Below are positions 1 through 64,000 of a stretch of DNA of 64,000 bases, one piece after another. The translations under genes were made by a program, and so were the position numbers. Positions within the stretch are counted from its first letter, which is position 1. Each line of letters opens with the position of its first letter. This DNA is from Halobacillus mangrovi (GTDB lineage Bacteria > Bacillota > Bacilli > Bacillales > Halobacillaceae). Under the pieces are notes generated by a model. That model was not told where the DNA came from and ran no database searches. It was given only the letters and a program-made list of their open reading frames with translations. The stretch spans positions 4,053,501 to 4,117,500 of the forward strand of contig NZ_CP020772.1 of the NCBI RefSeq assembly GCF_002097535.1. The letters are read 5' to 3'.

Positions 1-608
1 ATGTGGCCAAAGCGCTTAGCCCCTTAGTCGGTAGTGTCTTTGCTACGGACTTAACAAAAGACATGCTTCAAAATACAGCCACCCACCTTCGTACCCTTCC
101 GAACATTCATTTTGTTGTCGCTGATGCCGAAGCGCTGCCATTCCTTGACGAAAGTTTTGATGCGGTCACTTGTCGGATTGCTCCTCATCACTTCCCTTCA
201 CCGGAAACATTCATTACTGAGGTGGAACGTGTTTTGAAGCCTGGAGGATTTTTTTTAATGATTGATAATGTAGCCCCTCAAGATGAGAATCTTGACCATT
301 TTTACAATACTTTTGAAAAGATGCGGGATAAAAGCCACGTCCGCGCGTTAAAGGTATCTGAATGGAAGCAGCTTTTATGTGGTGCCGGTCTTTCTATAGA
401 ACAAGAACTTACGAGAAAAAAGACACTCCCTTTTCCAGATTGGGTTAAAAGGACTACAGATAACGATCAAGAACGCTTGAATGTCGAATGCTATTTTCAG
501 AATGCTGACGAAAAAGCTTTCTCTTATTTCTCTATTAAAAAAGAAAAAGACCGCATTCAATCATTCTCTATTGATGAGTGGATGGTTAAATCTATGAAAG
601 AAGCGTAA
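1..608 (+). CDS. Class I SAM-dependent methyltransferase, 5' truncated
   Basis: The reading frame is open to the left edge, so the N-terminus and probably the first SAM-binding glycine motif lie outside the window; the GTG at position 3 is unlikely to be the true start. What remains is about 201 residues of a Methyltransf_11/UbiE-like Rossmann fold. ATDLTKDML is the strand-2 acidic loop, VADAEALPF is the adenine-contacting acidic motif, SFDAVTCRIAPHHF is strand 4, and RVLKPGGFFLMID is the strand-5 motif typical of this family. The substrate cannot be told from the sequence. Expected to be a soluble cytoplasmic enzyme. It stands upstream of the bd oxidase genes but is separated from them by a hairpin. 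Confidence 0.85.
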   Translation, partial: VAKALSPLVGSVFATDLTKDMLQNTATHLRTLPNIHFVVADAEALPFLDESFDAVTCRIAPHHFPSPETFITEVERVLKPGGFFLMIDNVAPQDENLDHFYNTFEKMRDKSHVRALKVSEWKQLLCGAGLSIEQELTRKKTLPFPDWVKRTTDNDQERLNVECYFQNADEKAFSYFSIKKEKDRIQSFSIDEWMVKSMKEA

Positions 609-624
609 TACGAGTATAAAAAAG

Positions 625-673
625 ACCTCGCATTGGAAAAATAAGTTAGGTATAGACGAATTTAATGCGAGGT
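625..673 (+). promoter_or_regulatory. Hairpin covering the cydA ribosome binding site
   Basis: Perfect 10-bp inverted repeat, arms 625-634 and 664-673, with a 29-nt loop. The right arm contains the GAGGTG Shine-Dalgarno of the next gene, whose ATG is at 682. No T-run follows, so it is a poor intrinsic terminator. Sequestering the ribosome binding site is the natural reading, but that is inference. Confidence 0.5.
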
Positions 674-681
674 GTACATAT

Positions 682-2013
682 ATGGATGTTGTTGTCATGG
701 CCAGGGCTTTGTTCGGTACGTCCTTAGGATTTCATATTATTTACGCTACTTTAGGCGTCGGACTGCCCGTTATGATCATTATTGCTGAAGTCCTCTACTT
801 GATAAAAAAAGATTCCGATTATGCGTTGATGGCAAGACGATGGACGAAAGGGTTTGCGATATTGCTCGCAGTCTCGATCGCCTCAGGAACCATTGTCGGT
901 GTACTCATATCACTTTTGTTTCCAAACTTTATGGAGATCGTAGGGCAAGTCATCGCCCTTCCTTTCCAGATGGAGATATTTGCTTTCTTAATTGAAGCGG
1001 TTTTCATGTCGATTTATTTGTATGCAGCCGACCGTCTGCCTCCTTCACTGCGAATCGTCAGTATCATTTCTGTGGCAATCGGGGCCACGGCTTCTGCAAT
1101 ATTAATTACGGATGTACACGCGTGGATGAACACGCCTGCCGGGTTCAACATTACTCCAAATGGAGACATTACAGACATTGATGTATGGGCAGCATTCTTC
1201 AACCCAAGCTTCGGGGTTACGGCCATCCACGTAACGTTGTCTGCCTATATGACCGTCTCTTTTCTGATCGCTTCCATTGCAGCTTTACGATTAATGAGAA
1301 GGAAACTTTCAGCGGCAGAACGTAACTATCATAAAAAAGCATTGATGATCGCCCTTTATTTCGGAGCACTGACGTCTCTTGCGACAGCAATTAATGGTCA
1401 CGAAACAGCCCAGATGCTTCATGAGTACAATCCTCGAAAACTCGCAGCCGCCGAAGGGCTTTTTGAAACGACAAGGTACGCACCACTGTCAGTTGGTGGA
1501 TACACGTCTCTGGAAGATCAGCGAGTAAAGTACGCAATTGAAATTCCGAATGGGCTTAGCTTCCTTGCTGGAGATCGGTTTGATACAGAGGTACTTGGCC
1601 TTAACGAATGGCCGCAAGAACTTTGGCCGCCTCTTTATGTCCACGTCCTCTTCAACGTGATGGTGGGAATAGGCACCGTACTGATCTTAATCGCTTTGCT
1701 TGCTCTGTTCTGGAAGCATGTCTTGAAAAAAGAGTTCCCAGGCTGGATGCTCGCTGTCCTTGTCGTCAGTGGACCGTTAGCATTGATTGCGATAGAAGCT
1801 GGCTGGTGCTTCAGTTGTATCGGAAGACAGCCATGGACGATCACTGATGTTCTTAGAACAGGGGAAGCGGCGACGAAGTCAAACAGTGTGAATATCCTGT
1901 TTTACTTATTCTTAATCCTGTACGTCACGTTGCTGTTTGTTACAGGCTTTATTATGAGACATTACTTTAAACGAAACCCTGTGAGCAACGATTTAGCTAA
2001 AGGGTCTTCATAG
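682..2013 (+). CDS. cydA: Cytochrome bd-type quinol oxidase subunit I (CydA/YthA-like)
   Basis: Heme-bearing subunit I of a bd-type oxidase, an integral membrane protein that oxidises quinol and reduces O2. 443 residues with about nine hydrophobic helices. The short Q-loop suggests the YthA type rather than the canonical long-loop CydA. The N-terminal His (GFHIIYATLG), the AIHVTLSAY His, the NVMVG Met and the two Glu of MEIFAFLIEA match known heme and proton-channel positions. KLAAAE keeps the Lys and Glu associated with quinol binding. The usual GWxxxExGRQPW motif reads GWCFSCIGRQPW at residues 374-385, so Cys379 replaces the conserved heme-associated Glu. GAGGTG lies 7 nt before the ATG. 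Followed 15 bp later by subunit II. Confidence 0.9.
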   Translation: MDVVVMARALFGTSLGFHIIYATLGVGLPVMIIIAEVLYLIKKDSDYALMARRWTKGFAILLAVSIASGTIVGVLISLLFPNFMEIVGQVIALPFQMEIFAFLIEAVFMSIYLYAADRLPPSLRIVSIISVAIGATASAILITDVHAWMNTPAGFNITPNGDITDIDVWAAFFNPSFGVTAIHVTLSAYMTVSFLIASIAALRLMRRKLSAAERNYHKKALMIALYFGALTSLATAINGHETAQMLHEYNPRKLAAAEGLFETTRYAPLSVGGYTSLEDQRVKYAIEIPNGLSFLAGDRFDTEVLGLNEWPQELWPPLYVHVLFNVMVGIGTVLILIALLALFWKHVLKKEFPGWMLAVLVVSGPLALIAIEAGWCFSCIGRQPWTITDVLRTGEAATKSNSVNILFYLFLILYVTLLFVTGFIMRHYFKRNPVSNDLAKGSS

Positions 2014-2028
2014 AAAGGAGATGAGCCT

Positions 2029-3054
2029 ATGGAAGCTGCTGCACTAGCGATTACTATACTTTGGAGCTTGCTATTCGTTTACGCTATCCTTGGATCGCTC
2101 GACTTTGGAGCAGGGTTCTGGGGAATGATTTATGGAAAAAACAATCAAACAAGCGCTTCACAGATTGCCAACCGTTTCTTGTCTCCGACATGGGAAATTA
2201 CGAACGTATTTTTAGTTATTTTCGTTGTATCGGTCGTTTCTTTTTTTCCATTTGCCACAACACTTTTAAGTAGTATTTTACTCGTACCTGTAGCTCTCGG
2301 GCTTTTATTATTAACGATTCGTACGACGTTCATGGTTTTCGAACACCATGCTCAAAGGTTTCGTGAACTGTTACGGGTCACATCAGGGTTCACAGGTCTT
2401 TTGATTCCTGCTTTATTAGTTAGTATTCTGCCGATTACCTTAGGTGGATTTGTTGAGTTTGAAAATGAATATCCTCGTCTCCATTATGGAGAGCTTCTAA
2501 CACACCCGACCCTCTACATGCATATTGCGTTTGGGTTGACTACTGAATTGTTCATCTCAGCTGTATTTCTGATGGATTACGCTAAAGAAGCAGATGACTG
2601 GAGCGCGTATTATACGTTCCGCAAGCATGCGATTTGGCTTGGCCCTGTTTCTATCGCCGTTGCCGTACTGACTATTGGTACCTTCCCGGCAGAGGCAGCC
2701 TGGATTGTTGAAAACATTGAAGCGAATTGGCTGTGGTTCGGTCTTTCCATTGTGTTTTTTCTGATCGGTTATGGATTTCTGTTTATAAAAAGAACAGATG
2801 GCACCCGTGGATGGGCACGTCTAGCTGTCATATCGATCATTTTGCAATATGGAATTGCGATCTATGCATATGGATCTGCTCACTTGCCCTATCTCGTCTA
2901 TCCAGTTTTGACCGTGGAAGAGGGATTTGCAGACCCATCGATGTTCTACAATATGCTCATCATTTACAGCATCGGATTTGGCATCCTAATCCCAGCATTC
3001 ATCCTATTCTGGCGACTCTTCCTAAAAGACCGCCGCTACTTAAAACAAGAATAA
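2029..3054 (+). CDS. cydB: Cytochrome bd-type quinol oxidase subunit II (CydB/YthB-like)
   Basis: Second membrane subunit of the bd-type oxidase, partner of the preceding gene. 341 residues with eight or nine hydrophobic helices. The N-terminal segment GSLDFGAGFWG matches the CydB signature around the conserved Asp, and SPTWEITNVFLV corresponds to the conserved W-E-x-N-x-V stretch. A strong AAAGGAGATGAG ribosome binding site precedes the ATG. The gene ends in front of a very strong intrinsic terminator, so the oxidase is probably a two-gene unit. No assembly factors (cydC/D) follow it; a cydC-like gene is found only at the right edge of the window. Confidence 0.92.
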   Translation: MEAAALAITILWSLLFVYAILGSLDFGAGFWGMIYGKNNQTSASQIANRFLSPTWEITNVFLVIFVVSVVSFFPFATTLLSSILLVPVALGLLLLTIRTTFMVFEHHAQRFRELLRVTSGFTGLLIPALLVSILPITLGGFVEFENEYPRLHYGELLTHPTLYMHIAFGLTTELFISAVFLMDYAKEADDWSAYYTFRKHAIWLGPVSIAVAVLTIGTFPAEAAWIVENIEANWLWFGLSIVFFLIGYGFLFIKRTDGTRGWARLAVISIILQYGIAIYAYGSAHLPYLVYPVLTVEEGFADPSMFYNMLIIYSIGFGILIPAFILFWRLFLKDRRYLKQE

Positions 3055-3061
3055 TTGGTAT

Positions 3062-3115
3062 AAACTGTAAGACCTGAGGATCCATGATTTGGATCCTCAG
3101 GTCTTACAGTTTTTA
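3062..3115 (+). terminator. Intrinsic terminator after cydB
   Basis: Perfect 22-bp inverted repeat (3062-3083 and 3091-3112) with a 7-nt loop, followed by T residues. An unusually long and perfect stem. Confidence 0.9.
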
Positions 3116-3199
3116 ACATAACACCCCACCCCATATTGTTTATTACAGTTCAATAATTGGGTACATGGTAGTATCTGAATGGATTGAAGGAGTGAGAAC

Positions 3200-4138
3200 A
3201 TGCAGGAACTTACCACCCAATACTTAGAAGAGGCCATCGAAGACAGTAAACCCTATGCCTCTTCAGGGAATGTAAATATGAACATCCCTGACTTTGATGA
3301 AACTATGAAAGACAGACTCGGCGTATCGATCATCACGACAGATCAAGATAGTTATACAGCAGGAGAATATAATCAATACGTACCAATGCAAAGCACATCC
3401 AAAATCATCGGACTTATGCTCGCTCTTCAAGACTTCGGAAAAGATCGAGTCTTTCAAACTGTAGGAATGGAGCCGATGGGCGACTTTTTTAACTCCATCA
3501 GTCAGCTTGAATCTTATGATACAAATAAACCATTCAATCCAATGATTAACGCAGGAGCTATTGCTATTGCTGCTTTGATCAAAGGACAAAGTGTAGAAAA
3601 TCGCTTTAGTCGCTATATGAATTTCCTGAAAGAAATAACAGAGCATGAAGATCTACAAATGAGCGAGGACGTTTATGAAGCAGAAAGAGCGAACGGTGCA
3701 AGAAATCGGTCTCTCGCCTATTTTATGCAAAGTACAGGCACTCTTGTAACAGATGTCGAGGAAGCCCTCGATCTTTATTTCCGTATGAACTCCGTCATGA
3801 TGTGCTGCGAAGACTTCGCCCGAATCGGCCTGTTTTTAGCACGCGGAGGAAGATCGCCAAATAGCGAGGAAAAGCTTATCCCGTCACATCATCTTCGCAC
3901 CGTTAAAGCGATTATGATGACTTCAGGAATGTATAATTCTTCAGGACATTACGCAGTGGAAGCTGGTATACCATGTAAAAGCGGCGTATCTGGAAGCATC
4001 ATCGGTTCCATCCCCGGGCGCATGGGAATTGGCGTTATTGGTCCTGCTATTGACGAAAAAGGTAACTCGACCGCTGGCGGCGCATTAATTAAGAAACTTT
4101 CGCAAGACTTGAATTTAAACATGTTCGGGATCGATTAA
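3200..4138 (+). CDS. glsA: Glutaminase
   Basis: Converts L-glutamine to L-glutamate and ammonia in the cytoplasm. 312 residues, the usual length for the bacterial glutaminase family with a beta-lactamase-like fold. The catalytic Ser-x-x-Lys is at S65-T-S-K68 (MQSTSK), followed by the family motifs NPMINAGAI and the C-terminal CKSGVSGSI and GRMGIGVIGP. The ATG follows GGAGTGAG. The stretch 3055-3199 before it contains only the cydB terminator. In halophiles glutamate can serve as a compatible solute or its precursor, but nothing here shows that role directly. It stands 20 bp ahead of a DUF4385 gene and may be co-transcribed with it. Confidence 0.95.
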   Translation: MQELTTQYLEEAIEDSKPYASSGNVNMNIPDFDETMKDRLGVSIITTDQDSYTAGEYNQYVPMQSTSKIIGLMLALQDFGKDRVFQTVGMEPMGDFFNSISQLESYDTNKPFNPMINAGAIAIAALIKGQSVENRFSRYMNFLKEITEHEDLQMSEDVYEAERANGARNRSLAYFMQSTGTLVTDVEEALDLYFRMNSVMMCCEDFARIGLFLARGGRSPNSEEKLIPSHHLRTVKAIMMTSGMYNSSGHYAVEAGIPCKSGVSGSIIGSIPGRMGIGVIGPAIDEKGNSTAGGALIKKLSQDLNLNMFGID

Positions 4139-4158
4139 CTCTATAAAGGAGCTTGAAA

Positions 4159-4605
4159 ATGGCTTTTGATTACTCCATTGACTTTAATAATACAGACTTC
4201 CGGAAAAATCCTGAAAAATATCGAGTGGGGCGCGGCGAGCAGGGCGTGTTATTAGTGGAACCGTACAAAAGCGAGATCCTCGAACACTGGCGTTTCAAAA
4301 CACCAGAGATCGCTAAAGAATCGTCAGAAAAAATTTATCAGATGTTCCTGGATTATAAAAAGGAAGATGACTTTGTCGGCATGGATATGGCGAGGAAATT
4401 CCTGCAAATGGGGTACACACGCTCCCGTCGCTATGCTAATTACAAAGGTGGGAAAAAATACGATGAAGACGGTAATATAAATGAACGTGAGATCGACAAG
4501 GAAAAGGCCAAGTCAGCAGAGATATTTGAGGAGAAGTGGATTAAAGCAAGAGAAGACGAAGAATATTTAGCTAAGAAAAAAACTCACCAAAAAGAATACG
4601 GTTGA
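4159..4605 (+). CDS. DUF4385 family protein
   Basis: 148 residues, soluble and charged, with no signal peptide or membrane segment. The run FRKNPEKYRVGRGEQGV and later WRFKTPEIA and KFLQMGYTRSRRYAN resemble a conserved bacterial family I recall as DUF4385, whose function is unknown. The C-terminal third is Lys/Glu-rich and likely helical. I chose the ATG at 4159 because AAAGGAG (4145-4151) is 7 nt before it; the in-frame TTG at 4153 is too close to that site. It lies 20 bp after glsA, so the two may share a transcript. Confidence 0.75.
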   Translation: MAFDYSIDFNNTDFRKNPEKYRVGRGEQGVLLVEPYKSEILEHWRFKTPEIAKESSEKIYQMFLDYKKEDDFVGMDMARKFLQMGYTRSRRYANYKGGKKYDEDGNINEREIDKEKAKSAEIFEEKWIKAREDEEYLAKKKTHQKEYG

Positions 4606-4668
4606 TACTGACAAATAAGCCCTTCAGATAATTTATATCGGAATTAACATGATAAGGAGCAAAATTTC

Positions 4669-5001
4669 TTGAAAATCCCTTTCCTCGTCTTAAGCTTAGG
4701 ACTGATGCTTGCCTCCTGGGGCCTCGGAATCTACTTTATCTCTATCCTCTACACACCTGCCCTCATCATCCCTCTTTTCGATCAATTTTTGTGGATGAGT
4801 GAAGTGAAGGGCTTGTTAGGTCTAACCATACTATTCACAGTCATCACGTTGCCGATACTTGGATTTTTATTCAAAACGAGAGCTGCTGTATCTAACAAAA
4901 AAAGTCGATATACCTTGCTTATCAGTAACTACGCAATCTGGCTTGCCATCGTTGCTTCCCAGTTGAAAATCACCGCTTATAACTTAGGAATCTGCCACTG
5001 A
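4669..5001 (+). CDS. Small membrane protein of unknown function
   Basis: 110 residues with three clear hydrophobic helices (about residues 5-30, 43-66 and 80-100) and a short C-terminal tail ending ICH. I recognise no family. The TTG start is supported by AAGGAG a suitable distance upstream; no ATG fits. It sits alone between the DUF4385 gene and another hypothetical gene, with 60-110 bp gaps on each side. Confidence 0.6.
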   Translation: MKIPFLVLSLGLMLASWGLGIYFISILYTPALIIPLFDQFLWMSEVKGLLGLTILFTVITLPILGFLFKTRAAVSNKKSRYTLLISNYAIWLAIVASQLKITAYNLGICH

Positions 5002-5115
5002 CTAGTAAGTGCGAAGTTCTCTCTTTTACAACTACAGCGCCTACCTTCGTTCCAATTAATTTTAAAAGGGAACTCCATCCTTTTATCGAACTTCCCTAGT
5101 AGGAGGTGGTAAGGA

Positions 5116-5523
5116 ATGGAATTTCACTCTTTTTATGAAACATTCAAAGAAGGAGCCCGTAAACATGACTTAGGTTTTCTAAAAGAGACGATATCTGATC
5201 AATTAGTGGCAAGAGAAATTCGTCAGGACGAAGTGATCGACTACTCTTATGAGGATTCGATTGAAGGTTGGAAACAAGCTTTTGAATACTTTCAGGATAA
5301 GGATATGATATGGATTTATACCGACCATAGCCTGACCGAATTAAAGGAAAATGAATGGTTGGCTTCCTTCTGGGTATCGATTGAACTGGAAGGAGAACTT
5401 CTAGATTCGTCCAACCTCTTTTTTAATACATATAAACAAGAGAAAGGCACATGGCAACTTGTACGAACGTACATTGAAGCTGGCGTTCAGACACCTGAGA
5501 GTGTAAAAGTAACTATACGATAA
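5116..5523 (+). CDS. Hypothetical protein, possibly NTF2/SnoaL-like
   Basis: 135 residues, acidic, no signal peptide. The layout (helical N-terminal half beginning EFHSFYETFKEG, then alternating strands such as WLASFWVSIELEGE and NLFFNTYKQEKGTWQLVRTYIE) is what an NTF2/SnoaL-like cone fold would look like. That is a pattern impression rather than a family match. AGGAGGTGG precedes the ATG. A terminator follows immediately, so the gene is probably monocistronic. Confidence 0.6.
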   Translation: MEFHSFYETFKEGARKHDLGFLKETISDQLVAREIRQDEVIDYSYEDSIEGWKQAFEYFQDKDMIWIYTDHSLTELKENEWLASFWVSIELEGELLDSSNLFFNTYKQEKGTWQLVRTYIEAGVQTPESVKVTIR

Positions 5524-5529
5524 TTCCTG

Positions 5530-5559
5530 AACCGCTCATTTTGGTATGAGCGGTTTTTA
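5530..5559 (+). terminator. Intrinsic terminator
   Basis: 10-bp arms 5530-5539 and 5546-5555 followed by a T-run; ends the 5116-5523 transcript. Confidence 0.85.
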
Positions 5560-5678
5560 GGTTTCATTTGTCTTCCATCCAACGTCCCCAATTCCCAGTT
5601 GCTAATCTTCTGAATAATCCCTCCTCTATTAAATCTTATACCTAAAGACGGATTTTTCTAAAAATTCTTGCTGTTCTA

Positions 5679-5707
5679 TTGTCAAATGGAAGTGAGTAGT
5701 GTACATT
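5679..5707 (+). promoter_or_regulatory. Sigma-A-type promoter of the methionine operon
   Basis: TTGTCA at 5679-5684 and TACATT at 5702-5707 with a 17-bp spacer, ending about 43 bp before the SAM riboswitch. The rest of the gap 5560-5938 is taken up by the riboswitch. Confidence 0.6.
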
Positions 5708-5749
5708 AGGGAGAAAGAATTTCCCAAATGAATAGTGATGAATCCATTT

Positions 5750-5909
5750 CTTATCAAGAGAGGCAGAGGGACTGGCCCTGTGAAGCCTCAGCAACCACTG
5801 GTAGATCCAGTAAGGTGCTACGTCCAGCAAGTTGTGACCCAACTTGGAAGATAAGAAGAAGATCGGAAAGTTAAAGTCTTCTTCTTAAGAAGGCTTTTTT
5901 TATTTTTCA
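5750..5909 (+). promoter_or_regulatory. SAM-I (S-box) riboswitch with terminator
   Basis: The aptamer spans 5750-5855. P1 is CTTATC pairing with GATAAG. The conserved GAGGGACTGGCCC, the GAAGCCTCAGCAACC core, AGGTGCTA and the P4 CCAGCAAG ... CTTGG segments are all present in S-box order. A terminator follows: arms 5873-5882 and 5888-5897, then a T-rich run to 5909. The 3' side of P1 (about 5853-5862, AAGAAGAAGA) is complementary to 5877-5886 inside the terminator and makes a clear antiterminator. High SAM should therefore end transcription before metI. Confidence 0.95.
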
Positions 5910-5938
5910 ATTACATGTTTTAAAAAAGGAGAATGACG

Positions 5939-7060
5939 ATGAACACCCCTCATACAGATACAAAATTTGTGCAAACTGGTAATCGAAACGAGGATCCTAC
6001 AGGTGCGATCAACCCTCCCGTGTACTTTTCTACTCCTTATCGCCATAAGGGAATCGGGCAATCGACGGGGTTTGATTACTCGAGAACAGGCAATCCAACG
6101 CGAAAAATTTTAGAACAGTCGATCGCAGACATCGAGGAAGGAAAAGCTGGTTTCGCCTTTAGTTCCGGAATGGCGGCGATTCAAACGGCACTCTCCCTCT
6201 TCAAACAAGGAGATGAAATACTCGTTTCAGAGGATTTGTATGGAGGGACTTATCGCTTGTTCGAACACATAACGGAACAGTCTGGAGTGATTTTTCAATA
6301 CTGTGCCAGTCAGAACTTATCAGGGCTGAAAGATTTACTTACCCCGAATACGAAGGCGGTTTATATCGAGACACCTACCAATCCACTTATGCATGTAGCA
6401 GATATTCCTGAGATTGCTCGTTTTACCAAAGAACATCAGCTGTTGTTGATTGTCGATAATACACTCTACACTCCCCTACTTCAGCAGCCGCTGAAAGAAG
6501 GTGCAGATGTCGTTATTCACAGTGCAACGAAATACCTTGGAGGTCATAACGATGTACTGGCTGGTCTCCTGGTAGCGGAAGATGAAGAAATTTGCGAAAA
6601 GCTCGCCTTTCATCAAAACACCTCAGGAGCCGTGTTATCCCCTTTTGATTGTTGGCTGTTAATGAGAGGGATGAAAACTTTACCGCTTCGCATGAGGCAG
6701 CACGAGGCAAACGCCAAAGCCATTGTAGAATACTTGGAAAATCACGATGCTATTTCAGATGTTTTATATCCCGGTCAAGGCGGGATGATCTCTTTCCGCT
6801 TACAAGAAGAAGCCTGGGTCGATCCATTCCTAAGCCATCTGAAAGTCATCAGTTTTGCTGAAAGTCTTGGCGGTGTGGAAAGTTTCATTACGTATCCTGC
6901 CACACAGACGCATGCAGATATTCCGGAGGAAACGAGAACCTCTTACGGTGTATGCAACCGGTTATTGCGCTTCTCTGTAGGGGTGGAGCATATTGACGAC
7001 TTGATTTATGACCTTGATCAAACACTTGCCAACTTGAAAAAGGAGGAGACGATCAAATGA
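5939..7060 (+). CDS. metI: Cystathionine gamma-synthase / O-acetylhomoserine (thiol)-lyase MetI
   Basis: PLP enzyme of the Cys/Met metabolism family. It joins an activated homoserine with cysteine (or sulfide) in methionine synthesis. 373 residues, matching B. subtilis MetI in length and closely in sequence as I recall it (YRHKGIGQSTGFDYSRTGNPTR, FSSGMAAIQTALSLF). The PLP lysine is in HSATKYLGGHND. The ATG at 5939 was chosen over the one at 5933 because AAAGGAG (5925-5931) leaves only 1 nt before the latter. First gene of the S-box operon; its stop overlaps the metC start by 4 bp. Confidence 0.95.
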   Translation: MNTPHTDTKFVQTGNRNEDPTGAINPPVYFSTPYRHKGIGQSTGFDYSRTGNPTRKILEQSIADIEEGKAGFAFSSGMAAIQTALSLFKQGDEILVSEDLYGGTYRLFEHITEQSGVIFQYCASQNLSGLKDLLTPNTKAVYIETPTNPLMHVADIPEIARFTKEHQLLLIVDNTLYTPLLQQPLKEGADVVIHSATKYLGGHNDVLAGLLVAEDEEICEKLAFHQNTSGAVLSPFDCWLLMRGMKTLPLRMRQHEANAKAIVEYLENHDAISDVLYPGQGGMISFRLQEEAWVDPFLSHLKVISFAESLGGVESFITYPATQTHADIPEETRTSYGVCNRLLRFSVGVEHIDDLIYDLDQTLANLKKEETIK

Positions 7061-8253
7061 CTGATTATTCTTTGCAGACACGCCTGCTTCATAATGACCA
7101 TAAATTCGATAAGCAAACTGGTGCTGTCAGCGTCCCCATTCAGCAGGCATCGACGTTTCACCAGATTGACTTTGATGAACCAGGAAAATATGATTACAGC
7201 CGCTCAGGCAACCCGACGAGAGAAGCTTTAGAAGATGCTATCGCGGGGCTTGAAAATGGTACAAAAGGATTTGCGTTCGCCTCAGGCATGGCAGCCATCT
7301 CCACCTCTTTCATGCTTTTATCTCAAGGCGATCATGTGGTGATTTCAGAGGATGTCTACGGTGGTACTTTCCGTATCATCCATGATGTTCTTCACAGGTT
7401 TGGAATCGATCACACATTCGTGGATATGACCGATCTGCATTCAGTCGCTACAGCGATTCGCCCGAATACGAAACTTTTATATATCGAAACACCTTCCAAT
7501 CCATTGTTAAAGATTACAGACATTCAAGCGGTTGCTAAACTTGCAAAAGCGAATGACTGCTTAACATTCGTTGATAACACGTTCATGACACCAGCGCTTC
7601 AACAGCCTTTGGATCTTGGCGCAGACCTCGTGCTTCACAGTGCAACGAAGTTCATTGCCGGACACAGTGATGTTGTAGCTGGTCTTGCAGCGACCAATAA
7701 CCAAGAAGTAGCTGAGAAACTATCATTCTTACAAAACTCGTTCGGATCCATTCTTGGGGCACACGATTCCTGGCTCGTGTTACGAGGGCTTAAAACGCTC
7801 CATTGCCGATTGAATCAATCCGCAGCGTCTGCACTTACCATTGCAGAATTTTTAGCAAAGCATCCACTTGTGGAGGAAGTTTATTATCCTGGCTTTACTG
7901 CCCATCCCGGTTACTTCACTCATACGTACCAAAGCAAGGGGGCAGGAGCTGTTCTGTCGTTCCGTTTGAAGGACGAAGAGGCCGTAAGACAATTGACAAA
8001 GCATATGGAGATTCCAGTGTATGCTGTCAGCTTGGGAGCGGTGGAGTCGATCCTCTCCTATCCAGCCCGTATGTCCCATGCATCTATGCCTCCTGAAGAA
8101 CGTAGAAAACGCGGCATTACAGATGGACTGCTTCGGTTATCTGTAGGTCTTGAGAATCCAGAAGATCTTATTGAGGACTTCAAGCAGGCTTTTCAATATT
8201 TGGACCAACGGCCTAAAGTGGCAGATTGGGGGATTTCACGTGAAGCTAAATGA
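7057..8253 (+). CDS. metC: Cystathionine beta-lyase MetC
   Basis: PLP-dependent cleavage of cystathionine to homocysteine, pyruvate and ammonia. 398 residues, same fold family as MetI and clearly a paralogue of it. Motifs are [30 protein letters not shown], the PLP lysine in [14 protein letters not shown], and the C-terminal [13 protein letters not shown] and [18 protein letters not shown] typical of Bacillus MetC. It overlaps metI by 4 bp (ATGA) and yitJ by 14 bp, so translation is probably coupled. Its expression should follow the SAM riboswitch. Confidence 0.95.
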
Positions 8254-10102
8254 AGCATTACAGCACCAAACACTCATTGGAGACGGAGCAATGGGAACCC
8301 TTCTTTATTCGTACGGAATTGATCATTGTTTTGAAGAATTAAACCTGTCTCACCCAGAAGAAGTGTTAAATGTTCATAAGGCATATGTGCAGGCCGGAGC
8401 TGATGTGATTCAAACAAATACGTACGGAGCGAATTATGTGAAATTACAGCGTTATGGTTTGGAGGATCAAGTGAAGGAAATCAACTCTGCTGCTGTGAAA
8501 CTAGCAAAACAAGCGGCAGACCCAGAGACCTATGTTGTCGGGACATTAGGAGGCATTCGAGGCATCCAAAAACAAGCCGTATCTCTTGATGAAATTAAGC
8601 GCAGCTTCCGTGAACAGCTGTACTGCTTGCTATTTGAAAAAGTCGACGGGTTACTGCTTGAAACTTATTATGATTTAGATGAACTTCTGACAGTAATCGA
8701 GATTGCTAGAAAAGAAACCTATCTTCCTATTATTGCTCAAGTTTCGATGCATGAACCGGGAGTACTCCAGGACGGCACTTCCCTAACAGGAGCGCTCAAG
8801 CAGCTTGAAGATAAGGGAGCATCGGTTGTTGGCGTGAATTGCCGGCTTGGACCTTACCACATGATTCAAGCTCTTGAAGAAGTGCCACTTCCCGAAAAGG
8901 CCGTACTGTCTGCTTATCCAAATGCAAGTCTTCCTGGTTTTCAGGATGGACGTCTCGTTTATTCTACAGAACCAGGGTACTTTCAAAAAAGTGCGCAGGC
9001 TTTATATGAACAAGGCGCCCGCTTAATCGGCGGGTGTTGTGGTACGACACCGGAACACATTGAAGCAATTGCTGCCAAGGTCAAAGGCAAAAAGCCGATT
9101 GAAAAGAAGGATGTGCCTGTAAAACAGCCGGAAGCGATTGAAGTGGCCGAAAGAGAAAACCGCCCTCCCCATTTGCACGAGCTTGCTTCCGAGGGACGTT
9201 CCATTATTGTTGAACTCGACCCACCAAAACGATTGAATACAGATAAATTTTTTGAAGGGGCAAAGGCTTTGCAGGAAGCAGGTGTCGACTCTGTTACACT
9301 GGCAGATAACTCGCTTGCTTCACCAAGGATCAGCAATTCGGCTATGGCATCAATCATTCAATCGAAATATGGAATCAATCCGTTAGTTCATATCGCTTGC
9401 CGGGACCGAAATCTCGTAGGCTTGCAATCTCACTTGATGGGACTCCATACACTCGGGATCACAGAAGTGCTTGCCGTCACAGGGGACCCGACTAAAATCG
9501 GGGATTTCCCAGGAGCCACTTCTGTCTATGATCTATCATCCTTTGATTTGATTCACTATATCAAGCAGTTGAATAAGGGGATTTCTTTCTCAGGAAAGTC
9601 ATTAGGTCAATCGACTTCTTTCTCCGTAGCCGCTGCTTTCAATCCGAATGTAAGAAACTTGAACAGAGCAGTCAAGCGGCTTGAGAGAAAGCTGTCTTAT
9701 GGAGCCGATTACTTTATCAGCCAGCCTGTCTTTAACCAGCAGCAGATTATCGAAACCTATGAAGCTACGAAACATATATCGGCCCCGATTTATATCGGAA
9801 TTATGCCTTTAACGAGCTTGAGAAATGCTGAATTCCTCCATAATGAAGTACCAGGAATGTCCCTCTCCCCTGATATACTCGAACGGATGGAGAATGTGAA
9901 TAATGATCGTGAAAAAGCACAAGCGGAAGGAATTGCGATTGCGAAGTCCCTGATTGATACTGCACTGGATTTATTTAATGGGATCTATTTGATCACCCCG
10001 TTTCTCCGCTATGAAATGACAGTGGAACTGACTCATTACATTCAGGAGAAAACGAAAGAGCGCCAAGAAAGGAAGGTTACTGATGGGATCCACATTATTT
10101 GA
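8240..10102 (+). CDS. yitJ: Bifunctional homocysteine S-methyltransferase / methylenetetrahydrofolate reductase
   Basis: Two-domain fusion of 620 residues. Residues about 1-300 form a homocysteine-methyltransferase barrel ([13 protein letters not shown], zinc cysteines in VGVNCRLGP and [10 protein letters not shown]). Residues about 320-620 are a MetF-type methylene-THF reductase ([31 protein letters not shown]). It supplies 5-methyl-THF and can use alternative methyl donors. I take the GTG at 8240 because GGGGGA lies 6 nt upstream and the domain begins directly after it. A longer frame to 8150 would only add residues overlapping metC. It overlaps metC by 14 bp and metH by 20 bp. Confidence 0.92.
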
Positions 10103-13100
10103 AGAACAACTAGCTAAGAAAATACTCGTCTTGGATGGAGCGATGGGGACGATGCTTCAGCAAGCCGACCTTTCTGCCGAAGACTTTGGCGGAGAAGCTT
10201 ATGATGGCTGTAACGAATACCTGAACCTCACTTACCCTTCTCTTTTAGACTCCATTCATGCGGCTTATCTGGAAGCAGGAGCAGATATCATAGAAACAAA
10301 CACATTCGGGGCGACAGACCTCGTTTTGGATGAATACGACCTCGGATACTTAGCTGAGGAAATCAATATAAAGGCCGCACAAATCGCAAAAGAAGTGGCC
10401 AGCCGCTATTCCACTCCTGAGCAGCCCAGGTTCGTTGCGGGAGCGATGGGTCCTACGACGAAAACATTATCCGTAACAGGCGGCACTACCTTTGAAGCTC
10501 TTAAAAATTCTTACGAAGAGCAGGCAAGAGGTCTGATCAAAGGCGGGGTTGACCTTCTTTTGTTAGAAACCTCCCAGGATATGCTCAATGTGAAGGCCGC
10601 ATTCCTCGGAATCACAGCAGCGAAGGAATCTTTGAACGCGAATCCCCCTCTCATCATCTCTGGAACAATCGAGCCGATGGGGACGACTCTGGCTGGACAG
10701 AATATCGAAGCCTTCTATTTATCACTGGAACATATGAAACCAGCGGTAGTAGGTCTGAATTGTGCGACTGGTCCAGAGTTTATGCGGGATCACTTAAGGT
10801 CGTTGTCCGACTTGGCGACAACGAATGTAAGTTGCTACCCTAACGCCGGTTTGCCAGATGAAGAAGGAAATTATCATGAAACGCCAGAATCACTCGCTAC
10901 TAAAGTGGCCGGTTTTGCCGAAAAAGGCTGGCTGAATGTCGTTGGAGGCTGCTGCGGGACAACGCCCGAACACATTCGCGCTATTGCTGATGCTGTTCGA
11001 CCACTGACTCCAAGAACTGCCCCTGCTTCTCATCCTCATGCCGTAGCAGGGATTGAACCGTTTATCTATGATGACAAAGACAGTCGCCCTATTCTTGTCG
11101 GAGAACGTACAAACGTGATCGGTTCACGCAAATTTAAGCGTCTGATAGCAGAAGAAAAATTTGAAGAAGCTTCTGAGGTTGCACGTGCTCAAGTGAAAAA
11201 AGGGGCTCATGTCATCGATATTTGCCTCGCTGACCCGGACCGCGATGAAGAAGTCGATATGGAAGCTTTTATGAAGCATGTGGTCAATAAGGTGAAGGTT
11301 CCCCTTGTCATCGATTCGACAGATGAAAAAGTCATTGAAAAAGCTCTCTCTTATTCACAAGGAAAAGTAATTATTAACTCGATCAACTTAGAAGATGGCG
11401 AGGATCGCTTTAAAGAAGTACTCCCTTTAGTCCAAAAATATGGAGCTGCCGTAGTCGTAGGAACGATCGACGAAACAGGTATGGCGGTAACCGCAGAAAG
11501 AAAACTAGAAATTGCGAAGCGTTCCCGGGATATTCTCGTCGAGGAGTACAACCTCAACCCTTCGGATATTATTTTTGACCCGCTCGTATTCCCAATCGGT
11601 ACTGGGGATGAACAGTACATCGGATCTGCAAAAGAGACAATTGAAGGCATCAGGCTGATTAAACAACACCTTCCTGACTGCCAGACCATTTTAGGAATTA
11701 GTAATGTCTCATTCGGCCTTCCTCCAGTGGGTAGAGAAGTATTGAATGCCGTCTACCTCTATCACTGTACAAAAGCAGGGTTAGACTACGCGATCGTCAA
11801 TACTGAAAAGCTTGAGCGATATGCATCGATTGCTCAAGAAGAAATCGATCAAGCGGACGAACTGCTTTTCAAAACAACAGATGAAACGCTCGCAAACTTC
11901 ACAGCCTTTTATCGCGGGAAGAAAAAAGAAGTCAAGGTGCCTACGGAAACGATGACACTTGAAGAACGCCTTGCCCACTACGTCGTTGAGGGTACAAAGG
12001 AAGGACTTCTTCCTGACCTAGAAGAAGCACTCCAAAAATACGATGCTCCATTAGGCATCATTAATGGACCGTTGATGGATGGCATGGCTGAAGTCGGAAG
12101 GTTATTTAACGATAACCAGTTAATCGTCGCAGAAGTTCTTCAAAGTGCTGAAGTAATGAAAACGTCTGTGGCTTTTCTCGAGCCACATATGGAGAAGCAG
12201 GATTCTTCTAATAAAAAAGGAAAAGTGCTGCTTGCGACTGTTAAGGGAGATGTTCATGATATCGGAAAGAACCTTGTGGAAATCATCCTTAGCAACAACG
12301 GATTTGAAGTTGTCGACCTCGGTATCAAGGTCACACCATCTGATTTGATTAAACAAGTCCAAAGTGAAAAGCCGGATATTATCGGCTTATCAGGATTACT
12401 CGTAAAATCCGCTCAGCAAATGGTTTTAACAGCACAAGATTTAAAGCAGCAGAAAATCTCATTGCCGATCTTAGTCGGCGGTGCTGCTTTGTCCCGAAAG
12501 TTTACAAACACGAAAATTTCGCCGGAATATGAAGGTCCGGTTTTATATGCGAAAGATGCGATGGATGGGCTCTCTTTATCCAATCAGCTGAGTAACGAAG
12601 ACAGCAGAGAAAAACTGCTGGATGACCATAAAAAGAAACAGGAAAAAGCTCTATTACGTAATTCTGTGCAAACACCATCTGCAGAAGGAGGTACAGCCGT
12701 CGCTGTAAAACCAAAGTCAACCGTTTCAACAACGGTTCCTGTTTTTCATCCTCATGATTTCGAGAAGCACATCATTAGAGATTACCCTGTTGCTCAAATC
12801 GAGCCTTTTATCAATATGCAAATGTTAATTGGTCATCATCTTGGGTTAAAAGGCAGATTTTCGAAGCTATTAGAAGAGAAAAATGAGAAAGCTGTACGTT
12901 TGAAAGAAGTTGTTGATGGGTTATTGACGAAGGCAAAAGTGGAGAAATGGATCCGACCTTCAGCTATTTATCAATTCTTTCCTGCTCAATCAGACGGAGA
13001 TGATGTCCTCATTTATGACCAAAATGACGAAACGACCGTCATTGAGCGCTTCACCTTCCCTAGACAACCGAAGGAACCTTTCCTCTGTCTAGCAGACTAT

Positions 13101-13538
13101 TTGCGCTCTGTTTCAAGCGGGGAAATGGATTACGTTGGTTTCTTTTCCGTCACTGCTGGAAAAGGAATTCGTCAGCGAGCAGTAGAGCTAAAAGACAACG
13201 GTCAGTACTTGGAAAGTCATGCTTTGCAGGCTCTTGCTCTCGAGACCGCTGAAGGATTAGCCGAACATATCCATCAGCTGATGAGGGATAAGTGGGGCTT
13301 TCCTGATCCGACTGATTTCACGATGCAGGAAAGATTCTCTGCCAAGTACCAGGGCCAGAGATATTCCTTCGGTTATCCAGCTTGTCCGGACCTGGAGGAC
13401 CAAAAGAAACTCTTCCAGCTGATTCGACCGGAAGATATCGGTGTAGAATTGACAGATGGTTTTATGATGGAGCCGGAAGCATCCGTAACTGCCATGGTAT
13501 TCGCACACCCAGAAGCCCGCTACTTTAATGTCCATTAG
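10083..13538 (+). CDS. metH: Cobalamin-dependent methionine synthase MetH
   Basis: Transfers methyl from 5-methyl-THF through cobalamin to homocysteine. 1,151 residues with all modules in order: homocysteine barrel about 1-320 (zinc site NCATGPE ... [10 protein letters not shown]), pterin-binding barrel about 335-620 ([13 protein letters not shown]), B12 cap about 630-720, Rossmann B12 domain about 720-860 with the lower-ligand motif GDVHDIGKN (His725), and a SAM-dependent reactivation domain about 900-1151 ([12 protein letters not shown]). Last gene of the S-box operon. No B12-independent MetE is seen in the window, so methionine synthesis from this operon needs cobalamin. Confidence 0.96.
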
Positions 13539-13660
13539 AACAGAAGGGATTGGAACATAATTATTTATCTTGCAAGGTGAAAGTATGGCGGCTTCCAACC
13601 TTCAAATTAAATGCCCCAAAACAATGGAAGAAATTGGACGTGGGCGCTAATCTACTATAA

Positions 13661-13717
13661 AAAATCCGAATGGTGATGAAATCTTATCATAAGAATTTCA
13701 CCACCATTCGGATTTTT
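13661..13717. terminator. Bidirectional terminator between metH and the ferredoxin reductase
   Basis: Arms 13661-13675 and 13702-13716 are perfect, and pairing continues inward with few mismatches. A-run on one side and T-run on the other serve both convergent genes. Confidence 0.85.
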
Positions 13718-13748
13718 GAATGGGTAAATTTTTTTCACAGCCCCTTTT

Positions 13749-14735
13749 TCATTGATCTGCATATTTATAGATGACTGTACTATACACTTGCGATTTTGCC
13801 CTGGGATCCAGGTACATGGCTGCACTATTGACCGCTGCCATGGCTTCCGTAAAACCAGTAGCAATCAGCATGGTTTTGCTTGGGTAAATAGCGGCATCAC
13901 CAGCAACAAAAATCCCCTCTATAGTCGAGCACATATCCGTACCGACAGGAATCCGACCTTTTTCTGTTTCGAGTCCCCATTCAGCATACATGCTTTTTTC
14001 GATGTTTAAGCCTTCATAAACGAGGATGTGATCTACTTTTAACTCAGTCCCATCCTTCATAGTCAGACTTGTCATTGTATGGCCGTCCCCGTGAAGCTTC
14101 TCTACCTCCTGAATTAGATGAACCTTTACAGAAGAGTCTTTCAACTGATCCATGTCATGCTCATATACGGCTTTGAACTCTTCACCGCGATTGATTAAAT
14201 GAACTTCATCAGCAATATTTTCTAAGGCAAGAGACCAGTCGATTCCGACACGGCTCTGAGATATGACCACTACCTTCTTCTCTTCATACTGCTTCAAATT
14301 TTGGATTGTATAGTGGACCTGCTCCTTCTTGTAGGTTTCGCTGCCCTCTACTTGAAGGGGCTGCATATCAAATGTACCCATTCCTGAGGCGATGATTATA
14401 GCTTTAGAGAGGTGTTCCCCTCCATTTTTATTTATCAATCGAAAGCTGCCGTCTTCCAGTTTCTCAATTGACTGAATCTTTTCCCCTTGTACCATAACCG
14501 GTTCAACAAGGTTCGCTTGGTCTTTCACCTGTGTTACCAGCTCTTCCCCAGTCACTCCTGGAAAACCGCCAACATCATAAATTTTTTTCTCAGGGTAGAA
14601 AAAAGATACTTTTCCTCCAAAGTCCGGCTGGTACTCGATGACTTTCGTTTTCAAATCGCGCATTCCACTGTAAAAAGCAGCATACATCCCCGTTGTGCCA
14701 CCTCCAATGATCGTTACATCAAACACTTCACTCAT
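13749..14735 (-). CDS. ycgT: Ferredoxin--NADP(+) reductase, thioredoxin-reductase-like
   Basis: FAD/NAD(P)H enzyme of the bacterial TrxR-like FNR type, 328 residues. The FAD dinucleotide motif is IIGGGTTGM near residue 10. YEPKK-type segments such as FYPEKKIYDVGGFPG, the second nucleotide-binding region (VVVISQSRVGIDWSLAL) and the C-terminal FAD motif GIFVAGDAAIYPSKTM are present. There is no redox CxxC, which separates it from thioredoxin reductase. A near-consensus Fur box lies just upstream, so it is probably induced under iron limitation and could reduce ferredoxin/flavodoxin or help release iron. The B. subtilis homologue ycgT is, from memory, Fur-controlled. The paralogue yumC is the alternative name. 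Confidence 0.85.
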   Translation of the reverse strand: MSEVFDVTIIGGGTTGMYAAFYSGMRDLKTKVIEYQPDFGGKVSFFYPEKKIYDVGGFPGVTGEELVTQVKDQANLVEPVMVQGEKIQSIEKLEDGSFRLINKNGGEHLSKAIIIASGMGTFDMQPLQVEGSETYKKEQVHYTIQNLKQYEEKKVVVISQSRVGIDWSLALENIADEVHLINRGEEFKAVYEHDMDQLKDSSVKVHLIQEVEKLHGDGHTMTSLTMKDGTELKVDHILVYEGLNIEKSMYAEWGLETEKGRIPVGTDMCSTIEGIFVAGDAAIYPSKTMLIATGFTEAMAAVNSAAMYLDPRAKSQVYSTVIYKYADQ

Positions 14736-14792
14736 CTGAATCTCCTCTTCCAGTTTAGTAATTTATGTAGATCGTTTGAATCTTTTATAGTC

Positions 14793-14811
14793 AATAATGA
14801 GAATCATTATC
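14793..14811 (-). promoter_or_regulatory. Fur box upstream of the FNR gene
   Basis: The 19-mer matches the Fur consensus at 17 of 19 positions (core AATGAGAATCATT). It abuts a TTGACT -35-like hexamer on the minus strand (14789-14794) with a TACATA candidate -10 at 14764-14769, though the 19-bp spacing is long. It lies 58 bp before the start codon. Confidence 0.75.
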
Positions 14812-14896
14812 ACTTATTAAGTATATCGAGTTTCACTGAAAGATTCAAGACGGCTAATTGAAACATAAAGATTAAGTAAAAGTTTTAATTAAACCA

Positions 14897-14944
14897 TTGC
14901 AATGTCACCCCTGGTATCGTAATATGATATCGGAATTCGATATC
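14897..14944 (+). promoter_or_regulatory. Promoter and operator of the padR-chrA operon
   Basis: TTGCAA (14897-14902), 17-bp spacer, TAATAT (14920-14925). Directly after the -10 comes an inverted repeat, GATATCG (14926-14932) and CGATATC (14938-14944). Its placement over the transcription start fits autorepression by the PadR protein encoded next. Confidence 0.65.
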
Positions 14945-14956
14945 GGAGGTGATTAT

Positions 14957-15271
14957 ATGCTTCGTGATTTCTTTCTAGGTTCCATCAAGATTCATATTCT
15001 TTATCATGCCGATGTGGAACCTATTTATGGAGCTTATTTAATCGAAGAACTCGCCTCCCATGGCTACGAGATCAGTCCTGGCACGCTTTACCCAACATTG
15101 AAAAGTCTTCATGCCAATGGGCTGCTTCATAAATATGAAGAAACCGTTCATGGGAAAATCCGTAAGTACTACACAATTACAGACAAAGGACGCCAAGTCC
15201 TTGAAGAAGGCAAGCAGCAAGTCAGAGAGCTTGCTCAGGAAGTTTTAGAAGATGATTGGAGGAAAGATTAA
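14957..15271 (+). CDS. PadR family transcriptional regulator
   Basis: 104-residue DNA-binding protein with a single winged helix (about residues 5-80). YGAYLIEELASHGYEISPGTLYPTLKSLHANGLL is the classic PadR helix-turn-helix and recognition helix, followed by the wing KIRKYYTITDKGRQVL. The short C-terminal helix is the dimerisation part. The ATG at 14957 has GGAGGTG 6 nt upstream; the longer frame would run through the promoter. The chromate transporter starts at the base after its stop codon, so this is probably its repressor. Confidence 0.93.
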   Translation: MLRDFFLGSIKIHILYHADVEPIYGAYLIEELASHGYEISPGTLYPTLKSLHANGLLHKYEETVHGKIRKYYTITDKGRQVLEEGKQQVRELAQEVLEDDWRKD

Positions 15272-16450
15272 ATGGACAAGCCAAAGGGATCTTTACTAGA
15301 GATATTCAAAGCATCTACGAAACTTGGATTCACCTCATTTGGCGGGCCGGTGGCTCACCTTGCCTATTTTAAAGATGAATATATTGATAGAAGAAAGTGG
15401 CTGGATGATAAGACTTATGCGGATATCATCGCATTGTGCCAATTCCTTCCCGGGCCTGCCAGCAGTCAGGTCGGTATCTCCATCGGTATGCTGCGCGGTG
15501 GATTGCTAGGCGGATTTATCTCGTGGATTGGATTCACAGTCCCTTCTATTTTAGTGCTCATCCTTTTCGCACTTATGTACCAAACGTATGATATCGGTGA
15601 CGCACCGTTTATTCACAGTCTTAAAGTGGTTGCCGCTGCGGTTGTCTTGCATGCCTTAATTGGTCTTGGAAAGAAATTGACCCCGGACCGGCCTCGCATT
15701 GCCATAGCACTCGCCTCGGCGTTAATCCTCTTGTTATACCCTTCTGCCTGGATGCAAATCATAGTAATTCTTGCTGCAGGACTGTTGGGATTAAAACTGT
15801 TCTCAGGTTTAGCTCAATCTAAAATTCAGCCATTCCCTGTCACTTTTTCAAAAAAAGCGGGGATGATATCACTCAGCGTTTTAGTAACTCTATTAATAAC
15901 ACTGCCGATTATCGCAAGGAATACCGACAACCTACTCATTCAATTGTTTGATACATTCTTCCGTGTCGGCTCTCTAGTATTCGGCGGCGGACACGTAGTC
16001 CTCCCAATGCTTGAACGAGAAGTTGTCCCGACTGGTTGGCTGACAGCAAATGAATTTCTAGCCGGATATGGAATGGCGCAGGCAGTGCCTGGCCCCTTAT
16101 TCACTTTTTCCAGTTATCTTGGAACGATGATCGAAGGTGTAGTTGGAGCTGTTGTGGCAACGGCAGGGATCTTCCTTCCCTCTTTCCTTTTCTTAATTGC
16201 AGCTCTGCCTTTCTTAAATGAACTTAGGAAAAGGCCAGCATTCCAAGGAATTTTGACCGGAGTAAATGCGAGTGTGGTAGGAATCCTGCTTGCTGCTTTT
16301 TATGATCCTGTCATCGTAAGTTCTATCCTTGATGGGTATGATTTTGCATTAGCCGCCATCTTATTTGCCTTGTTACACTTTTTCAAAGTTCCTGCGTGGG
16401 CGATTGTGCTCATTGGTGTTGCAGGCGGAACAATTCTATCCTATTTGTAG
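15272..16450 (+). CDS. chrA: Chromate transporter ChrA (CHR family, two-domain)
   Basis: Membrane exporter of the CHR superfamily, 392 residues with about ten hydrophobic helices arranged as two homologous halves. The N-half signature is FTSFGGPVAHLAYF followed by FLPGPASSQVGI. The C-half repeats it as VFGGGHVVLPMLERE and GMAQAVPGPLFTFSSYLG. Both halves are complete, as in long-chain ChrA. It starts immediately after the padR stop and ends in a good terminator, so padR-chrA is a compact two-gene operon. Chromate is the known family substrate; sulfate or another oxyanion cannot be excluded. Confidence 0.93.
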   Translation: MDKPKGSLLEIFKASTKLGFTSFGGPVAHLAYFKDEYIDRRKWLDDKTYADIIALCQFLPGPASSQVGISIGMLRGGLLGGFISWIGFTVPSILVLILFALMYQTYDIGDAPFIHSLKVVAAAVVLHALIGLGKKLTPDRPRIAIALASALILLLYPSAWMQIIVILAAGLLGLKLFSGLAQSKIQPFPVTFSKKAGMISLSVLVTLLITLPIIARNTDNLLIQLFDTFFRVGSLVFGGGHVVLPMLEREVVPTGWLTANEFLAGYGMAQAVPGPLFTFSSYLGTMIEGVVGAVVATAGIFLPSFLFLIAALPFLNELRKRPAFQGILTGVNASVVGILLAAFYDPVIVSSILDGYDFALAAILFALLHFFKVPAWAIVLIGVAGGTILSYL

Positions 16451-16455
16451 AAATT

Positions 16456-16487
16456 AGGCACAAAAGCTCATCTTTTGTGCCTTTTTA
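16456..16487 (+). terminator. Intrinsic terminator after chrA
   Basis: 11-bp perfect arms 16456-16466 and 16472-16482, then T-rich. Confidence 0.85.
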
Positions 16488-16580
16488 TTTTATAAAGGAA
16501 AAAACAAGTAAAAAAAGCAGGAATATCGATACAGAAGTCGAACTTTATCAAAATATGGAGTCTTTTAGGGAGGTTTTACG

Positions 16581-19397
16581 ATGGCTGAAGAACAAAGCAG
16601 ATATTCTCGTCTTGCAGAAATCACCAAGCTGATCAATATGAAGCTTGATTTACGCGAAGTCCTACAACACGTTGTCACAGCCATATCCGAAGAAATCATG
16701 CGTTGCGATTCAGTCGGAATTTACTTACCCCAGGAAGACGGAACGTTTAGAGGGTATGTAGGGAAGCCAGAAGTGATTAACGGGATGACACTAGATATGC
16801 ACGTCGTCGATCCTGAATATGACCTACTGATGAAAGAAGTCATTGAAACACGTACTTCCATTTACATTCCCGATACATCCAAAGATAGCCGCCCGGACAA
16901 ACGTGCGGTGGAAGCTTTTAAAATCAAATCATTACTCGTTTCTCCTATCTATTACGAACAAGAGCTTTACGGTCTTGTTTACTTGTTTGATTACGGCATT
17001 CCGATGAATCTCACCCAATCAGAGATTGAGTCTGTGGAAGCTTACGTAAATATGGCTGCTGTCGCCATCAGGAATGCGAACAACTTGACCAGGAAACAAG
17101 CACTGATCGAAGAAAAACAGTTGTTATTGAATGTAACTCGCGACCTCTCTTTATGTTCATCTTTACAAGAAGCGCTGGACCGCTGTTTCTATTACTTAGG
17201 AAAAGTATTGAATAATCAAAACATAGGTGCACACTTTGTCGATCCTTTTGCTGAACGGCAGATCAGACCTGCAAGCTTGAGTAAGGATAGTGACTGGACA
17301 GAAGAGGAATGGATGGAGACTCATTATGAGTTGAAAGTAGATCATACGAAAGACAGGCTTTTTAAAGAAGTCATTGATACGAAACAATCGGTTATGGTTC
17401 CAGACGTCTCCATAGATGAGCGCGTCAACCAGGACGCTTGCAGAGGGTTTGGAATTCAAGCGATGTATATGATTCCTCTCGTTGCTGTCGGAGAGGTTCT
17501 TGGAACCATCACCGTGGTGAACTTGAAGGAAAAAGGCTACGCGTTCTCACGCTCAGCTATGCAGTTAGCCGAATCCATTGTCGATGCTACCGCCCCAGTG
17601 TTATCCAACTTAATCTATATGGAAAAACAAGAATTAATCATCCAGCAGCGAACGTCTGAATTACGGCAGAAGAATAAGGAGCTTGAAGGGGCTTTTACGG
17701 AACTTAAACAAATAAGCCAGGAAAAAGAATTGATTTTGAATTCAGCAGGAGAAGGCATCTTCGGTATGGATCTCAAAGGAAAGATTACTTTTTCCAACCC
17801 TTCAGCTACCGAACTTCTTGGGTATGACTATGAAGATGAAGTGATCGGCTTATGTTTTTATTCCATCGTAAAATCAGAGCTGTTGACGGGAGATCAACCT
17901 TATGATTTTTCTTCCTACGAAAAAAGTAAAAAAGATCGTTCTCAAACCGATGAATACTTTATCCGAAAAAACGGTGAGCTCTTCCCCGTGGAATACGTGA
18001 TTACGCCTCAACGACAAGGAGATATGACGGTCGGCTCTGTAATCACGTTTAAAGATGTGACGACCCGCAAGCAAATGGAGGAAAAGATTCGATACCATGC
18101 GTATTACGACAGTATTACTAACATTCCTAACCGTGTTCTATTCCAGGATCGTCTGATTCAAGCCTTAACATTTTCCGAAATGCATAACAGATCTATGGCG
18201 ATTTTGTTTCTTGATTTAGACCGCTTCAAAAAAATCAACGATACGTTTGGTCATGGGTTCGGAGACTCTGTCCTGAAGGAAGTCGCCCACCGCCTGAAAA
18301 AGGTTATTCCAAAAGAAGCGACAGTTTCAAGGCAAGGAGGAGACGAATTCATCATCCTGCTTCCAAGTGTAGATGGACAGGATGAAGCGATTCATTGTGC
18401 AAAGGAAATTCTTAATGCTTTTTCCAATCCTTTTATGATTAACAATCAAGAGATTGCCATTAAAACAAGCATTGGAATCAGCCTCTATCCAGACAACGGA
18501 GTCACTGCGGAAACACTTGTAAAACACGCAGACGTCGCCATGTACAAAGCAAAAGAAATGACAGGAAATCAGTATCAAGTTTATACCCCTGACATTGAGA
18601 ACCGTTCCCTGGAAACCATTCGACTGGAAAACGACTTGTACAAAGCACTGGATCAAGGAAATGAATTTACGCTTTACTATCAGCCTAAATTCGATGTACG
18701 TTCGAACACCATCATTGGAGTTGAAGCTCTCATACGTTGGCAGCATCCTTCTCTTGGACTGCTTCCTCCTAAAGATTTTATTCCTCTTGCTGAGGAAACA
18801 GGCTTGATCTCTAAACTTGGGGAATGGGTGTTGGAAGAGTCCTGCAGGCAAATGAAAGAATGGTACGTCGATGGCTTAACTAACCTTTCTGTATCAGCTA
18901 ACTTATCTCCTCAGCAATTTAAACAAAATGATCTGATCAGTATTGTCAAGAGGATTTTAGACGAGACAGGTCTTCCACCTCAGAACCTTGAACTAGAACT
19001 TACGGAAAATTTGATCATCCATAATACTGAAAAAACATTATCTATGATTCAAGCTTTGAAAAAACTTGGGGTCAAAATATCCATTGATGATTTTGGGACA
19101 GGATTTTCTTCGCTTGGATACTTAAAGGATTTTCCAGTCGACACTTTGAAAATAGATAAAACCTTCATCGATGACATTACCATCAATGACAATAACGCAG
19201 CCATTACGAATACGATTATTACGTTAGCTAGAAGCCTTCAGCTCAATGTCATAGCGGAGGGTGTAGAAACAAAAGAACAAGTAGACTTCCTTGAGCATAA
19301 CGGCTGCTATCTTATTCAAGGGTTTTACTTCAGTCGTCCTGTACTGCCTGACCAGTTTGTTGAGAAGTACACTAAAATATCTAATAAAAAGGGGTAA
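16581..19397 (+). CDS. GAF-GAF-PAS-GGDEF-EAL cyclic-di-GMP signalling protein
   Basis: 938 residues, no signal peptide or membrane helix. Two GAF sensor domains (about 20-165 and 185-345), a coiled-coil linker (about 345-385), a PAS domain (about 386-500), GGDEF (about 510-670) and EAL (about 680-930). The cyclase active site is intact (GGDEF at 586-590). The phosphodiesterase is also intact: EALIRW at 715, ELTEN, DDFGTGFSSL, LKIDKTF, AEGVET. Both c-di-GMP synthesis and degradation are therefore possible, with the balance set by ligands of the sensor domains. GGGAGGT precedes the ATG. A ThDP enzyme starts 6 bp after its stop, so the two are probably co-transcribed. Confidence 0.95.
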   Translation: MAEEQSRYSRLAEITKLINMKLDLREVLQHVVTAISEEIMRCDSVGIYLPQEDGTFRGYVGKPEVINGMTLDMHVVDPEYDLLMKEVIETRTSIYIPDTSKDSRPDKRAVEAFKIKSLLVSPIYYEQELYGLVYLFDYGIPMNLTQSEIESVEAYVNMAAVAIRNANNLTRKQALIEEKQLLLNVTRDLSLCSSLQEALDRCFYYLGKVLNNQNIGAHFVDPFAERQIRPASLSKDSDWTEEEWMETHYELKVDHTKDRLFKEVIDTKQSVMVPDVSIDERVNQDACRGFGIQAMYMIPLVAVGEVLGTITVVNLKEKGYAFSRSAMQLAESIVDATAPVLSNLIYMEKQELIIQQRTSELRQKNKELEGAFTELKQISQEKELILNSAGEGIFGMDLKGKITFSNPSATELLGYDYEDEVIGLCFYSIVKSELLTGDQPYDFSSYEKSKKDRSQTDEYFIRKNGELFPVEYVITPQRQGDMTVGSVITFKDVTTRKQMEEKIRYHAYYDSITNIPNRVLFQDRLIQALTFSEMHNRSMAILFLDLDRFKKINDTFGHGFGDSVLKEVAHRLKKVIPKEATVSRQGGDEFIILLPSVDGQDEAIHCAKEILNAFSNPFMINNQEIAIKTSIGISLYPDNGVTAETLVKHADVAMYKAKEMTGNQYQVYTPDIENRSLETIRLENDLYKALDQGNEFTLYYQPKFDVRSNTIIGVEALIRWQHPSLGLLPPKDFIPLAEETGLISKLGEWVLEESCRQMKEWYVDGLTNLSVSANLSPQQFKQNDLISIVKRILDETGLPPQNLELELTENLIIHNTEKTLSMIQALKKLGVKISIDDFGTGFSSLGYLKDFPVDTLKIDKTFIDDITINDNNAAITNTIITLARSLQLNVIAEGVETKEQVDFLEHNGCYLIQGFYFSRPVLPDQFVEKYTKISNKKG

Positions 19398-19403
19398 AAA
19401 GAA

Positions 19404-21038
19404 ATGAAATCAGTTCGTGCTGTATTGGATTATCTCGTTTACGGTGACGTATCCTATATATTTGGTATTCCTGCTGGATCCGTTAATGCTTTCTTTGATG
19501 AACTTTATGATACTCCATCGATCACACCGATCATTACGAAACATGAAGGAGCGGCTTCCTACATGGCCGCTTCCTACGCTAAGTATTCCCAATCTTTAGG
19601 TGTATGTATCGGAAGCAGCGGGCCAGGAGGAACGAATCTCATTACAGGGGCGGCCAATGCTATGCGCGAACACCTCCCTGTCCTGTTTTTAACTGGAGCT
19701 GTCCCGGTGAATACAGTCGGTCTTAACGCATCTCAAGAATTACACGCTGATCCTCTCTATCAGCCTGTGACCAAATACAGCAAACGTGTCGATCAAGCTG
19801 AAGATCTTCTGCCGGAAATTCATAAAGCTGTTGAAATCGCATTGACGGGGGTACCAGGTCCTGTTCATATCGCTATGCCAATTGACGTTCAGCTAACGGA
19901 TGTCGCCCCATCACCAACCCCAGTGTTTCCGACCCGTAAACCGCTTCTTCCAGACGATGAACTAATTTATGAAGCAGTTAAACAATTAGCTTCCGTCAAG
20001 GATGGCTACATCTTTGCAGGACAAGGGATCCGTGGCGCTGTAGATGATGTGCTGGAGCTTGCCGAAACCTTAAATTGGCCAATCGTCACATCTCCACAAG
20101 CTAAAGGACTGGTTCCAGACGACCACCCATTGCTAAAAGGCATTTTCGGGTTCGCTGGCCACGAAACAGCGTCAGAATTGATCAACGATAACCATACGGA
20201 AGCCGTACTTATTCTAGGATCAAGCCTTGGAGAAACGGCAACGAACAACTATAATTCAAATATCACAAAAGACCGTTACACCATTCAAGTCGATTTTGAC
20301 TCTTCTGTATTTAATCGAAAGTATGCCCTGGATCTTGCCATCCATGGGGATATTTCTGTGTCCGTTTCCTCCTTGATTACAGGGTTGAACAGCTTAGGAT
20401 GGTCACGCCGAAGAGATTTGTTGAATGAGCGTACACCTAAACCTCTCACTGATGAATACAATACTTACAATGTATTAATGTCTTTACAGGACAAGCTGCC
20501 TTCCTCTACTAGATATACCATTGATATCGGAGAATTCATGGCTTATGTCATCCACCATATGAATGTAAGAAGTGAGGATTCATTCGATATCAACGTCCAT
20601 TTCGGAGCTATGGGGAGCGGTATTGGCAGTGCTATCGGAGCTAAGCTTGCGGACCCCGGCCGCCCTGTAGTGAGTATTACCGGTGATGGGTGTTTCTTCA
20701 TGCATGGGATGGAGATCCTTACAGCGAAAGAATATCAAATCCCCGTTCTTTTCATTGTGATGAATAACGCAAGACTCGGTATGGTCCATCACGGCCACGC
20801 TCTCCAATATAAGCGAGCTCATGAACGCTTTGACCAGGAACCCGTTGATCTATCCCAAATGGCAGCCTCTCTTGGAGTTCCAAGCGCTCGTGTAGAAAGC
20901 TTGGAAGACTTGTCGGCAGAAACACTAGATCATCTGCAATCAACAAAAGGACCTGCGGTTTTAGAAGTAGCTCTTGTCGATAATAATGTCCCTCCTATGG
21001 GTGATCGCGTTAAATTTCTATCCTCTTTCGGAAAATAA
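19404..21038 (+). CDS. ThDP-dependent enzyme, acetolactate synthase/pyruvate oxidase-like
   Basis: 544 residues with the three-domain architecture of the POX/acetolactate synthase family. The N-terminal Pyr domain carries the catalytic Glu in TKHEGAASYMAASYAK and the glycine motif SSGPGGTNLITGAANA. A central domain follows. The C-terminal PP domain has the ThDP motif GDGCFFMHG ending in VMNNARLGMVHHG. It most resembles the acetolactate synthase large subunit or its uncharacterised paralogues. No small regulatory subunit or ilv gene is nearby, so a biosynthetic role is doubtful and another 2-oxo acid reaction is possible. It begins 6 bp after the GGDEF-EAL gene, with GGGGT as ribosome binding site. 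Confidence 0.82.
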   Translation: MKSVRAVLDYLVYGDVSYIFGIPAGSVNAFFDELYDTPSITPIITKHEGAASYMAASYAKYSQSLGVCIGSSGPGGTNLITGAANAMREHLPVLFLTGAVPVNTVGLNASQELHADPLYQPVTKYSKRVDQAEDLLPEIHKAVEIALTGVPGPVHIAMPIDVQLTDVAPSPTPVFPTRKPLLPDDELIYEAVKQLASVKDGYIFAGQGIRGAVDDVLELAETLNWPIVTSPQAKGLVPDDHPLLKGIFGFAGHETASELINDNHTEAVLILGSSLGETATNNYNSNITKDRYTIQVDFDSSVFNRKYALDLAIHGDISVSVSSLITGLNSLGWSRRRDLLNERTPKPLTDEYNTYNVLMSLQDKLPSSTRYTIDIGEFMAYVIHHMNVRSEDSFDINVHFGAMGSGIGSAIGAKLADPGRPVVSITGDGCFFMHGMEILTAKEYQIPVLFIVMNNARLGMVHHGHALQYKRAHERFDQEPVDLSQMAASLGVPSARVESLEDLSAETLDHLQSTKGPAVLEVALVDNNVPPMGDRVKFLSSFGK

Positions 21039-21133
21039 AATGTGTCTAAAAGAGTAATTTCATTATTAAAGATTGATTCTTTGAATGGCTCTCTTTATGA
21101 TAGATTTAGATATTTATAAAGAGGGTGCTTATT

Positions 21134-21631
21134 ATGAAATGGAAAGGACTTCTTCTTTTCGGTTTGATACTTGGTAGTTTCCTGACCGGATGCAGCGCAG
21201 GACAGAACTCTACCTCTACCACCCAAAGTGATGATGAAAACCAAACCGAACATGTCAACGGTGACTTACGTGAAGAAACAGCTAGTAAAGATAAACTGCC
21301 CGCTTTCCTTGATGATAAAAACGAAGATATGCAAACGCTATATACAGCCGTTTCGCAAAATAAAGATCTTTTAGAGAACATGCCTTGCTATTGCGGGTGC
21401 GGAGAAAGTGTAGGGCATAAAAACAATTATGATTGCTTTATTCATGAGACTAAAGCAAATGGATCGGTTGTTTGGGATGACCACGCAACTAAATGTGGAG
21501 TCTGCTTGGAAATAGCAGCAAAGTCCATCATTGATCATCAAGAAAGAAAATCTGTGAAACAAATAAGAGAAGATATCGACAAGACTTATGGTGAAAACTA
21601 TGCTGAACCAACACCTACTCCTGAAATCTAA
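21134..21631 (+). CDS. PCYCGC-motif lipoprotein
   Basis: 165-residue predicted lipoprotein. A short basic N-terminus and hydrophobic stretch lead to the lipobox LTGC at about residues 19-22, followed by an acidic Ser/Thr/Gln-rich linker. The C-terminal domain holds the diagnostic MPCYCGCGESVGHKNNYDCF, with a further pair of cysteines in KCGVCLEIA. These Cys and His residues suggest metal or heme-related binding, but the family's role is not established. The ATG at 21134 is preceded by GAGGG at 8 nt; the GTG at 21125 lies inside that site. Terminator follows. Confidence 0.85.
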   Translation: MKWKGLLLFGLILGSFLTGCSAGQNSTSTTQSDDENQTEHVNGDLREETASKDKLPAFLDDKNEDMQTLYTAVSQNKDLLENMPCYCGCGESVGHKNNYDCFIHETKANGSVVWDDHATKCGVCLEIAAKSIIDHQERKSVKQIREDIDKTYGENYAEPTPTPEI

Positions 21632-21639
21632 AGGACATC

Positions 21640-21668
21640 AACTGCCTCTATAAGAGGCAGTTTTTTAT
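21640..21668 (+). terminator. Intrinsic terminator
   Basis: 10-bp perfect arms 21640-21649 and 21653-21662, followed by a T-run. Confidence 0.85.
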
Positions 21669-21744
21669 TTGAAATTTTTAGGTACATAAAAGATCTTTAG
21701 GGGAAGTAAAATGGTATAAAAGTAAAATATTAGGAAGTGTTCGT

Positions 21745-22692
21745 TTGAAAAAAATCCTACTATTCGCTGATCCTGGTGTTGATGATGCTTTTGCCATCAT
21801 GTACGCCCTTCTTCATCCCGAGCTAGAAGTAGTCGGCATTGTTTGTGATTATGGGAATGTCAGCCATAGTGCAGCCTGCAGAAATACAAGCTTCCTGCTT
21901 AAACTTGCTGATAGAAAGGACATCCCTATTATTAATGGCTCCTCTACGCCGCTCTCAGGAGTGGCTCCACAACTATTTCCTGAGATTCACGGATATAAAG
22001 GTATTGGGGGACTTGATTTAACAGATGTACAGTCGCTTTACCTTCACCCTTTTTTTAAAATCTATGAGTTAATTGAACAATATGAGCTGGATCTGACGAT
22101 TGTAAATTTATCGAGATTGACCTCGCTTGCCAAGCTGTTTATGCAGATGGGAAGCGAGATGCAGCAAAAAGTGAAAGATATCATCATTATGGGCGGTGCC
22201 TTTCTTGTCCCAGGAAATTGGACCCCGCTTGCCGAAGCCAACGTTTATGGAGATCCACAAGCAGCCCGGATCGTGGCGTCAATGGGTAAGAACATGACCT
22301 TTGTCCCCCTCAATATTAGTAATCGTGCCATTATCTCAAATGGGATGATTGATCGCCTTTCTAATCATACTCAAACTCCTTTCACCCCAATTCTAGAACC
22401 GATTATGGATTTTTACAGCAAGAAGTATAATGAGATCATTCCCGGCATCCAAGGGGCCCCCATCCATGATGTGACCTTACTTTCTTATTTGACGGACAAA
22501 TCCCCTTTCCATGTAATTCAAAAACAAGTATTTGTGGTGACAGAGGGCCCTGCAAAAGGGATGACCTTTGCTGATTTCCGTCCTGTTCCAGAAATGGTCT
22601 CAAACTACCCAGTTAATCAAATCATACTTAATTTTAATGTGGAGCAATTTCAAAACGACTTTATGAAGGTGTTTTCCGGATTCGAACCTTAA
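21745..22692 (+). CDS. Nucleoside hydrolase (IUNH family)
   Basis: Hydrolyses the N-glycosidic bond of nucleosides; 315 residues, normal for the family. The calcium-binding N-terminal motif reads ADPGVDDAFAIMYAL (usually DTDPGIDDA). Later family landmarks are IIMGGAF, EANVYGDPQAA (usual E-x-N-x-x-x-D-P-E-A) and PIHDVTLLSYL with the conserved His-Asp. Start is TTG at 21745 with AGGAAG upstream; no nearer ATG is in frame. Soluble and cytoplasmic. It stands alone between two terminators. Exact nucleoside preference cannot be told. Confidence 0.9.
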   Translation: MKKILLFADPGVDDAFAIMYALLHPELEVVGIVCDYGNVSHSAACRNTSFLLKLADRKDIPIINGSSTPLSGVAPQLFPEIHGYKGIGGLDLTDVQSLYLHPFFKIYELIEQYELDLTIVNLSRLTSLAKLFMQMGSEMQQKVKDIIIMGGAFLVPGNWTPLAEANVYGDPQAARIVASMGKNMTFVPLNISNRAIISNGMIDRLSNHTQTPFTPILEPIMDFYSKKYNEIIPGIQGAPIHDVTLLSYLTDKSPFHVIQKQVFVVTEGPAKGMTFADFRPVPEMVSNYPVNQIILNFNVEQFQNDFMKVFSGFEP

Positions 22693-22701
22693 AACAACCA
22701 C

Positions 22702-22730
22702 AAAGGCTCCACTATATGTGGAACCTTTTT
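22702..22730 (+). terminator. Intrinsic terminator after the nucleoside hydrolase
   Basis: 11-bp arms 22702-22712 and 22718-22728 with one mismatch, then T residues. It lies between convergent genes. Confidence 0.7.
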
Positions 22731-22734
22731 CTCA

Positions 22735-23262
22735 TTATGCCGGATAATTGTGTCCTGTTACTTTAGCCATTTTAGCTTTCATTGTCTGTCTAGCCCGGTG
22801 CAGTCGTGATTTTACAGCAGAAGAAGTCACATTCAGTATACCGGCAATCTCTTTCTCATTAAGCTGCTGGTAAAAGCTAAGTTGAAAAACAACTCTCAAT
22901 TTTGGAGGAAGCGTACTGACTTTTTTCTTCATACGCTCTTCGAGATCAATACGGTTATACTCAGCTTCAACATCTGAGCTTTCAAAATTCGAAGAAGTAT
23001 TAAGACTATGCAGCTCCTCGATGGGTAGCATAACCAGCTTCTTATCCTTTCTAAGCGTGTCGATCGCCTTCCTTGAAGCAATAGTTGAAAGCCAAGCACC
23101 AAGTTTCCCCTCTTCCTGCACCTCTTCTAACTTTTCATAAGCTTTTATAAACGTTTCTTGGAGAACGTCTTCTGCCTTGGCAGGATCCTTCGTTACTTTA
23201 ACAGCTGCATAATAAACACGATGATAATGCTGGTTATATAAATCAGTAAAGTCAATCCTCAT
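22735..23262 (-). CDS. ECF-type RNA polymerase sigma factor
   Basis: 175 residues with sigma region 2 (about 5-75, including AEDVLQETFIKAYEKL and WLSTIASRKAIDTLR) and region 4 (about 115-165, LPPKLRVVFQLSFYQQLNEKE then VTSSAVKSRLHRARQTM). Regions 1 and 3 are absent, as in ECF sigma factors. It is the last gene of a minus-strand operon with a GntR regulator, ABC ATPase and permease, 16 bp after the permease stop. No separate anti-sigma gene is present; the permease has a large extracytoplasmic C-terminal part that might serve in sensing (inference). B. subtilis sigY also sits with ABC genes. Confidence 0.9.
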   Translation of the reverse strand: MRIDFTDLYNQHYHRVYYAAVKVTKDPAKAEDVLQETFIKAYEKLEEVQEEGKLGAWLSTIASRKAIDTLRKDKKLVMLPIEELHSLNTSSNFESSDVEAEYNRIDLEERMKKKVSTLPPKLRVVFQLSFYQQLNEKEIAGILNVTSSAVKSRLHRARQTMKAKMAKVTGHNYPA

Positions 23263-23278
23263 GATTTGTTCTCCTTCA

Positions 23279-25258
23279 TTATTTGAAATGATTTTTTATA
23301 AACTCAGGAGCGTCCTCTTCAGTAAAACTCAAAACATCATAAAAGTGGGAATCATTTTCGTAATAAACACCTACTAAGTACTCGCCATTTCCTCTGTCGT
23401 GTGAACCTTTCATCACCTGAGAGAGTTTTTCTTCTTCAGTTACGGTCCAGGCCTCATTCCCTTGCGATTTCATTTGTTCATAGGCCACTCGGTCAGGCAC
23501 ATTCTCCGGACTACCCCAGGGCAAAATTTCAACACGAGCGATATCTTCTGGCTGGATGATCACTCGCTCATAAATCCCTTCATTCTTTAACCACTTAATC
23601 GTGTTGTCATAAGAAGGATAGATAGAAATGTACTCACTGTCTTCTCCCTCTATGACCAAATTCCCATCCGTTCTTAAACCTCTCGGATAAGCCATTTCTT
23701 CATAGGACAAGTCATAAAGGTCTTTTTGGTAGCTTTCTAAAAAGCTTTCAATCTTCTCAGGATCTAGCAGGTTTACAGGCTTTGGCGCACCCGAATAAAT
23801 CGGTTCAAGCGTTACTTTTTGAACTTCATTTGCTTCCGTTTTCAGAACCGAATAGTTTAGTTCTTTATATTCTTTCACGTTAGAAACTTGTGCAAATTCT
23901 TCGTTAAAGAGCGATTTATCAACTTCATAGTAACGATAAACTTCTTCTCCACCCTCCAACTGATAAGCAATAAAGTAGAACCGATCTCCTCGATCTAATG
24001 GCTGATCCTTATTTATAAACTCTTTGTGTAATTGACGGACAGCTGCTATTCCTTCTTCACTTCGAATTAAAGAAGGGTCATTTTGTGACAATGTATCTTC
24101 GTAATGGTGGTATCCATTACCAAAAAACACGGCTTTAATCTCAGATTCTTCCGGCACATATGATTCATAATTCAACCAGAAAAGTGGAAGAACAGTGATT
24201 AATAGAGCTGCCGCAAACCCGTACACAACGAACCCTTTCCCTTGCTTCCAGGAAAAAACTCTCCACGTTTTTTCGATTAACATCACTGAAAGAAGATAAC
24301 CCAATACTCCCCCGAAGATGTATCCAGCGATAATCCAAGAGTAAGCATTTTGCAAGTCACTGAAGTACAGTCCGCCAACAAGCGCAAAGCAGAACGTCAT
24401 TCCATATTTAAATACGGGTTTTAAAGAAGTCAACGCAATGGCAGATGAAGCTGCTTCTAGCTGACGCTTTTGGTATATGATTCGAGCTAGAACGTAAAAA
24501 ACGAGACTGAGAACAACGTAAATTCCTAGATCCAGATAGCCAACAGGAAGATAACCTGCCTCATTTCGCAAAGGATAGTACTCTAATACATTTACAATCG
24601 GAGAAAACCTTTGGAGTGAGCTATCCATGACTAGCCCCGCTGAAATCCCGTTCACATAAAAATGAATGTGATAGGAAACGAGCAGTACAAACCCTGCTGG
24701 AAACAGCAGCAGGATATAGGTCAGGATACCTTGGACAGCTGATAATCCTGTCCACGTGCCGACGAAGACGCCGGACATAAAAGTGAGTACTGAAACGATG
24801 ACCATAAGCAACGTCCAATATCCTAATTCACTAAACGAAAAAAAGTCAGACACATCCACAAACCAGAGAAACATCAAGAGAATCAAACTAATGATTAATA
24901 TGGGGAGGATTAACAAAAACAGCCCTGAGCCCAAATGATAGTTAAATAGTTTTTCTCTTCGTACAGGCAGACTATGGATAAAGTCAGATGCCTCTTTCAC
25001 ATGCAGGTAGCGAAAAAGGAAGATCGCCATCAACACGGGCATGATGAACAGAAAGAAGGCTTGAATTTCAAACGTGAATGTTGTAGAAAATAACCCCGCA
25101 TCACTAGGTTCAACTCCGTACTCTGAATTGAGGGCCATCATTAACTGCAAAGGTACAGTAAAGAAAAGGCCAAGCAAATAAATAATACTGATCCAACCTA
25201 CATTTCGAAAGTTCTGCTTGAACAATTCTTTTCTAAACGAGGACGTTTTCAATGGCAT
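23279..25258 (-). CDS. ABC transporter permease with large C-terminal extracytoplasmic domain
   Basis: 659 residues. The N-terminal half has about six to eight hydrophobic helices, including LHVKEASDFIHSLPVRREKLF, a motif typical of ABC-2-like permeases of the YtrC/YtrD kind. A last helix near residue 370 (AALLITVLPLFWLNYESY) leads into roughly 280 residues of acidic soluble domain resembling DUF6449-type regions. I chose the ATG at 25258 because GGAGGTG lies just before it; an ATG at 25279 would place that site within the coding sequence. It overlaps the ATPase gene by 26 bp. Substrate unknown; antibiotic or envelope stress export is a plausible class role. Confidence 0.8.
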   Translation of the reverse strand: MPLKTSSFRKELFKQNFRNVGWISIIYLLGLFFTVPLQLMMALNSEYGVEPSDAGLFSTTFTFEIQAFFLFIMPVLMAIFLFRYLHVKEASDFIHSLPVRREKLFNYHLGSGLFLLILPILIISLILLMFLWFVDVSDFFSFSELGYWTLLMVIVSVLTFMSGVFVGTWTGLSAVQGILTYILLLFPAGFVLLVSYHIHFYVNGISAGLVMDSSLQRFSPIVNVLEYYPLRNEAGYLPVGYLDLGIYVVLSLVFYVLARIIYQKRQLEAASSAIALTSLKPVFKYGMTFCFALVGGLYFSDLQNAYSWIIAGYIFGGVLGYLLSVMLIEKTWRVFSWKQGKGFVVYGFAAALLITVLPLFWLNYESYVPEESEIKAVFFGNGYHHYEDTLSQNDPSLIRSEEGIAAVRQLHKEFINKDQPLDRGDRFYFIAYQLEGGEEVYRYYEVDKSLFNEEFAQVSNVKEYKELNYSVLKTEANEVQKVTLEPIYSGAPKPVNLLDPEKIESFLESYQKDLYDLSYEEMAYPRGLRTDGNLVIEGEDSEYISIYPSYDNTIKWLKNEGIYERVIIQPEDIARVEILPWGSPENVPDRVAYEQMKSQGNEAWTVTEEEKLSQVMKGSHDRGNGEYLVGVYYENDSHFYDVLSFTEEDAPEFIKNHFK

Positions 25259-26132
25259 AACCGGCACCTCCCATTTCATAAATAAAGATTTCCTCTAACG
25301 TGAGCGGCAGACGGTCATATACAACCGGATTGAATCGATTGATGGTCCTGCTGACTTCCCTTTCGCTTCCTTTTACAATCAAAAGCAATACACTCCCTCG
25401 CCGTTCTTGATAAATAATGTTCAGATCACTCTCTAAGATCTGTTCATTTCCGCCTTTTAACGCAACCTGCACTTTATGGATGTCTTCTTTAAGATCATCA
25501 AGGTCTCGTTCAAGAAGCAATTCGCCATTATGTAGGATACCGACGTGATCACAAATATCCTCCACTTCTCTCAAATTATGAGAAGAAATCAGAACCGTCA
25601 TCTCACGGTCTGCCACATCTTGAAAGATCAAGTTTTTAATTTTCTTTCTCATCACAGCATCAAGTCCATCAAACGGCTCATCTAAAATCAGGACGTCTGG
25701 CATGACTGACATAGACAGCCAAAAAGCCACTTGTCTTTGCATTCCTTTTGAAAATTGACTGATCTTTTTATTTTCATTCAAGTTAAAGAGTGGCTTTAAT
25801 CTCTCATAACGTTCTTCATTCCAATTCTCGTACATTCCGCGATAATAGTTAGCCATTTGTTTCACTGTATATTGCGGTAAGAAATATAAAGCATCCGGCA
25901 GGAAAACCATTCGCTGCTTAATTTTGTCGTTTTCGAAAATCGGTTCATCCATTACACGGACGGTTCCCGTATTCTGTTTTAAAATCCCGGCAATCGTTCG
26001 CATCAATGTGGTCTTTCCTGCGCCGTTTGAGCCTAACAGACCGTATATGGAACCTTTTTTCACATGAAAACTTACATGTGTAAGGATTTTTTCCTTCTCA
26101 TAAGATTTATCTACATGTTTAACCTCAATCAT
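25233..26132 (-). CDS. ABC transporter ATP-binding protein (YtrB-like)
   Basis: 299-residue cytoplasmic ATPase partner of the downstream permease. Walker A GSNGAGKTTL, Q-loop region, signature FSKGMQRQ (an LSGGQ variant common in this subgroup), Walker B VLILDEPFDGLD and switch His in ISSHNLREVEDICDH are all present. The C-terminal 80 residues form the accessory segment seen in ABC-2 exporters. It overlaps the GntR gene by 8 bp and the permease by 26 bp, which indicates one transcript with coupled translation. Confidence 0.9.
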   Translation of the reverse strand: MIEVKHVDKSYEKEKILTHVSFHVKKGSIYGLLGSNGAGKTTLMRTIAGILKQNTGTVRVMDEPIFENDKIKQRMVFLPDALYFLPQYTVKQMANYYRGMYENWNEERYERLKPLFNLNENKKISQFSKGMQRQVAFWLSMSVMPDVLILDEPFDGLDAVMRKKIKNLIFQDVADREMTVLISSHNLREVEDICDHVGILHNGELLLERDLDDLKEDIHKVQVALKGGNEQILESDLNIIYQERRGSVLLLIVKGSEREVSRTINRFNPVVYDRLPLTLEEIFIYEMGGAGYAIENVLV

Positions 26133-26502
26133 CTTGTTCCCCTCCTTGGACTTCGTGGAGAAGCGCTTGGATTTCTTCTGAAGTCATCCCCAGATAAATG
26201 GCCTCAGCAAACAATTTCTTCAACTCTTCTCGCACTTTTTTCAACTCCTCCGTATTTTTGGTCGGCTGGACAGGATTAACGAAACTTCCTTTGCCTTTCA
26301 CTGAGTAGATGTATCCTTGTGACTCAAGTTCTCTGTATGCTTTCTGGATTGTATTTGGATTAATCGTGAGCTGCTGTGCAAGGTCTCGAACAGAAGGAAG
26401 CTTTTCGTCTTCTTTCAATACGTCGTTAATAATGAGCTGCTTCAATTTTTCTACCAATTGTTCGTAAATGGGTTTTCGACTTCTGACGTCGAGCTCGAAC
26501 AT
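26125..26502 (-). CDS. GntR family regulator (YtrA subfamily)
   Basis: 125 residues. An N-terminal winged helix (about 5-75: PIYEQLVEKLKQLI, then LPSVRDLAQQLTINPNTIQKAYRELESQG) and a short C-terminal helical dimerisation tail, the size and layout of YtrA-type GntR repressors that control their own ABC operon. Start at the ATG 26502 with GGGGGTG just upstream; an in-frame GTG at 26508 is part of that site. First gene of the four-gene operon ending in the ECF sigma factor. A candidate operator lies about 40-70 bp upstream. Confidence 0.88.
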   Translation of the reverse strand: MFELDVRSRKPIYEQLVEKLKQLIINDVLKEDEKLPSVRDLAQQLTINPNTIQKAYRELESQGYIYSVKGKGSFVNPVQPTKNTEELKKVREELKKLFAEAIYLGMTSEEIQALLHEVQGGEQDD

Positions 26503-26542
26503 GTACACACCCCCGTCCCTGCTAATCTATGTTTACTGTATT

Positions 26543-26569
26543 AACTGTATTAATATTCATATTACAGTT
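26543..26569 (-). promoter_or_regulatory. Candidate operator of the GntR-ABC operon
   Basis: Imperfect palindrome with AACTGTA and TACAGTT at the ends and an AT-rich centre. An extra ACTGTATTA direct repeat lies alongside (26535-26552). Position upstream of gntR fits autoregulation. Confidence 0.45.
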
Positions 26570-26722
26570 AGTAGTATAGCTAATTATCTTTAATTTGGAA
26601 AGGACTTTTTTCAATTTTTTTGAAGATTTTTACTCCCAATAGAGCCTCCTCATCCTAAAGACTTAGTTTCAAGATAAGTACACATTTTGGTGAGTTTGTT
26701 TCCGTTTTCTAATATCAGGAAA

Positions 26723-26846
26723 GGTGAGAGGGGAAATGGATCGCTTTCCGCGGGGATGACGGCAAGCCTCCTCGTTCGCTATGCTTTCTGTGGGGTCTTG
26801 CCAGCCATACCATTCCCGCAAGAGTCTCTCCATTCCCCCTTCCACC
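26723..26846 (-). repeat. Repeat unit A-left (inverted orientation)
   Basis: 124-bp unit with imperfect terminal inverted repeats (about 14 of 17). Its core 26762-26802 is the reverse complement of 27077-27117 at 38 of 41 positions. Confidence 0.8.
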
Positions 26847-27031
26847 CTACGATTAATGAATTAAACGGAAACCCATTATGAGGTAGTAGTTTCAGAAGCA
26901 CACTTATTAGTACTTGTACTATAGGAACAGGCTTCAAGGAGTATTTTAAACACTCTGTTGTTGAGAGGTATTTATCAAAACACCTAGATACTGGAACTCA
27001 ATTCTTAAGGGTTCGTTAAATTATTGCCAGC

Positions 27032-27159
27032 AGGGATGGATGGAAAATGACGAGACTCCCGCGGGAGAAGGACCTAGGCAAGACCCCACAGAGAGCGCAG
27101 CGAACGAGGAGGCTTGCCAGTTCCCCCGCAGGAAAGCGAGTTATTTTCCATCCATCCCT
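27032..27159 (+). repeat. Repeat unit A-right with perfect terminal inverted repeats
   Basis: 128-bp unit bounded by 17-bp perfect inverted repeats (27032-27048 and 27143-27159). It contains internal palindromes such as CTCCCGCGGGAG. The core resembles a short dispersed repeat I recall from other Bacillaceae genomes. Confidence 0.85.
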
Positions 27160-27260
27160 AACCGCTTTTACAGTTACGAACCGAAGTTATCTCGAAATCA
27201 ATTCTTCAAGATAACTGCTGTTATCCTGAATAAACCTATACGTATTACTATGAAAAACAT

Positions 27261-27288
27261 AAAAAAGCACCCCGATAAGGGTGCTTTT
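27261..27288 (-). terminator. Intrinsic terminator after the flavin reductase gene
   Basis: 10-bp arms 27263-27272 and 27279-27288; the A-run at 27261-27266 gives the U-tract on the minus strand. Confidence 0.85.
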
Positions 27289-27289
27289 G

Positions 27290-27886
27290 TTATTTTGGGA
27301 ACTCTTCATTTGGAAGCGAGTAGAATTCACGAATATAACTGTAATCCCCTGCCATCCGACCGACAGGCCTTAAGCGATGAGGGTCGACCTTGTCCTTTTC
27401 CATATACACATCATCACGAATATGATAGCCAACTACTTTTCCTAAGATCAGACTGTTCGATCCTAATTCTATAATCCTGTCCAGTTCACACTCCATACTC
27501 ACAGGTGCATCAGCAACCTTAGGGACGTCAACGAACGCAGCCTTGTCTACCTTTGTTCCTGCGATCGAAAACTCATCCTCTTCTGGGGAATAAGCTTTGC
27601 TGCTTTCATGCATTTGATTAGCCAGGGATTCAGATACGATATTAACGACAAATTGTTTTTTCTCTTTCACATTCGTCAGTGTATCTTTTTCACGGTCCAG
27701 AGTCCCAACAGAAAAACATAGGGTAATCGGGTCCATAGATGCAACAGTAAAAAAACTGAATGGTGCAAGGTTGCGAACACCGGAAGCACTGACTGAGGAT
27801 ACCCAGGCGATAGGCCTCGGCACGACAGCACCTTTAATCAATTTGCTCATGTTATGTTCACTAAACTGTTCTTTCCTTATGATCAA
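27290..27886 (-). CDS. Flavin reductase family protein (FMN-binding split barrel)
   Basis: 198 residues of the DIM6/NTAB flavin reductase family. VVPRPIAWVSSVSASGVRNLAPFSFFTVASMDPITLCFSVG is the N-terminal FMN-binding signature, with DTLTNVKEKKQFVVNIVSESLA next. It likely binds FMN and reduces free flavin with NAD(P)H; a specific partner is not apparent. A TTG start at 27886 is supported by GGAGGAG about 8 nt upstream; an ATG at residue 13 would cut the fold. It sits between copy A of the composite repeat and the divergent AGCS symporter. Confidence 0.85.
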   Translation of the reverse strand: MIIRKEQFSEHNMSKLIKGAVVPRPIAWVSSVSASGVRNLAPFSFFTVASMDPITLCFSVGTLDREKDTLTNVKEKKQFVVNIVSESLANQMHESSKAYSPEEDEFSIAGTKVDKAAFVDVPKVADAPVSMECELDRIIELGSNSLILGKVVGYHIRDDVYMEKDKVDPHRLRPVGRMAGDYSYIREFYSLPNEEFPK

Positions 27887-28034
27887 GCAGCATCTCCTCC
27901 TGTGACTTCATATACCTTTATCATACTTGATTCATCTTCATTATCATAAAATTAGGTTCCAGTATTTGTTTAAAACGGTCGGTTTAGGGAATATATGGGA
28001 TAAAATTGTTATAAAATCGAAGGAGGTCCTTTTA

Positions 28035-29450
28035 TTGGGACAATTATGGAGTTCAATTGTGGAACTTATTTCGACGGTATCCGATTTTCTTTGGATTTAC
28101 CTGCTATCCGCTATTTTAATTTTGGGAGGTATATTCCTTACCATTAGAATCAAATTCTTCCAATTTCGTTTCTTCGGGCACGTCCTCCATCAAACCATCG
28201 GGCAAATCTTCAAGAAGACAAAAGCAAAAGGAACGATCACTCCCTTTCAAGCCTTTACATCAGCGTTAGCCTCTACGGCAGGTGCGACAAACATTGTCGG
28301 GGTGCCTATCGCCATTTCGTTAGGTGGTCCTGGTGCTTTATTTTGGATGTGGCTTGTAGCCTTAATCGGCATGGCTACGAAATATTCGGAAATCCTTCTA
28401 GGAATGAAATACAGGGAAAAGAACAATAAAAACATCTGGGTCGGGGGCCCACAATATTACATAAAGAAAGCCCTTGGCTGGAAATGGGTGTCGAGCGCTT
28501 TTGCCTTTTTCCTGATGCTCGAATTGATCCCAAGTACAATGGTGCAATCTAATTCGATCGCTACACAGACAGAGGGAGCATTCGGCTGGCCGGTTTATAT
28601 CACAGGCGCTGTTATGTGTGCAGCTATAGCCATTGTCGTGTTTGGAGGAATACAACGAATTGCTAAAGTAACGGATAAAATGGTTCCAGGTATGGTATTG
28701 ATTTACATTGGCGTCTGTCTCTATGTAATATTAGCCAACGCTGATCAGCTTCCTAATGTCTTCGGCCTTATCTTCGCACATGCGTTCACTCCTATTTCAG
28801 CGGCCGGAGGGTTTGCCGGTGCAGGAATTGCTCAAGCTTTACGATGGGGTACGGCTAGAGGATTATACTCCAATGAGGCTGGACTTGGAACGGCACCGAT
28901 TGCTCATGCAGCTGCCCAAGCTGATCATCCATCCAGACAGGGGTTATGGGGAATCTTTAGCGTATTTGTTGATACGATTGTGATTTGTACGATTTCCGGA
29001 TTAACTGTTCTAGTGACTGGAGCATGGAGAGAAGTAGGAGGCAGTGATGCTTCGAATATGATCAATATAGCAATCGGCACAGAATTTGGTGACGCATTCG
29101 GAGGGGCCTTCATCACTGTATTTTTATTGTTTTTTGTGGTAACAACAATCGGAGTCCTCGTCTTTTATGGGGAAAAGCAAGCCGAGTATCTATACAATCT
29201 AAAATTTGCAAAGTTTATGAGAATCGTGTACATCCTGGCTGTATTTGTAGGCTCCATTGGCGGATTGAAATTCGTCTGGCAGTTCCTGGATCTCCTATTA
29301 GCCTTTGTATTACTCGCAAATATCATCCCTCTCCTTTTCTTACACAAGGAGATTGCTGAATTGACGGATGACTATGTAAATAGGGTCTATAAGAAACGGA
29401 CGAAGAAAAAAGAAGTTCAGCTGTTTCATGAAGAGGAAGATGCCAGTTAA
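28035..29450 (+). CDS. Alanine/glycine:cation symporter (AGCS family)
   Basis: Secondary transporter that takes up alanine or glycine with Na+ (or H+). 471 residues with about eleven hydrophobic helices. Family motifs are PFQAFTSALASTAGATNIVGVPIAI, GGPGALFWMWLVALIGMATKYSE, the GGIQRIAKVTDKMVPGM loop and GLYSNEAGLGTAPIAHA. Start chosen as TTG at 28035 with AAGGAGGT 8 nt upstream; the frame is open to 27927, but that part lacks a ribosome binding site and is not family-like. Sodium coupling would suit a halophile. Basic tail RVYKKRTKKKE at the C-terminus. Confidence 0.92.
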   Translation: MGQLWSSIVELISTVSDFLWIYLLSAILILGGIFLTIRIKFFQFRFFGHVLHQTIGQIFKKTKAKGTITPFQAFTSALASTAGATNIVGVPIAISLGGPGALFWMWLVALIGMATKYSEILLGMKYREKNNKNIWVGGPQYYIKKALGWKWVSSAFAFFLMLELIPSTMVQSNSIATQTEGAFGWPVYITGAVMCAAIAIVVFGGIQRIAKVTDKMVPGMVLIYIGVCLYVILANADQLPNVFGLIFAHAFTPISAAGGFAGAGIAQALRWGTARGLYSNEAGLGTAPIAHAAAQADHPSRQGLWGIFSVFVDTIVICTISGLTVLVTGAWREVGGSDASNMINIAIGTEFGDAFGGAFITVFLLFFVVTTIGVLVFYGEKQAEYLYNLKFAKFMRIVYILAVFVGSIGGLKFVWQFLDLLLAFVLLANIIPLLFLHKEIAELTDDYVNRVYKKRTKKKEVQLFHEEEDAS

Positions 29451-29516
29451 TGAATAACTCTGCATATAATTCTTTGTAAAAGAAGAAACTAATCGGAACA
29501 CGATAGGAGGGTTCCG

Positions 29517-30605
29517 ATGAAAATCGCTATCATGGGGGCGGGTTTCTCTGGATTAACCTGTGCCCTTACTTTAGAAAAACATGGTTACTCGGCAGATATC
29601 TTTGAAAAAAGAGGGATGGTCGGAGACAGGATGGTTTATGCTGAAGGAATTTCGTCAATCTTTCACACCCCTATTAAAGACTATATCCAGTTCCTTAGCG
29701 AAAACTATGATCTCCACTTAAAACCTACAAGTAACATCAGTAGAACACATATTTATTCTAAGAATGAATCAGCCACTTTAGATGGCAATCTAGGCTTCAT
29801 CAACATGCGAGGAAAGCACCCGGATTCCTATGAAAAGCAGCTTGCAGAGAAGATAAAGTCTCCTATCCACTTTAACGCTGAGGTGAACTATGAAGAGATA
29901 TCAAAAGAATACACTCATGTAATTCTCGCCACGGGGGATCCTATGGACGTGCAAGAGATTCAACCATTTGAGATTTCCTATAAAGCTTCCTTCAGGGGCT
30001 CGACGGTCTCTGGAGAATTCAAAAGAAACGAAATATACACATGGTTCAATAACGACTTTGCCCCAAAAGGCATGTCTTACCTTTTGCCTCATTCAGAAAC
30101 GGAAGCAAGCCTTATCGTTGTCTACCCTCAGTATCCTGAAAATCAGAAGAAAGATAAAGAGGAGTTATGGGAACAGTGCCTTGAATCTGCACAGAAGTCC
30201 CTGCAGCAGAAATTATCGATTACAAATGACTATTCTTTAAAAGATTTCATGGTTGGAAAAGCAGCCTATCCTCGTATCGGTAACACGTTTTTCACAGGGA
30301 ATTGCTTAGGTTGCATTTCTCCGTTCATCGGCTTCGGACAATTCACTGCTTTACTTACCGGAATTTACGCTGCTGAAGATATTTGCGGTTTAGAAAGCTA
30401 TGAAAAACAGACAAAGAGTATATATCAGAAATATCATGACTCGCTGACGTTAAGACGTCTCATCGAACATTCTTCCAATGAGCAATTGGACAGAGTGGTA
30501 AAATCTCTCCATAACGAACTTTTAGGAAAGGCATTGACTTCGCCTAAGTTGCAAATATTAAAGGTTCTCGCAAAGGTTGCGCATCCTATCCCAAGACGAA
30601 CATAA
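29517..30605 (+). CDS. FAD-dependent oxidoreductase, geranylgeranyl-reductase-like
   Basis: 362 residues. An N-terminal FAD-binding Rossmann motif (IAIMGAGFSGLTCALTLEKHG then DIFEKR) and a later flavin-contact segment (FFTGNCLGCISPFIGFGQFTALLTG) match the NAD(P)/FAD monooxygenase-like group that includes geranylgeranyl reductases. The substrate is not clear. GGAGG precedes the ATG. It is followed at once by a strong terminator shared with the convergent SleB-like gene. Confidence 0.8.
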   Translation: MKIAIMGAGFSGLTCALTLEKHGYSADIFEKRGMVGDRMVYAEGISSIFHTPIKDYIQFLSENYDLHLKPTSNISRTHIYSKNESATLDGNLGFINMRGKHPDSYEKQLAEKIKSPIHFNAEVNYEEISKEYTHVILATGDPMDVQEIQPFEISYKASFRGSTVSGEFKRNEIYTWFNNDFAPKGMSYLLPHSETEASLIVVYPQYPENQKKDKEELWEQCLESAQKSLQQKLSITNDYSLKDFMVGKAAYPRIGNTFFTGNCLGCISPFIGFGQFTALLTGIYAAEDICGLESYEKQTKSIYQKYHDSLTLRRLIEHSSNEQLDRVVKSLHNELLGKALTSPKLQILKVLAKVAHPIPRRT

Positions 30606-30640
30606 AAAAGCAAGCATGCTGGGCATGCTTGCTTTTCGTT
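30606..30640. terminator. Bidirectional terminator
   Basis: 14-bp perfect arms 30606-30619 and 30623-30636 around a 3-nt loop, between convergent genes; A/T runs on both sides. Confidence 0.9.
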
Positions 30641-31222
30641 TTATCTTAAGAATACGTGGTTTCCAATGACAGTTGTTACCTCCTGATTGCTTAGATAGTC
30701 ACTGGATGCTTTTCCAGGGTTATAGAAAAATAGAGACTCTCTGTCAAACCCTTGGTAATTTAGTGCTTCTTGTACGGCTCTTTTAGATTCCTGACCTGCA
30801 GGATCGTTAATGGTTCCGTTCAAGACAGGTGAAAACTGAATGCCATCATAAATGACATTATACAACGTATCAGGGAAACGATCACTTTCTATGCGGTTAA
30901 GGACTACCGTGGCTACGGCAACTTTCCCTGCGTAGCTTTCACCTTTAGCTTCGGCTTCCACTAAACGCGCAAGCAAGTCCTTCTCTGATTCGTCAAGCAT
31001 GACAGGAAGCTCAAGTGTTTCGCCAGGATAGATCATGGCACTATTTTTGTCATTCACGGCTTGCAATTGTTGGGTAGAAATTCCGTATTTATTAGCAATT
31101 TTATATAGAGACTCGCCCTTCTGGACGGTGTGGACATTTTGTTGAGCATGCGCATGCGCTGGAATGGAAAAGGAAAGTGCGCCAGCTATAGTTAAACCTG
31201 TGATAAGCAAACGTTTTAACAT
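30641..31222 (-). CDS. LysM and SleB/CwlJ-type cell wall hydrolase
   Basis: 193-residue secreted protein. Signal peptide about 1-25 ending AHAHA. A LysM peptidoglycan-binding domain (about 30-73) begins VHTVQKGESLYKIANKYGIS. A C-terminal Hydrolase_2 domain (about 82-193) has ARLVEAEAKGESYAGKVAVATVVLNR, with the conserved Glu and Arg, and FSPV. The family comprises spore cortex hydrolases (SleB, CwlJ) and vegetative relatives such as YkvT. No ypeB is adjacent, so a germination role is not implied by context. Confidence 0.9.
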   Translation of the reverse strand: MLKRLLITGLTIAGALSFSIPAHAHAQQNVHTVQKGESLYKIANKYGISTQQLQAVNDKNSAMIYPGETLELPVMLDESEKDLLARLVEAEAKGESYAGKVAVATVVLNRIESDRFPDTLYNVIYDGIQFSPVLNGTINDPAGQESKRAVQEALNYQGFDRESLFFYNPGKASSDYLSNQEVTTVIGNHVFLR

Positions 31223-31449
31223 TTTGCTATACCTCCTTAAAATTTATCTATTATACGGTAACATAGCATTCTGGCGGTTTTCACTATTAATTCTTTCCAG
31301 CATTACCAGCCTTCCTGACTCCTTTTCCAGTTATCCTTTATTCATTTCTATCCCTTTGTAATAGAATCGATCGGACTTATATAACCGTAACTATTCCATG
31401 GCATGTATAATATAAAATATACGTACTGGTGCAATAAGGAAGTGTAACG

Positions 31450-32112
31450 ATGAGTCATAAAAAAAATTGGATTAGGTTTTTCATAGCAGCCTTTCTGATT
31501 GTCACGATTATTTACTTTGTCTATTTCAAATGGTCCATTACCCCTAATGAGATCCGCGATTTTATTCTCTCCTTCGGATGGTTGTCTCCGGTCATATTTT
31601 GGGTGATGTATTCCTTAGGTCCATTCGTTTTCTTTCCGACTACCATTTTTTCAATGACCGCTGGGCTTTCGTATGGTGCCTGGCCCGGGATTTTATATAT
31701 TTGGATCGGCCTTACTGTGGCAGCTATGACAGGGTATTGGATCGGTCAGCTGTTTGGAAAATCTATGATTAAGTGGCACGTCTTGTCCTGGTCTGAGCCG
31801 TTTCAAGAAAGAATCAGAGAACATGGATTTCTCTATGTCTTAATTTTACGGGTGTTTCCTTTAATAGGATTTGATTTACTCTGTTATACTTCAGGGTTTG
31901 CCAGAGTACGATTTAGTCACTACCTAGCTGCCACTATGCTTGGAGTCCTTCCGGGAGCTACTGCTTACGGGCTGCTCGGTTCAAGTATAGCCTCGGGAGA
32001 TAGAAAATTGATCTTTCTAGCCGTGATTGGGTTCCTGATACTCCTTGGAATGAGTTATTTGTTTCGCTCTAGGGTAAAAGAATGGTTAGGATTGGATCAT
32101 GAAGAAAAGTAG
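31450..32112 (+). CDS. TVP38/TMEM64 family (VTT-domain) membrane protein
   Basis: 220 residues with five or six hydrophobic helices and the VTT/SNARE-associated core: PFVFFPTTIFSMTAGLSYG, a re-entrant GYWIGQLFGKS, then ILRVFPLIGFDLLCYTSGFARVRFSHYLAATMLGVLPG. Members act in lipid scrambling or transport of phospholipid intermediates in eukaryotes and related DedA proteins; the bacterial function of this branch is uncertain. It is followed 9 bp later by a CDP-alcohol phosphatidyltransferase, which suggests a shared lipid role. Confidence 0.88.
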   Translation: MSHKKNWIRFFIAAFLIVTIIYFVYFKWSITPNEIRDFILSFGWLSPVIFWVMYSLGPFVFFPTTIFSMTAGLSYGAWPGILYIWIGLTVAAMTGYWIGQLFGKSMIKWHVLSWSEPFQERIREHGFLYVLILRVFPLIGFDLLCYTSGFARVRFSHYLAATMLGVLPGATAYGLLGSSIASGDRKLIFLAVIGFLILLGMSYLFRSRVKEWLGLDHEEK

Positions 32113-32121
32113 GTGTTCGTC

Positions 32122-32700
32122 ATGTTAGATACTCATGCGAGAAAATATGTTCAACCGTCGATTGACAAAACCGCTTCCTTTTTCCTTAACAAAGGACGAA
32201 CAGCGAATGAAATTACGATTGTTGCCCTGATTGTTGGCGTTTCGACTAGCATTTTTTATGTACTTGGATATCCTGTCCTTGCAGTAGTCATGTTATGGCT
32301 CTCAGGTTTTTTAGATGCCGTTGATGGTACGATGGCGAGACACACGAAAACCTCACCTTTTGGAACGGTTATGGATATCACATTTGACAGAGTCGTAGAA
32401 ATTGCGATGATTGTAGCAATTGCCTACGTGCATCCTGAAGTGGTGTTTCCACTTCTCTTACTCAGTGTTTCTATTGTCATTTCAATGACGATCTTTCTTG
32501 TGGTCGGCGCTGTCTCTGAGAAAGCTGGAATCAAATCGTTTTATTATCAAGCAGGGGTGGCTGAAAGGACAGAAGGGTTTATTTTATTCAGTATCATGCT
32601 GCTTTTCCCTGATTTTCTTCTATGGTCGACACTGTTATTTTTTGGAGTTGAATTATTTACAGGCATCCAGCGATTTATGGAAGCTAAACGCATACTTTAA
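32122..32700 (+). CDS. CDP-alcohol phosphatidyltransferase family protein
   Basis: Integral membrane enzyme that joins a CDP-linked donor to an alcohol in phospholipid synthesis. 192 residues, five or six hydrophobic helices. The full catalytic signature D-G-x2-A-R-x8-G-x3-D-x3-D is present (DAVDGTMARHTKTSPFG followed by TVMDITFD). The alcohol acceptor cannot be read from sequence. The ATG at 32122 is preferred over the GTG at 32113, which overlaps the AGGTG site. Probably translated with the preceding VTT protein. Confidence 0.9.
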   Translation: MLDTHARKYVQPSIDKTASFFLNKGRTANEITIVALIVGVSTSIFYVLGYPVLAVVMLWLSGFLDAVDGTMARHTKTSPFGTVMDITFDRVVEIAMIVAIAYVHPEVVFPLLLLSVSIVISMTIFLVVGAVSEKAGIKSFYYQAGVAERTEGFILFSIMLLFPDFLLWSTLLFFGVELFTGIQRFMEAKRIL

Positions 32701-32778
32701 CATGAATGGTCAGTGGATTCGCTTACTTATACGCCGATTGCTCTGTCCACGTTTTCAACGTGCTCTCCTATCATAAAA

Positions 32779-32809
32779 AACCATCCGGTACCTATCCATC
32801 CGGATGGTT
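32779..32809. terminator. Bidirectional terminator
   Basis: 10-bp arms 32779-32788 and 32800-32809, between the CDP-alcohol transferase (+) and uvsE (-). Confidence 0.75.
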
Positions 32810-32814
32810 CTAGA

Positions 32815-33771
32815 TTACAAATTCACCATAGCTCCCCCCAGCCGCTTTACCCCCCGGATGTTCGAAATATCTTCAACGAGCTGAAGCAATGCTTGATCCT
32901 TTGCTTTTGCCTCAATCATAAAATCAACCGGTTCACCTAGTGTCTTTAGTGTTTTTAATAAAGGCTGTATAAAATCAAGGTTGACGTAATCTGCATGACT
33001 GCGGTAGGCATTTTCTGATTTTGGCGATGAGATATGGATTTTTGGCGGTACCTTCATTTCTTTCCATGTATCAAAGAACCTTGGCAGCAACTCATCCAGC
33101 TTCTCCTCTTGCTGATGATTGGCCATGTAGTGATGGTAATCAAACATGAGAGGAATCCTTTCTTTTTCGCACACATCAAGTGTTTCAGAGGTCGTGTATG
33201 TCTTATCGTCATTTTCCAGCGTCATTTGCTTTTTTATAGGCACAGGGAGTTGTTTAAGATTATCATGAAATCGCGAAACAGCTGCTTTTTTATCTCCATA
33301 TGCTCCCCCAACATGAAGGTTGATGTGACCTTCTTTTTCCAAATCCATCGCTTCTAATAACGCATAATGGTATTCCATATCCTTCACAGCATTTTCCGTT
33401 ACATGTGGCTTATCGCTCGTAAAAAGCGTGAATTGATTAGGATGAAAACTTGTGCGCATCTGATGAGTTTGAACCAGCTCTCCGATTTCCTGATAAAGAG
33501 ACTTAAAAGGAGTGATGTAGTCCCATTGAACTTCTTCATGAGTGGCGAGCGGTACAAGTGAAGATGAAAAACGATAAAGATGGATCTCATGAGCAATATT
33601 GAAGTGTAACGCCCTTAGAGTGTTACGGAGGTTGATCTCTGTAATCTTTTTTAGCTGTGAAATGCGATCATCGTTATCTAATTTTTTATATCTAGCATAT
33701 GTCATTGTTCTAGCAGGGGTTGCTTCCCATAGGGAAAGAGCGTGGGAAACATAGCCAAATCGGATTCTCAT
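32815..33771 (-). CDS. uvsE: UV DNA damage endonuclease UvsE
   Basis: Incises DNA 5' of UV photoproducts and some other lesions, starting alternative excision repair. 318 residues with a TIM-barrel layout like endonuclease IV. Metal-ligand and active-site segments are RFSSSLVPLATH, TSFHPNQFTLF, INLHVGGAYGDK, TLENDDKTYTT and PLMFDYHHYMANHQ, all characteristic of UvsE. The N-terminus MRIRFGYVSHALSLWEATPARTMTY is also typical. It stands alone between two terminators. No UV-response operator was recognised. Confidence 0.94.
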   Translation of the reverse strand: MRIRFGYVSHALSLWEATPARTMTYARYKKLDNDDRISQLKKITEINLRNTLRALHFNIAHEIHLYRFSSSLVPLATHEEVQWDYITPFKSLYQEIGELVQTHQMRTSFHPNQFTLFTSDKPHVTENAVKDMEYHYALLEAMDLEKEGHINLHVGGAYGDKKAAVSRFHDNLKQLPVPIKKQMTLENDDKTYTTSETLDVCEKERIPLMFDYHHYMANHQQEEKLDELLPRFFDTWKEMKVPPKIHISSPKSENAYRSHADYVNLDFIQPLLKTLKTLGEPVDFMIEAKAKDQALLQLVEDISNIRGVKRLGGAMVNL

Positions 33772-33831
33772 AATTAATCTCCTTTAGTCAATCATTTCCT
33801 ACTATTAAATTGCCCTTCATTCTTATAAAAA

Positions 33832-33857
33832 AAACGCCGTGATGTTCACCGGCGTTT
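33832..33857 (-). terminator. Intrinsic terminator after the AraC gene
   Basis: 8-bp GC-rich arms 33832-33839 and 33850-33857; the A-run at 33827-33834 gives the minus-strand U-tract. Confidence 0.8.
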
Positions 33858-33869
33858 AAAAGGCATTTT

Positions 33870-34637
33870 TTAAGTGAGACTCAATTGAAAGAGCGGAGTA
33901 TTCTCCTGATATTGTTTTCGGTATTGCTTTGGCGTAACTCCAAACTGATCTTTAAACTTTTTTGTATAGTAACTTTGATTACAAAATACAAATTGATTAG
34001 AAATATCTGCGATCGGTCTTTTTGAATGCTGCAAATAATACACCGATGCGGAAACTTTCATTTCATTGATGACCTTTTTTAACGTCTTCCCTGTTTGTTC
34101 TTTAAATTTCCGCGCTAAATGGGAAGAACTGATCTCCAGCTCTTTTGCTATATCCTGAATGGTAATAGATTTTTCCAAATGAGCACTAATAATATAATAA
34201 GCCTGTGTGATCATTGGATGGTCTGACGCAGGCATCCGCCATTCTTTTACAATATTTGAAAAGTAGGAGATTAAAAACTCCATGGAATCTTTTAGTTTAT
34301 CAGGTGTGGTATGTCGCTCTATGTAATCAATACTTGCTGCATTATAAGCAAACACACGCGACCGCGGAATGTTCCACTCCAATGTGTTTTGAAAAAAGTT
34401 TGAAATGAGCGCAATATAAAAATTGCGATAAGCTCGGTAAAGGTCGTGCGGCGCTCTTTCAGCGAGCATTCGATTGACCATTAAAAGAGAGTTTATAGCA
34501 TTTTCCTCATTCCCTAATTTCATGTCTTCTACGATTTGATTGGCTGCCTCAAAGAAGAGATCAAGATCTGGATGGTCAAGCGTAGCATCGATCTCTTCCA
34601 TGATCATTGTCGAGAATAATTGGTTTTGATCTGTCAT
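33870..34637 (-). CDS. AraC family transcriptional regulator
   Basis: 255 residues. The C-terminal 100 residues hold two helix-turn-helix motifs: SITIQDIAKELEISSSHLARKFKEQTG and then RPIADISNQFVFCNQSYYTKKFKDQFG, ending GVTPKQYRK, the canonical AraC/XylS arrangement. The N-terminal part (about 1-150) is helical and not a cupin-type sugar-binding domain. It may be a sensor of unknown ligand. No obvious target operon adjoins; the aldo/keto reductase upstream on the same strand has its own terminator. Confidence 0.88.
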   Translation of the reverse strand: MTDQNQLFSTMIMEEIDATLDHPDLDLFFEAANQIVEDMKLGNEENAINSLLMVNRMLAERAPHDLYRAYRNFYIALISNFFQNTLEWNIPRSRVFAYNAASIDYIERHTTPDKLKDSMEFLISYFSNIVKEWRMPASDHPMITQAYYIISAHLEKSITIQDIAKELEISSSHLARKFKEQTGKTLKKVINEMKVSASVYYLQHSKRPIADISNQFVFCNQSYYTKKFKDQFGVTPKQYRKQYQENTPLFQLSLT

Positions 34638-34836
34638 ACTCTCACCTCTAATTTAACGATCAACAAGATCTTTCTTTGTGTATCTCGACGCTTTTTCAGA
34701 AAAGCCCGATAGTTTTCCTATGAACTAATATAATACTAAAGAACTAAACACCTTTCTATTAAATTTCTGATATTTTTTAATAATAATGTGTTGTTTTTTG
34801 ATAATTTATGGGCATATCTGTAAAATAATAAACAAA

Positions 34837-34868
34837 ACAAGCTGCCGGTGTAACACTCGGCAGCTTGT
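34837..34868 (-). terminator. Intrinsic terminator after the aldo/keto reductase gene
   Basis: 11-bp arms 34837-34847 and 34858-34868; minus-strand U-rich tail. The rest of the 34638-34836 gap is AT-rich with no recognised feature. Confidence 0.8.
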
Positions 34869-34888
34869 CAACGTTTTATCACTACTAT

Positions 34889-35713
34889 TTACCTTACATT
34901 CATTTCAGAAGGCTCTGGTCCTTTACGCTCACCACGGTCCAATTTATTAATGGCCTGCATATCTTCTGCTGTAAGCTCAAAATCAAACACATCAAAATTT
35001 TCTTCGATGCGAGAAGGCGTAACAGACTTAGGAATGACAATCGTGTCATTTTGTAAATGCCAGCGAATAATTACCTGTGCTGGGGTTTTTCCGTGATTCT
35101 TAGCGATGGACTGGATCGTTTCATTCTTCAAAACTTCTCCACCTTGCATGAGCGGGCTCCACGCCTCTAAGTGAATGCCGTTTTGACGGCAGAAATCCTT
35201 CAGCTCGTTTTGAGCAAGATATGGGTGGCATTCTACCTGATTAACGGCTGGTTTCACTTCACATTCATCAAGAATACGCTGTAGGTGCTCAATGTTGAAG
35301 TTGCATACACCGATGGCTTTTACTTTTCCGTCCTTCTGTAATTGCTCCAAGGCTTTATACGTTTCAACATACTGGTCGTATTCAGGAGTAGGCCAATGGA
35401 TCAAATAAAGATCTACATATTCTAATCCTAATTTATCCAGACTGGTTTCCAGTGCTTTTATGGTGTTGTCATATCCCTGATCGGTGTTCCACACTTTCGT
35501 CGTGATAAAAAGCTCATCACGTCCTAGATCACTTTGACGAATAGCTTCCCCCACTTGCTTTTCATTGCCGTAAATAGCAGCTGTATCAATCGAACGGTAG
35601 CCCGTTTCTAGCGCTTTCGTCACGGCAGGAACTGCATCTGCTTCTTCTACTTGCCACACACCGAAGCCGAGCTGCGGCATTTCTATATTGCTATGTAACG
35701 TCATGGTTTTCAT
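34889..35713 (-). CDS. Aldo/keto reductase
   Basis: NADPH-dependent carbonyl reductase, 274 residues, typical for the YtbE/YvgN group of Bacillus. A (beta/alpha)8 barrel is indicated by the tetrad motifs: SIDTAAIYGNE (Asp and Tyr), FITTKVW (Lys) and LYLIHWP (His). The cofactor-binding C-terminal motif VIPKSVTPSRIEENFDVFDFEL is complete. AAAGGATG precedes the ATG. Substrate range in this group is broad (for example methylglyoxal and other aldehydes). It has its own terminator. Confidence 0.94.
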   Translation of the reverse strand: MKTMTLHSNIEMPQLGFGVWQVEEADAVPAVTKALETGYRSIDTAAIYGNEKQVGEAIRQSDLGRDELFITTKVWNTDQGYDNTIKALETSLDKLGLEYVDLYLIHWPTPEYDQYVETYKALEQLQKDGKVKAIGVCNFNIEHLQRILDECEVKPAVNQVECHPYLAQNELKDFCRQNGIHLEAWSPLMQGGEVLKNETIQSIAKNHGKTPAQVIIRWHLQNDTIVIPKSVTPSRIEENFDVFDFELTAEDMQAINKLDRGERKGPEPSEMNVR

Positions 35714-35802
35714 GTGAATACATCCTTTCTAGAAAAGATACAGTTGTAGTGTAGCACAGACCACTTTCCAAATGCCGGAATTTTGCTCACATGAAGCCAT
35801 GA

Positions 35803-36267
35803 CTAGTATTCTTCATACATAAGAGTAAGTAGTTCAATTTGACCGTAAATTCCACAGCTCAAGAAGTAGACAGTCTTCCCCTGTTCTTCCTCTTTTTTTA
35901 TGCTCTGACAGGTTCGTTCTATGACTTGGCCATTCCCTTGTTTATCCCTTCTAGTATCGCGTTTGAATTTAATCGATTGGCCATTGAATGCTAAATCAGT
36001 ATAAATCGAATCTCCTTCCACCGTGTAGCGGACAATCCGCACCTCATCCGGAGTACCCTTCTTCACCTTTTGCATGAAACCTTCAAGCTTTTTCTGATTC
36101 TCCAGTTCATTCTTCATCGATGAATCCTCCGGAATTTCTGGCTTTTCTGCTTCCTTTTCTGAATGTACTTCATTCTCCTCCGTGGTCTGAGTTTCCTCCT
36201 CCACCGGGGTGTTCATTCCGCATCCAATCAGCACGAAGAGTAAACCAATACTAAGCATCCGGTACAT
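35803..36267 (-). CDS. Lipoprotein, DUF4362-like
   Basis: 154 residues. Short hydrophobic leader with lipobox LIGC (Cys16), then a strongly acidic Glu/Thr-rich linker (about 20-55). A C-terminal domain has KKGTPDEVRIVRYTVEGDSIYTDLAFNG and two later cysteines (RTCQSIKK, FLSCGIYG). The pattern resembles DUF4362 proteins of Bacillaceae, whose function is not known to me. Anchored to the outer face of the membrane by inference. It lies 60 bp downstream of the SAM hydrolase gene on the same strand. Confidence 0.7.
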   Translation of the reverse strand: MYRMLSIGLLFVLIGCGMNTPVEEETQTTEENEVHSEKEAEKPEIPEDSSMKNELENQKKLEGFMQKVKKGTPDEVRIVRYTVEGDSIYTDLAFNGQSIKFKRDTRRDKQGNGQVIERTCQSIKKEEEQGKTVYFLSCGIYGQIELLTLMYEEY

Positions 36268-36327
36268 GACTCACCACCCGCCTTTAATGTATGAGACGAA
36301 TGGAATGGAAAAAGGTTACAGAATCTC

Positions 36328-37167
36328 TTACAGTTTTGTAAACACAATTTCCCAATTAGATCCAGTTCCAATATTGTAAGCTTTAGCAAATGATCCTTGG
36401 TTAATCGCAACTCCTAAATTATCCAGCGAATTCACATATACAAGCGGCTCTCCTTTATGTGTATCAGCAAAAGACCGTCCAAAGGTCATCGCGCTGTGAT
36501 AAACTTCTCGCCCATCATATATAATTGTGACGTTTAGTGTATCTCCATACACAATGTCCAACTCTCTGAAAAAAGGCCGCGGGATATTTGTCCATAGGTT
36601 TCCGAAACGAACATCTAAAATATCGATGATGCCTTCTGTTGAATGCTTCTTTCTTTTAGGTTCTTTGACAGGTAAGGTGACGAGCGACTCATGATCGATT
36701 TTCTCTCCGACTTCTTCATATGAAATGACTCCTGAGGCAAGCCGGGCACCCGTGTAAGCATAAATATCACGCCCATGAAACGTGTAGGATTCTCCAGATT
36801 TCGGGAGCCTGTTGATGGTTTCATCAATGATTCTAGCTTCCACGATTCCTTCTGTCCGCTGGATGTGGGTCAATGTGCCATTATCCGGAGTTACTACATA
36901 ATGCCCTGAGCCTGTCTTGACTACAATACTCCTTCTTGTCGAACCTACCCCTGGATCAATGACCGAAACGAAAACTGTTCCTTCCGTCCAATACGTCATC
37001 GTTTGCCAAAGCCGGTAGGAAGCCTCCCATATATTGAATGGGGGGATATCATGGGTCAAATCAAAAATGGATAATTCATTACACACAGAGTGAGCCACGC
37101 CATGCATGGCACTTACCGCCCCATCACTAATGCCAAAATCCGATTGTAATACAAGTGCGTTTTTCAA
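36328..37167 (-). CDS. SAM hydrolase (DUF62, SAM hydroxide adenosyltransferase family)
   Basis: 279 residues. Members split S-adenosylmethionine to adenosine and methionine using water; the fluorinase and chlorinase are relatives. Family signatures are LQSDFGISDGAVSAMHGVA (SDFG motif), IFDLTHDIPPFNI, VSVIDPGVGSTRR, TPDNGTLT and YTFHGRDIYAYTGARLASG. The last carries the Asp-Arg-His catalytic group described for the hydrolases. The C-terminal beta domain holds GNLWTNIP and YVNSLDNLGVAINQGSFA. TTG start after AGGGAG. It may interact functionally with the SAM-sensing methionine operon 23 kb away, but nothing shows this directly. Confidence 0.9.
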   Translation of the reverse strand: MKNALVLQSDFGISDGAVSAMHGVAHSVCNELSIFDLTHDIPPFNIWEASYRLWQTMTYWTEGTVFVSVIDPGVGSTRRSIVVKTGSGHYVVTPDNGTLTHIQRTEGIVEARIIDETINRLPKSGESYTFHGRDIYAYTGARLASGVISYEEVGEKIDHESLVTLPVKEPKRKKHSTEGIIDILDVRFGNLWTNIPRPFFRELDIVYGDTLNVTIIYDGREVYHSAMTFGRSFADTHKGEPLVYVNSLDNLGVAINQGSFAKAYNIGTGSNWEIVFTKL

Positions 37168-37295
37168 TCGTTCTCCCTACCTTTCGTTTTGAAATAATAA
37201 ATTATTGATAGTTTATAGAATATTCAGAACAAAATCAACTTAACTCCAGAACGGTTGCAATTGTCAGGGCATACGATACCTTAAGGGGGAAGACT

Positions 37296-37598
37296 ATGAA
37301 GTACTTAGGAATGTTGCTGTCTAAATCAAGATTTGTCATTAAGTATCTTTTCTATACGGGCGTATGGGTGTTAGGTAGAGTAAAACATCTTATTTCCATG
37401 CCATCGAGCTTGGCTATCTCCAAAGAACCCAGACTAAATCGTGAAGTTACTGGATTAGTCAAGGGTCATCAAAATCCAGATGGAGAATTGATTTATCACA
37501 TCCCTGGCGACCCTGATTACGAAAGAATAGAGCATGCGGTCCTGTTTATTTCAGAGTATGAAGCCATGAAAGCTGGATATCGAAAATGGAACATGTAA
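37296..37598 (+). CDS. Small protein with a sunset-like domain
   Basis: 100 residues. The N-terminal 40 are basic and hydrophobic (LLSKSRFVIKYLFYTGVWVLG), perhaps a membrane-associated helix. The C-terminal half (VKGHQNPDGELIYHIPGDPDYERIE and later EYEAMKAGYRKWNM) matches the sunset-type repeat usually found beside nucleases and other secreted proteins. Here the domain stands on its own. Preceded by AGGGGG. A weak hairpin (37603-37628) follows. Function unknown. Confidence 0.7.
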   Translation: MKYLGMLLSKSRFVIKYLFYTGVWVLGRVKHLISMPSSLAISKEPRLNREVTGLVKGHQNPDGELIYHIPGDPDYERIEHAVLFISEYEAMKAGYRKWNM

Positions 37599-37708
37599 AG
37601 CTTGCCTACATAGAGAAGGCAAGCTTTCGGTTTGCAGGGAGGAAACTGGAAGGAAAACGGATCACTTCCCTCCCTCTTACTTCAGATATTTTTTCTAATA
37701 TCCCTTTT

Positions 37709-38560
37709 CTAAGATTTCACATCCGGGCCGAACTTCCCTTTTTGAAAATCAAGAAACGCTTTTTTCACTTCGCCCATCGTATTCATAACAAATGGACCGT
37801 GAGCAGCCACATCTTCACGGATTGGCTCTCCAGAATAGATAAGGACTCTTGACCGGTTGTTTGCCCTTATAAGGAGTTCGCTTTTAACTTCTGCTTCAGC
37901 TGATTCGTCAAATGTTAATGTAGCCGCTCCGGTTTTCTTTAAGTTCTCTTCCTCTTCACCTAAATCCACATCACCAGACAGGAGGTAAAGAAAAGCATTA
38001 TGGTTAAGAGGGAGATGGTGTGTATAGGCAGTTCCTGGTTCAAGCTTAATTTCAGCGAGTGTGATCGGTACTTCCGATTGAAGAGGCCCTTGAACTCCTG
38101 CCGTTTGGCCAGCGTACACAAGGACATCTGCTCCGTCTTTAGAGACTTTTACCGCATCCTCTTTGCGTACATCCTGATAGCTAGGTGATATCCCTTTTTT
38201 CTCTTTAGGAAGATTGATCCATAGCTGCAAGGTATGAGCAATATCTTCATCTACGGCTTCTTCTGCGTGCCTCGCTCCAGACCCAGCATTCATATATTGA
38301 ATATCTCCGGATTCAAGGATCCCATGTCCTCCGCGGTTATCAATGTGCTCTAACCTCCCATCAATGACATACGTTAAGGTTTGAAACCCACGGTGAGGGT
38401 GGTCAGAGAAAGTTCCTCTTTTAAACCAGTCTTCTGCCATCAATAGAAAAGGATCAAACTCCTGCCAGCGACCTGGTTCAAGGATCATACCTTTTTGTAC
38501 GGCTGGAAATTCCATCTCGTCATACTTCACGTACCATTTCTTCTCCACTTCCCTCTTCAT
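37709..38560 (-). CDS. Pirin family protein
   Basis: Bicupin of 283 residues. The N-terminal cupin carries the iron-ligand motif SDHPHRGFQTLTYVIDG and the later MNAGSGARHAEE. The C-terminal cupin ends with the pirin tail VAAHGPFVMNTMGEVKKAFLDFQKGKFG. Bacterial pirins include quercetin 2,3-dioxygenases and redox-linked regulators; the actual role is not shown. The ATG at 38560 has GAGGAGTG 6-7 nt upstream, so I discard the longer frame to 38581. Confidence 0.92.
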   Translation of the reverse strand: MKREVEKKWYVKYDEMEFPAVQKGMILEPGRWQEFDPFLLMAEDWFKRGTFSDHPHRGFQTLTYVIDGRLEHIDNRGGHGILESGDIQYMNAGSGARHAEEAVDEDIAHTLQLWINLPKEKKGISPSYQDVRKEDAVKVSKDGADVLVYAGQTAGVQGPLQSEVPITLAEIKLEPGTAYTHHLPLNHNAFLYLLSGDVDLGEEEENLKKTGAATLTFDESAEAEVKSELLIRANNRSRVLIYSGEPIREDVAAHGPFVMNTMGEVKKAFLDFQKGKFGPDVKS

Positions 38561-38590
38561 GCCTATCACTCCTCGGCTCATTTTACATAA

Positions 38591-38642
38591 AAAATACCAA
38601 CGAAAAGATTTGAAATCAAGACAAACGATTCGTTGGTATTTT
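38591..38642 (-). terminator. Terminator overlapping the 3' end of the next gene upstream
   Basis: 14-bp perfect arms 38591-38604 and 38629-38642. One arm lies inside the last codons of the 38616-39110 gene, and its stop codon is in the loop. Confidence 0.75.
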
Positions 38643-39110
38643 TGGATAAATAGTAATCATTCGATACATTAAAAAGCTGAACAACACAAAAAACAATATG
38701 GCGCTCACACCATCGGGAATGGCAATATTTTTAAGAACAACGGTTAAGATCAATGGCAGCGTGGCCGCATAGGCGGTCAGCTTCCACAGCTGCTGGTAGG
38801 TCAACTTACGCCCGAGTGCTTTACGCATTAACAAAGCGATACCTGCAAGCATTGAAACCCCAATAAGAATCAGGAAAAGGATGAACATCGGATAAAAAAC
38901 GATCACCTGTACCAGATACTGTCCCCGTGATACTTCCGTTAAGTTGGTATCAAGATTGCGAATCGTACGGATCATATCGGGCAGGAATAGGACTGCTAAA
39001 AGAACAAACAAATAGACAATCGTATTTGTCATTCCTTTACGATTCAAACGAAACATCGCTTCTTTTTTTGGTAAACGTAAACTGTTAATCAACGAGTCAA
39101 TGAACCCCAT
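38616..39110 (-). CDS. DUF1189/YIP1-like membrane protein
   Basis: 164 residues with four hydrophobic helices (about 30-48, 68-90, 110-128 and 133-152). The start GFIDSLINSLRLPKKEAMFRLNRKG with a cytosolic basic stretch resembles DUF1189 proteins of Bacillaceae, within the wider YIP1-like group. Function unknown. GGAGAG precedes the ATG. It is 14 bp downstream of yuzB, so the ribF-like, yuzB and this gene probably form a three-gene minus-strand operon. Confidence 0.7.
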   Translation of the reverse strand: MGFIDSLINSLRLPKKEAMFRLNRKGMTNTIVYLFVLLAVLFLPDMIRTIRNLDTNLTEVSRGQYLVQVIVFYPMFILFLILIGVSMLAGIALLMRKALGRKLTYQQLWKLTAYAATLPLILTVVLKNIAIPDGVSAILFFVLFSFLMYRMITIYPKIPTNRLS

Positions 39111-39124
39111 TTGTCTCTCCTACC

Positions 39125-39373
39125 TTAATCGGCATATACAGCCAGTTCTTCTTCAATCTTAACACGAATTTTATCCAGAGCTTCTTCGGGTGTTTTGGCA
39201 AAAACTCTCGTGCCGTTCACAATCGCGTATGGCCGCAGCGCACACATTCCGCAATAAGAAAGGCATTCATTCATGAGTACCGCCACTTCAGGGTATTCTG
39301 ACTCAATAATCCCTTCAATATCAAGTTCCGTAATCAAGTTACCGTCACAGACTTCGACAACGACTACCCCCAT
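39125..39373 (-). CDS. yuzB: YuzB family protein (DUF1450)
   Basis: 82 residues, soluble and acidic. VEVCDGNLI at the N-terminus and ECLSYCGMCALRPYAIVNG carry four cysteines in the pattern of the YuzB/DUF1450 family, which resembles a small thioredoxin-fold ferredoxin-like protein (CxxC in YCGMC). Role unknown; a metal or iron-sulfur site is conceivable. It lies 27 bp downstream of a RibF-like gene, suggesting a link with flavin or redox metabolism. Confidence 0.85.
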   Translation of the reverse strand: MGVVVVEVCDGNLITELDIEGIIESEYPEVAVLMNECLSYCGMCALRPYAIVNGTRVFAKTPEEALDKIRVKIEEELAVYAD

Positions 39374-39400
39374 GGTTCAATACTCCTTTCTATGATGACT

Positions 39401-40333
39401 TTAATCTATGCCTAAAATCAATCGTGCCTTACGCTCGTCCTCTTTCATTTGCTCAACTAAGGCCTCAATCCCGTTGAAGTCCACCTCATCGCGCAAATGT
39501 CTTAAGAATTTTATTCGAACTTTGTGATTATACAAATCACCTGAATAATCGAGAAGGTATGCCTCGACTTTATAGGAATCACCATTGACTGTTGGGCGGT
39601 ACCCTGCGCTTATCAACGTGTAATAATGTTCGGGTGTTTCATCAAGCTCAACGACTCCTAAATATACGGCCGGCTTCACTTCCACGTATTCTTCAATCTG
39701 GCCGAGGTTTAATGTAGGGAAACCGAGCTCTCTCCCCAGTTGTTCGCCTTTTTCTACGATTCCAGTCAGTTCGAAGGGGCGAGAAAGCATCGCTTGTGCA
39801 GCCTCCATATGACCTTGCTGGACAAGCGTTCTAATCGTTGTACTGCTAATTTTTTCACCGTTCAATTTCACTACAGGCAGAATGGTAACTGGGATGTCAA
39901 TTTGTCTGCAAAGCTCAGCGAGCCCTTCAGCATCGGACCCTCGTCCTTTTCCAAATCGAAAATCCTCTCCTACTACAATCCGGGAAAGGTTCATCTGACT
40001 CAAATGCTCAAAAACAAACGTTTCAGGAGATGTCCGGGCATATTCCTCTGTAAACTGAACATGGTAATACCGGTAAACACCGAAACGATCAAGGATTTCG
40101 CGCTTATGCTGAGAAGAAGTAAGCGTATAGTTGTATTCCTCCTCACCTTTCAGCACCCATTTAGGATGATCAGAAAAACTATATACAGCTAGCTGTTCAC
40201 CGCTCCTAACCGTTTTTTTCGCTTCGTGGAGAAGGTATTGATGTCCCAGGTGGACACCATCAAGTTTTCCAATGACTAGCACTGTTTTGTTTTCATTTTT
40301 CGGTGGTCTGCCTGATACTTCAACCGTTTCCAT
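39401..40333 (-). CDS. ribF: RibF-like bifunctional riboflavin kinase / FAD synthetase
   Basis: 310 residues, full length. The N-terminal FAD synthetase domain has GKLDGVHLGHQYLL (HxGH motif; usually GNFDGVHLGH), VVGEDFRFGKGR and ISSTTIR (usually SSTRIR). The C-terminal flavokinase domain has GRELGFPTLNL and the catalytic Glu region VEAYLLDYSGDLYNHKV. It would make FMN and FAD from riboflavin. The gene is not next to truB and rpsO, the usual ribF context, and several motif positions are altered. It may therefore be a second paralogue. Confidence 0.85.
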   Translation of the reverse strand: METVEVSGRPPKNENKTVLVIGKLDGVHLGHQYLLHEAKKTVRSGEQLAVYSFSDHPKWVLKGEEEYNYTLTSSQHKREILDRFGVYRYYHVQFTEEYARTSPETFVFEHLSQMNLSRIVVGEDFRFGKGRGSDAEGLAELCRQIDIPVTILPVVKLNGEKISSTTIRTLVQQGHMEAAQAMLSRPFELTGIVEKGEQLGRELGFPTLNLGQIEEYVEVKPAVYLGVVELDETPEHYYTLISAGYRPTVNGDSYKVEAYLLDYSGDLYNHKVRIKFLRHLRDEVDFNGIEALVEQMKEDERKARLILGID

Positions 40334-40482
40334 CTCCCATGCATCCCCTTCTGCCTATTGTTTAAACCTATTAATTATAATATACCAACATTTATTTAAT
40401 CAACCCAACAAACAATTTGCAACTTATGTGCACCTTCGATTTAATGGAACTAGCATAGAATTACTGGATAAGGAGTGAGTCC

Positions 40483-41022
40483 ATGATTGAAAAAGCTAAA
40501 ACCTTTGCTGCAAAAGCTCATGCCGGACAAAAACGGAAGAATTCTAATGTCGATTATATTGTCCACCCCGTACGAGTTGCGAAGACCTTGAAAGAAGCAG
40601 GATTTCCGGAAGCAGTGATTTGCGCTGGATACCTCCATGATGTAGTGGAAGATACGGATTATGACTTAAGTGACATTGAAAGCCATTTCGATACTGAAGT
40701 AAAGGTGATGGTAGCTGCCCATACGGAAGATAAAAGCAAGTCATGGAATGCGAGAAAGACCCATACGATTGAAACTTTAAGAGGAGCCCCTCTGGAGATT
40801 AAAGCGCTGATAATCGCTGATAAGCTGGATAACCTCCAGTCTTTGCGCAAAGATTTAGAGCGGGAAGGCGATGCCATTTGGACTCATTTTAAAGCAGGCT
40901 ATGAAAAGCAGAAGTGGTATAACGAATCGATTGCAGAGGTGATGGAAGAAGGACTTGAAGCAGAAAAAGTTCCTGAGTTCTTCCACACCTATCGAGAACT
41001 AGTCAAACAAACGTTTGATTAG
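40483..41022 (+). CDS. HD-domain protein, (p)ppGpp-hydrolase-like
   Basis: 179 residues. Motifs HPVRVAKTLKEAG, YLHDVVEDTDYDL (the HD pair and the ED diad of the RelA/SpoT hydrolase) and LIIADKLDNLQSL with the fourth metal/catalytic Asp fit a stand-alone small alarmone hydrolase (MESH1-like). No synthetase domain or partner is present. It could degrade (p)ppGpp or another phosphorylated nucleotide. GGAGTGAG precedes the ATG. Confidence 0.8.
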   Translation: MIEKAKTFAAKAHAGQKRKNSNVDYIVHPVRVAKTLKEAGFPEAVICAGYLHDVVEDTDYDLSDIESHFDTEVKVMVAAHTEDKSKSWNARKTHTIETLRGAPLEIKALIIADKLDNLQSLRKDLEREGDAIWTHFKAGYEKQKWYNESIAEVMEEGLEAEKVPEFFHTYRELVKQTFD

Positions 41023-41110
41023 AGTGGGAAGCCTGTGGCTCCGTCTGGCTTGCATCACTTTGGCATGACTTTACACCTTTCTCAGGCTCCCTTGCATCAA
41101 TTTCATCACA

Positions 41111-41143
41111 AAAAAAGATCAGGCCAAATACCTGATCTTTTTT
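41111..41143. terminator. Bidirectional terminator
   Basis: 13-bp perfect arms 41111-41123 and 41131-41143, A-run and T-run on both sides, between convergent genes. Confidence 0.9.
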
Positions 41144-42636
41144 CACTGAACAACTGGAGGGAAATACGCATGGATGATCTCTTCATCTGAATGCGGAATT
41201 TCTTCTCCTTTTACAATCTGTGCATTATTGATACACCCGCTTGTAAGCAGGATGATGTCATTCTCTTCACCTAATTCAAGAGATTTCAGTACGCCTTCTC
41301 TTCTTGTTAAAGACGTGTGTATATTCGGAGCGGTCGGCTGTTGGAATCCCGTAAGCACTTGATCAACAACCGTTTGCGGGTCATTATAACCAGGATGATC
41401 GACAGTCACAACTACTTCGTCCGCTTTACCTTCTATAGTCGCTGCCATCTTTGGCATTTTGTTAAAGTCGCGAATGCCGATGCCCGCGATCATTACAATT
41501 AATCGGTTGTAATCCAGCTTTTTCACTTCTTCTAGTAAACGGTTCAAGGCTACCGGTGTATGAGCGTAATCAAGAATGACTTTTTGGTTATGAGGGGTTT
41601 GGATTACCTGGAAACGTCCTTCAGGTCCTTCTAATTCAGGCAAGACTGCCAGCACTTCGTAAATGTTGTATCCGAGGTGAAGGGCTGTACAAATCGCAGA
41701 AAGGACATTAGCTACATTGTATGTGCCATAAACAGGAACATACACACGGTAAGATTCCCCTTTGTAAATTAAATTAAAGAAAGATCCTTCTTCTATAACT
41801 TCAATGTTTTCCGCTTTTAAATCAGCTTTGGGATGAGACTCAATGCTGTAAGAGATCATAGACCCTGCGCATTTTTCCTGCAAGTCTTCCCCCATTCCTT
41901 TATCATCAAGGTTTACGACTTTGTTTTTAGCCTGCTCAAATAACCTCAGCTTACATTCCTTGTAGTGATCAATCGTCTTATGATATTCCAGATGTTCTTC
42001 AGAGAAGTTCGTATGGATCGCTACATCAAAATAGATTCCATCTACTCGATGTTGATCAAGGGCGATCGATGAAACTTCCATAACTGCTGCTTCATCATTC
42101 ATCTCATAAAGATCCCTGAAGATTTGATGAAGGTCTAGAGATTCAGGGGTCGTAGGGGTGCTTTTTTTGTAATCGATCTTCTTTTTTGAAGTCCAGATTC
42201 CTGTTGTCCCTATAGAGCCAGTCGGCATACCAAGAAGGGTCAACAAGGATCTTACATAAGCCGTTACCGTTGTTTTTCCATTCGTACCTGTCACACCAAT
42301 GGTTTTGATTTTTTCGTCCGGCGCATCATAAAAGAACTTCGAAAAAGAAGCCATGGCTTGCCGGATGTTTTTTACTACTACGAACGTGCAGTATGGGTTT
42401 CGGTAGCTCAAGTACTGAAATAATGAGGGATCTGTGCCAACGATAACGTTGGCGCCTCTTTCTATCGCTTCTTCAATGTAGTAGTCCCCATCAAACGTTT
42501 CTCCTTTGATGCTGAAAAAAGCAGAGTGCGGCTCTACACGCTTAGAATGAAAAGCCAAGTGATTCACAATTTGCTGGCTTGGACCGAAGATATGTTCAAT
42601 ATTCATATGTTGAAAATCATTTAAATAGATCATCAT
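41143..42636 (-). CDS. MurE-like UDP-MurNAc-peptide ligase with altered amino-acid site
   Basis: 497 residues, all three Mur ligase domains. N-terminal UDP-binding part (SKRVEPHSAFFSIKG, GGxxF-like), P-loop GVTGTNGKTTV at 114-124, STPTTPESLDLH, and the carbamylated-Lys region HYKECKLRLF (K229). Expected MurE hallmarks are missing. The diaminopimelate motif DNPR reads DHPG at 413-416. The KGHE motif is SGCI. GCGGDRD becomes AGIGIRD. It is alone, not in a division/cell-wall cluster. It probably adds a different amino acid, or acts on another substrate. GAGG precedes the ATG. Confidence 0.85.
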   Translation of the reverse strand: MMIYLNDFQHMNIEHIFGPSQQIVNHLAFHSKRVEPHSAFFSIKGETFDGDYYIEEAIERGANVIVGTDPSLFQYLSYRNPYCTFVVVKNIRQAMASFSKFFYDAPDEKIKTIGVTGTNGKTTVTAYVRSLLTLLGMPTGSIGTTGIWTSKKKIDYKKSTPTTPESLDLHQIFRDLYEMNDEAAVMEVSSIALDQHRVDGIYFDVAIHTNFSEEHLEYHKTIDHYKECKLRLFEQAKNKVVNLDDKGMGEDLQEKCAGSMISYSIESHPKADLKAENIEVIEEGSFFNLIYKGESYRVYVPVYGTYNVANVLSAICTALHLGYNIYEVLAVLPELEGPEGRFQVIQTPHNQKVILDYAHTPVALNRLLEEVKKLDYNRLIVMIAGIGIRDFNKMPKMAATIEGKADEVVVTVDHPGYNDPQTVVDQVLTGFQQPTAPNIHTSLTRREGVLKSLELGEENDIILLTSGCINNAQIVKGEEIPHSDEEIIHAYFPPVVQ

Positions 42637-42860
42637 AGCTGTTTCCTCACTCTTAGTATAGTTTTATCGTCTCTGAATGTAGCAAAAGTATGTATCATTA
42701 TAAGGCTGGGATTAACGGAAAAGAAACCATATTTTTCTTGAATTCAAAATAGTAGTAAGTATCTTTTCCCATTGCTCATGCAATTCGAAACATAAGAACC
42801 GTCCTAATGAGAAAAACAGGTCTAACGCCTATGTTTTTTCCATTATCATCCACCTACCAT

Positions 42861-42899
42861 CCACCTCAGGTCATCCAGAATATGGATGACCTGAGGTGG
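42861..42899. repeat. Perfect hairpin, shared with the 62.7-kb locus
   Basis: 16-bp perfect arms 42861-42876 and 42884-42899 with a 7-nt loop; no T-run on either strand. A 20-base stretch including the right arm (ATATGGATGACCTGAGGTGG) recurs at 62695-62714. The rest of the 368-bp gap 42637-43004 is AT-rich with no gene found. Confidence 0.7.
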
Positions 42900-42973
42900 T
42901 AAACGTCCTATTATATACATTTGTATAGTCATGATTTATTTGGGGGTTTTGCGGCTTTTACCAAAAATTGAAA

Positions 42974-43000
42974 GAAGAGGTCCCTTTATGGAACCTCTTC
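42974..43000 (-). terminator. Terminator after cadA
   Basis: Arms 42974-42983 and 42990-43000 with one bulge; U-rich on the minus strand. Confidence 0.65.
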
Positions 43001-43004
43001 GACT

Positions 43005-45128
43005 TTATGCAGAAGGCTGGACTTCCGCTTCTTCTTTAGTTGTATGAGAATGTACCTCTGACTTTTGCCATAAGATTGTCAGACTGATCAGTGTTACAAG
43101 AATCGTCGCACCCATATCTGATAAAATGGCGACCCATAAGGTCAACCAGCCTGGAATCGTCAGAAATAGCGCAAACAGCTTCAACCCTAAAGCAAGAGAA
43201 ATATTTAATTTCACTACTCGGTTAACTTGTTTAGCTATTTTAACCGCACTAGGCAGCTTGCCGAGGTGATCTTGCATCAGTACAATATCAGCTGTTTCAA
43301 TTGCACTGTCCGTACCTTTACCCATGGCGATACCAAGATCAGCTGTGGCAAGAGCAGGCGCATCATTAATCCCATCCCCAACCATCGCAAGTTTTGTATT
43401 TCGGCTTAATGCTTTCACCTGATCTACTTTCTGGTCTGGAAGTAGATCAGCATAAACATTCGTAACACCAATTTTATCAGCTACTTTGTGTGCTGTTTTT
43501 TTATGGTCGCCCGTAAGCATGATCGTCTGTTGAATCCCTGCTTGATGGAGACTTTGCATAAGTCCGGCACTTTCTTCTCTGATTTCATCCGCTATCCCAA
43601 ATACGCCGAGAAGTTCTTCGTCACTCGATACGATGACAAGGGTGTATCCTTCCTCTTTAAGGGCATCAATATCCTTTTGCTGTGTTTCTGGAAGGGTGAG
43701 ATGAGTAATCGTCTGTTCACTACCAATATAGTACTCATGCTCGCCGATCTCTGCCTCAATCCCTTTTCCAGGGATGGCGTTTACAACCGTAGGCTCTACC
43801 AGCGTCTGCTGTTTCGTTTCGACGTCCTTCATAACAGCTTTCGCAATCGGGTGAGAAGAACTTTTTTCAATGGATCCCGCAATTTTATAAAAGTCTTCGC
43901 GGTAGACTTTCACCTCTTGTACGGTCGGTTCTCCTTTCGTCAATGTCCCTGTTTTATCAAAAGCGATACTTTCAATCTTGCCTAGCTGCTCAAGGAACAC
44001 GCCACCTTTAATTAAGATCCCATTACGGGCATTCTTTGTAATTCCCGCAATAATGGCAATCGGTGAAGAAAGAATCAGTGCACAAGGACAACCTACAATC
44101 AGGACAGCTAACCCTTGATAAAAGGACGCTCCCCATGCAGCACTCGTTAGTAACGGCGGTGCAACCATGACTAATCCGGAAATCACCATAATTAATGGCG
44201 TGTAGTACTTGGCAAAACGATTGATAAATAGCTCTGTAGGAGTCTTCCGGTCCTGTGCCTCTTCGACAAGGTGCAGAATCTTAGCTAAGGAAGAGTCTTG
44301 ATAAGCTTTGGAGATCTTTACTTTTATTAATCCTTCATTGTTAATACTGCCACCATAAAGTGTTTCCCCGGGTGCTTTTTCTACAGGCAGTGACTCTCCG
44401 GTGATCGCCGCTTCATTAACGGAACTGAACCCTTCCATGACAATGCCATCCGATGGAATCTTCTCACCTGCTTTAACGAGCACAATATCGCCTTTTTCCA
44501 AAGATTCTATAGGGACGACCGCTTCCGTGCCGTCTTCACTAAGCAAGGTCGCTTGCTTTGGTGCCACCTTCAAAAGTTTTTCCATAGAATGACGAGCTTT
44601 TTCCATTCCTAATCCTTCTAAATATTCATTCAGACCAAAAAGGATTGCGACCATGGTGGCTTCCCGCCATTCCCCTATGGCAACTGCTCCGACAAGGGCA
44701 ATTGTCATTAACGTATCAATGTTGAACTTCAACCGAACGAGGTTCTTTGCCCCTTTGATAAACGTCTGGTACCCGCTGATTGCCATGGCTACAACATACA
44801 TCAAAATTATAACAAATCCAGGGACCATGCTTTCAACAAAAAATGTCAAACCGAAAATCAGCCCGGAAAAGATGACGAGCAGCTTCATATTGGGTCCGTG
44901 TGAATGGTCGTGGTGGTGATGCTCATGACCTTCCTCTTCCACTAATGAAGCACCGTCCGATTTAAGAATTTGCCGGACTCTCTCCAGATCGACATCCTCA
45001 TCGACCATGAGTTTGCTGGAGCCAAATTTCAGCTGAGAACCTTCCCCGTGATCCAGCTTTTTAATTTCGCTTTCCATTTCCGCTGCACAGTTTGCACAGG
45101 ATAATCCCTGAAGTTTATATTCCTTCAT
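43005..45128 (-). CDS. cadA: Heavy-metal P-type ATPase (Zn/Cd/Pb efflux, CadA-like)
   Basis: 707 residues. An N-terminal heavy-metal-associated domain (GLSCANCAAEM) is followed by a His-rich stretch (EEEGHEHHHHDHSHG). Eight helices. The ion-channel motif is CPCALILSSP, phosphorylation site DKTGTLTKGE, actuator TGESLP and hinge GDGINDAPALA. The CPC and the His-rich region point to Zn2+, Cd2+ or Pb2+ export rather than copper. It lies 14 bp downstream of an ArsR/CzrA regulator, the usual arrangement. It ends at a terminator-like hairpin. Confidence 0.93.
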   Translation of the reverse strand: MKEYKLQGLSCANCAAEMESEIKKLDHGEGSQLKFGSSKLMVDEDVDLERVRQILKSDGASLVEEEGHEHHHHDHSHGPNMKLLVIFSGLIFGLTFFVESMVPGFVIILMYVVAMAISGYQTFIKGAKNLVRLKFNIDTLMTIALVGAVAIGEWREATMVAILFGLNEYLEGLGMEKARHSMEKLLKVAPKQATLLSEDGTEAVVPIESLEKGDIVLVKAGEKIPSDGIVMEGFSSVNEAAITGESLPVEKAPGETLYGGSINNEGLIKVKISKAYQDSSLAKILHLVEEAQDRKTPTELFINRFAKYYTPLIMVISGLVMVAPPLLTSAAWGASFYQGLAVLIVGCPCALILSSPIAIIAGITKNARNGILIKGGVFLEQLGKIESIAFDKTGTLTKGEPTVQEVKVYREDFYKIAGSIEKSSSHPIAKAVMKDVETKQQTLVEPTVVNAIPGKGIEAEIGEHEYYIGSEQTITHLTLPETQQKDIDALKEEGYTLVIVSSDEELLGVFGIADEIREESAGLMQSLHQAGIQQTIMLTGDHKKTAHKVADKIGVTNVYADLLPDQKVDQVKALSRNTKLAMVGDGINDAPALATADLGIAMGKGTDSAIETADIVLMQDHLGKLPSAVKIAKQVNRVVKLNISLALGLKLFALFLTIPGWLTLWVAILSDMGATILVTLISLTILWQKSEVHSHTTKEEAEVQPSA

Positions 45129-45142
45129 ATTTCTACTCCCCT

Positions 45143-45481
45143 TTAATGGTGAAGAGCGTGGTTAATCGTTTGCTGTAAAACGTTCATAACGTGATCATCA
45201 TCATTGGAATAGTATAAGGTCGTTCCCGCTCTCCGATACTTGACTAACCGTAAATTTTTCAAAAACCGTAATTGATGAGATACCGTTGACTGTCGTAGAT
45301 CTAATGTATCGGCGATTTGATTTACAGACATCTCCTGTTTACAGAGAAGATGTAGGATTCGAATTCTAGTCGGATCGGATAACGCTTTGAACGTTTGGGA
45401 GACAACAAACAACGTCTCTTCATCTAACTGTTCTACTTCCTCTTCATTTCCGTCCACTTCTTGATTTGGTTCTTTTTCCAT
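45143..45481 (-). CDS. czrA: ArsR-family metal-sensing repressor (CzrA/SmtB-like)
   Basis: 112 residues. A winged helix ([26 protein letters not shown] then [15 protein letters not shown]) with the alpha-5 zinc site D-x-H and H-x2-H spaced as in CzrA/Smt[21 protein letters not shown] gives Asp, His, His (+11), His (+3). The alpha-3 ELCVCD site of CadC is absent. It should release DNA upon Zn2+ or Co2+ binding. First gene of the czrA-cadA operon; acidic N-terminal tail of about 25 residues. Confidence 0.9.
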
Positions 45482-45497
45482 GTATCGGCACCTTCCT

Positions 45498-45555
45498 TAT
45501 ATGCGCATATATTCATATATACACTTATCGTATGATCGAACATTGCTTTTGTCAA
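45498..45555 (-). promoter_or_regulatory. Promoter and operator of the czrA-cadA operon
   Basis: Minus strand: TTGACA (45550-45555), 17-bp spacer, TACGAT (45527-45532). Just downstream is TATATATGAATATATGCGCATATA (45498-45521), the ATAT-rich inverted repeat typical of ArsR/SmtB operators. Metal-free repressor would block the start site. Confidence 0.75.
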
Positions 45556-45742
45556 CGGACGAACACCCATGTTTACTGTTCGTAGTTAGAGGGAAAATCC
45601 TCACATGTCGGCACTTTGTATTGATTGTTAAGGGAAGAAAAAAGTTTCGTTCACTCAAATGGCGAGCGCATTTTTTGTTTTGCATAAACCTGCCGTAAGA
45701 TTATTTTATGGCTATACCCAATTTAGATAAGGAGGAATTTAA

Positions 45743-46402
45743 ATGTCTAAAAAAGTATTAATGGTCGTTACCAATCATGCAAAAATTACTGAGGATACAC
45801 CAACAGGAATTTGGTTATCTGAATTCGGAGAGGCCTACAACGAGTTCAAAAATCACGGCTATGAAGTCACCGTTGCAAGTCCATCTGGCGGGGAAGCCCC
45901 TGTGGATCCAAATAGTGTGAGCGAAGATGAGCCGCAAGAGATTTTAAATACGAAGCCGCATTTAGAAAATACAACACCAATCAGCGAGGTGAACGCGGAA
46001 GATTTTGATGCTATCTTCCTTCCGGGAGGTCATGGTACGATGTTTGACTTCCCTGACAACCAAAAACTTCAGAAACTACTTCGCAACTTTTACGAAGCCG
46101 ATAAAATTGTAGCCGCCGTCTGCCATGGTCCTGCAGGTTTAGTCGGAGCTACTTTATCTAATGGGGAGCCTCTCGTGAAAGGCAAACGAGTAAGCGCCTT
46201 TACTGATGCAGAAGAAGTGGAAACAACACTAGATAAACATATGCCGTTCTTACTGGAAAGCAAACTGAATGAACTTGGTGCCACAGTTCTAACAGGTGAG
46301 AAATGGGCTACGCACCATGAAGTAGACGGCAAATTAATTACTGGGCAAAACCCGCAGTCTACAGAAGTTGTAGCTAAAGAAGTTGTGAAACAATTAGGAT
46401 AG
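45743..46402 (+). CDS. DJ-1/PfpI family (Hsp31-like) protein
   Basis: 219 residues, class I glutamine-amidotransferase-like fold. The nucleophile elbow is AAVCHGPAGL (Cys127), with FLPGGHGTMFDF and the Hsp31-type N-terminus TNHAKITEDTPTGIWLSEF. The C-terminal HHEVDGKLITGQNPQST is characteristic. Members are glyoxalase III, deglycase-type or chaperone-like enzymes that protect against reactive carbonyls. AAGGAGG precedes the ATG, and a terminator follows. Confidence 0.93.
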   Translation: MSKKVLMVVTNHAKITEDTPTGIWLSEFGEAYNEFKNHGYEVTVASPSGGEAPVDPNSVSEDEPQEILNTKPHLENTTPISEVNAEDFDAIFLPGGHGTMFDFPDNQKLQKLLRNFYEADKIVAAVCHGPAGLVGATLSNGEPLVKGKRVSAFTDAEEVETTLDKHMPFLLESKLNELGATVLTGEKWATHHEVDGKLITGQNPQSTEVVAKEVVKQLG

Positions 46403-46410
46403 ATAGACAA

Positions 46411-46443
46411 GGCAGCCTCTTTAGTTAAGAGGCTGCTTTTTTA
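46411..46443 (+). terminator. Intrinsic terminator after the DJ-1 gene
   Basis: 9-bp arms 46412-46420 and 46428-46436, then a T-run. Confidence 0.85.
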
Positions 46444-46448
46444 TGTAG

Positions 46449-46476
46449 AAAAAACACCTAATTAAAGGTGTTTTTT
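46449..46476. terminator. Second hairpin, terminator of the convergent small gene
   Basis: 11-bp arms 46449-46459 and 46466-46476 with A- and T-runs; serves 46492-46749 on the minus strand. Confidence 0.75.
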
Positions 46477-46491
46477 TGGCCAGTTTAGGAA

Positions 46492-46749
46492 TTAGCGAGA
46501 TTTTCTGCAACCTCCGTTATTGTGGCCTTCATCACATCCACAAATCGCTTTTTTGGCCAGGATGAAATGCAGGATGAGCCAAACCACGAATAGGATTGCT
46601 ACAACGATTAACGTTGTTTCAGCAAAAGCAGCAGCTGCTGCAGATGCTAGAAGCGCAGCCGCAGCTACACCTGCTAGTGCAATCGGTACAAGAAAGGTTG
46701 CAAAGACCGCCAGCCCAGCATCTCCAATTCTTCTTAAAAAGTCAGACAT
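46492..46749 (-). CDS. Small Ala-rich membrane protein with Cys/His tail
   Basis: 85 residues. Two hydrophobic helices (about 12-45, strongly Ala-rich, and 46-67), then a short tail with three Cys and one His (ICGCDEGHNNGGC) that could bind metal. No family recognised. The ATG has GGAGGTGAG upstream, so the gene is likely real. It sits alone between a terminator and the divergent VOC gene. Confidence 0.6.
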   Translation of the reverse strand: MSDFLRRIGDAGLAVFATFLVPIALAGVAAAALLASAAAAAFAETTLIVVAILFVVWLILHFILAKKAICGCDEGHNNGGCRKSR

Positions 46750-46906
46750 AGATTCTCACCTCCTGCTTACATCGTATGTGTGAAAGGAGATAGGACTTGT
46801 ACAATTGTCTATATTTGGATAGAAAAGGCTGGTAACTATTAAATTTAATAGCCCGTTCTATTCTTGTGATAAAATGAACCAAAACCGCTGAGTGAGGAGA
46901 ATGATT

Positions 46907-47326
46907 TTGGATAAGAAATTGGATCATATCGGCATTGCCGTACGTAATATAGAGGAAAGTATAGAGTTTTACACGAAGGTTCTCAGAGGTTCATTGATTG
47001 ACCGCTACCGCAGTGAAGCGGAAGGGGTCGAGAGCGAGATTGCCATCATCGATATTGATGGAGACAGAACAGAGCTTCTGATGCCGACAAATAATACGAC
47101 TTCGCCCATTGCCCGGTTTATAAAGCAAAAAGGGAAAGGGGTCCATCACGTAGCGTATCGGGTTGAAGATCTGGATGAGGCTCGAAAGGAGCTTGAACAA
47201 CAAGGGATTCGTACGCTTGACTGGTCTCTCCGTACCAATAAACATGGCAGGCGATTAATTTACTTGAACCCGGCTGATACGGAAGGCACCATAATTGAGT
47301 ATTGTGATTATCCCGATCAAAATTAA
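46907..47326 (+). CDS. VOC family protein, methylmalonyl-CoA epimerase-like
   Basis: 139 residues with two beta-alpha-beta-beta-beta units. The N-terminal metal His is in LDHIGIAVRNIEES, the second His in GVHHVAYRVEDLD, and the Glu ligand in EGTIIEYCD near the end. Sequence and length fit bacterial methylmalonyl-CoA epimerase (MceE), but mutase or propionyl-CoA genes are not nearby. TTG at 46907 is chosen because GAGGAGA (46894-46900) is 6 nt before it; the ATG at 46901 is directly against that site. Confidence 0.82.
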   Translation: MDKKLDHIGIAVRNIEESIEFYTKVLRGSLIDRYRSEAEGVESEIAIIDIDGDRTELLMPTNNTTSPIARFIKQKGKGVHHVAYRVEDLDEARKELEQQGIRTLDWSLRTNKHGRRLIYLNPADTEGTIIEYCDYPDQN

Positions 47327-47362
47327 AAAGGATGTCCTACGAGTGAGTAGGACATCCTTTTT
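47325..47362. terminator. Bidirectional terminator
   Basis: 16-bp perfect arms 47325-47340 and 47347-47362 with A-run and T-run, between convergent genes. Confidence 0.9.
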
Positions 47363-47368
47363 GTATGG

Positions 47369-48490
47369 TTATTCCACTGTGCGAATTGCTTCCGCTACAT
47401 CATAGTCGGCTGGGTCTAGTTCCGTTTCTTCTCCAAGTGCCAGACGTGCAAGCTCTGCACCTAAATAGGGACCTGAAGTTAAACCTGAAGCCCCTAGCCC
47501 ATTAGCCACTAGCAAGCCGTCTATATTTGGCACTTCTCCAAAGACAGGTAAAAATCCTGGAGTGAATGGACGAAAGCCAACCCGTGTTTCTACCAAGGTG
47601 CTGTCGTATAAGCCAGGAGCGATCTCCAATGCCTTATCGAATATATAATGCATCCCTCCCGCTGTAGGGCGATTATCGAATCCTACATCATCTTCGTGGG
47701 TCGCACCAGCGACAATACGGCCCCCGCCGAAGGAAAGCATGTACTGATTGTTCGGTGGCATTACGACTGGCCATTTGCTTGTGTCTGTGTTCGTCAGCTC
47801 AAGATGGACGATTTGCGCCTTTTGAGCAGAAACTAAAAATTCAATCCCGAGAGGCTCAAGCAGCGGCTTTGCCCATGCGCCTGTTGTCATGAGCACCTGG
47901 CCACGAATGGTTTTACCGTTTACCTTGACTCCTGTCACCTCATTGTTATCAAAAGCCAAGGAAGCATCGCCTTGGACAAACGTTGCACCGCTTTTTCGAG
48001 CAGCATTCAAAAGAGACTCTTTTAAAGCACGTCCATCAACCCTTGCAGCACCGCTGACATGGACCGATCCATATCCGTCAGCTAAAGGAGGAAAATGCTT
48101 TTTGGTCTCTTCTGGAGTCAAGCGGGTAACCTCTCCGATTTCCGGTGCGTCCTCTCTCCTTTTTAATGCACGCTCTACCATTTGATCGAGTTTTTTATCA
48201 TCAGTATGAAGGCTGATGGCTCCTACTCTTCTGTAGCCAGTCTCTTGCTCGCCATCTTCTTTCAACATTTGAATCAGTTCAGGATAATATTTGGCACCGC
48301 CTTTGACAAGACGATACCATTTTTTATTTCGTCTTTGCGATAACCAGGGGCATACGATTCCAGCTGCAGCCTCTGTCGCCTGGCCGGGGTCATTCCGATC
48401 AATGATCGTGACATCTGCCCCTTTTTTCGCTAAGTGATAGCCTGTTGATGCTCCCAATATTCCTGCCCCGATAACCATGTATTTTTCCAT
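47369..48490 (-). CDS. FAD-dependent oxidoreductase (DAO family, D-amino acid dehydrogenase-like)
   Basis: 373 residues. N-terminal dinucleotide motif VIGAGILGASTGYHLAKKG with DVTIIDR, then GQATEAAAGIVCPWLS. A second FAD contact is GLLVANGLGASGLTSGPYLG near the C-terminus. The DAO fold includes D-amino acid dehydrogenase, glycine oxidase and sarcosine oxidase; the substrate is not determinable. The ATG at 48490 has AAAGGTG upstream; the GTG at 48502 lies within that site. The gene converges with the VOC gene. Confidence 0.87.
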   Translation of the reverse strand: MEKYMVIGAGILGASTGYHLAKKGADVTIIDRNDPGQATEAAAGIVCPWLSQRRNKKWYRLVKGGAKYYPELIQMLKEDGEQETGYRRVGAISLHTDDKKLDQMVERALKRREDAPEIGEVTRLTPEETKKHFPPLADGYGSVHVSGAARVDGRALKESLLNAARKSGATFVQGDASLAFDNNEVTGVKVNGKTIRGQVLMTTGAWAKPLLEPLGIEFLVSAQKAQIVHLELTNTDTSKWPVVMPPNNQYMLSFGGGRIVAGATHEDDVGFDNRPTAGGMHYIFDKALEIAPGLYDSTLVETRVGFRPFTPGFLPVFGEVPNIDGLLVANGLGASGLTSGPYLGAELARLALGEETELDPADYDVAEAIRTVE

Positions 48491-48927
48491 TAAACCAAAC
48501 ACCTTTTTATCTATAAGTTTCTTTCTGTCATTTTACAAGATTAACTATAGACACTCAATTATTCTGAAGATTCTAGCTTCAAACTTAATTTACATACATA
48601 TTTTACCTTTAAAAACCGCATATAGACATGCGCCCATTTTAGTCTAACCGACATAAAGTGTCCGTATTTTTACTTAGTTCAAATAGATTATGTATGAACC
48701 AAATCATACTTTATATTTATTTTTTTCTATATGTAATTTTTTTGTAAATACAATTATCCCAGTGTTTATGACACTATATCTAATCCGTTATTACCATAAA
48801 TTTGTTCCTGTGTTACTCATTGCCAACCCTTCCTATCGTCCTATACAATTAATTTATGCATACGTGTTAAATACATCTACATTAATAATACGTATAGCAT
48901 ACAAATTATTAAGGAGAGGTGATTGAT
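48491..48927. other. AT-rich intergenic region upstream of the GH31 gene
   Basis: 437 bp without a convincing gene; it must hold the promoters of the divergent oxidoreductase and GH31 genes. The only notable structure is an imperfect inverted repeat (ATGCATACGT 48856-48865 and ACGTATAGCAT 48890-48900) that ends 10 bp before the GH31 ribosome binding site. No copy of the palindrome found near the ROK gene was seen here. Confidence 0.5.
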
Positions 48928-51540
48928 TTGGAGAAAAACCACAGGACGAAGAAGATCAGCAAAGGTTTAGCCACGATGACTGTAGCGACAACTCTGTTAC
49001 TGCCGTCTGTCATCCCGGAATCTAGTGTATTGGCTGTAGCTGATACCTATCCGGAAAAAGAACTGGACAAAGCAGCTGCTATGCAGCAAAAGCTAATGGT
49101 ACAGTCTGTCGAAGCTGTTAATAACGGAGTGAAGCTTGTACTATCTGATAACTACAAAGCTCACATTAAGTTAAAAACAGAAGATGTGGCGAAAATCTCG
49201 ATTCTGAAGCAAGGAGAAGAAGAAAAACAAACGGCAGCCATTACGGAAACCAATTGGGATACTCCAAGCTTTGAAATGGAAGAAACTGAAGATACGATTT
49301 CCATTTCTACCGATGAGATCACAGTGAAGATTAACAAGCAGCCTTTTGGAATTAAGTTTTTAGACAGTGAAGGAAATATCATCAACCAGGACAATATGGA
49401 TTATGGCGCTGGGTATGAAGACGGAAAGCCTTATGTATTTAAAGACACGACTAATGATGAAGCTTTTTATGGTTTCGGTGAACAGGCTGGTGATTTTAAC
49501 CGCCGCGGTGACAGCATGGGTATGTGGAACAACGATGCTTATAATTACAACAAAGATACGAAATACCTTTACACCACGATACCATTTTTCATTGGGCTAA
49601 AAGATGAAAAAGCTTATGGTATCTTTTTTGATAACAGCAATCGTTCCTATTATGAAATGGCTAGTGAAAGTGACGATTACTATTACTTTTACGCAAATGA
49701 TGGACAATTGAGCTATTATTTTGCTTACGGACCTGATATTCAAGATGTACTGACGCGTTATAGTCAATTGACTGGGACGATGCAGCGGCCTCCAAAATGG
49801 GCGATCGGACTACACCAAAGTAAGTGGGGTTACGAAACAGCTGATGAAATTAAAGGGATTGTAGAAAAATATCGTGAGAAAGATATTCCTCTTGATGGTG
49901 TTCACCTGGACATTGATCACATGGATGGTTACCGAAACTTCACATGGGGTGAAGACTTTACAGAAGATCCTGCTGCCTTTAATCAATGGCTGGAAGATAA
50001 AGGTGTAAGTTCTGTGGCAGTAAGTGACCCAGGAATTAAAGTAGATGAAGGCTACTACATGTACGATGAAGGAACCGCCAATGACTATTGGGCTACTAAT
50101 CCTGACGGCAGTCCTTATATTGGAGAAGTGTGGCCTGGAGATTCTGTCTTCCCTGACTTTGCAGAAGAAAATGTTCGTGACTGGTGGGCGGAAAGCCACC
50201 GTACGATTTTTGATGCCGGAGTAGATGGGATATGGAATGATATGAACGAACCTGCAGTTTTTGATACCCCTACCAAGACTCAACCTCTTGATGTTAAATA
50301 CGGAGACATGTTGCACTCCGAATTTCACAACATGTTTGCTCATTATGAAGCAATGTCCTCTGACAAAGCCTTTGATATCTTAAAACCTAACAAGCGTCCA
50401 TTTGTACTTACCAGAGACATGTACGCAGGCTCCCAACGTTACAGCACACTTTGGACAGGTGATAACGAAAGTTCATGGGAGTCCATGCGTTTAGCTATCC
50501 CAATGAATAACAATGTCAGTTTATCCGGTGTACCATTTGTAGGTAATGACATTGGAGGATTCGCCAAGCGTCCAACTCCAGAACTATTTGCACGTTGGAT
50601 CGAATTCGGCGTATTCATTCCTTTCTCTCGTATACATGCAGATAACGGAAGTACCGTAGCGTTTGATCCAGATGCAAAAGATATTCCCGGGCAAGAACCA
50701 TGGCAATATGGAGAAGAGGTTGAAGAAATCAGTAAGAAGTATATCGAACAGCGCTACAAGTTGATGCCTTACTTGTACAATGCCTTTATTGAGGCAAGTG
50801 AAAATGGCACTCCAGTTCAACAGCCGCTTGTTTACCAGTTCCAAGAGGATGAAAACACCTATGATATCAATCAACAATTCATGTTTGGCTCTTCTCTTCT
50901 TGTTGCTCCTGTGGTAGAAGAGGGAGCTACTTCCAGAGATGTTTATCTTCCAGAAGGTGAAACCTGGGTAGACTACTGGACTGGCGAAGAGCATGAAGGC
51001 GGTCAAACAATCAACAGAGAAGCTGACTTGAGTACGCTTCCGCTTTACGTCAAAAAAGGGGACATCATCCCTCACCGTAATGTCCAGAAACACACAGGTG
51101 AAAAACCATTAGAGAACTTGATCCTGGATACTTACTTGGAAGACAAGTCTTCTTACACGTTCATCGAAGACGATGGCGAGACAGAAGATTACAAGAACGG
51201 CGAATTCAATGAAACGACTTTTAACCTAAAACGTAAAGGGAAGCATGTAGAATTCACGTCTAAGCAGAAAGTCTCTAATTATGACTCTTCCCTTGAAACG
51301 TATACGCTAAAATTAAACAACGAAAACATGCCAAGAAAAGTCCAAGCAGCATCGACGAAGTATAAAGCAGTAGATTCTCCAGAAGAAGTGAAGCAAAACG
51401 AAAACACTTACTATTATGATGAAGAAAACGAGACGACTTATGTGAATATTCCTGTGAATGAAACGAAGAAAGTAAAAATCTTCTTCCACAGTGATAAGAA
51501 AACAGAAAAAGCAAAAGGTAAAGCCGAGAATAATCATTAA
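48928..51540 (+). CDS. Secreted GH31 alpha-glucosidase
   Basis: 870 residues. Signal peptide about 1-37 (basic start KNHRTKK, hydrophobic core, SVLAVA cleavage region). A GH31 catalytic barrel follows: GLHQSKWGY, the nucleophile in GIWNDMNEP (Asp438), acid/base in WTGDNESSW (Asp512) and GNDIGGF. C-terminal beta domains and a Lys-rich acidic tail complete it. It should release glucose from alpha-linked oligosaccharides outside the cell. TTG at 48928 follows AAGGAGAGG with 8-nt spacing; an in-frame GTG at 48919 is too close. It converges on the giant GH27-like/GH31 gene. Confidence 0.9.
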   Translation: MEKNHRTKKISKGLATMTVATTLLLPSVIPESSVLAVADTYPEKELDKAAAMQQKLMVQSVEAVNNGVKLVLSDNYKAHIKLKTEDVAKISILKQGEEEKQTAAITETNWDTPSFEMEETEDTISISTDEITVKINKQPFGIKFLDSEGNIINQDNMDYGAGYEDGKPYVFKDTTNDEAFYGFGEQAGDFNRRGDSMGMWNNDAYNYNKDTKYLYTTIPFFIGLKDEKAYGIFFDNSNRSYYEMASESDDYYYFYANDGQLSYYFAYGPDIQDVLTRYSQLTGTMQRPPKWAIGLHQSKWGYETADEIKGIVEKYREKDIPLDGVHLDIDHMDGYRNFTWGEDFTEDPAAFNQWLEDKGVSSVAVSDPGIKVDEGYYMYDEGTANDYWATNPDGSPYIGEVWPGDSVFPDFAEENVRDWWAESHRTIFDAGVDGIWNDMNEPAVFDTPTKTQPLDVKYGDMLHSEFHNMFAHYEAMSSDKAFDILKPNKRPFVLTRDMYAGSQRYSTLWTGDNESSWESMRLAIPMNNNVSLSGVPFVGNDIGGFAKRPTPELFARWIEFGVFIPFSRIHADNGSTVAFDPDAKDIPGQEPWQYGEEVEEISKKYIEQRYKLMPYLYNAFIEASENGTPVQQPLVYQFQEDENTYDINQQFMFGSSLLVAPVVEEGATSRDVYLPEGETWVDYWTGEEHEGGQTINREADLSTLPLYVKKGDIIPHRNVQKHTGEKPLENLILDTYLEDKSSYTFIEDDGETEDYKNGEFNETTFNLKRKGKHVEFTSKQKVSNYDSSLETYTLKLNNENMPRKVQAASTKYKAVDSPEEVKQNENTYYYDEENETTYVNIPVNETKKVKIFFHSDKKTEKAKGKAENNH

Positions 51541-51551
51541 ACACCAATGAA

Positions 51552-51583
51552 AAAGGTCCGCGGGTATATTCCGCGGACCCTTT
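51552..51583. terminator. Bidirectional terminator between the two GH31 genes
   Basis: Arms 51552-51563 and 51571-51582 (GGTCCGCGG core) with A-run and T-run on either side. Confidence 0.8.
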
Positions 51584-51586
51584 CTC

Positions 51587-54500
51587 TTATTTTGTTACCT
51601 TATGTTTCACTCTGATTGTCAGTTCACCGTCAGACTTAGCTTTAGTTTTTATCTGAATCGTTTTTTGTTTTTCGTCATATAAGAAAGAATTGTTCTTAGC
51701 TATATTGACTTCTTTTACTGATTCTAGCTTCCTTCCGTTGACTTTAATCCATTTCGGAGCCTCCTCGAATGGCAATTCGACGGTGTAGGTTCGTTTTTCA
51801 ACCATTCCTTCATAGGAGCCTTGCCTTTTTCCAATGGTCACCAGCGTCTCATCTTTCTGCTTCTCTGCTGTAATTTCCGTTGTCGCCAATGCCCCCTCTT
51901 CATACTTATAGGTAGACCCATCATCTTCATATAAGGTATACGTAGAAAGATCACCAGACTGATAAGGGTAAATTCTTAAGCTGATCTGTTTATTTGGCTT
52001 TTCCCCTACATACTGAATATCTTCTCCCAGAGGAATGATCGCTCCTTCTTTAACAAACACAGGTGTTTTTTCTAATGGTACGTCGTAGCTGATCGTTTGT
52101 CCCCCTCCATACACCGCTTTCCCATTCCATTCATACCAATTTCCATCTGGAAGGTAGACGTTACGCTCTCTACCTCCCTCTTTATGAACAGGAGCGACAA
52201 GCAGCGAAGGGCCGAACATCCACTGATCTTTAAGATTGCTAACGTTCGGGTCTGTTTGATAATCAAAAACCAACGGCCTCATTATTGGCAGATTTTTTTC
52301 GGACGTATCTCTGACGGCCGAATAAATATAAGGAAGCAAACGATAACGCTGTCTGATCGCCTCGGTTACAATGGTTTCTGCTTCTTCTCCAAATGCCCAA
52401 GGTTCACGTTCTCCATCTGCTCCATGTGAACGGAAGATTGGCATATAAGCCGCTGATTGCATCCAACGTGTGTACAATTCAGAAGAAGGCACCCCTGAAA
52501 ATCCTCCTGCATCGGTCGTAAAATAAGGCATACCTGACATAGATGCTGTAAGTCCAAGCTGCAAGTTGTGAGTCAGCGCCTCCCATGAAGCATTGACATC
52601 ACCACTCCATAAGGTCGTCCCATATTCGCTGATTCCCGAGAATCCGGAGCGCGCAAGAGACCACACACGTTCATCAGTGTAAGATCTTTGTCCTTCATAA
52701 AAGGCTTTAGATTCTACTAAAGCATAGACATTCCTAATTTCATCCGCTCTTCCTCCTTGAAAGTGATCACGGATAGGATCTGTTTGTTGTTCTGGTTCAT
52801 TCAAATCGATCCACCATCCCTTCGTTCCGGCATCATGAAGAGTTTTGGCTTGTTGAGTGTACCATTTTGCTGCTTCTTCATTGGTAAAATCAACGAGACC
52901 GCCACCTCCGTACCAGGCTGGGTATGTGATCGTTCGATTTGAAGTGTCCTGAACAAAGTAGCCTTTATCATCAGCCTCACTATAATTATTGGCAGTTGAC
53001 TCAATGTAAGGATCTACAATAGGAGTGACTTTTACACCTTTATCAGCTAATTGCTTAAGGTGATCTTCAGGATTCGAAAAAGCACCCGACCAAGTAAAAT
53101 CAAAATATTGATCCTCTTTCGCCCAGTAAACATCCAGAATCAGCCCATCCATAGGAATGGCTTTGTCTCTAAAGGTACTTGCAATTTGATTCACTTCCTC
53201 CCAGCTTTTATATCCGAATCTCGATTGAATATAGCCGAGCGACCATTGTGGAGGTAAAGGAGGCTCTCCTGTCAGCTCTCCAAAGGAGTCCATCACTTGA
53301 GGAAAATCTGGTCCAGCCATGAAATAGTAGACCATTTCTCCGTTTGGAGCATAGAAGGAATAGGCTGACTTATTATCTTTTCCTAGATCAAATTGAGCGT
53401 TCTGATGGGTATTATCAAAATACACTCCATAACCGTTTGTGGAGGTCAAAAAAGTTCCTGAAATATCAGAGGTATTTCCTCCAAGACCATCAACCATGGA
53501 ATTATTCATCGTAATTGTTGTCCCTCGCTTATCGAGCTCTTTAGTGTGACGATCCATTCCCAGTCCATAAAGGTGCTCATCAGCATTTAATTCAAAAATT
53601 TGATATACGCCTTTATACTGATCATACCCAAGACCTCCATCTGTTTGATCTTGGGTGAGTAAGGTTTTATTATGACGGTCATAGTAGGCAAGACGGAAAG
53701 GGTTCTTATAAGCCCTTACCGTCAGTTCTTCTGTGGAAATTTTATAATAATTTTTTTCATCGGTAATACGATACAGAGCCTTTGCTTTTTCATTATCCAC
53801 TACATAAGACTTTTTCTTAGAAAATGTTCCTGTCGGCTCCATCCAAACACGGGCGATTCCGTCCTTTAAAAAAGACAATCTTACGGCTGACTGGTCTTCC
53901 ATATGGAAGGTGATTTCACTATCCTTTTCTAAATAAGGGCTTGAAGTATCCAGTGAGGGTAGAGTAGTAACCTGCGGCTGCTGTAGATCTGCTTTAACTA
54001 TTTCAAGCTTTTCAATATCAAGAAGGCTTCCGTTCTCTCCTTCCAGAGAGGCGCCGACTTTAACCACTTCATTCGCCTCAACTGAGATAAGGGTCGTTCC
54101 CACAGAATCCCAGTTGCTAGTTGATATCTCCTCAGACTCCTTTCCACCACCGTAAGACACATAGATTTCTGCTTGCTTTGCTGTTTCGCTTTTTCTTGCC
54201 TTCGCTCTTACCGTATAGTCTCCTTCAGGAAGTGTGACGTACTGCCACACTTCAGATTTACCGGCTAACCGAGCAAATGATGACCCATTTTCAGCTTCCA
54301 TAGAAGTACGATTCAATGCAGAGGATGTCCAACCTTCTACTCCTATTTCAAAACCTGAATTGGAAAGATATTTTATCGAGGTCTCATCTCCAACTTTCTC
54401 TATCTTCACATCATCGATTTGAAAAGAAGTATTTTCAGGTGCTACCGTGTAGAATCCTATATCCAGTTGACCGCTCGTGACCTCAAAAGTCTGAGTGATT

Positions 54501-56641
54501 TCTTTCCACTGAAACTCAGGTTGTTCTGGTTTTATATCTACATTAATTTGGTCACTGCCATGCTCAGATACTTCCATTCGTGCGATGTTGCCAGCACTTT
54601 CGAATGTCGGGTCATTATAAGGCTGCAATTTCACCCAGGCACTTACTTTATATTCTCCATTTTCAATCCCTTTCAGCTTCTGATGGATACTGGCCTGGTA
54701 AGGTTCCGACTTATAAAAATAATGCTTCGATCCCTCATGAGCGTCTTCCGTGTTTACCCCCGTCCAGGCATTGTCAGGGTTCCAAACATCCCAGCCAGTA
54801 TGGTCTCCCATTTCAAAATCTCCGTTAGTCAGGATTACTTCTGGATGGAGGAGCTCGATATAATCCAGGTGCAGTTCTCCCTCATCCCCTGCACTATTCT
54901 TCACAGTAACCAGGTTTTCTCCTTCTTCCAATTGGAAAGTGGCCTGTTTGCCTTTCCAAGTATCCCAGTCATTTGTCGATTCGAACGTTACTGACTGGTT
55001 TTGTTCATTGACCACTAACGTTTTTGTAGAAGGATTATCTGATCCATTGGCATAACGAAAGTTCAAGGTGTAATCACCAGCGGTTGGAACAGAAATAGCC
55101 ACGGTTACAGAAGCATCGGGTTGGTCCATGTTTTCAATATAACCAAAACTATTAAAACCTTGTTGCTCGTTATTGAAATAAGCACCCTGTTGATAGGAAG
55201 CTACTTCAGTTTCATATTTTTTATTCGCAGATCGAGGTACGACCTTGACCATGCTTGTATCGTGTGGAGTTAAAGAGGCTTTGTGATTGTAACGATATCC
55301 AATATCTTCATGAGCCCACAAGTCTCTCACATACGCTTCTGTCTCGAGACCCAATTCCTTAGAAAAATCTACGGAAAGTTCTTTTCTTACATCCGATCGG
55401 TTAAACAAGCCGACCACCCATGCCCCATCGGGTAACTGCCCAAGCCAGCGTTCACTATCACGACTACTAAACTTGTAATGATCGTTATTATAAAAAATCG
55501 GCTTCCCTGCTAATCCTTGCTGATTCAGTTCAATAAGCTCTGAGTTTTGATAGAAATGCGCATCTTCTCCAATGGTGTCGAACTGATCGGCAATCGCAAT
55601 CGGGGAACCTGCCATTGTGAAGAGGGAGACAGCCGTTTTCTTTTCTTCCTCTTCAAACTCTCCTGTGAATGTATTCATACGCAGAAAATCTCCATCGAGA
55701 ATCATAGAGTTACGTCCGGACACATCGGCAAATCCGGTGAAGCCTTGGAATGGGTTCGCCCATTGCGACCATGTATCCGTCCACTCCTGACGTCTCCCAC
55801 TGATGTGATCCCATCCTCCATGGAAAACATCTTCATCAATACGAATCATATCTCCGTACTTGAGTTCCAGTTCCGCATGGTTTTTCAAGTGGGGCATAAC
55901 TAAACTTAATGTCATGTCATCTCCTGCCGCTTCTTCCATCCATCTAAGGGCGGTTTCATAGTTTTCACGCCCATGAGCAATTCCTACATCTCCTATACTT
56001 TTATCTGTCCCCGTTTCATACCAGGAAAGAAAATCGACTCGCAAGAATTTGGCGCCTTGCTCTTTAAAATAATTTACATAGCCCTGCACAAATTCTTTCG
56101 CCCCATCTTTTGTAACGTCCACCCAGTATAACGAGGTGTCTTGCCCCCCGTTAAAACGGTCCCCTTCCGTGACAATGTCTTTAATCATAATATCCGGTCT
56201 CCCGATGACCGTCGCATTTTCATTATTCACAGCTGCCGGCGTCACCCATAAAGGATTATAATAGATTCCCAGATTCATTCCTTTGCTCTCGATATAGTCC
56301 GCCCAATATTTCCAGTCATGTTCCCAAGAATCGTTGTGAGAGATGATGTACCCATTTTCCGTATGTTTGGTTGAGCCTTCGATCCATCCATCTGTACTCA
56401 TCATGTCATACCCGTAGGGTTGAAAGTTCTCGGCCATCCAATCAATATTCTGCTTCCATCGATTCTCGGGTAAATAAGTATTATTGGTAAATTGATGTTC
56501 GTAAGAAATCCAATAAAGAGGGCCCGATCCTTTCGCCGTCCCAGGGCTTTCCCGTGCTTCCACATGAGTGATCCCAAAAATCAAAATGAAAAATAAAGAC
56601 CAAACACACAATGAATTCCTCAGGCTTCTTGAGTGCATCAC
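51587..56641 (-). CDS. Giant secreted GH27-like / CBM / GH31 multidomain glycoside hydrolase
   Basis: 1,684 residues. Signal peptide about 1-30. Residues about 40-470 form a clan-D (GH27, alpha-galactosidase/isomaltodextranase-type) barrel and beta-sandwich: YNPLWVTPAAV, nucleophile candidate Asp203 (FLRVDFLSW) and acid/base candidate Asp271 (RIDEDVFHGGW). Three carbohydrate-binding-like beta domains follow: CBM35-like 473-600, then CBM4/9-like 603-750 and 756-885. Residues about 890-1600 are a complete GH31 domain with nucleophile Asp1279 (WWIDLNEPE) and acid/base Asp1348 (WSGDVN). Both active sites look intact. GTG start (ATG at 56638 is equally possible) after AAAGGAGG. 25 bp downstream of a ROK regulator gene. 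Confidence 0.87.
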   Translation of the reverse strand: MMHSRSLRNSLCVWSLFFILIFGITHVEARESPGTAKGSGPLYWISYEHQFTNNTYLPENRWKQNIDWMAENFQPYGYDMMSTDGWIEGSTKHTENGYIISHNDSWEHDWKYWADYIESKGMNLGIYYNPLWVTPAAVNNENATVIGRPDIMIKDIVTEGDRFNGGQDTSLYWVDVTKDGAKEFVQGYVNYFKEQGAKFLRVDFLSWYETGTDKSIGDVGIAHGRENYETALRWMEEAAGDDMTLSLVMPHLKNHAELELKYGDMIRIDEDVFHGGWDHISGRRQEWTDTWSQWANPFQGFTGFADVSGRNSMILDGDFLRMNTFTGEFEEEEKKTAVSLFTMAGSPIAIADQFDTIGEDAHFYQNSELIELNQQGLAGKPIFYNNDHYKFSSRDSERWLGQLPDGAWVVGLFNRSDVRKELSVDFSKELGLETEAYVRDLWAHEDIGYRYNHKASLTPHDTSMVKVVPRSANKKYETEVASYQQGAYFNNEQQGFNSFGYIENMDQPDASVTVAISVPTAGDYTLNFRYANGSDNPSTKTLVVNEQNQSVTFESTNDWDTWKGKQATFQLEEGENLVTVKNSAGDEGELHLDYIELLHPEVILTNGDFEMGDHTGWDVWNPDNAWTGVNTEDAHEGSKHYFYKSEPYQASIHQKLKGIENGEYKVSAWVKLQPYNDPTFESAGNIARMEVSEHGSDQINVDIKPEQPEFQWKEITQTFEVTSGQLDIGFYTVAPENTSFQIDDVKIEKVGDETSIKYLSNSGFEIGVEGWTSSALNRTSMEAENGSSFARLAGKSEVWQYVTLPEGDYTVRAKARKSETAKQAEIYVSYGGGKESEEISTSNWDSVGTTLISVEANEVVKVGASLEGENGSLLDIEKLEIVKADLQQPQVTTLPSLDTSSPYLEKDSEITFHMEDQSAVRLSFLKDGIARVWMEPTGTFSKKKSYVVDNEKAKALYRITDEKNYYKISTEELTVRAYKNPFRLAYYDRHNKTLLTQDQTDGGLGYDQYKGVYQIFELNADEHLYGLGMDRHTKELDKRGTTITMNNSMVDGLGGNTSDISGTFLTSTNGYGVYFDNTHQNAQFDLGKDNKSAYSFYAPNGEMVYYFMAGPDFPQVMDSFGELTGEPPLPPQWSLGYIQSRFGYKSWEEVNQIASTFRDKAIPMDGLILDVYWAKEDQYFDFTWSGAFSNPEDHLKQLADKGVKVTPIVDPYIESTANNYSEADDKGYFVQDTSNRTITYPAWYGGGGLVDFTNEEAAKWYTQQAKTLHDAGTKGWWIDLNEPEQQTDPIRDHFQGGRADEIRNVYALVESKAFYEGQRSYTDERVWSLARSGFSGISEYGTTLWSGDVNASWEALTHNLQLGLTASMSGMPYFTTDAGGFSGVPSSELYTRWMQSAAYMPIFRSHGADGEREPWAFGEEAETIVTEAIRQRYRLLPYIYSAVRDTSEKNLPIMRPLVFDYQTDPNVSNLKDQWMFGPSLLVAPVHKEGGRERNVYLPDGNWYEWNGKAVYGGGQTISYDVPLEKTPVFVKEGAIIPLGEDIQYVGEKPNKQISLRIYPYQSGDLSTYTLYEDDGSTYKYEEGALATTEITAEKQKDETLVTIGKRQGSYEGMVEKRTYTVELPFEEAPKWIKVNGRKLESVKEVNIAKNNSFLYDEKQKTIQIKTKAKSDGELTIRVKHKVTK

Positions 56642-56666
56642 TAAAAGTTCCTCCTTTTATAGTCCT

Positions 56667-57881
56667 TTATGAGAGAAGTAAACGACTTTCCTCATTGATG
56701 GGGTGCTCGAACCAATGATCAATCGCTTGTAAAGCTGCTCCTTGCACCCAAGCGTCATCTCCTAACTTGGAGACTTGGAATGTGACTTCACATCCAGCTT
56801 TTGAAAAGAAGTTATCCGATGCTACGTCAAGGGTGTAAGTCATAAAGAAATCCTCTGCGACTAAACCTTCGCCAATGAATATGACAGCAGAAGGGTTAAA
56901 TACGTTGATACAGTTTAAAACCCCGATCCCGAGGTTCTCCCCCAGCTTCCTTAAAAGATGTTTAGCTAGTGGATCTCCTGAACGTGCAGCTGAAGTCACT
57001 TGTTTAAAACCTAAATTCGCTTCACGGAGGGAGCTTTCTGGATAAAGGTGTTTGATTTGCCTACCTTCCGATTCTAGAAATCGTTCAGAAGCGTGCATTT
57101 CAAGACAACCTTTCTGGCCGCAATGACAGCGGTATCCACCCTGCTTGATCACCATATGGCCAACTTCACCAGCCCCGCCATGATGACCAGCATATACGTT
57201 CCCATTCAAAAAAAGAGAGGCCCCTACACCCGCTCCTATCGAAATGCACAAAAAATCATCTAATTCTTTTCCATAACCAAATTTGTGCTCAGCTTTTGTG
57301 TAAGCGTTTACATTATTGTCGATAAAAATAGGCACGTTGAACGCTTCCCACATTTTTTTGCGAACTTCTACTTGTTCCCAGCCAAGTAAGGTCGATCGAA
57401 TAACTTTTCCTTGTTTGTTATTAATTAACCCTGATGCAGCAATCCCTATGCCAATCATTTTACTTGCAGGAATTTTTGTTTCTTGAATGATTCGATGAAT
57501 AAGATGCACGATGGTATGTAGCAAGGTTTCTGGTGGGGTGGTCCTTTTAAAAGGAAGCGTGTGTTTACAAAGAATATGTGCATTAAGATTTGTACTAGCC
57601 ACAATGACTTGGGATTCCTCAATTTTTACCCCAAAAGCATATCCATAGTCTTCGTTGAAGGATAGTAAAGTCGCTTTCCTTCCCCCTGTTGAATTCGCTG
57701 TTCCTTTTTCGAAAACCAAACCGGCTGATAGCAGATCCTCTGTAATATAAGTCACCGTAGATAAACCTAAATTCAGTGCTTTGGATATCTCAGTTCGACT
57801 AATCGGTTGGTGGGTACGAATGGTAGAAACCACGTGAGAACGATTCAATTCTTTTATCAGTGCTTTATTTCCTACTCGCAT
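56667..57881 (-). CDS. ROK family transcriptional regulator (XylR/NagC-like)
   Basis: 404 residues. The N-terminal winged helix (about 10-70: ISRTEISKALNLGLSTVTYITEDLLSAG) is followed by a ROK sugar-kinase-like domain with nucleotide motifs (IGIGIAASGLINNKQG, SIGAGVGASLFLNGNVYAG) and the zinc motif CHCGQKGCLEMHAS. The C-terminal part contains VIFIGEGLVAEDFF. Probably a repressor released by a sugar. It is 25 bp upstream of the giant glycosidase, so it most likely controls that gene and itself. A palindrome upstream fits its operator. Confidence 0.9.
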   Translation of the reverse strand: MRVGNKALIKELNRSHVVSTIRTHQPISRTEISKALNLGLSTVTYITEDLLSAGLVFEKGTANSTGGRKATLLSFNEDYGYAFGVKIEESQVIVASTNLNAHILCKHTLPFKRTTPPETLLHTIVHLIHRIIQETKIPASKMIGIGIAASGLINNKQGKVIRSTLLGWEQVEVRKKMWEAFNVPIFIDNNVNAYTKAEHKFGYGKELDDFLCISIGAGVGASLFLNGNVYAGHHGGAGEVGHMVIKQGGYRCHCGQKGCLEMHASERFLESEGRQIKHLYPESSLREANLGFKQVTSAARSGDPLAKHLLRKLGENLGIGVLNCINVFNPSAVIFIGEGLVAEDFFMTYTLDVASDNFFSKAGCEVTFQVSKLGDDAWVQGAALQAIDHWFEHPINEESRLLLS

Positions 57882-57911
57882 TTCAAGCCTCCTTTTTTCT
57901 TTGATCTTAAC

Positions 57912-57936
57912 TTACTTCATTCAATGAAACAAGTAA
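57912..57936 (-). promoter_or_regulatory. Candidate ROK operator
   Basis: 25-nt palindrome, TTACTTCATTCA around a central A and TGAAACAAGTAA, with 10 of 12 pairs complementary. It resembles the inverted-repeat style of XylR operators. It lies 31 bp upstream of the regulator start. Confidence 0.6.
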
Positions 57937-58002
57937 TTATCTAAAAATTCAGATTATATAACAAAACCTTTCATTTTTCGCTAACTTTTAAAGTCTACCG
58001 GG

Positions 58003-58037
58003 TAAAAAAAGAGAAGGTCTATAGTATAGACCTTCTC
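58003..58037 (-). terminator. Intrinsic terminator
   Basis: 13-bp arms 58011-58023 and 58025-58037; the A-run at 58004-58010 is the U-tract for the minus-strand gene that ends at 58039. Confidence 0.85.
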
Positions 58038-58038
58038 C

Positions 58039-58293
58039 TTACTTTTCACTGTATTCACATAAATAACGGTAACACTGTTCAAGTGTACTCACACAATCGT
58101 GAATGCCCTCACTCTCAATTTCATAAAGGTCATAATCGTTTTTCGTAATCGTAAAAGGCGATATGTGTACGACGTTTTGGGCTTGAGAAAACTTCTGAAG
58201 CTCTACGTATATGGGATCCCATTCATCCTCCAACAACTCAAAACAGCTCGCCTGTTCCACATTCCATCGCTCCCTCGTGCGAAAATTTATCAC
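58039..58293 (-). CDS. Small hypothetical protein
   Basis: 84 residues, acidic, no membrane segment, three cysteines (QASCFELL, HDCVSTLEQCYRYLCEY). Unrecognised. The GTG start has only a weak ribosome binding site and no better start exists. It is supported mainly by its own terminator and by its position behind the carbonic-anhydrase-like gene (34-bp gap). Confidence 0.45.
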   Translation of the reverse strand: MINFRTRERWNVEQASCFELLEDEWDPIYVELQKFSQAQNVVHISPFTITKNDYDLYEIESEGIHDCVSTLEQCYRYLCEYSEK

Positions 58294-58327
58294 CTAATTA
58301 TTTTCGCTATACGAGTGACGTTTTCCT

Positions 58328-58711
58328 TTATTCAGAAATGACTTCTACTTCCCAGCTTTCATTCACATACAATCCGATGACGGTAACAGAAGGCTCCCAT
58401 GAACGAATGATTTCTAATGATTTTTTCGTTTGCGCAACTTTTTCATTTTTGCCGATAGGATTTCCTGCACAGTCATGGTGACCGACAACAGCTACGACTT
58501 CTGAGCCGTGTTTTTCTGTAGAAATGTTAACTTTTGACTTCATAGACTCAAGTCCTTCTTCTGTTCCGTTTAAAATAAAATGGTTCGGACCAGCCTCTGT
58601 AATCATGTCTATGTACTCGACCTGATAGTTTTCTTTCATCCAATGAATGACCGGAAGCTGGACTCTCCCATCCATACAGTTGATTGCTGTTGCAAATGTT
58701 GCTTTTGACAT
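58328..58711 (-). CDS. Small beta-carbonic-anhydrase-like protein
   Basis: 127 residues. INCMDGRVQLP provides the C-x-D-x-R zinc/active-site motif and VVGHHDCAGNP the H-x2-C motif, together the zinc-binding pattern of beta-carbonic anhydrases. It is much shorter than classical enzymes (about 200 residues) and belongs to the small CMDGR-type branch. Zinc binding is likely; carbonic anhydrase activity is not assured. GGAGG precedes the ATG. Confidence 0.75.
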   Translation of the reverse strand: MSKATFATAINCMDGRVQLPVIHWMKENYQVEYIDMITEAGPNHFILNGTEEGLESMKSKVNISTEKHGSEVVAVVGHHDCAGNPIGKNEKVAQTKKSLEIIRSWEPSVTVIGLYVNESWEVEVISE

Positions 58712-58781
58712 TTCGATTACCTCCTAAAAATATTGTTTCTGTTATTTTATCATAAATGAATAAAAATCGAGGAATAGTAAC

Positions 58782-58803
58782 AGCCCCCTAAACTTAGGGG
58801 GCT
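58782..58803 (-). terminator. Hairpin after the 58814-60523 gene
   Basis: 10-bp GC-rich perfect arms 58782-58791 and 58794-58803; the minus-strand tail is only moderately U-rich. Confidence 0.65.
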
Positions 58804-58813
58804 TAAAATTTTA

Positions 58814-60523
58814 TTAATTAATTCCTTCAATTTGCATCTCTTCTACAGTAGCGGTTTCGTTATCGCGGATTCTCGCCTGCATCTCTACTTTGTCGCCTTC
58901 TCTTAAGAAAATAGCTAGAGGTGCTTTACTCGTATTAACCGTGTAAATCGTCGTTTCTCCTTGTAATAAGAATTGGACAGATTGCCGCGCCTCTGTGGAA
59001 GTGACGAGCACACGATTGATAACCCCGCTTTTCTCTGTCAGCTCTACCCCGCCGCTGCCTTCAACAGTGCTCGGGTCCTGGGCAAGCTGCAAGCGGTAGG
59101 CATTTAAGGTTTGCTTCGCAGTATCTCCGAACACGGCAAAATCTGAATCGGATGCTTTTATATAAGCATATTGTTTAAATAACCCATTAGGATCAAGAAC
59201 GTTTACAATCCAAGTCGGATGACCATCGACGTTATACAATACTGGCATTGAACCAGTCCAATTCTTTTCTGGAAACTCTTTATTGACGATTTGTTTCGCT
59301 CCTTTACTATCCATGATTCCATTGTTCTTCTGACCATTATAGTAGGTGAGCGCTCCTGTTCTAGCATGGATTAACGTGTACCCGAGCGCCGAATCAATAT
59401 TTTCCTTCGGAGAAGCCATGTCTGTAAAGTAATACATTTCGCCTTCCTCACTGAAAATTGGAGTTACACTGCTTTCTGTACCAGATTCATTCGGGATCTT
59501 CACATCTTTCTTACCAAAAATAGAATTCAGCCATCCATGAACATATTTACCAAAGTACTCATTTTCAAGTGCAGCCAACTCAGAGCTCACTGAACCTTCT
59601 ATAAATTCAGGGGCTTCACTGGCATCATAAGTATCCACATTCCCCGTCACTGGATCAACGACTGCCACCTTAATTTGGTTCATGTCAGGACGGTTGGAGA
59701 AAAACAGCGGCTTATAAATCGTCTGGATGTACCAGGGTTTCCCTTCATCGTCGATTTCTATCTGGGCTTCCCCGCTTTGAATGTAGTTCGGGTGCTTGCC
59801 ATAAACGGCACGTTGAACATTATGGTGGAAGTAACTTGAGTTGGTGTACCTCATTTTACTTTCAATAAACTCAGGCTGGGCATTCACGTTCGTTGCCGGA
59901 ATCGAGAAGTAGCCTTCGGTTTCATTTCCTCGGATATATCTCCAAAAGCTAGTGAATTCAACTGGTGCGATATAGACAATCTCTTCTCCAACTCGCTGAG
60001 CCTGTAGTTTTCCTAAATCATAAAACTGGGTATTCGGCACAACACTCATAGCTTTTTGCACCTTATTCCTGGCCGATTCTGGTGCCACTGAAATCGGTGT
60101 GTTTTCTTCATTTAGGGGTCTGGCTTCCTCTTCTTCGGATTTTGAAATCGAATCATAGGTTTCACCAAGAGCAACAATGCTGTATAAAAACACACCAATG
60201 ATAGCAAGCGCTACAACAACGGCGATGCCTCCCGTCCATGAGCGGAAGGACGTTTTAGCATTGACAGGTACTCTTGCTCCAGCGTAGATGAGTGGTACTA
60301 AGAGGATCGCCACAATCGTGTTTAAGATCAATAAGTTGGGGAGCGTGATCGTCGGCAGGAAAATGTAGACGAATACGATCATGATAATGGCCCCGAAAAT
60401 AAATAATCCAATCGCATTCTTCATGATCAGTTTGCGCCTCATTGGATTTTTCATATAGGCGATGATAGCCAATAGAAAATACAGAATAAACGATAAGATC
60501 GTTGTAGTTAAAATTCCAATCAT
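58814..60523 (-). CDS. Membrane-anchored protein with large extracytoplasmic domain, unknown function
   Basis: 569 residues. Four hydrophobic helices near the N-terminus (about 3-24, 36-57, 60-83 and 97-119) are followed by roughly 450 residues of soluble region starting in an acidic linker (SISKSEEEEARP). The outer part contains repeated sequence resembling PepSY-type or beta-rich domains (PWYIQTIYKPLFFSNRP and HPTWIVNVLDPNGLFKQY are similar in layout). No enzyme motif is seen. GGAGAGAGAG precedes the ATG. I do not recognise the family. Confidence 0.7.
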   Translation of the reverse strand: MIGILTTTILSFILYFLLAIIAYMKNPMRRKLIMKNAIGLFIFGAIIMIVFVYIFLPTITLPNLLILNTIVAILLVPLIYAGARVPVNAKTSFRSWTGGIAVVVALAIIGVFLYSIVALGETYDSISKSEEEEARPLNEENTPISVAPESARNKVQKAMSVVPNTQFYDLGKLQAQRVGEEIVYIAPVEFTSFWRYIRGNETEGYFSIPATNVNAQPEFIESKMRYTNSSYFHHNVQRAVYGKHPNYIQSGEAQIEIDDEGKPWYIQTIYKPLFFSNRPDMNQIKVAVVDPVTGNVDTYDASEAPEFIEGSVSSELAALENEYFGKYVHGWLNSIFGKKDVKIPNESGTESSVTPIFSEEGEMYYFTDMASPKENIDSALGYTLIHARTGALTYYNGQKNNGIMDSKGAKQIVNKEFPEKNWTGSMPVLYNVDGHPTWIVNVLDPNGLFKQYAYIKASDSDFAVFGDTAKQTLNAYRLQLAQDPSTVEGSGGVELTEKSGVINRVLVTSTEARQSVQFLLQGETTIYTVNTSKAPLAIFLREGDKVEMQARIRDNETATVEEMQIEGIN

Positions 60524-60639
60524 TTCTCTCTCTCCTATTTATGTGATGTCTTATTTACGTTATGAAACTCAAGTTCGTTTCATTAATTTTATTATCAGAG
60601 GTTTTGATGAGGCTACCTTCTTTCAATTAAACCATCTTA

Positions 60640-61100
60640 TCCTGAAAACTTAGTTTCGTTGCTTAGGTAGGGATGTTTCCGTACCTAGTACCAAACTAGG
60701 CGTTCGGGTAAATTGCTCGCTTGCCATGGGGACGGAAAGCCTCCTCAGTTTGCCAACCTGTTGGGGCTTACCAGCCATAACATTCCCGAAGTAGTCACAC
60801 CATTTCCCCTTTCACTTTACATTTATTTAAGTAAACGAAAACACCATATAAGGATTATCAACTCAGCAGCTGTTTGGATGTAGAAGGCATGCGAATGTTA
60901 AAGGGTCCGTTAACTTCTTGACAGCAGGTGTGGATGGGACACGGCGAGACTCCCGTGGGAGAAAGATCTAGGCGAGACCCCACAGAGAGCGTAGCGAACG
61001 AGGAGGCTTGACAGTTCCCCCACAGGAAAGCGAGTCGTTTCCCAGCTACACCAAACCTCTACCAAGGTTACGGGCCCAAGCTATATCGAAAGCGAGGCTT
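60640..61100. repeat. Composite inverted-repeat element, copy B
   Basis: Diverged second copy of the element at 26660-27200. It has the same order: left inverted unit (degenerate, about 60690-60825), spacer, right direct unit. Flanks also match, for instance GGGTCCGTTAACTTCTTG at 60903-60920 against GGGTTCGTTAAATTATTG at 27009-27026. It fills the 628-bp gap 60524-61151, which has no gene. Confidence 0.75.
60927..61052 (+). repeat. Repeat unit B-right
   Basis: 126-bp unit with terminal inverted repeats (60927-60939 and 61040-61052, 11 of 13). Core 60971-61011 matches unit A-right core 27077-27117 at 38 of 41 positions. Confidence 0.8.
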
Positions 61101-61104
61101 AAAA

Positions 61105-61143
61105 ACTATAAATAAAAACGGCATAAGCGTGATTGCTTATGCC
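61105..61143 (-). terminator. Intrinsic terminator after the MBL gene
   Basis: 9-bp arms 61120-61128 and 61135-61143; A-rich 61111-61119 gives the minus-strand U-tract. Confidence 0.75.
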
Positions 61144-61151
61144 TATTAAAC

Positions 61152-62093
61152 TTATTGTTTATTCAGGTAGTCCGCAAGCCCCATCGCACAAACTTCTATA
61201 TCCAGTTTCAAAAGCTCATACACAGGATGGTCGTCAGGGATGTTATTCTCTTTCAAATAGGAACGAATCTTTTGGTAGAGCCGCTTCTCAATTCCTTCAA
61301 GACCTTCATCTTGCTCCACCGCTTGTCTTGCTTCCTCAACAAACACTGGAATCCATAAGCTGACTTGATCGAAAGCTTCCTTCGGTTGATTGGACTCCCC
61401 AAAGTGTCCAAAGTATAACCGATCAGGATTGAGCCTTCGAAACCTGTCTATGGATTGAAGCATCGCATCAGGATCAAACTGATTGGGTGATGTTGTTGGT
61501 AAATAAAATGTCAGTTGATGATTTTCTGTTTGATGGTACCTGATCCCAGCTGTGTCTCCTGTGAATATTCCATTGCTGAAAGAATCATAAATTCCTAGGT
61601 GGTGCTTCGCATGACCAGGTGTGTCATAGAATGTCAGTATACGATTAGAGCCAATCTCCAGAGTGTCTCCCTCATGTTTCACAATTAGGTTTTCTTCCGG
61701 AATAGGCAGGATCGGATCGAACAGCTCATTAAATTTCTCACCATACACGGCTTTTGCCCCTTTAATCAACCGGGAAGGATCTGCTAAATGCCGCTTACCT
61801 TTTTCATGAACGATCACTTTGGCATTCGGGCACTCCTTCATTAGAAGGCCTGCTCCCCCCGCATGATCAAGGTGAATATGAGTCAAAATGATGTATTCTA
61901 CATCCTCTGGCCTGAGAGAAAGTTCTTTTAACCCTTGAAGTACTCTTGGAACCGAAGGACTAGGACCTGTTTCTACCAATGTCAATTTTTCAGACTGAAG
62001 CACGTATGTACCTGTTCTGCCCTCAAACCCTAAATCAAAGCCATCAATCAAATGCATATTATGAGTTAATTTAATAGGCGCTTTCGTTTCCAT
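61152..62093 (-). CDS. MBL-fold metallo-hydrolase
   Basis: 313 residues. The zinc motif THIHLDHAGG is complete, with further ligands in FYDTPGHAKHHLGI (His), GIFTGDTAGIRY (Asp) and LYFGHFGES (His). The C-terminal 80 residues are helical. Substrate unknown; relatives include glyoxalase II-like and lactonase-like hydrolases. The ATG at 62093 follows GAGGTGG; the GTG at 62102 lies inside the ribosome binding site. It is bordered downstream by the composite repeat copy B. Confidence 0.9.
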   Translation of the reverse strand: METKAPIKLTHNMHLIDGFDLGFEGRTGTYVLQSEKLTLVETGPSPSVPRVLQGLKELSLRPEDVEYIILTHIHLDHAGGAGLLMKECPNAKVIVHEKGKRHLADPSRLIKGAKAVYGEKFNELFDPILPIPEENLIVKHEGDTLEIGSNRILTFYDTPGHAKHHLGIYDSFSNGIFTGDTAGIRYHQTENHQLTFYLPTTSPNQFDPDAMLQSIDRFRRLNPDRLYFGHFGESNQPKEAFDQVSLWIPVFVEEARQAVEQDEGLEGIEKRLYQKIRSYLKENNIPDDHPVYELLKLDIEVCAMGLADYLNKQ

Positions 62094-62229
62094 ACCATCC
62101 ACCTCACCTTTCCATGTTAGTTTCAGTTTACTAAAATATAGATTTTGTTCCTAATGGAAACCCTTACAAATATTTTTGTAACGGATTTGGGCTGGGTGAA
62201 TATCATGGGTGGTGAGGAGTTGGTTATAA

Positions 62230-62622
62230 ATGACTGAAGAACGAAATACGAACCAGACTCAGGGAGCTGCAATGCCTCAATCTCAAGGTTATATGAAACC
62301 TACTCATAGCAATTGTAAAAAGTATCAATTCTACCATGTCATGATCGCTATGAATGATGGCAGCTCTGCTGATGGGATCATTACTGATGTCCAAGAGGAC
62401 GGCATTACGATGCTTACCAGCGAAGATGTAGAAGTGGATGAGAACGGAAACCCTGTAGATGAACAGCGTCAATATGGCTATGGCCGCCGAAGAGCAAGGC
62501 GGTTCCGAAGATCTTTCTTCCCACTTGCCGCGCTGACTGCTCTTGCTCTATTCCCTTATCTCACCCCATATCCGTACTATTATTCACCATATCCATACTA
62601 TGGATATCCCTATTATTACTAA
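62230..62622 (+). CDS. Hypothetical protein with Tyr/Pro-rich tail
   Basis: 130 residues. A Gln/Asn-rich N-terminus is followed by a small folded region (KKYQFYHVMIAMNDGSSADG and IITDVQEDGITMLTSEDVEVD), which looks like an Sm- or KOW-like small beta-barrel. Then come an Arg-rich stretch (GRRRARRFRRS), one hydrophobic helix, and a tail made only of Tyr, Pro, Ser and Gly (YPYYYSPYPYYGYPYYY). Similar tails occur in spore-coat and surface proteins. Function unknown. GTGAGGAG precedes the ATG. Confidence 0.7.
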   Translation: MTEERNTNQTQGAAMPQSQGYMKPTHSNCKKYQFYHVMIAMNDGSSADGIITDVQEDGITMLTSEDVEVDENGNPVDEQRQYGYGRRRARRFRRSFFPLAALTALALFPYLTPYPYYYSPYPYYGYPYYY

Positions 62623-62675
62623 GTTATAGGGTACACCGGATGTCTCTTGATCCATTTATAAGAATGGAATAAACT

Positions 62676-62721
62676 CCACCTCAGAACTTCCATTATATGG
62701 ATGACCTGAGGTGGTTATTTT
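62676..62721. terminator. Hairpin/terminator sharing the 42.9-kb sequence
   Basis: Arms CCACCTCAG (62676-62684) and CTGAGGTGG (62706-62714) with an inner TCCAT/ATGGA pair and a 4x4 internal loop, then a T-run (62715-62722) suiting the plus-strand gene. Shares ATATGGATGACCTGAGGTGG with 42880-42899. Confidence 0.65.
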
Positions 62722-62735
62722 TTACATTATTCATC

Positions 62736-64000
62736 TTATCCAAATACCGTTTGTTCGATTTGTTTCATTTGATAGAAGTATCCTTGTTTGTTCATTAGCT
62801 CTTCATAGGTGCCTGTTTCGACGATTGTGCCATTTTCCATGACAACGATTTGGTCCATACTTTCTAGTCCTGTAAGCCGGTGGCTGACTAATAGTAATGT
62901 GTCTTCGGCTGCTTTTGAGAACAAGTGCTTATAAATCTTTTGTTCTGTAAGTGCATCGATGGATGAGGTCGGTTCATCCAGCAGCCAGAGGTGTTCCCCT
63001 TTCAACAGGGTTCTTGCGATCGCAAGCCTTTGTTTTTCTCCTCCCGAAAGGTTCTCTCCTTTTTCATAGACGGAGTCTTCAAGAGAAAAGCGGGATAAGC
63101 CGACACTTTCAAGTGCCTTCACCATTTCTTCCTTTTTGACACTCTCACCAGCAAGCTGAAGATTATCTTCAATCGTTCCATAGAAAAACTGATTTTCCTG
63201 GAGTACGACATTGCTATGCTGCCACAAATTTTCTTGATCAATAGACTCTAACGGTAATGAATCCACGTACACGCTTCCCTGTTCAGGCTTCACAAATTTC
63301 ATTAAGAGCTGCAGTAGTGTGGATTTGCCTGATCCGCTCGGTCCGACAATGGCTATTTTTGAACCAGAAGGAATAGAAAGAGTAACTCCATCCAGAGCCT
63401 TTCTTGCTTCACCCGGGTAAAGATAATCTACATCGTTTATCTCAATCTCAGGAGCTACGCCTCCATCTAACTGAAGAGGCTCTTTAGCAGTTGTGTCTCT
63501 CTCCTCATTTACAATAGAAAACAACCGCTTTGAAGCTCGTTTGCTGTCTTCTAAGTGACTTGGGAGTACGGCCATCGGTGTCGCATTTTCAAAAACAGTA
63601 AGGGAGATCATAACAAGCATTGCTAAGAACAGCCCGTTCAAATCCCCTTTACTTACAAGGTAGGCCCCCATTCCCAACACAAGCCATGAAATAACTAAAG
63701 AAAACATCGTGTTCATTGAATGACTGAACATCATTTGTGCGCCTTCTTTTTCTTGTTCCTTAATGTAGTCTACGGAAGATTGTTGAAGTTCTTCCTCCTT
63801 GGCATCAAGCTGCTGATAGATTTTCAAATCCCTAAACCCATAGAGGAACTCCGTTGCATCTGTCGAAAGCTTTCCCCTTGCTTCTCTTACTTGTTGATCC
63901 ACCTTCCGTTGCCGCCACGCAAACCAAGCAGGGATGAGGAGACCTGTCAAAACAAGTCCCAGCAGCAAAACTACAGCGATTGCTAAGGAAAAAATAGATG
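62736..64000 (-). CDS. cydC: Thiol reductant ABC exporter subunit CydC, N-terminus beyond the window
   Basis: The frame stays open past the TTG at 63968 to the right edge, so the gene continues outside. The visible part (about 420 residues) covers the end of the transmembrane domain and a full ATPase domain: Walker A GPSGSGKSTLL, signature LSGGEKQRLAIARTLL, Walker B LWLLDEPTSSID and switch SHRLTGLESMD. It resembles CydC, which with CydD exports cysteine/glutathione for bd oxidase assembly. CydD, and possibly the canonical cydAB, would lie beyond 64000. A generic multidrug exporter is the alternative. Confidence 0.8.
   Translation of the reverse strand, partial: SIFSLAIAVVLLLGLVLTGLLIPAWFAWRQRKVDQQVREARGKLSTDATEFLYGFRDLKIYQQLDAKEEELQQSSVDYIKEQEKEGAQMMFSHSMNTMFSLVISWLVLGMGAYLVSKGDLNGLFLAMLVMISLTVFENATPMAVLPSHLEDSKRASKRLFSIVNEERDTTAKEPLQLDGGVAPEIEINDVDYLYPGEARKALDGVTLSIPSGSKIAIVGPSGSGKSTLLQLLMKFVKPEQGSVYVDSLPLESIDQENLWQHSNVVLQENQFFYGTIEDNLQLAGESVKKEEMVKALESVGLSRFSLEDSVYEKGENLSGGEKQRLAIARTLLKGEHLWLLDEPTSSIDALTEQKIYKHLFSKAAEDTLLLVSHRLTGLESMDQIVVMENGTIVETGTYEELMNKQGYFYQMKQIEQTVFG

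What the first reader, a model, noticed from the sequence alone, without database searches (positions are those of the whole stretch)
51587..56641. GH27-like, three CBM-like and GH31 domains fused in one 1,684-residue secreted protein
Seen: one uninterrupted frame with a signal peptide, a clan-D barrel with candidate catalytic Asp203/Asp271, three beta-sandwich binding-like domains, and a complete GH31 domain with Asp1279/Asp1348. Known: GH27 holds alpha-galactosidases and isomaltodextranases; GH31 holds alpha-glucosidases and transglucosidases. Inference: two successive cleavage steps on one branched or alpha-1,6/alpha-1,3 glucan or galactoside, tethered to substrate by the binding domains. 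The clan-D part lacks the usual NDPDML segment, so its specificity may be new.
Basis: partly seen in the sequence, partly recalled or inferred. Interest (0 to 1): 0.78.

Follow-up and report, generated by a model that had tools for sequence, protein, structure and literature searches.

The report
Isomaltodextranase fused to GH31 domain
A bacterium encodes one long, probably secreted protein that joins a known dextran-trimming enzyme, three sugar-binding-like pieces and a second sugar-cutting enzyme whose exact target is not yet known, probably to digest dextran-like sugars.

Summary
In detail: window 51587-56641, minus strand, is one open 1,684-residue frame with a ribosome-binding site, a hydrophobic N-terminus, two catalytic domains and three beta-sandwich-like modules. 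The specificity reading changes. The N-terminal domain looks like an ordinary isomaltodextranase: 53% identical to the solved enzyme 5awo, both proposed catalytic Asp residues conserved, so no new specificity is indicated. The first module is CBM35; the second most resembles a module of the Paenibacillus alpha-1,6-glucosyltransferase 5x7o and CBM61; the third has no family name. The GH31 domain is complete but forms its own clade (about 35% identity or less to solved GH31 sequences compared), so its linkage specificity is open.

The architecture is not unique: 24 of 88 database hits share it. Some related loci carry GH66, a second GH31, a PrsA-like foldase and a ROK regulator; this genome has its GH66 at a second locus. 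Best reading: an alpha-1,6-glucan (dextran) degrader in which isomaltodextranase releases isomaltose and GH31 deals with what it leaves. A bolder alternative, GH31 building isomaltosyl ends from maltodextrin, is not excluded.

The parts
51587..56641 (-). Whole gene, 1,684 aa fused enzyme (GTG start, stop included)
   Evidence: 87% identical full-length copy in G021
56650..56655 (-). AGGAGG ribosome-binding site, 8 bases before GTG
   Evidence: read from sequence
56558..56641 (-). Probable signal peptide, residues 1-28 (end approximate)
   Evidence: hydropathy; inference, no signal-peptide program run
55232..56560 (-). GH27 isomaltodextranase catalytic part with C-terminal beta domain, residues 28-470
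   Evidence: phmmer to 5awo E 2e-181; 235 of 440 aligned residues identical; Melibiase_C over cut-off
56033..56035 (-). Asp203, candidate nucleophile of GH27
   Evidence: aligned to chain Asp201 of 5awo; role recalled, not from a call
55829..55831 (-). Asp271, candidate acid/base of GH27
   Evidence: aligned to chain Asp269 of 5awo; role recalled
54848..55231 (-). CBM-A, CBM35, residues 471-598 (matching region also in 5awo)
   Evidence: PF16990 30.1 bits, cut-off 28; alignment to 5awo runs to residue 597
54407..54844 (-). CBM-B, CBM61-like beta-sandwich, residues 600-745
53966..54406 (-). CBM-C, beta-strand module without family name, residues 746-892
   Evidence: strands in the model; 30-37% identical in the 8 more distant fused relatives printed
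51590..53965 (-). GH31 region, residues 893-1684 (N-domain, barrel, C-domain, DUF5110)
   Evidence: PF13802, PF01055, PF21365, PF17137 all over cut-off
52805..52807 (-). Asp1279, GH31 candidate nucleophile
   Evidence: aligned to the D/A position of 6jr6/6jr8; invariant in window and seven loci
52598..52600 (-). Asp1348, GH31 candidate acid/base
   Evidence: role recalled from the family
56667..57881 (-). ROK-family regulator, 25 bases upstream, possibly same transcript
   Evidence: PF00480 197.5 bits; ROK also directly upstream in L004, L016, L017, L018, L020 (by similarity)
48919..51540 (+). Companion GH31, convergent with the fused gene, with the DIDxM motif of alpha-glucosidases (motif meaning recalled)
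   Evidence: motif DIDHM
51550..51584 (.). Terminator-like hairpin between the two convergent genes, found on both strands

Best explanation
A probably secreted two-enzyme protein for digesting alpha-1,6-glucan (dextran and branched dextran). Shown by sequence: the N-terminal part matches isomaltodextranase with its CBM35; the C-terminal half is a complete GH31 with intact catalytic residues in a clade of its own; two further modules sit between them. Inferred: the GH27 part removes isomaltose units from non-reducing ends while the CBMs hold the chain, and the GH31 part acts as an exo-alpha-glucosidase on what isomaltodextranase leaves (short branch stubs, odd end residues, or isomaltose itself). 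GH66 enzymes would supply new ends and products would be imported; import is inferred from solute-binding proteins in related loci (L016, L018, L021), none being shown in this window.
For: GH27 part: 5awo match and 53% identity. CBM-A also in 5awo. CBM-B closest to a module of an alpha-1,6-glucosyltransferase. CBM35 of CITases binds alpha-1,6-glucan (PMC5408701, passages). GH66 genes in the loci L016, L018, L020 (fused gene) and L022 (standalone isomaltodextranase), in G372 (L038), and at a second locus of this genome next to another GH31. Co-occurrence: 4 of the 8 genomes with this GH27 also have GH66, against 35 of 397 overall, hypergeometric p 0.0028. GH31 residues that I recall as the -1 subsite set (Asp in the second barrel strand, both catalytic Asp, the Arg, Asp and His that follow) are invariant in the window and seven loci. 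FjDexUL of Flavobacterium shows GH31, GH66, GH97 and GH65 enzymes degrading a branched dextran together (PMC10316084, passages).
Against: No characterised GH31 is close: 33% to 6jr6, 27% to Agd31B, 35% over part of BoGH31A. The barrel motif D-V-Y-W-A resembles the transglucosylase Agd31B (D-L-Y-W-F) more than the D-I-D-x-M of the companion GH31. That companion already looks like an alpha-glucosidase, so a plain isomaltase would be redundant. The co-occurrence test treats related genomes as independent; 4 of the 8 (G024, G028, G366, G378) lack GH66. GH66 is absent from the flanks of L015, L017, L019 and L021 (the flanks of L019 and L021 are cut short by contig ends), and this genome's only GH66 match lies far away at another locus.
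Confidence: 0.55

Rival explanations
1. GH31 is a transferase that adds glucosyl units to maltodextrin ends to make isomaltosyl ends, and the fused isomaltodextranase then releases isomaltose, so one protein turns maltodextrin into isomaltose.
For: GH31 barrel motifs resemble the transglucosylase Agd31B. The alpha-1,6-glucosyltransferase 5x7o has the module closest to CBM-B, and its whole-protein score of 414 bits in three stretches falls to 281 for the GH31 region alone, so its binding modules match too; the 5x7o-like protein P0074 is listed with CBM35. A related route is in print: isomaltodextranase giving isomaltose from maltodextrin after a 46GT, and a multidomain CITase plus 6-glucosyltransferase of Thermoanaerobacter (PMC13084667, passages). 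One related locus, L038, has an alpha-amylase-family protein.
Against: The GH31 clade is separate from the 5x7o-like rows and from the Agd31B side. The 46GT of that paper is GH15, not GH31.
Confidence: 0.22
2. GH31 is an endodextranase like FjDex31A and opens new ends for the exo-acting isomaltodextranase.
For: 6jr6, which I recall to be FjDex31A, is the best-scoring solved relative, 444 bits against 330 for the next; endo action by FjDex31A is reported (PMC10316084 and PMC9061262, passages).
Against: Placing the clade with 6jr6 is rejected (p-AU 0.0019); 6jr6 groups with the companion GH31s instead; motif D-I-G-W in 6jr6 against D-V-Y-W here.
Confidence: 0.12
3. GH31 is an alpha-xylosidase or acts on another sugar unrelated to dextran.
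For: The top NCBIfam model is an alpha-xylosidase (PRK10658), 344 bits, with alpha-glucosidase MalA close at 325; both far below their cut-offs of 606 and 800. BoGH31A xylosidase scores 330 bits.
Against: GH66-containing neighbourhoods of relatives and fusion to an isomaltodextranase.
Confidence: 0.06

Closest known systems
Isomaltodextranase of GH27, PDB 5awo (organism Arthrobacter globiformis recalled; the call names only 'Isomaltodextranase')
   Same: Residues 28-597 align nearly end to end, including the CBM35-like region; 279 of 567 residues identical, 235 of 440 in the GH27 part; both Asp residues conserved
   Different: Here followed by two more modules and a GH31; the 5awo chain ends after the CBM35-like region
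GH31 protein 6jr6 (recalled as FjDex31A, dextranase of Flavobacterium johnsoniae)
   Same: Best-scoring solved GH31 relative, 444 bits, 33% identity, same catalytic residues
   Different: Separate clade, p-AU 0.0019 against joining; no GH27 in the chain
Alpha-1,6-glucosyltransferase of Paenibacillus sp. 598K, PDB 5x7o
   Same: GH31 with further binding modules; its module 1127-1281 is the best structural match of CBM-B
   Different: GH31 domain in another clade as judged by the 5x7o-like rows P0074, P0079; its modules follow GH31 instead of preceding it; no GH27
Agd31B, 4-alpha-glucosyltransferase, PDB 5i23/4b9y
   Same: Similar barrel motifs: D-x-Y-W, GWWxDLxEPE, RxGFxGxxYG; 27% identity
   Different: Separate clade with full support
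CITase plus 6-glucosyltransferase multidomain enzyme of Thermoanaerobacter thermocopriae
   Same: Another single protein with two catalytic domains of alpha-1,6-glucan metabolism (PMC13084667, passage)
   Different: CITase instead of isomaltodextranase; takes part in making cyclic isomaltooligosaccharides

Membership tests
GH27 isomaltodextranase | High similarity along the whole catalytic domain to a characterised isomaltodextranase | tested here: met
   E 2e-181 to 5awo; 53% identity in 440 residues; with 5awo in one 48-row branch, 100/97, of the midpoint-rooted tree
GH27 isomaltodextranase | Two catalytic Asp residues | tested here: met
   Asp203 and Asp271 align with Asp201 and Asp269 of the chain; catalytic role of these recalled
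GH27 isomaltodextranase | C-terminal CBM35-like region as in 5awo | tested here: met
GH27 isomaltodextranase | Releases isomaltose from dextran | not testable with these tools
   needs an assay
GH27 alpha-galactosidase (Melibiase_2 profile) | Barrel profile over its curated cut-off | tested here: not met
   17 bits against 23
GH31 | N-domain, TIM barrel, C-domain and DUF5110 in order, over cut-off | tested here: met
GH31 | Catalytic nucleophile and acid/base Asp | tested here: met
GH31 dextranase of FjDex31A type | Same clade as 6jr6 | tested here: not met
   p-AU 0.0019
GH31 6-alpha-glucosyltransferase (5x7o type) | Same clade as 5x7o-like sequences | tested here: not met
   separate fully supported clades; 5x7o itself not in the trees, P0074 (matched to 5x7o) and P0079 stood in for it
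GH31 6-alpha-glucosyltransferase (5x7o type) | Forms alpha-1,6 transfer products from maltodextrin | not testable with these tools
   needs an assay
CBM61 | CBM-B shares the CBM61 fold | tested here: inconclusive
CBM35 | CBM-A over the profile's cut-off | tested here: met
   30.1 bits against 28

The most novel reading that the evidence does not exclude
One secreted polypeptide that converts maltodextrin into isomaltose: its GH31 half, of an unassigned GH31 clade, builds isomaltosyl ends by transglucosylation and its isomaltodextranase half cuts them off, channelling sugar into an isomaltose uptake route.
Probability: 0.2. Interest if true: 0.6.

Novelty: new variant of a known kind. Interest (0 to 1): 0.36.

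Why it matters
The fused GH31 clade has no member among the solved structures I searched, and in my protein searches it is mostly joined to isomaltodextranase (24 fused hits against the unfused P0090 and P0091, the short P0092, and P0011 with only the start of GH31), so its partner is a strong clue to its substrate. Assaying the two halves apart and together would assign a GH31 clade and show whether fusion speeds branched-dextran breakdown, of use for dextran removal and isomaltose production.

Tried and rejected
New clan-D specificity: rejected, isomaltodextranase 5awo matches nearly end to end.

Convergent fusion or module swap: in the GH27 tree the window lineage (P0001-P0003) groups with a 595-aa standalone isomaltodextranase of Priestia megaterium (99/97), apart from 22 other fused proteins, and one clade of these 25 fused GH27 domains is rejected (p-AU 5.6e-5). 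A quick GH31 tree placed the window lineage inside the other fused proteins (SH-aLRT 92), which would have suggested a swap. The careful GH31 tree places it as sister of all the rest (98/95), in agreement with GH27. So an old fusion with later losses or splits explains both trees; repeated fusion is not excluded. One clade of the 22 others in GH31 is not rejected (p-AU 0.148), the unfused P0090 and P0091 lying among them in the best tree. P0011, cut short within GH31, was in the GH27 tree (unresolved, apart from both fused groups) but not in the GH31 trees.

Structure of the GH31 half: the model from 8 rows had mean pLDDT 43 and was not used. The CBM-B/CBM-C model had mean pLDDT 63; the VIA matches cover mainly model residues 2-158, so CBM-C was barely tested.

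Papers that I looked up by DOI for FjDex31A, the Paenibacillus transferase, the GH31 subfamilies and the isomaltodextranase structure are not held (DOIs recalled, the first also seen in the reference list printed). Searches that could show the fusion in print: isomaltodextranase, 4 papers; 0 papers; GH27, GH31, dextran, multidomain, 2 papers; isomalto-dextranase, 14 papers; GH27, GH31, GH66, 8 papers. Of those listings I read passages of two papers (PMC13084667, PMC10316084) and saw only titles and starts of abstracts of the rest; nothing I saw describes it. That is not proof of absence.

Labels in my scripts: 'TapA-like' for a protein beside GH66 is recalled (Pfam found no family in the L020 copy); 'HK', 'PAS-HK' and 'ABCperm' were read by eye, not scanned.

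Full report
Check. The interval 51587-56641 codes on the minus strand for 1,684 residues without a stop. The start is GTG followed by ATG, with AGGAGG 8 bases upstream, and residues about 9-28 are hydrophobic. Of 21 other genomes of the genus searched, one, G021, carries a full-length copy, 87% identical, also with a ROK gene beside it. Database proteins P0002 and P0003 are 97% and 90% identical over residues 28-610.

N-terminal half. The best solved relative of residues 28-597 is isomaltodextranase 5awo, E 2e-181. From that alignment I counted 279 of 567 identical residues, and 235 of 440 up to residue 470; Asp203 and Asp271 fall on Asp201 and Asp269 of the chain. I recall Asp198 and Asp266 as the published catalytic pair, which fits an offset of three, but the paper was not held. 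The barrel profile Melibiase_2 stays below its cut-off (17 against 23 bits) while Melibiase_C and CBM_35 exceed theirs.

GH31 half. All four GH31 segments are present. Asp1279 and Asp1348 are invariant in the window and seven loci aligned. Against solved structures the domain alone scores 444 bits with 6jr6 (recalled as FjDex31A), 330 with Agd31B, 330 with BoGH31A and 281 with 5x7o; identity is 33% to 6jr6, 27% to Agd31B and 35% over part of BoGH31A. In a careful tree of 26 rows the fused clade (7 rows, one of them the unfused P0091) is one group at 100/100; the Agd31B side, the 6jr6 plus alpha-glucosidase side and two 5x7o-like sequences are three others, BoGH31A stands alone, and joining the clade to 6jr6 is rejected (p-AU 0.0019). 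The motif after the second barrel strand is D-V-Y-W-A here, D-A/V-Y-W-A in the six relatives shown, D-L-Y-W-F in Agd31B, D-I-G-W in 6jr6 and D-I-D-H-M in the neighbouring GH31 of this window. So the domain is an intact GH31 of unassigned specificity. The attempted model was unusable (pLDDT 43).

How common. Of 88 database hits to residues 28-610 (candidates limited by the tool to about 926-2947 residues), 24 carry both GH27 and a full-length GH31; P0011 carries GH27 and only the start of GH31. Named holders include Halobacillus, Pontibacillus, Niallia, Bacillus, Halalkalibacter, Mesobacillus, Paenibacillus and Clostridium. In 397 genomes of the order, 8 have a GH27 of this kind; two of these have it in frames of 1,689 and 2,094 residues, this genome and G087; G021 is not among the matches of that draw. 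A GH31 of 50% identity or more was found in none of the five genomes of these eight with standalone isomaltodextranase only (G079, G024, G028, G378, G366); G372 keeps a 52% identical C-terminal fragment beside a standalone isomaltodextranase. Unfused GH31 of this clade does occur: P0090 and P0091, with P0092 a 683-residue, apparently partial protein (one search listed the best 120 of 231 hits, and the next after these three was at 35%).

Evolution. GH27 and GH31 trees both separate the window lineage from the 22 other fused proteins. In GH27 the fused proteins are not one clade, since standalone enzymes such as the 595-residue Priestia protein lie between them (p-AU 5.6e-5 against one clade). 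An old fusion with repeated loss or splitting is the simplest reading; repeated fusion remains possible, and the place of P0011 is unresolved.

Neighbourhood. Upstream at 25 bases is a ROK regulator; downstream, convergent across a terminator-like hairpin, is a second GH31. One genome-contig scan gave eight loci, seven with a fused gene and one (L022) with the standalone enzyme. Among the seven, ROK lies directly upstream in 4 (L016, L017, L018, L020), and the same four have a companion GH31 and a PrsA-like foldase gene; GH66 lies within the flanks of 3 (L016, L018, L020); L019 and L021 instead have an AraC-type response regulator and a solute-binding protein upstream; L015 has none of these. 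Gene kinds rest on Pfam for one member of each group and similarity for the rest. L022 has GH66, companion GH31 and the foldase gene. L018 and G087, and L022 and G079, hold the same stretches (100% identical proteins) and are not independent. This genome carries GH66 and a third GH31 side by side at a second locus (L042); that GH66 scores alike with solved entries named CITase and dextranase (474 and 473 bits). GH66 is present in 35 of 397 genomes of the order and in 4 of the 8 with this GH27 (G000, G079, G087, G372); hypergeometric p 0.0028, without correction for kinship.

Mechanism. Shown: domain identities and intact active-site residues. Inferred from the known family: release of isomaltose from non-reducing ends. 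Inferred from related loci and CBMs: alpha-1,6-glucan as substrate. Open: what GH31 does. [quoted passage not shown] The transferase alternative has support from the Agd31B-like motif, from a binding module shared with the Paenibacillus transferase, and from the printed proposal that isomaltodextranase yields isomaltose from maltodextrin together with a glucosyltransferase, there of GH15 (PMC13084667, passages).

Verdict. Real, correctly described apart from the unstated strand, with a known first half and an unassigned second half. A new variant of a known kind, moderately interesting.

Noticed in passing
window 5748-5857 (+): SAM riboswitch, 102.8 bits, the only Rfam match at gathering threshold in the window.
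   Followed up: no
homologs, after window-protein residue about 106-112 (e.g. L015-L021): In 37 GH27 homologs of those compared (73 rows in the tree) an insertion of 178-386 residues interrupts the barrel; in P0006 and P0009 it holds a CBM_4_9 match, in P0010 none was found there. The window lineage lacks it.
   Followed up: partly
L038:8003-9289 (G372): A GH31 C-terminal fragment reads in frame behind a Sda (sporulation inhibitor A) domain, as if a deletion had removed most of a fused gene.
   Followed up: partly
P0042: A 1,082-residue protein listed with Melibiase_C and PF01636 (recalled as a phosphotransferase family) in one chain.
   Followed up: no
G040, G135, G234, G238: GH66 matches split or partial within frames of 1,439-1,974 residues, as in CITase with an inserted module, possibly further fusions.
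   Followed up: no
L016, L020, L022, L037, L038: A probably secreted protein of 277-399 residues lies next to GH66 in these loci; no Pfam match in the L020 copy, the only one scanned.
   Followed up: partly
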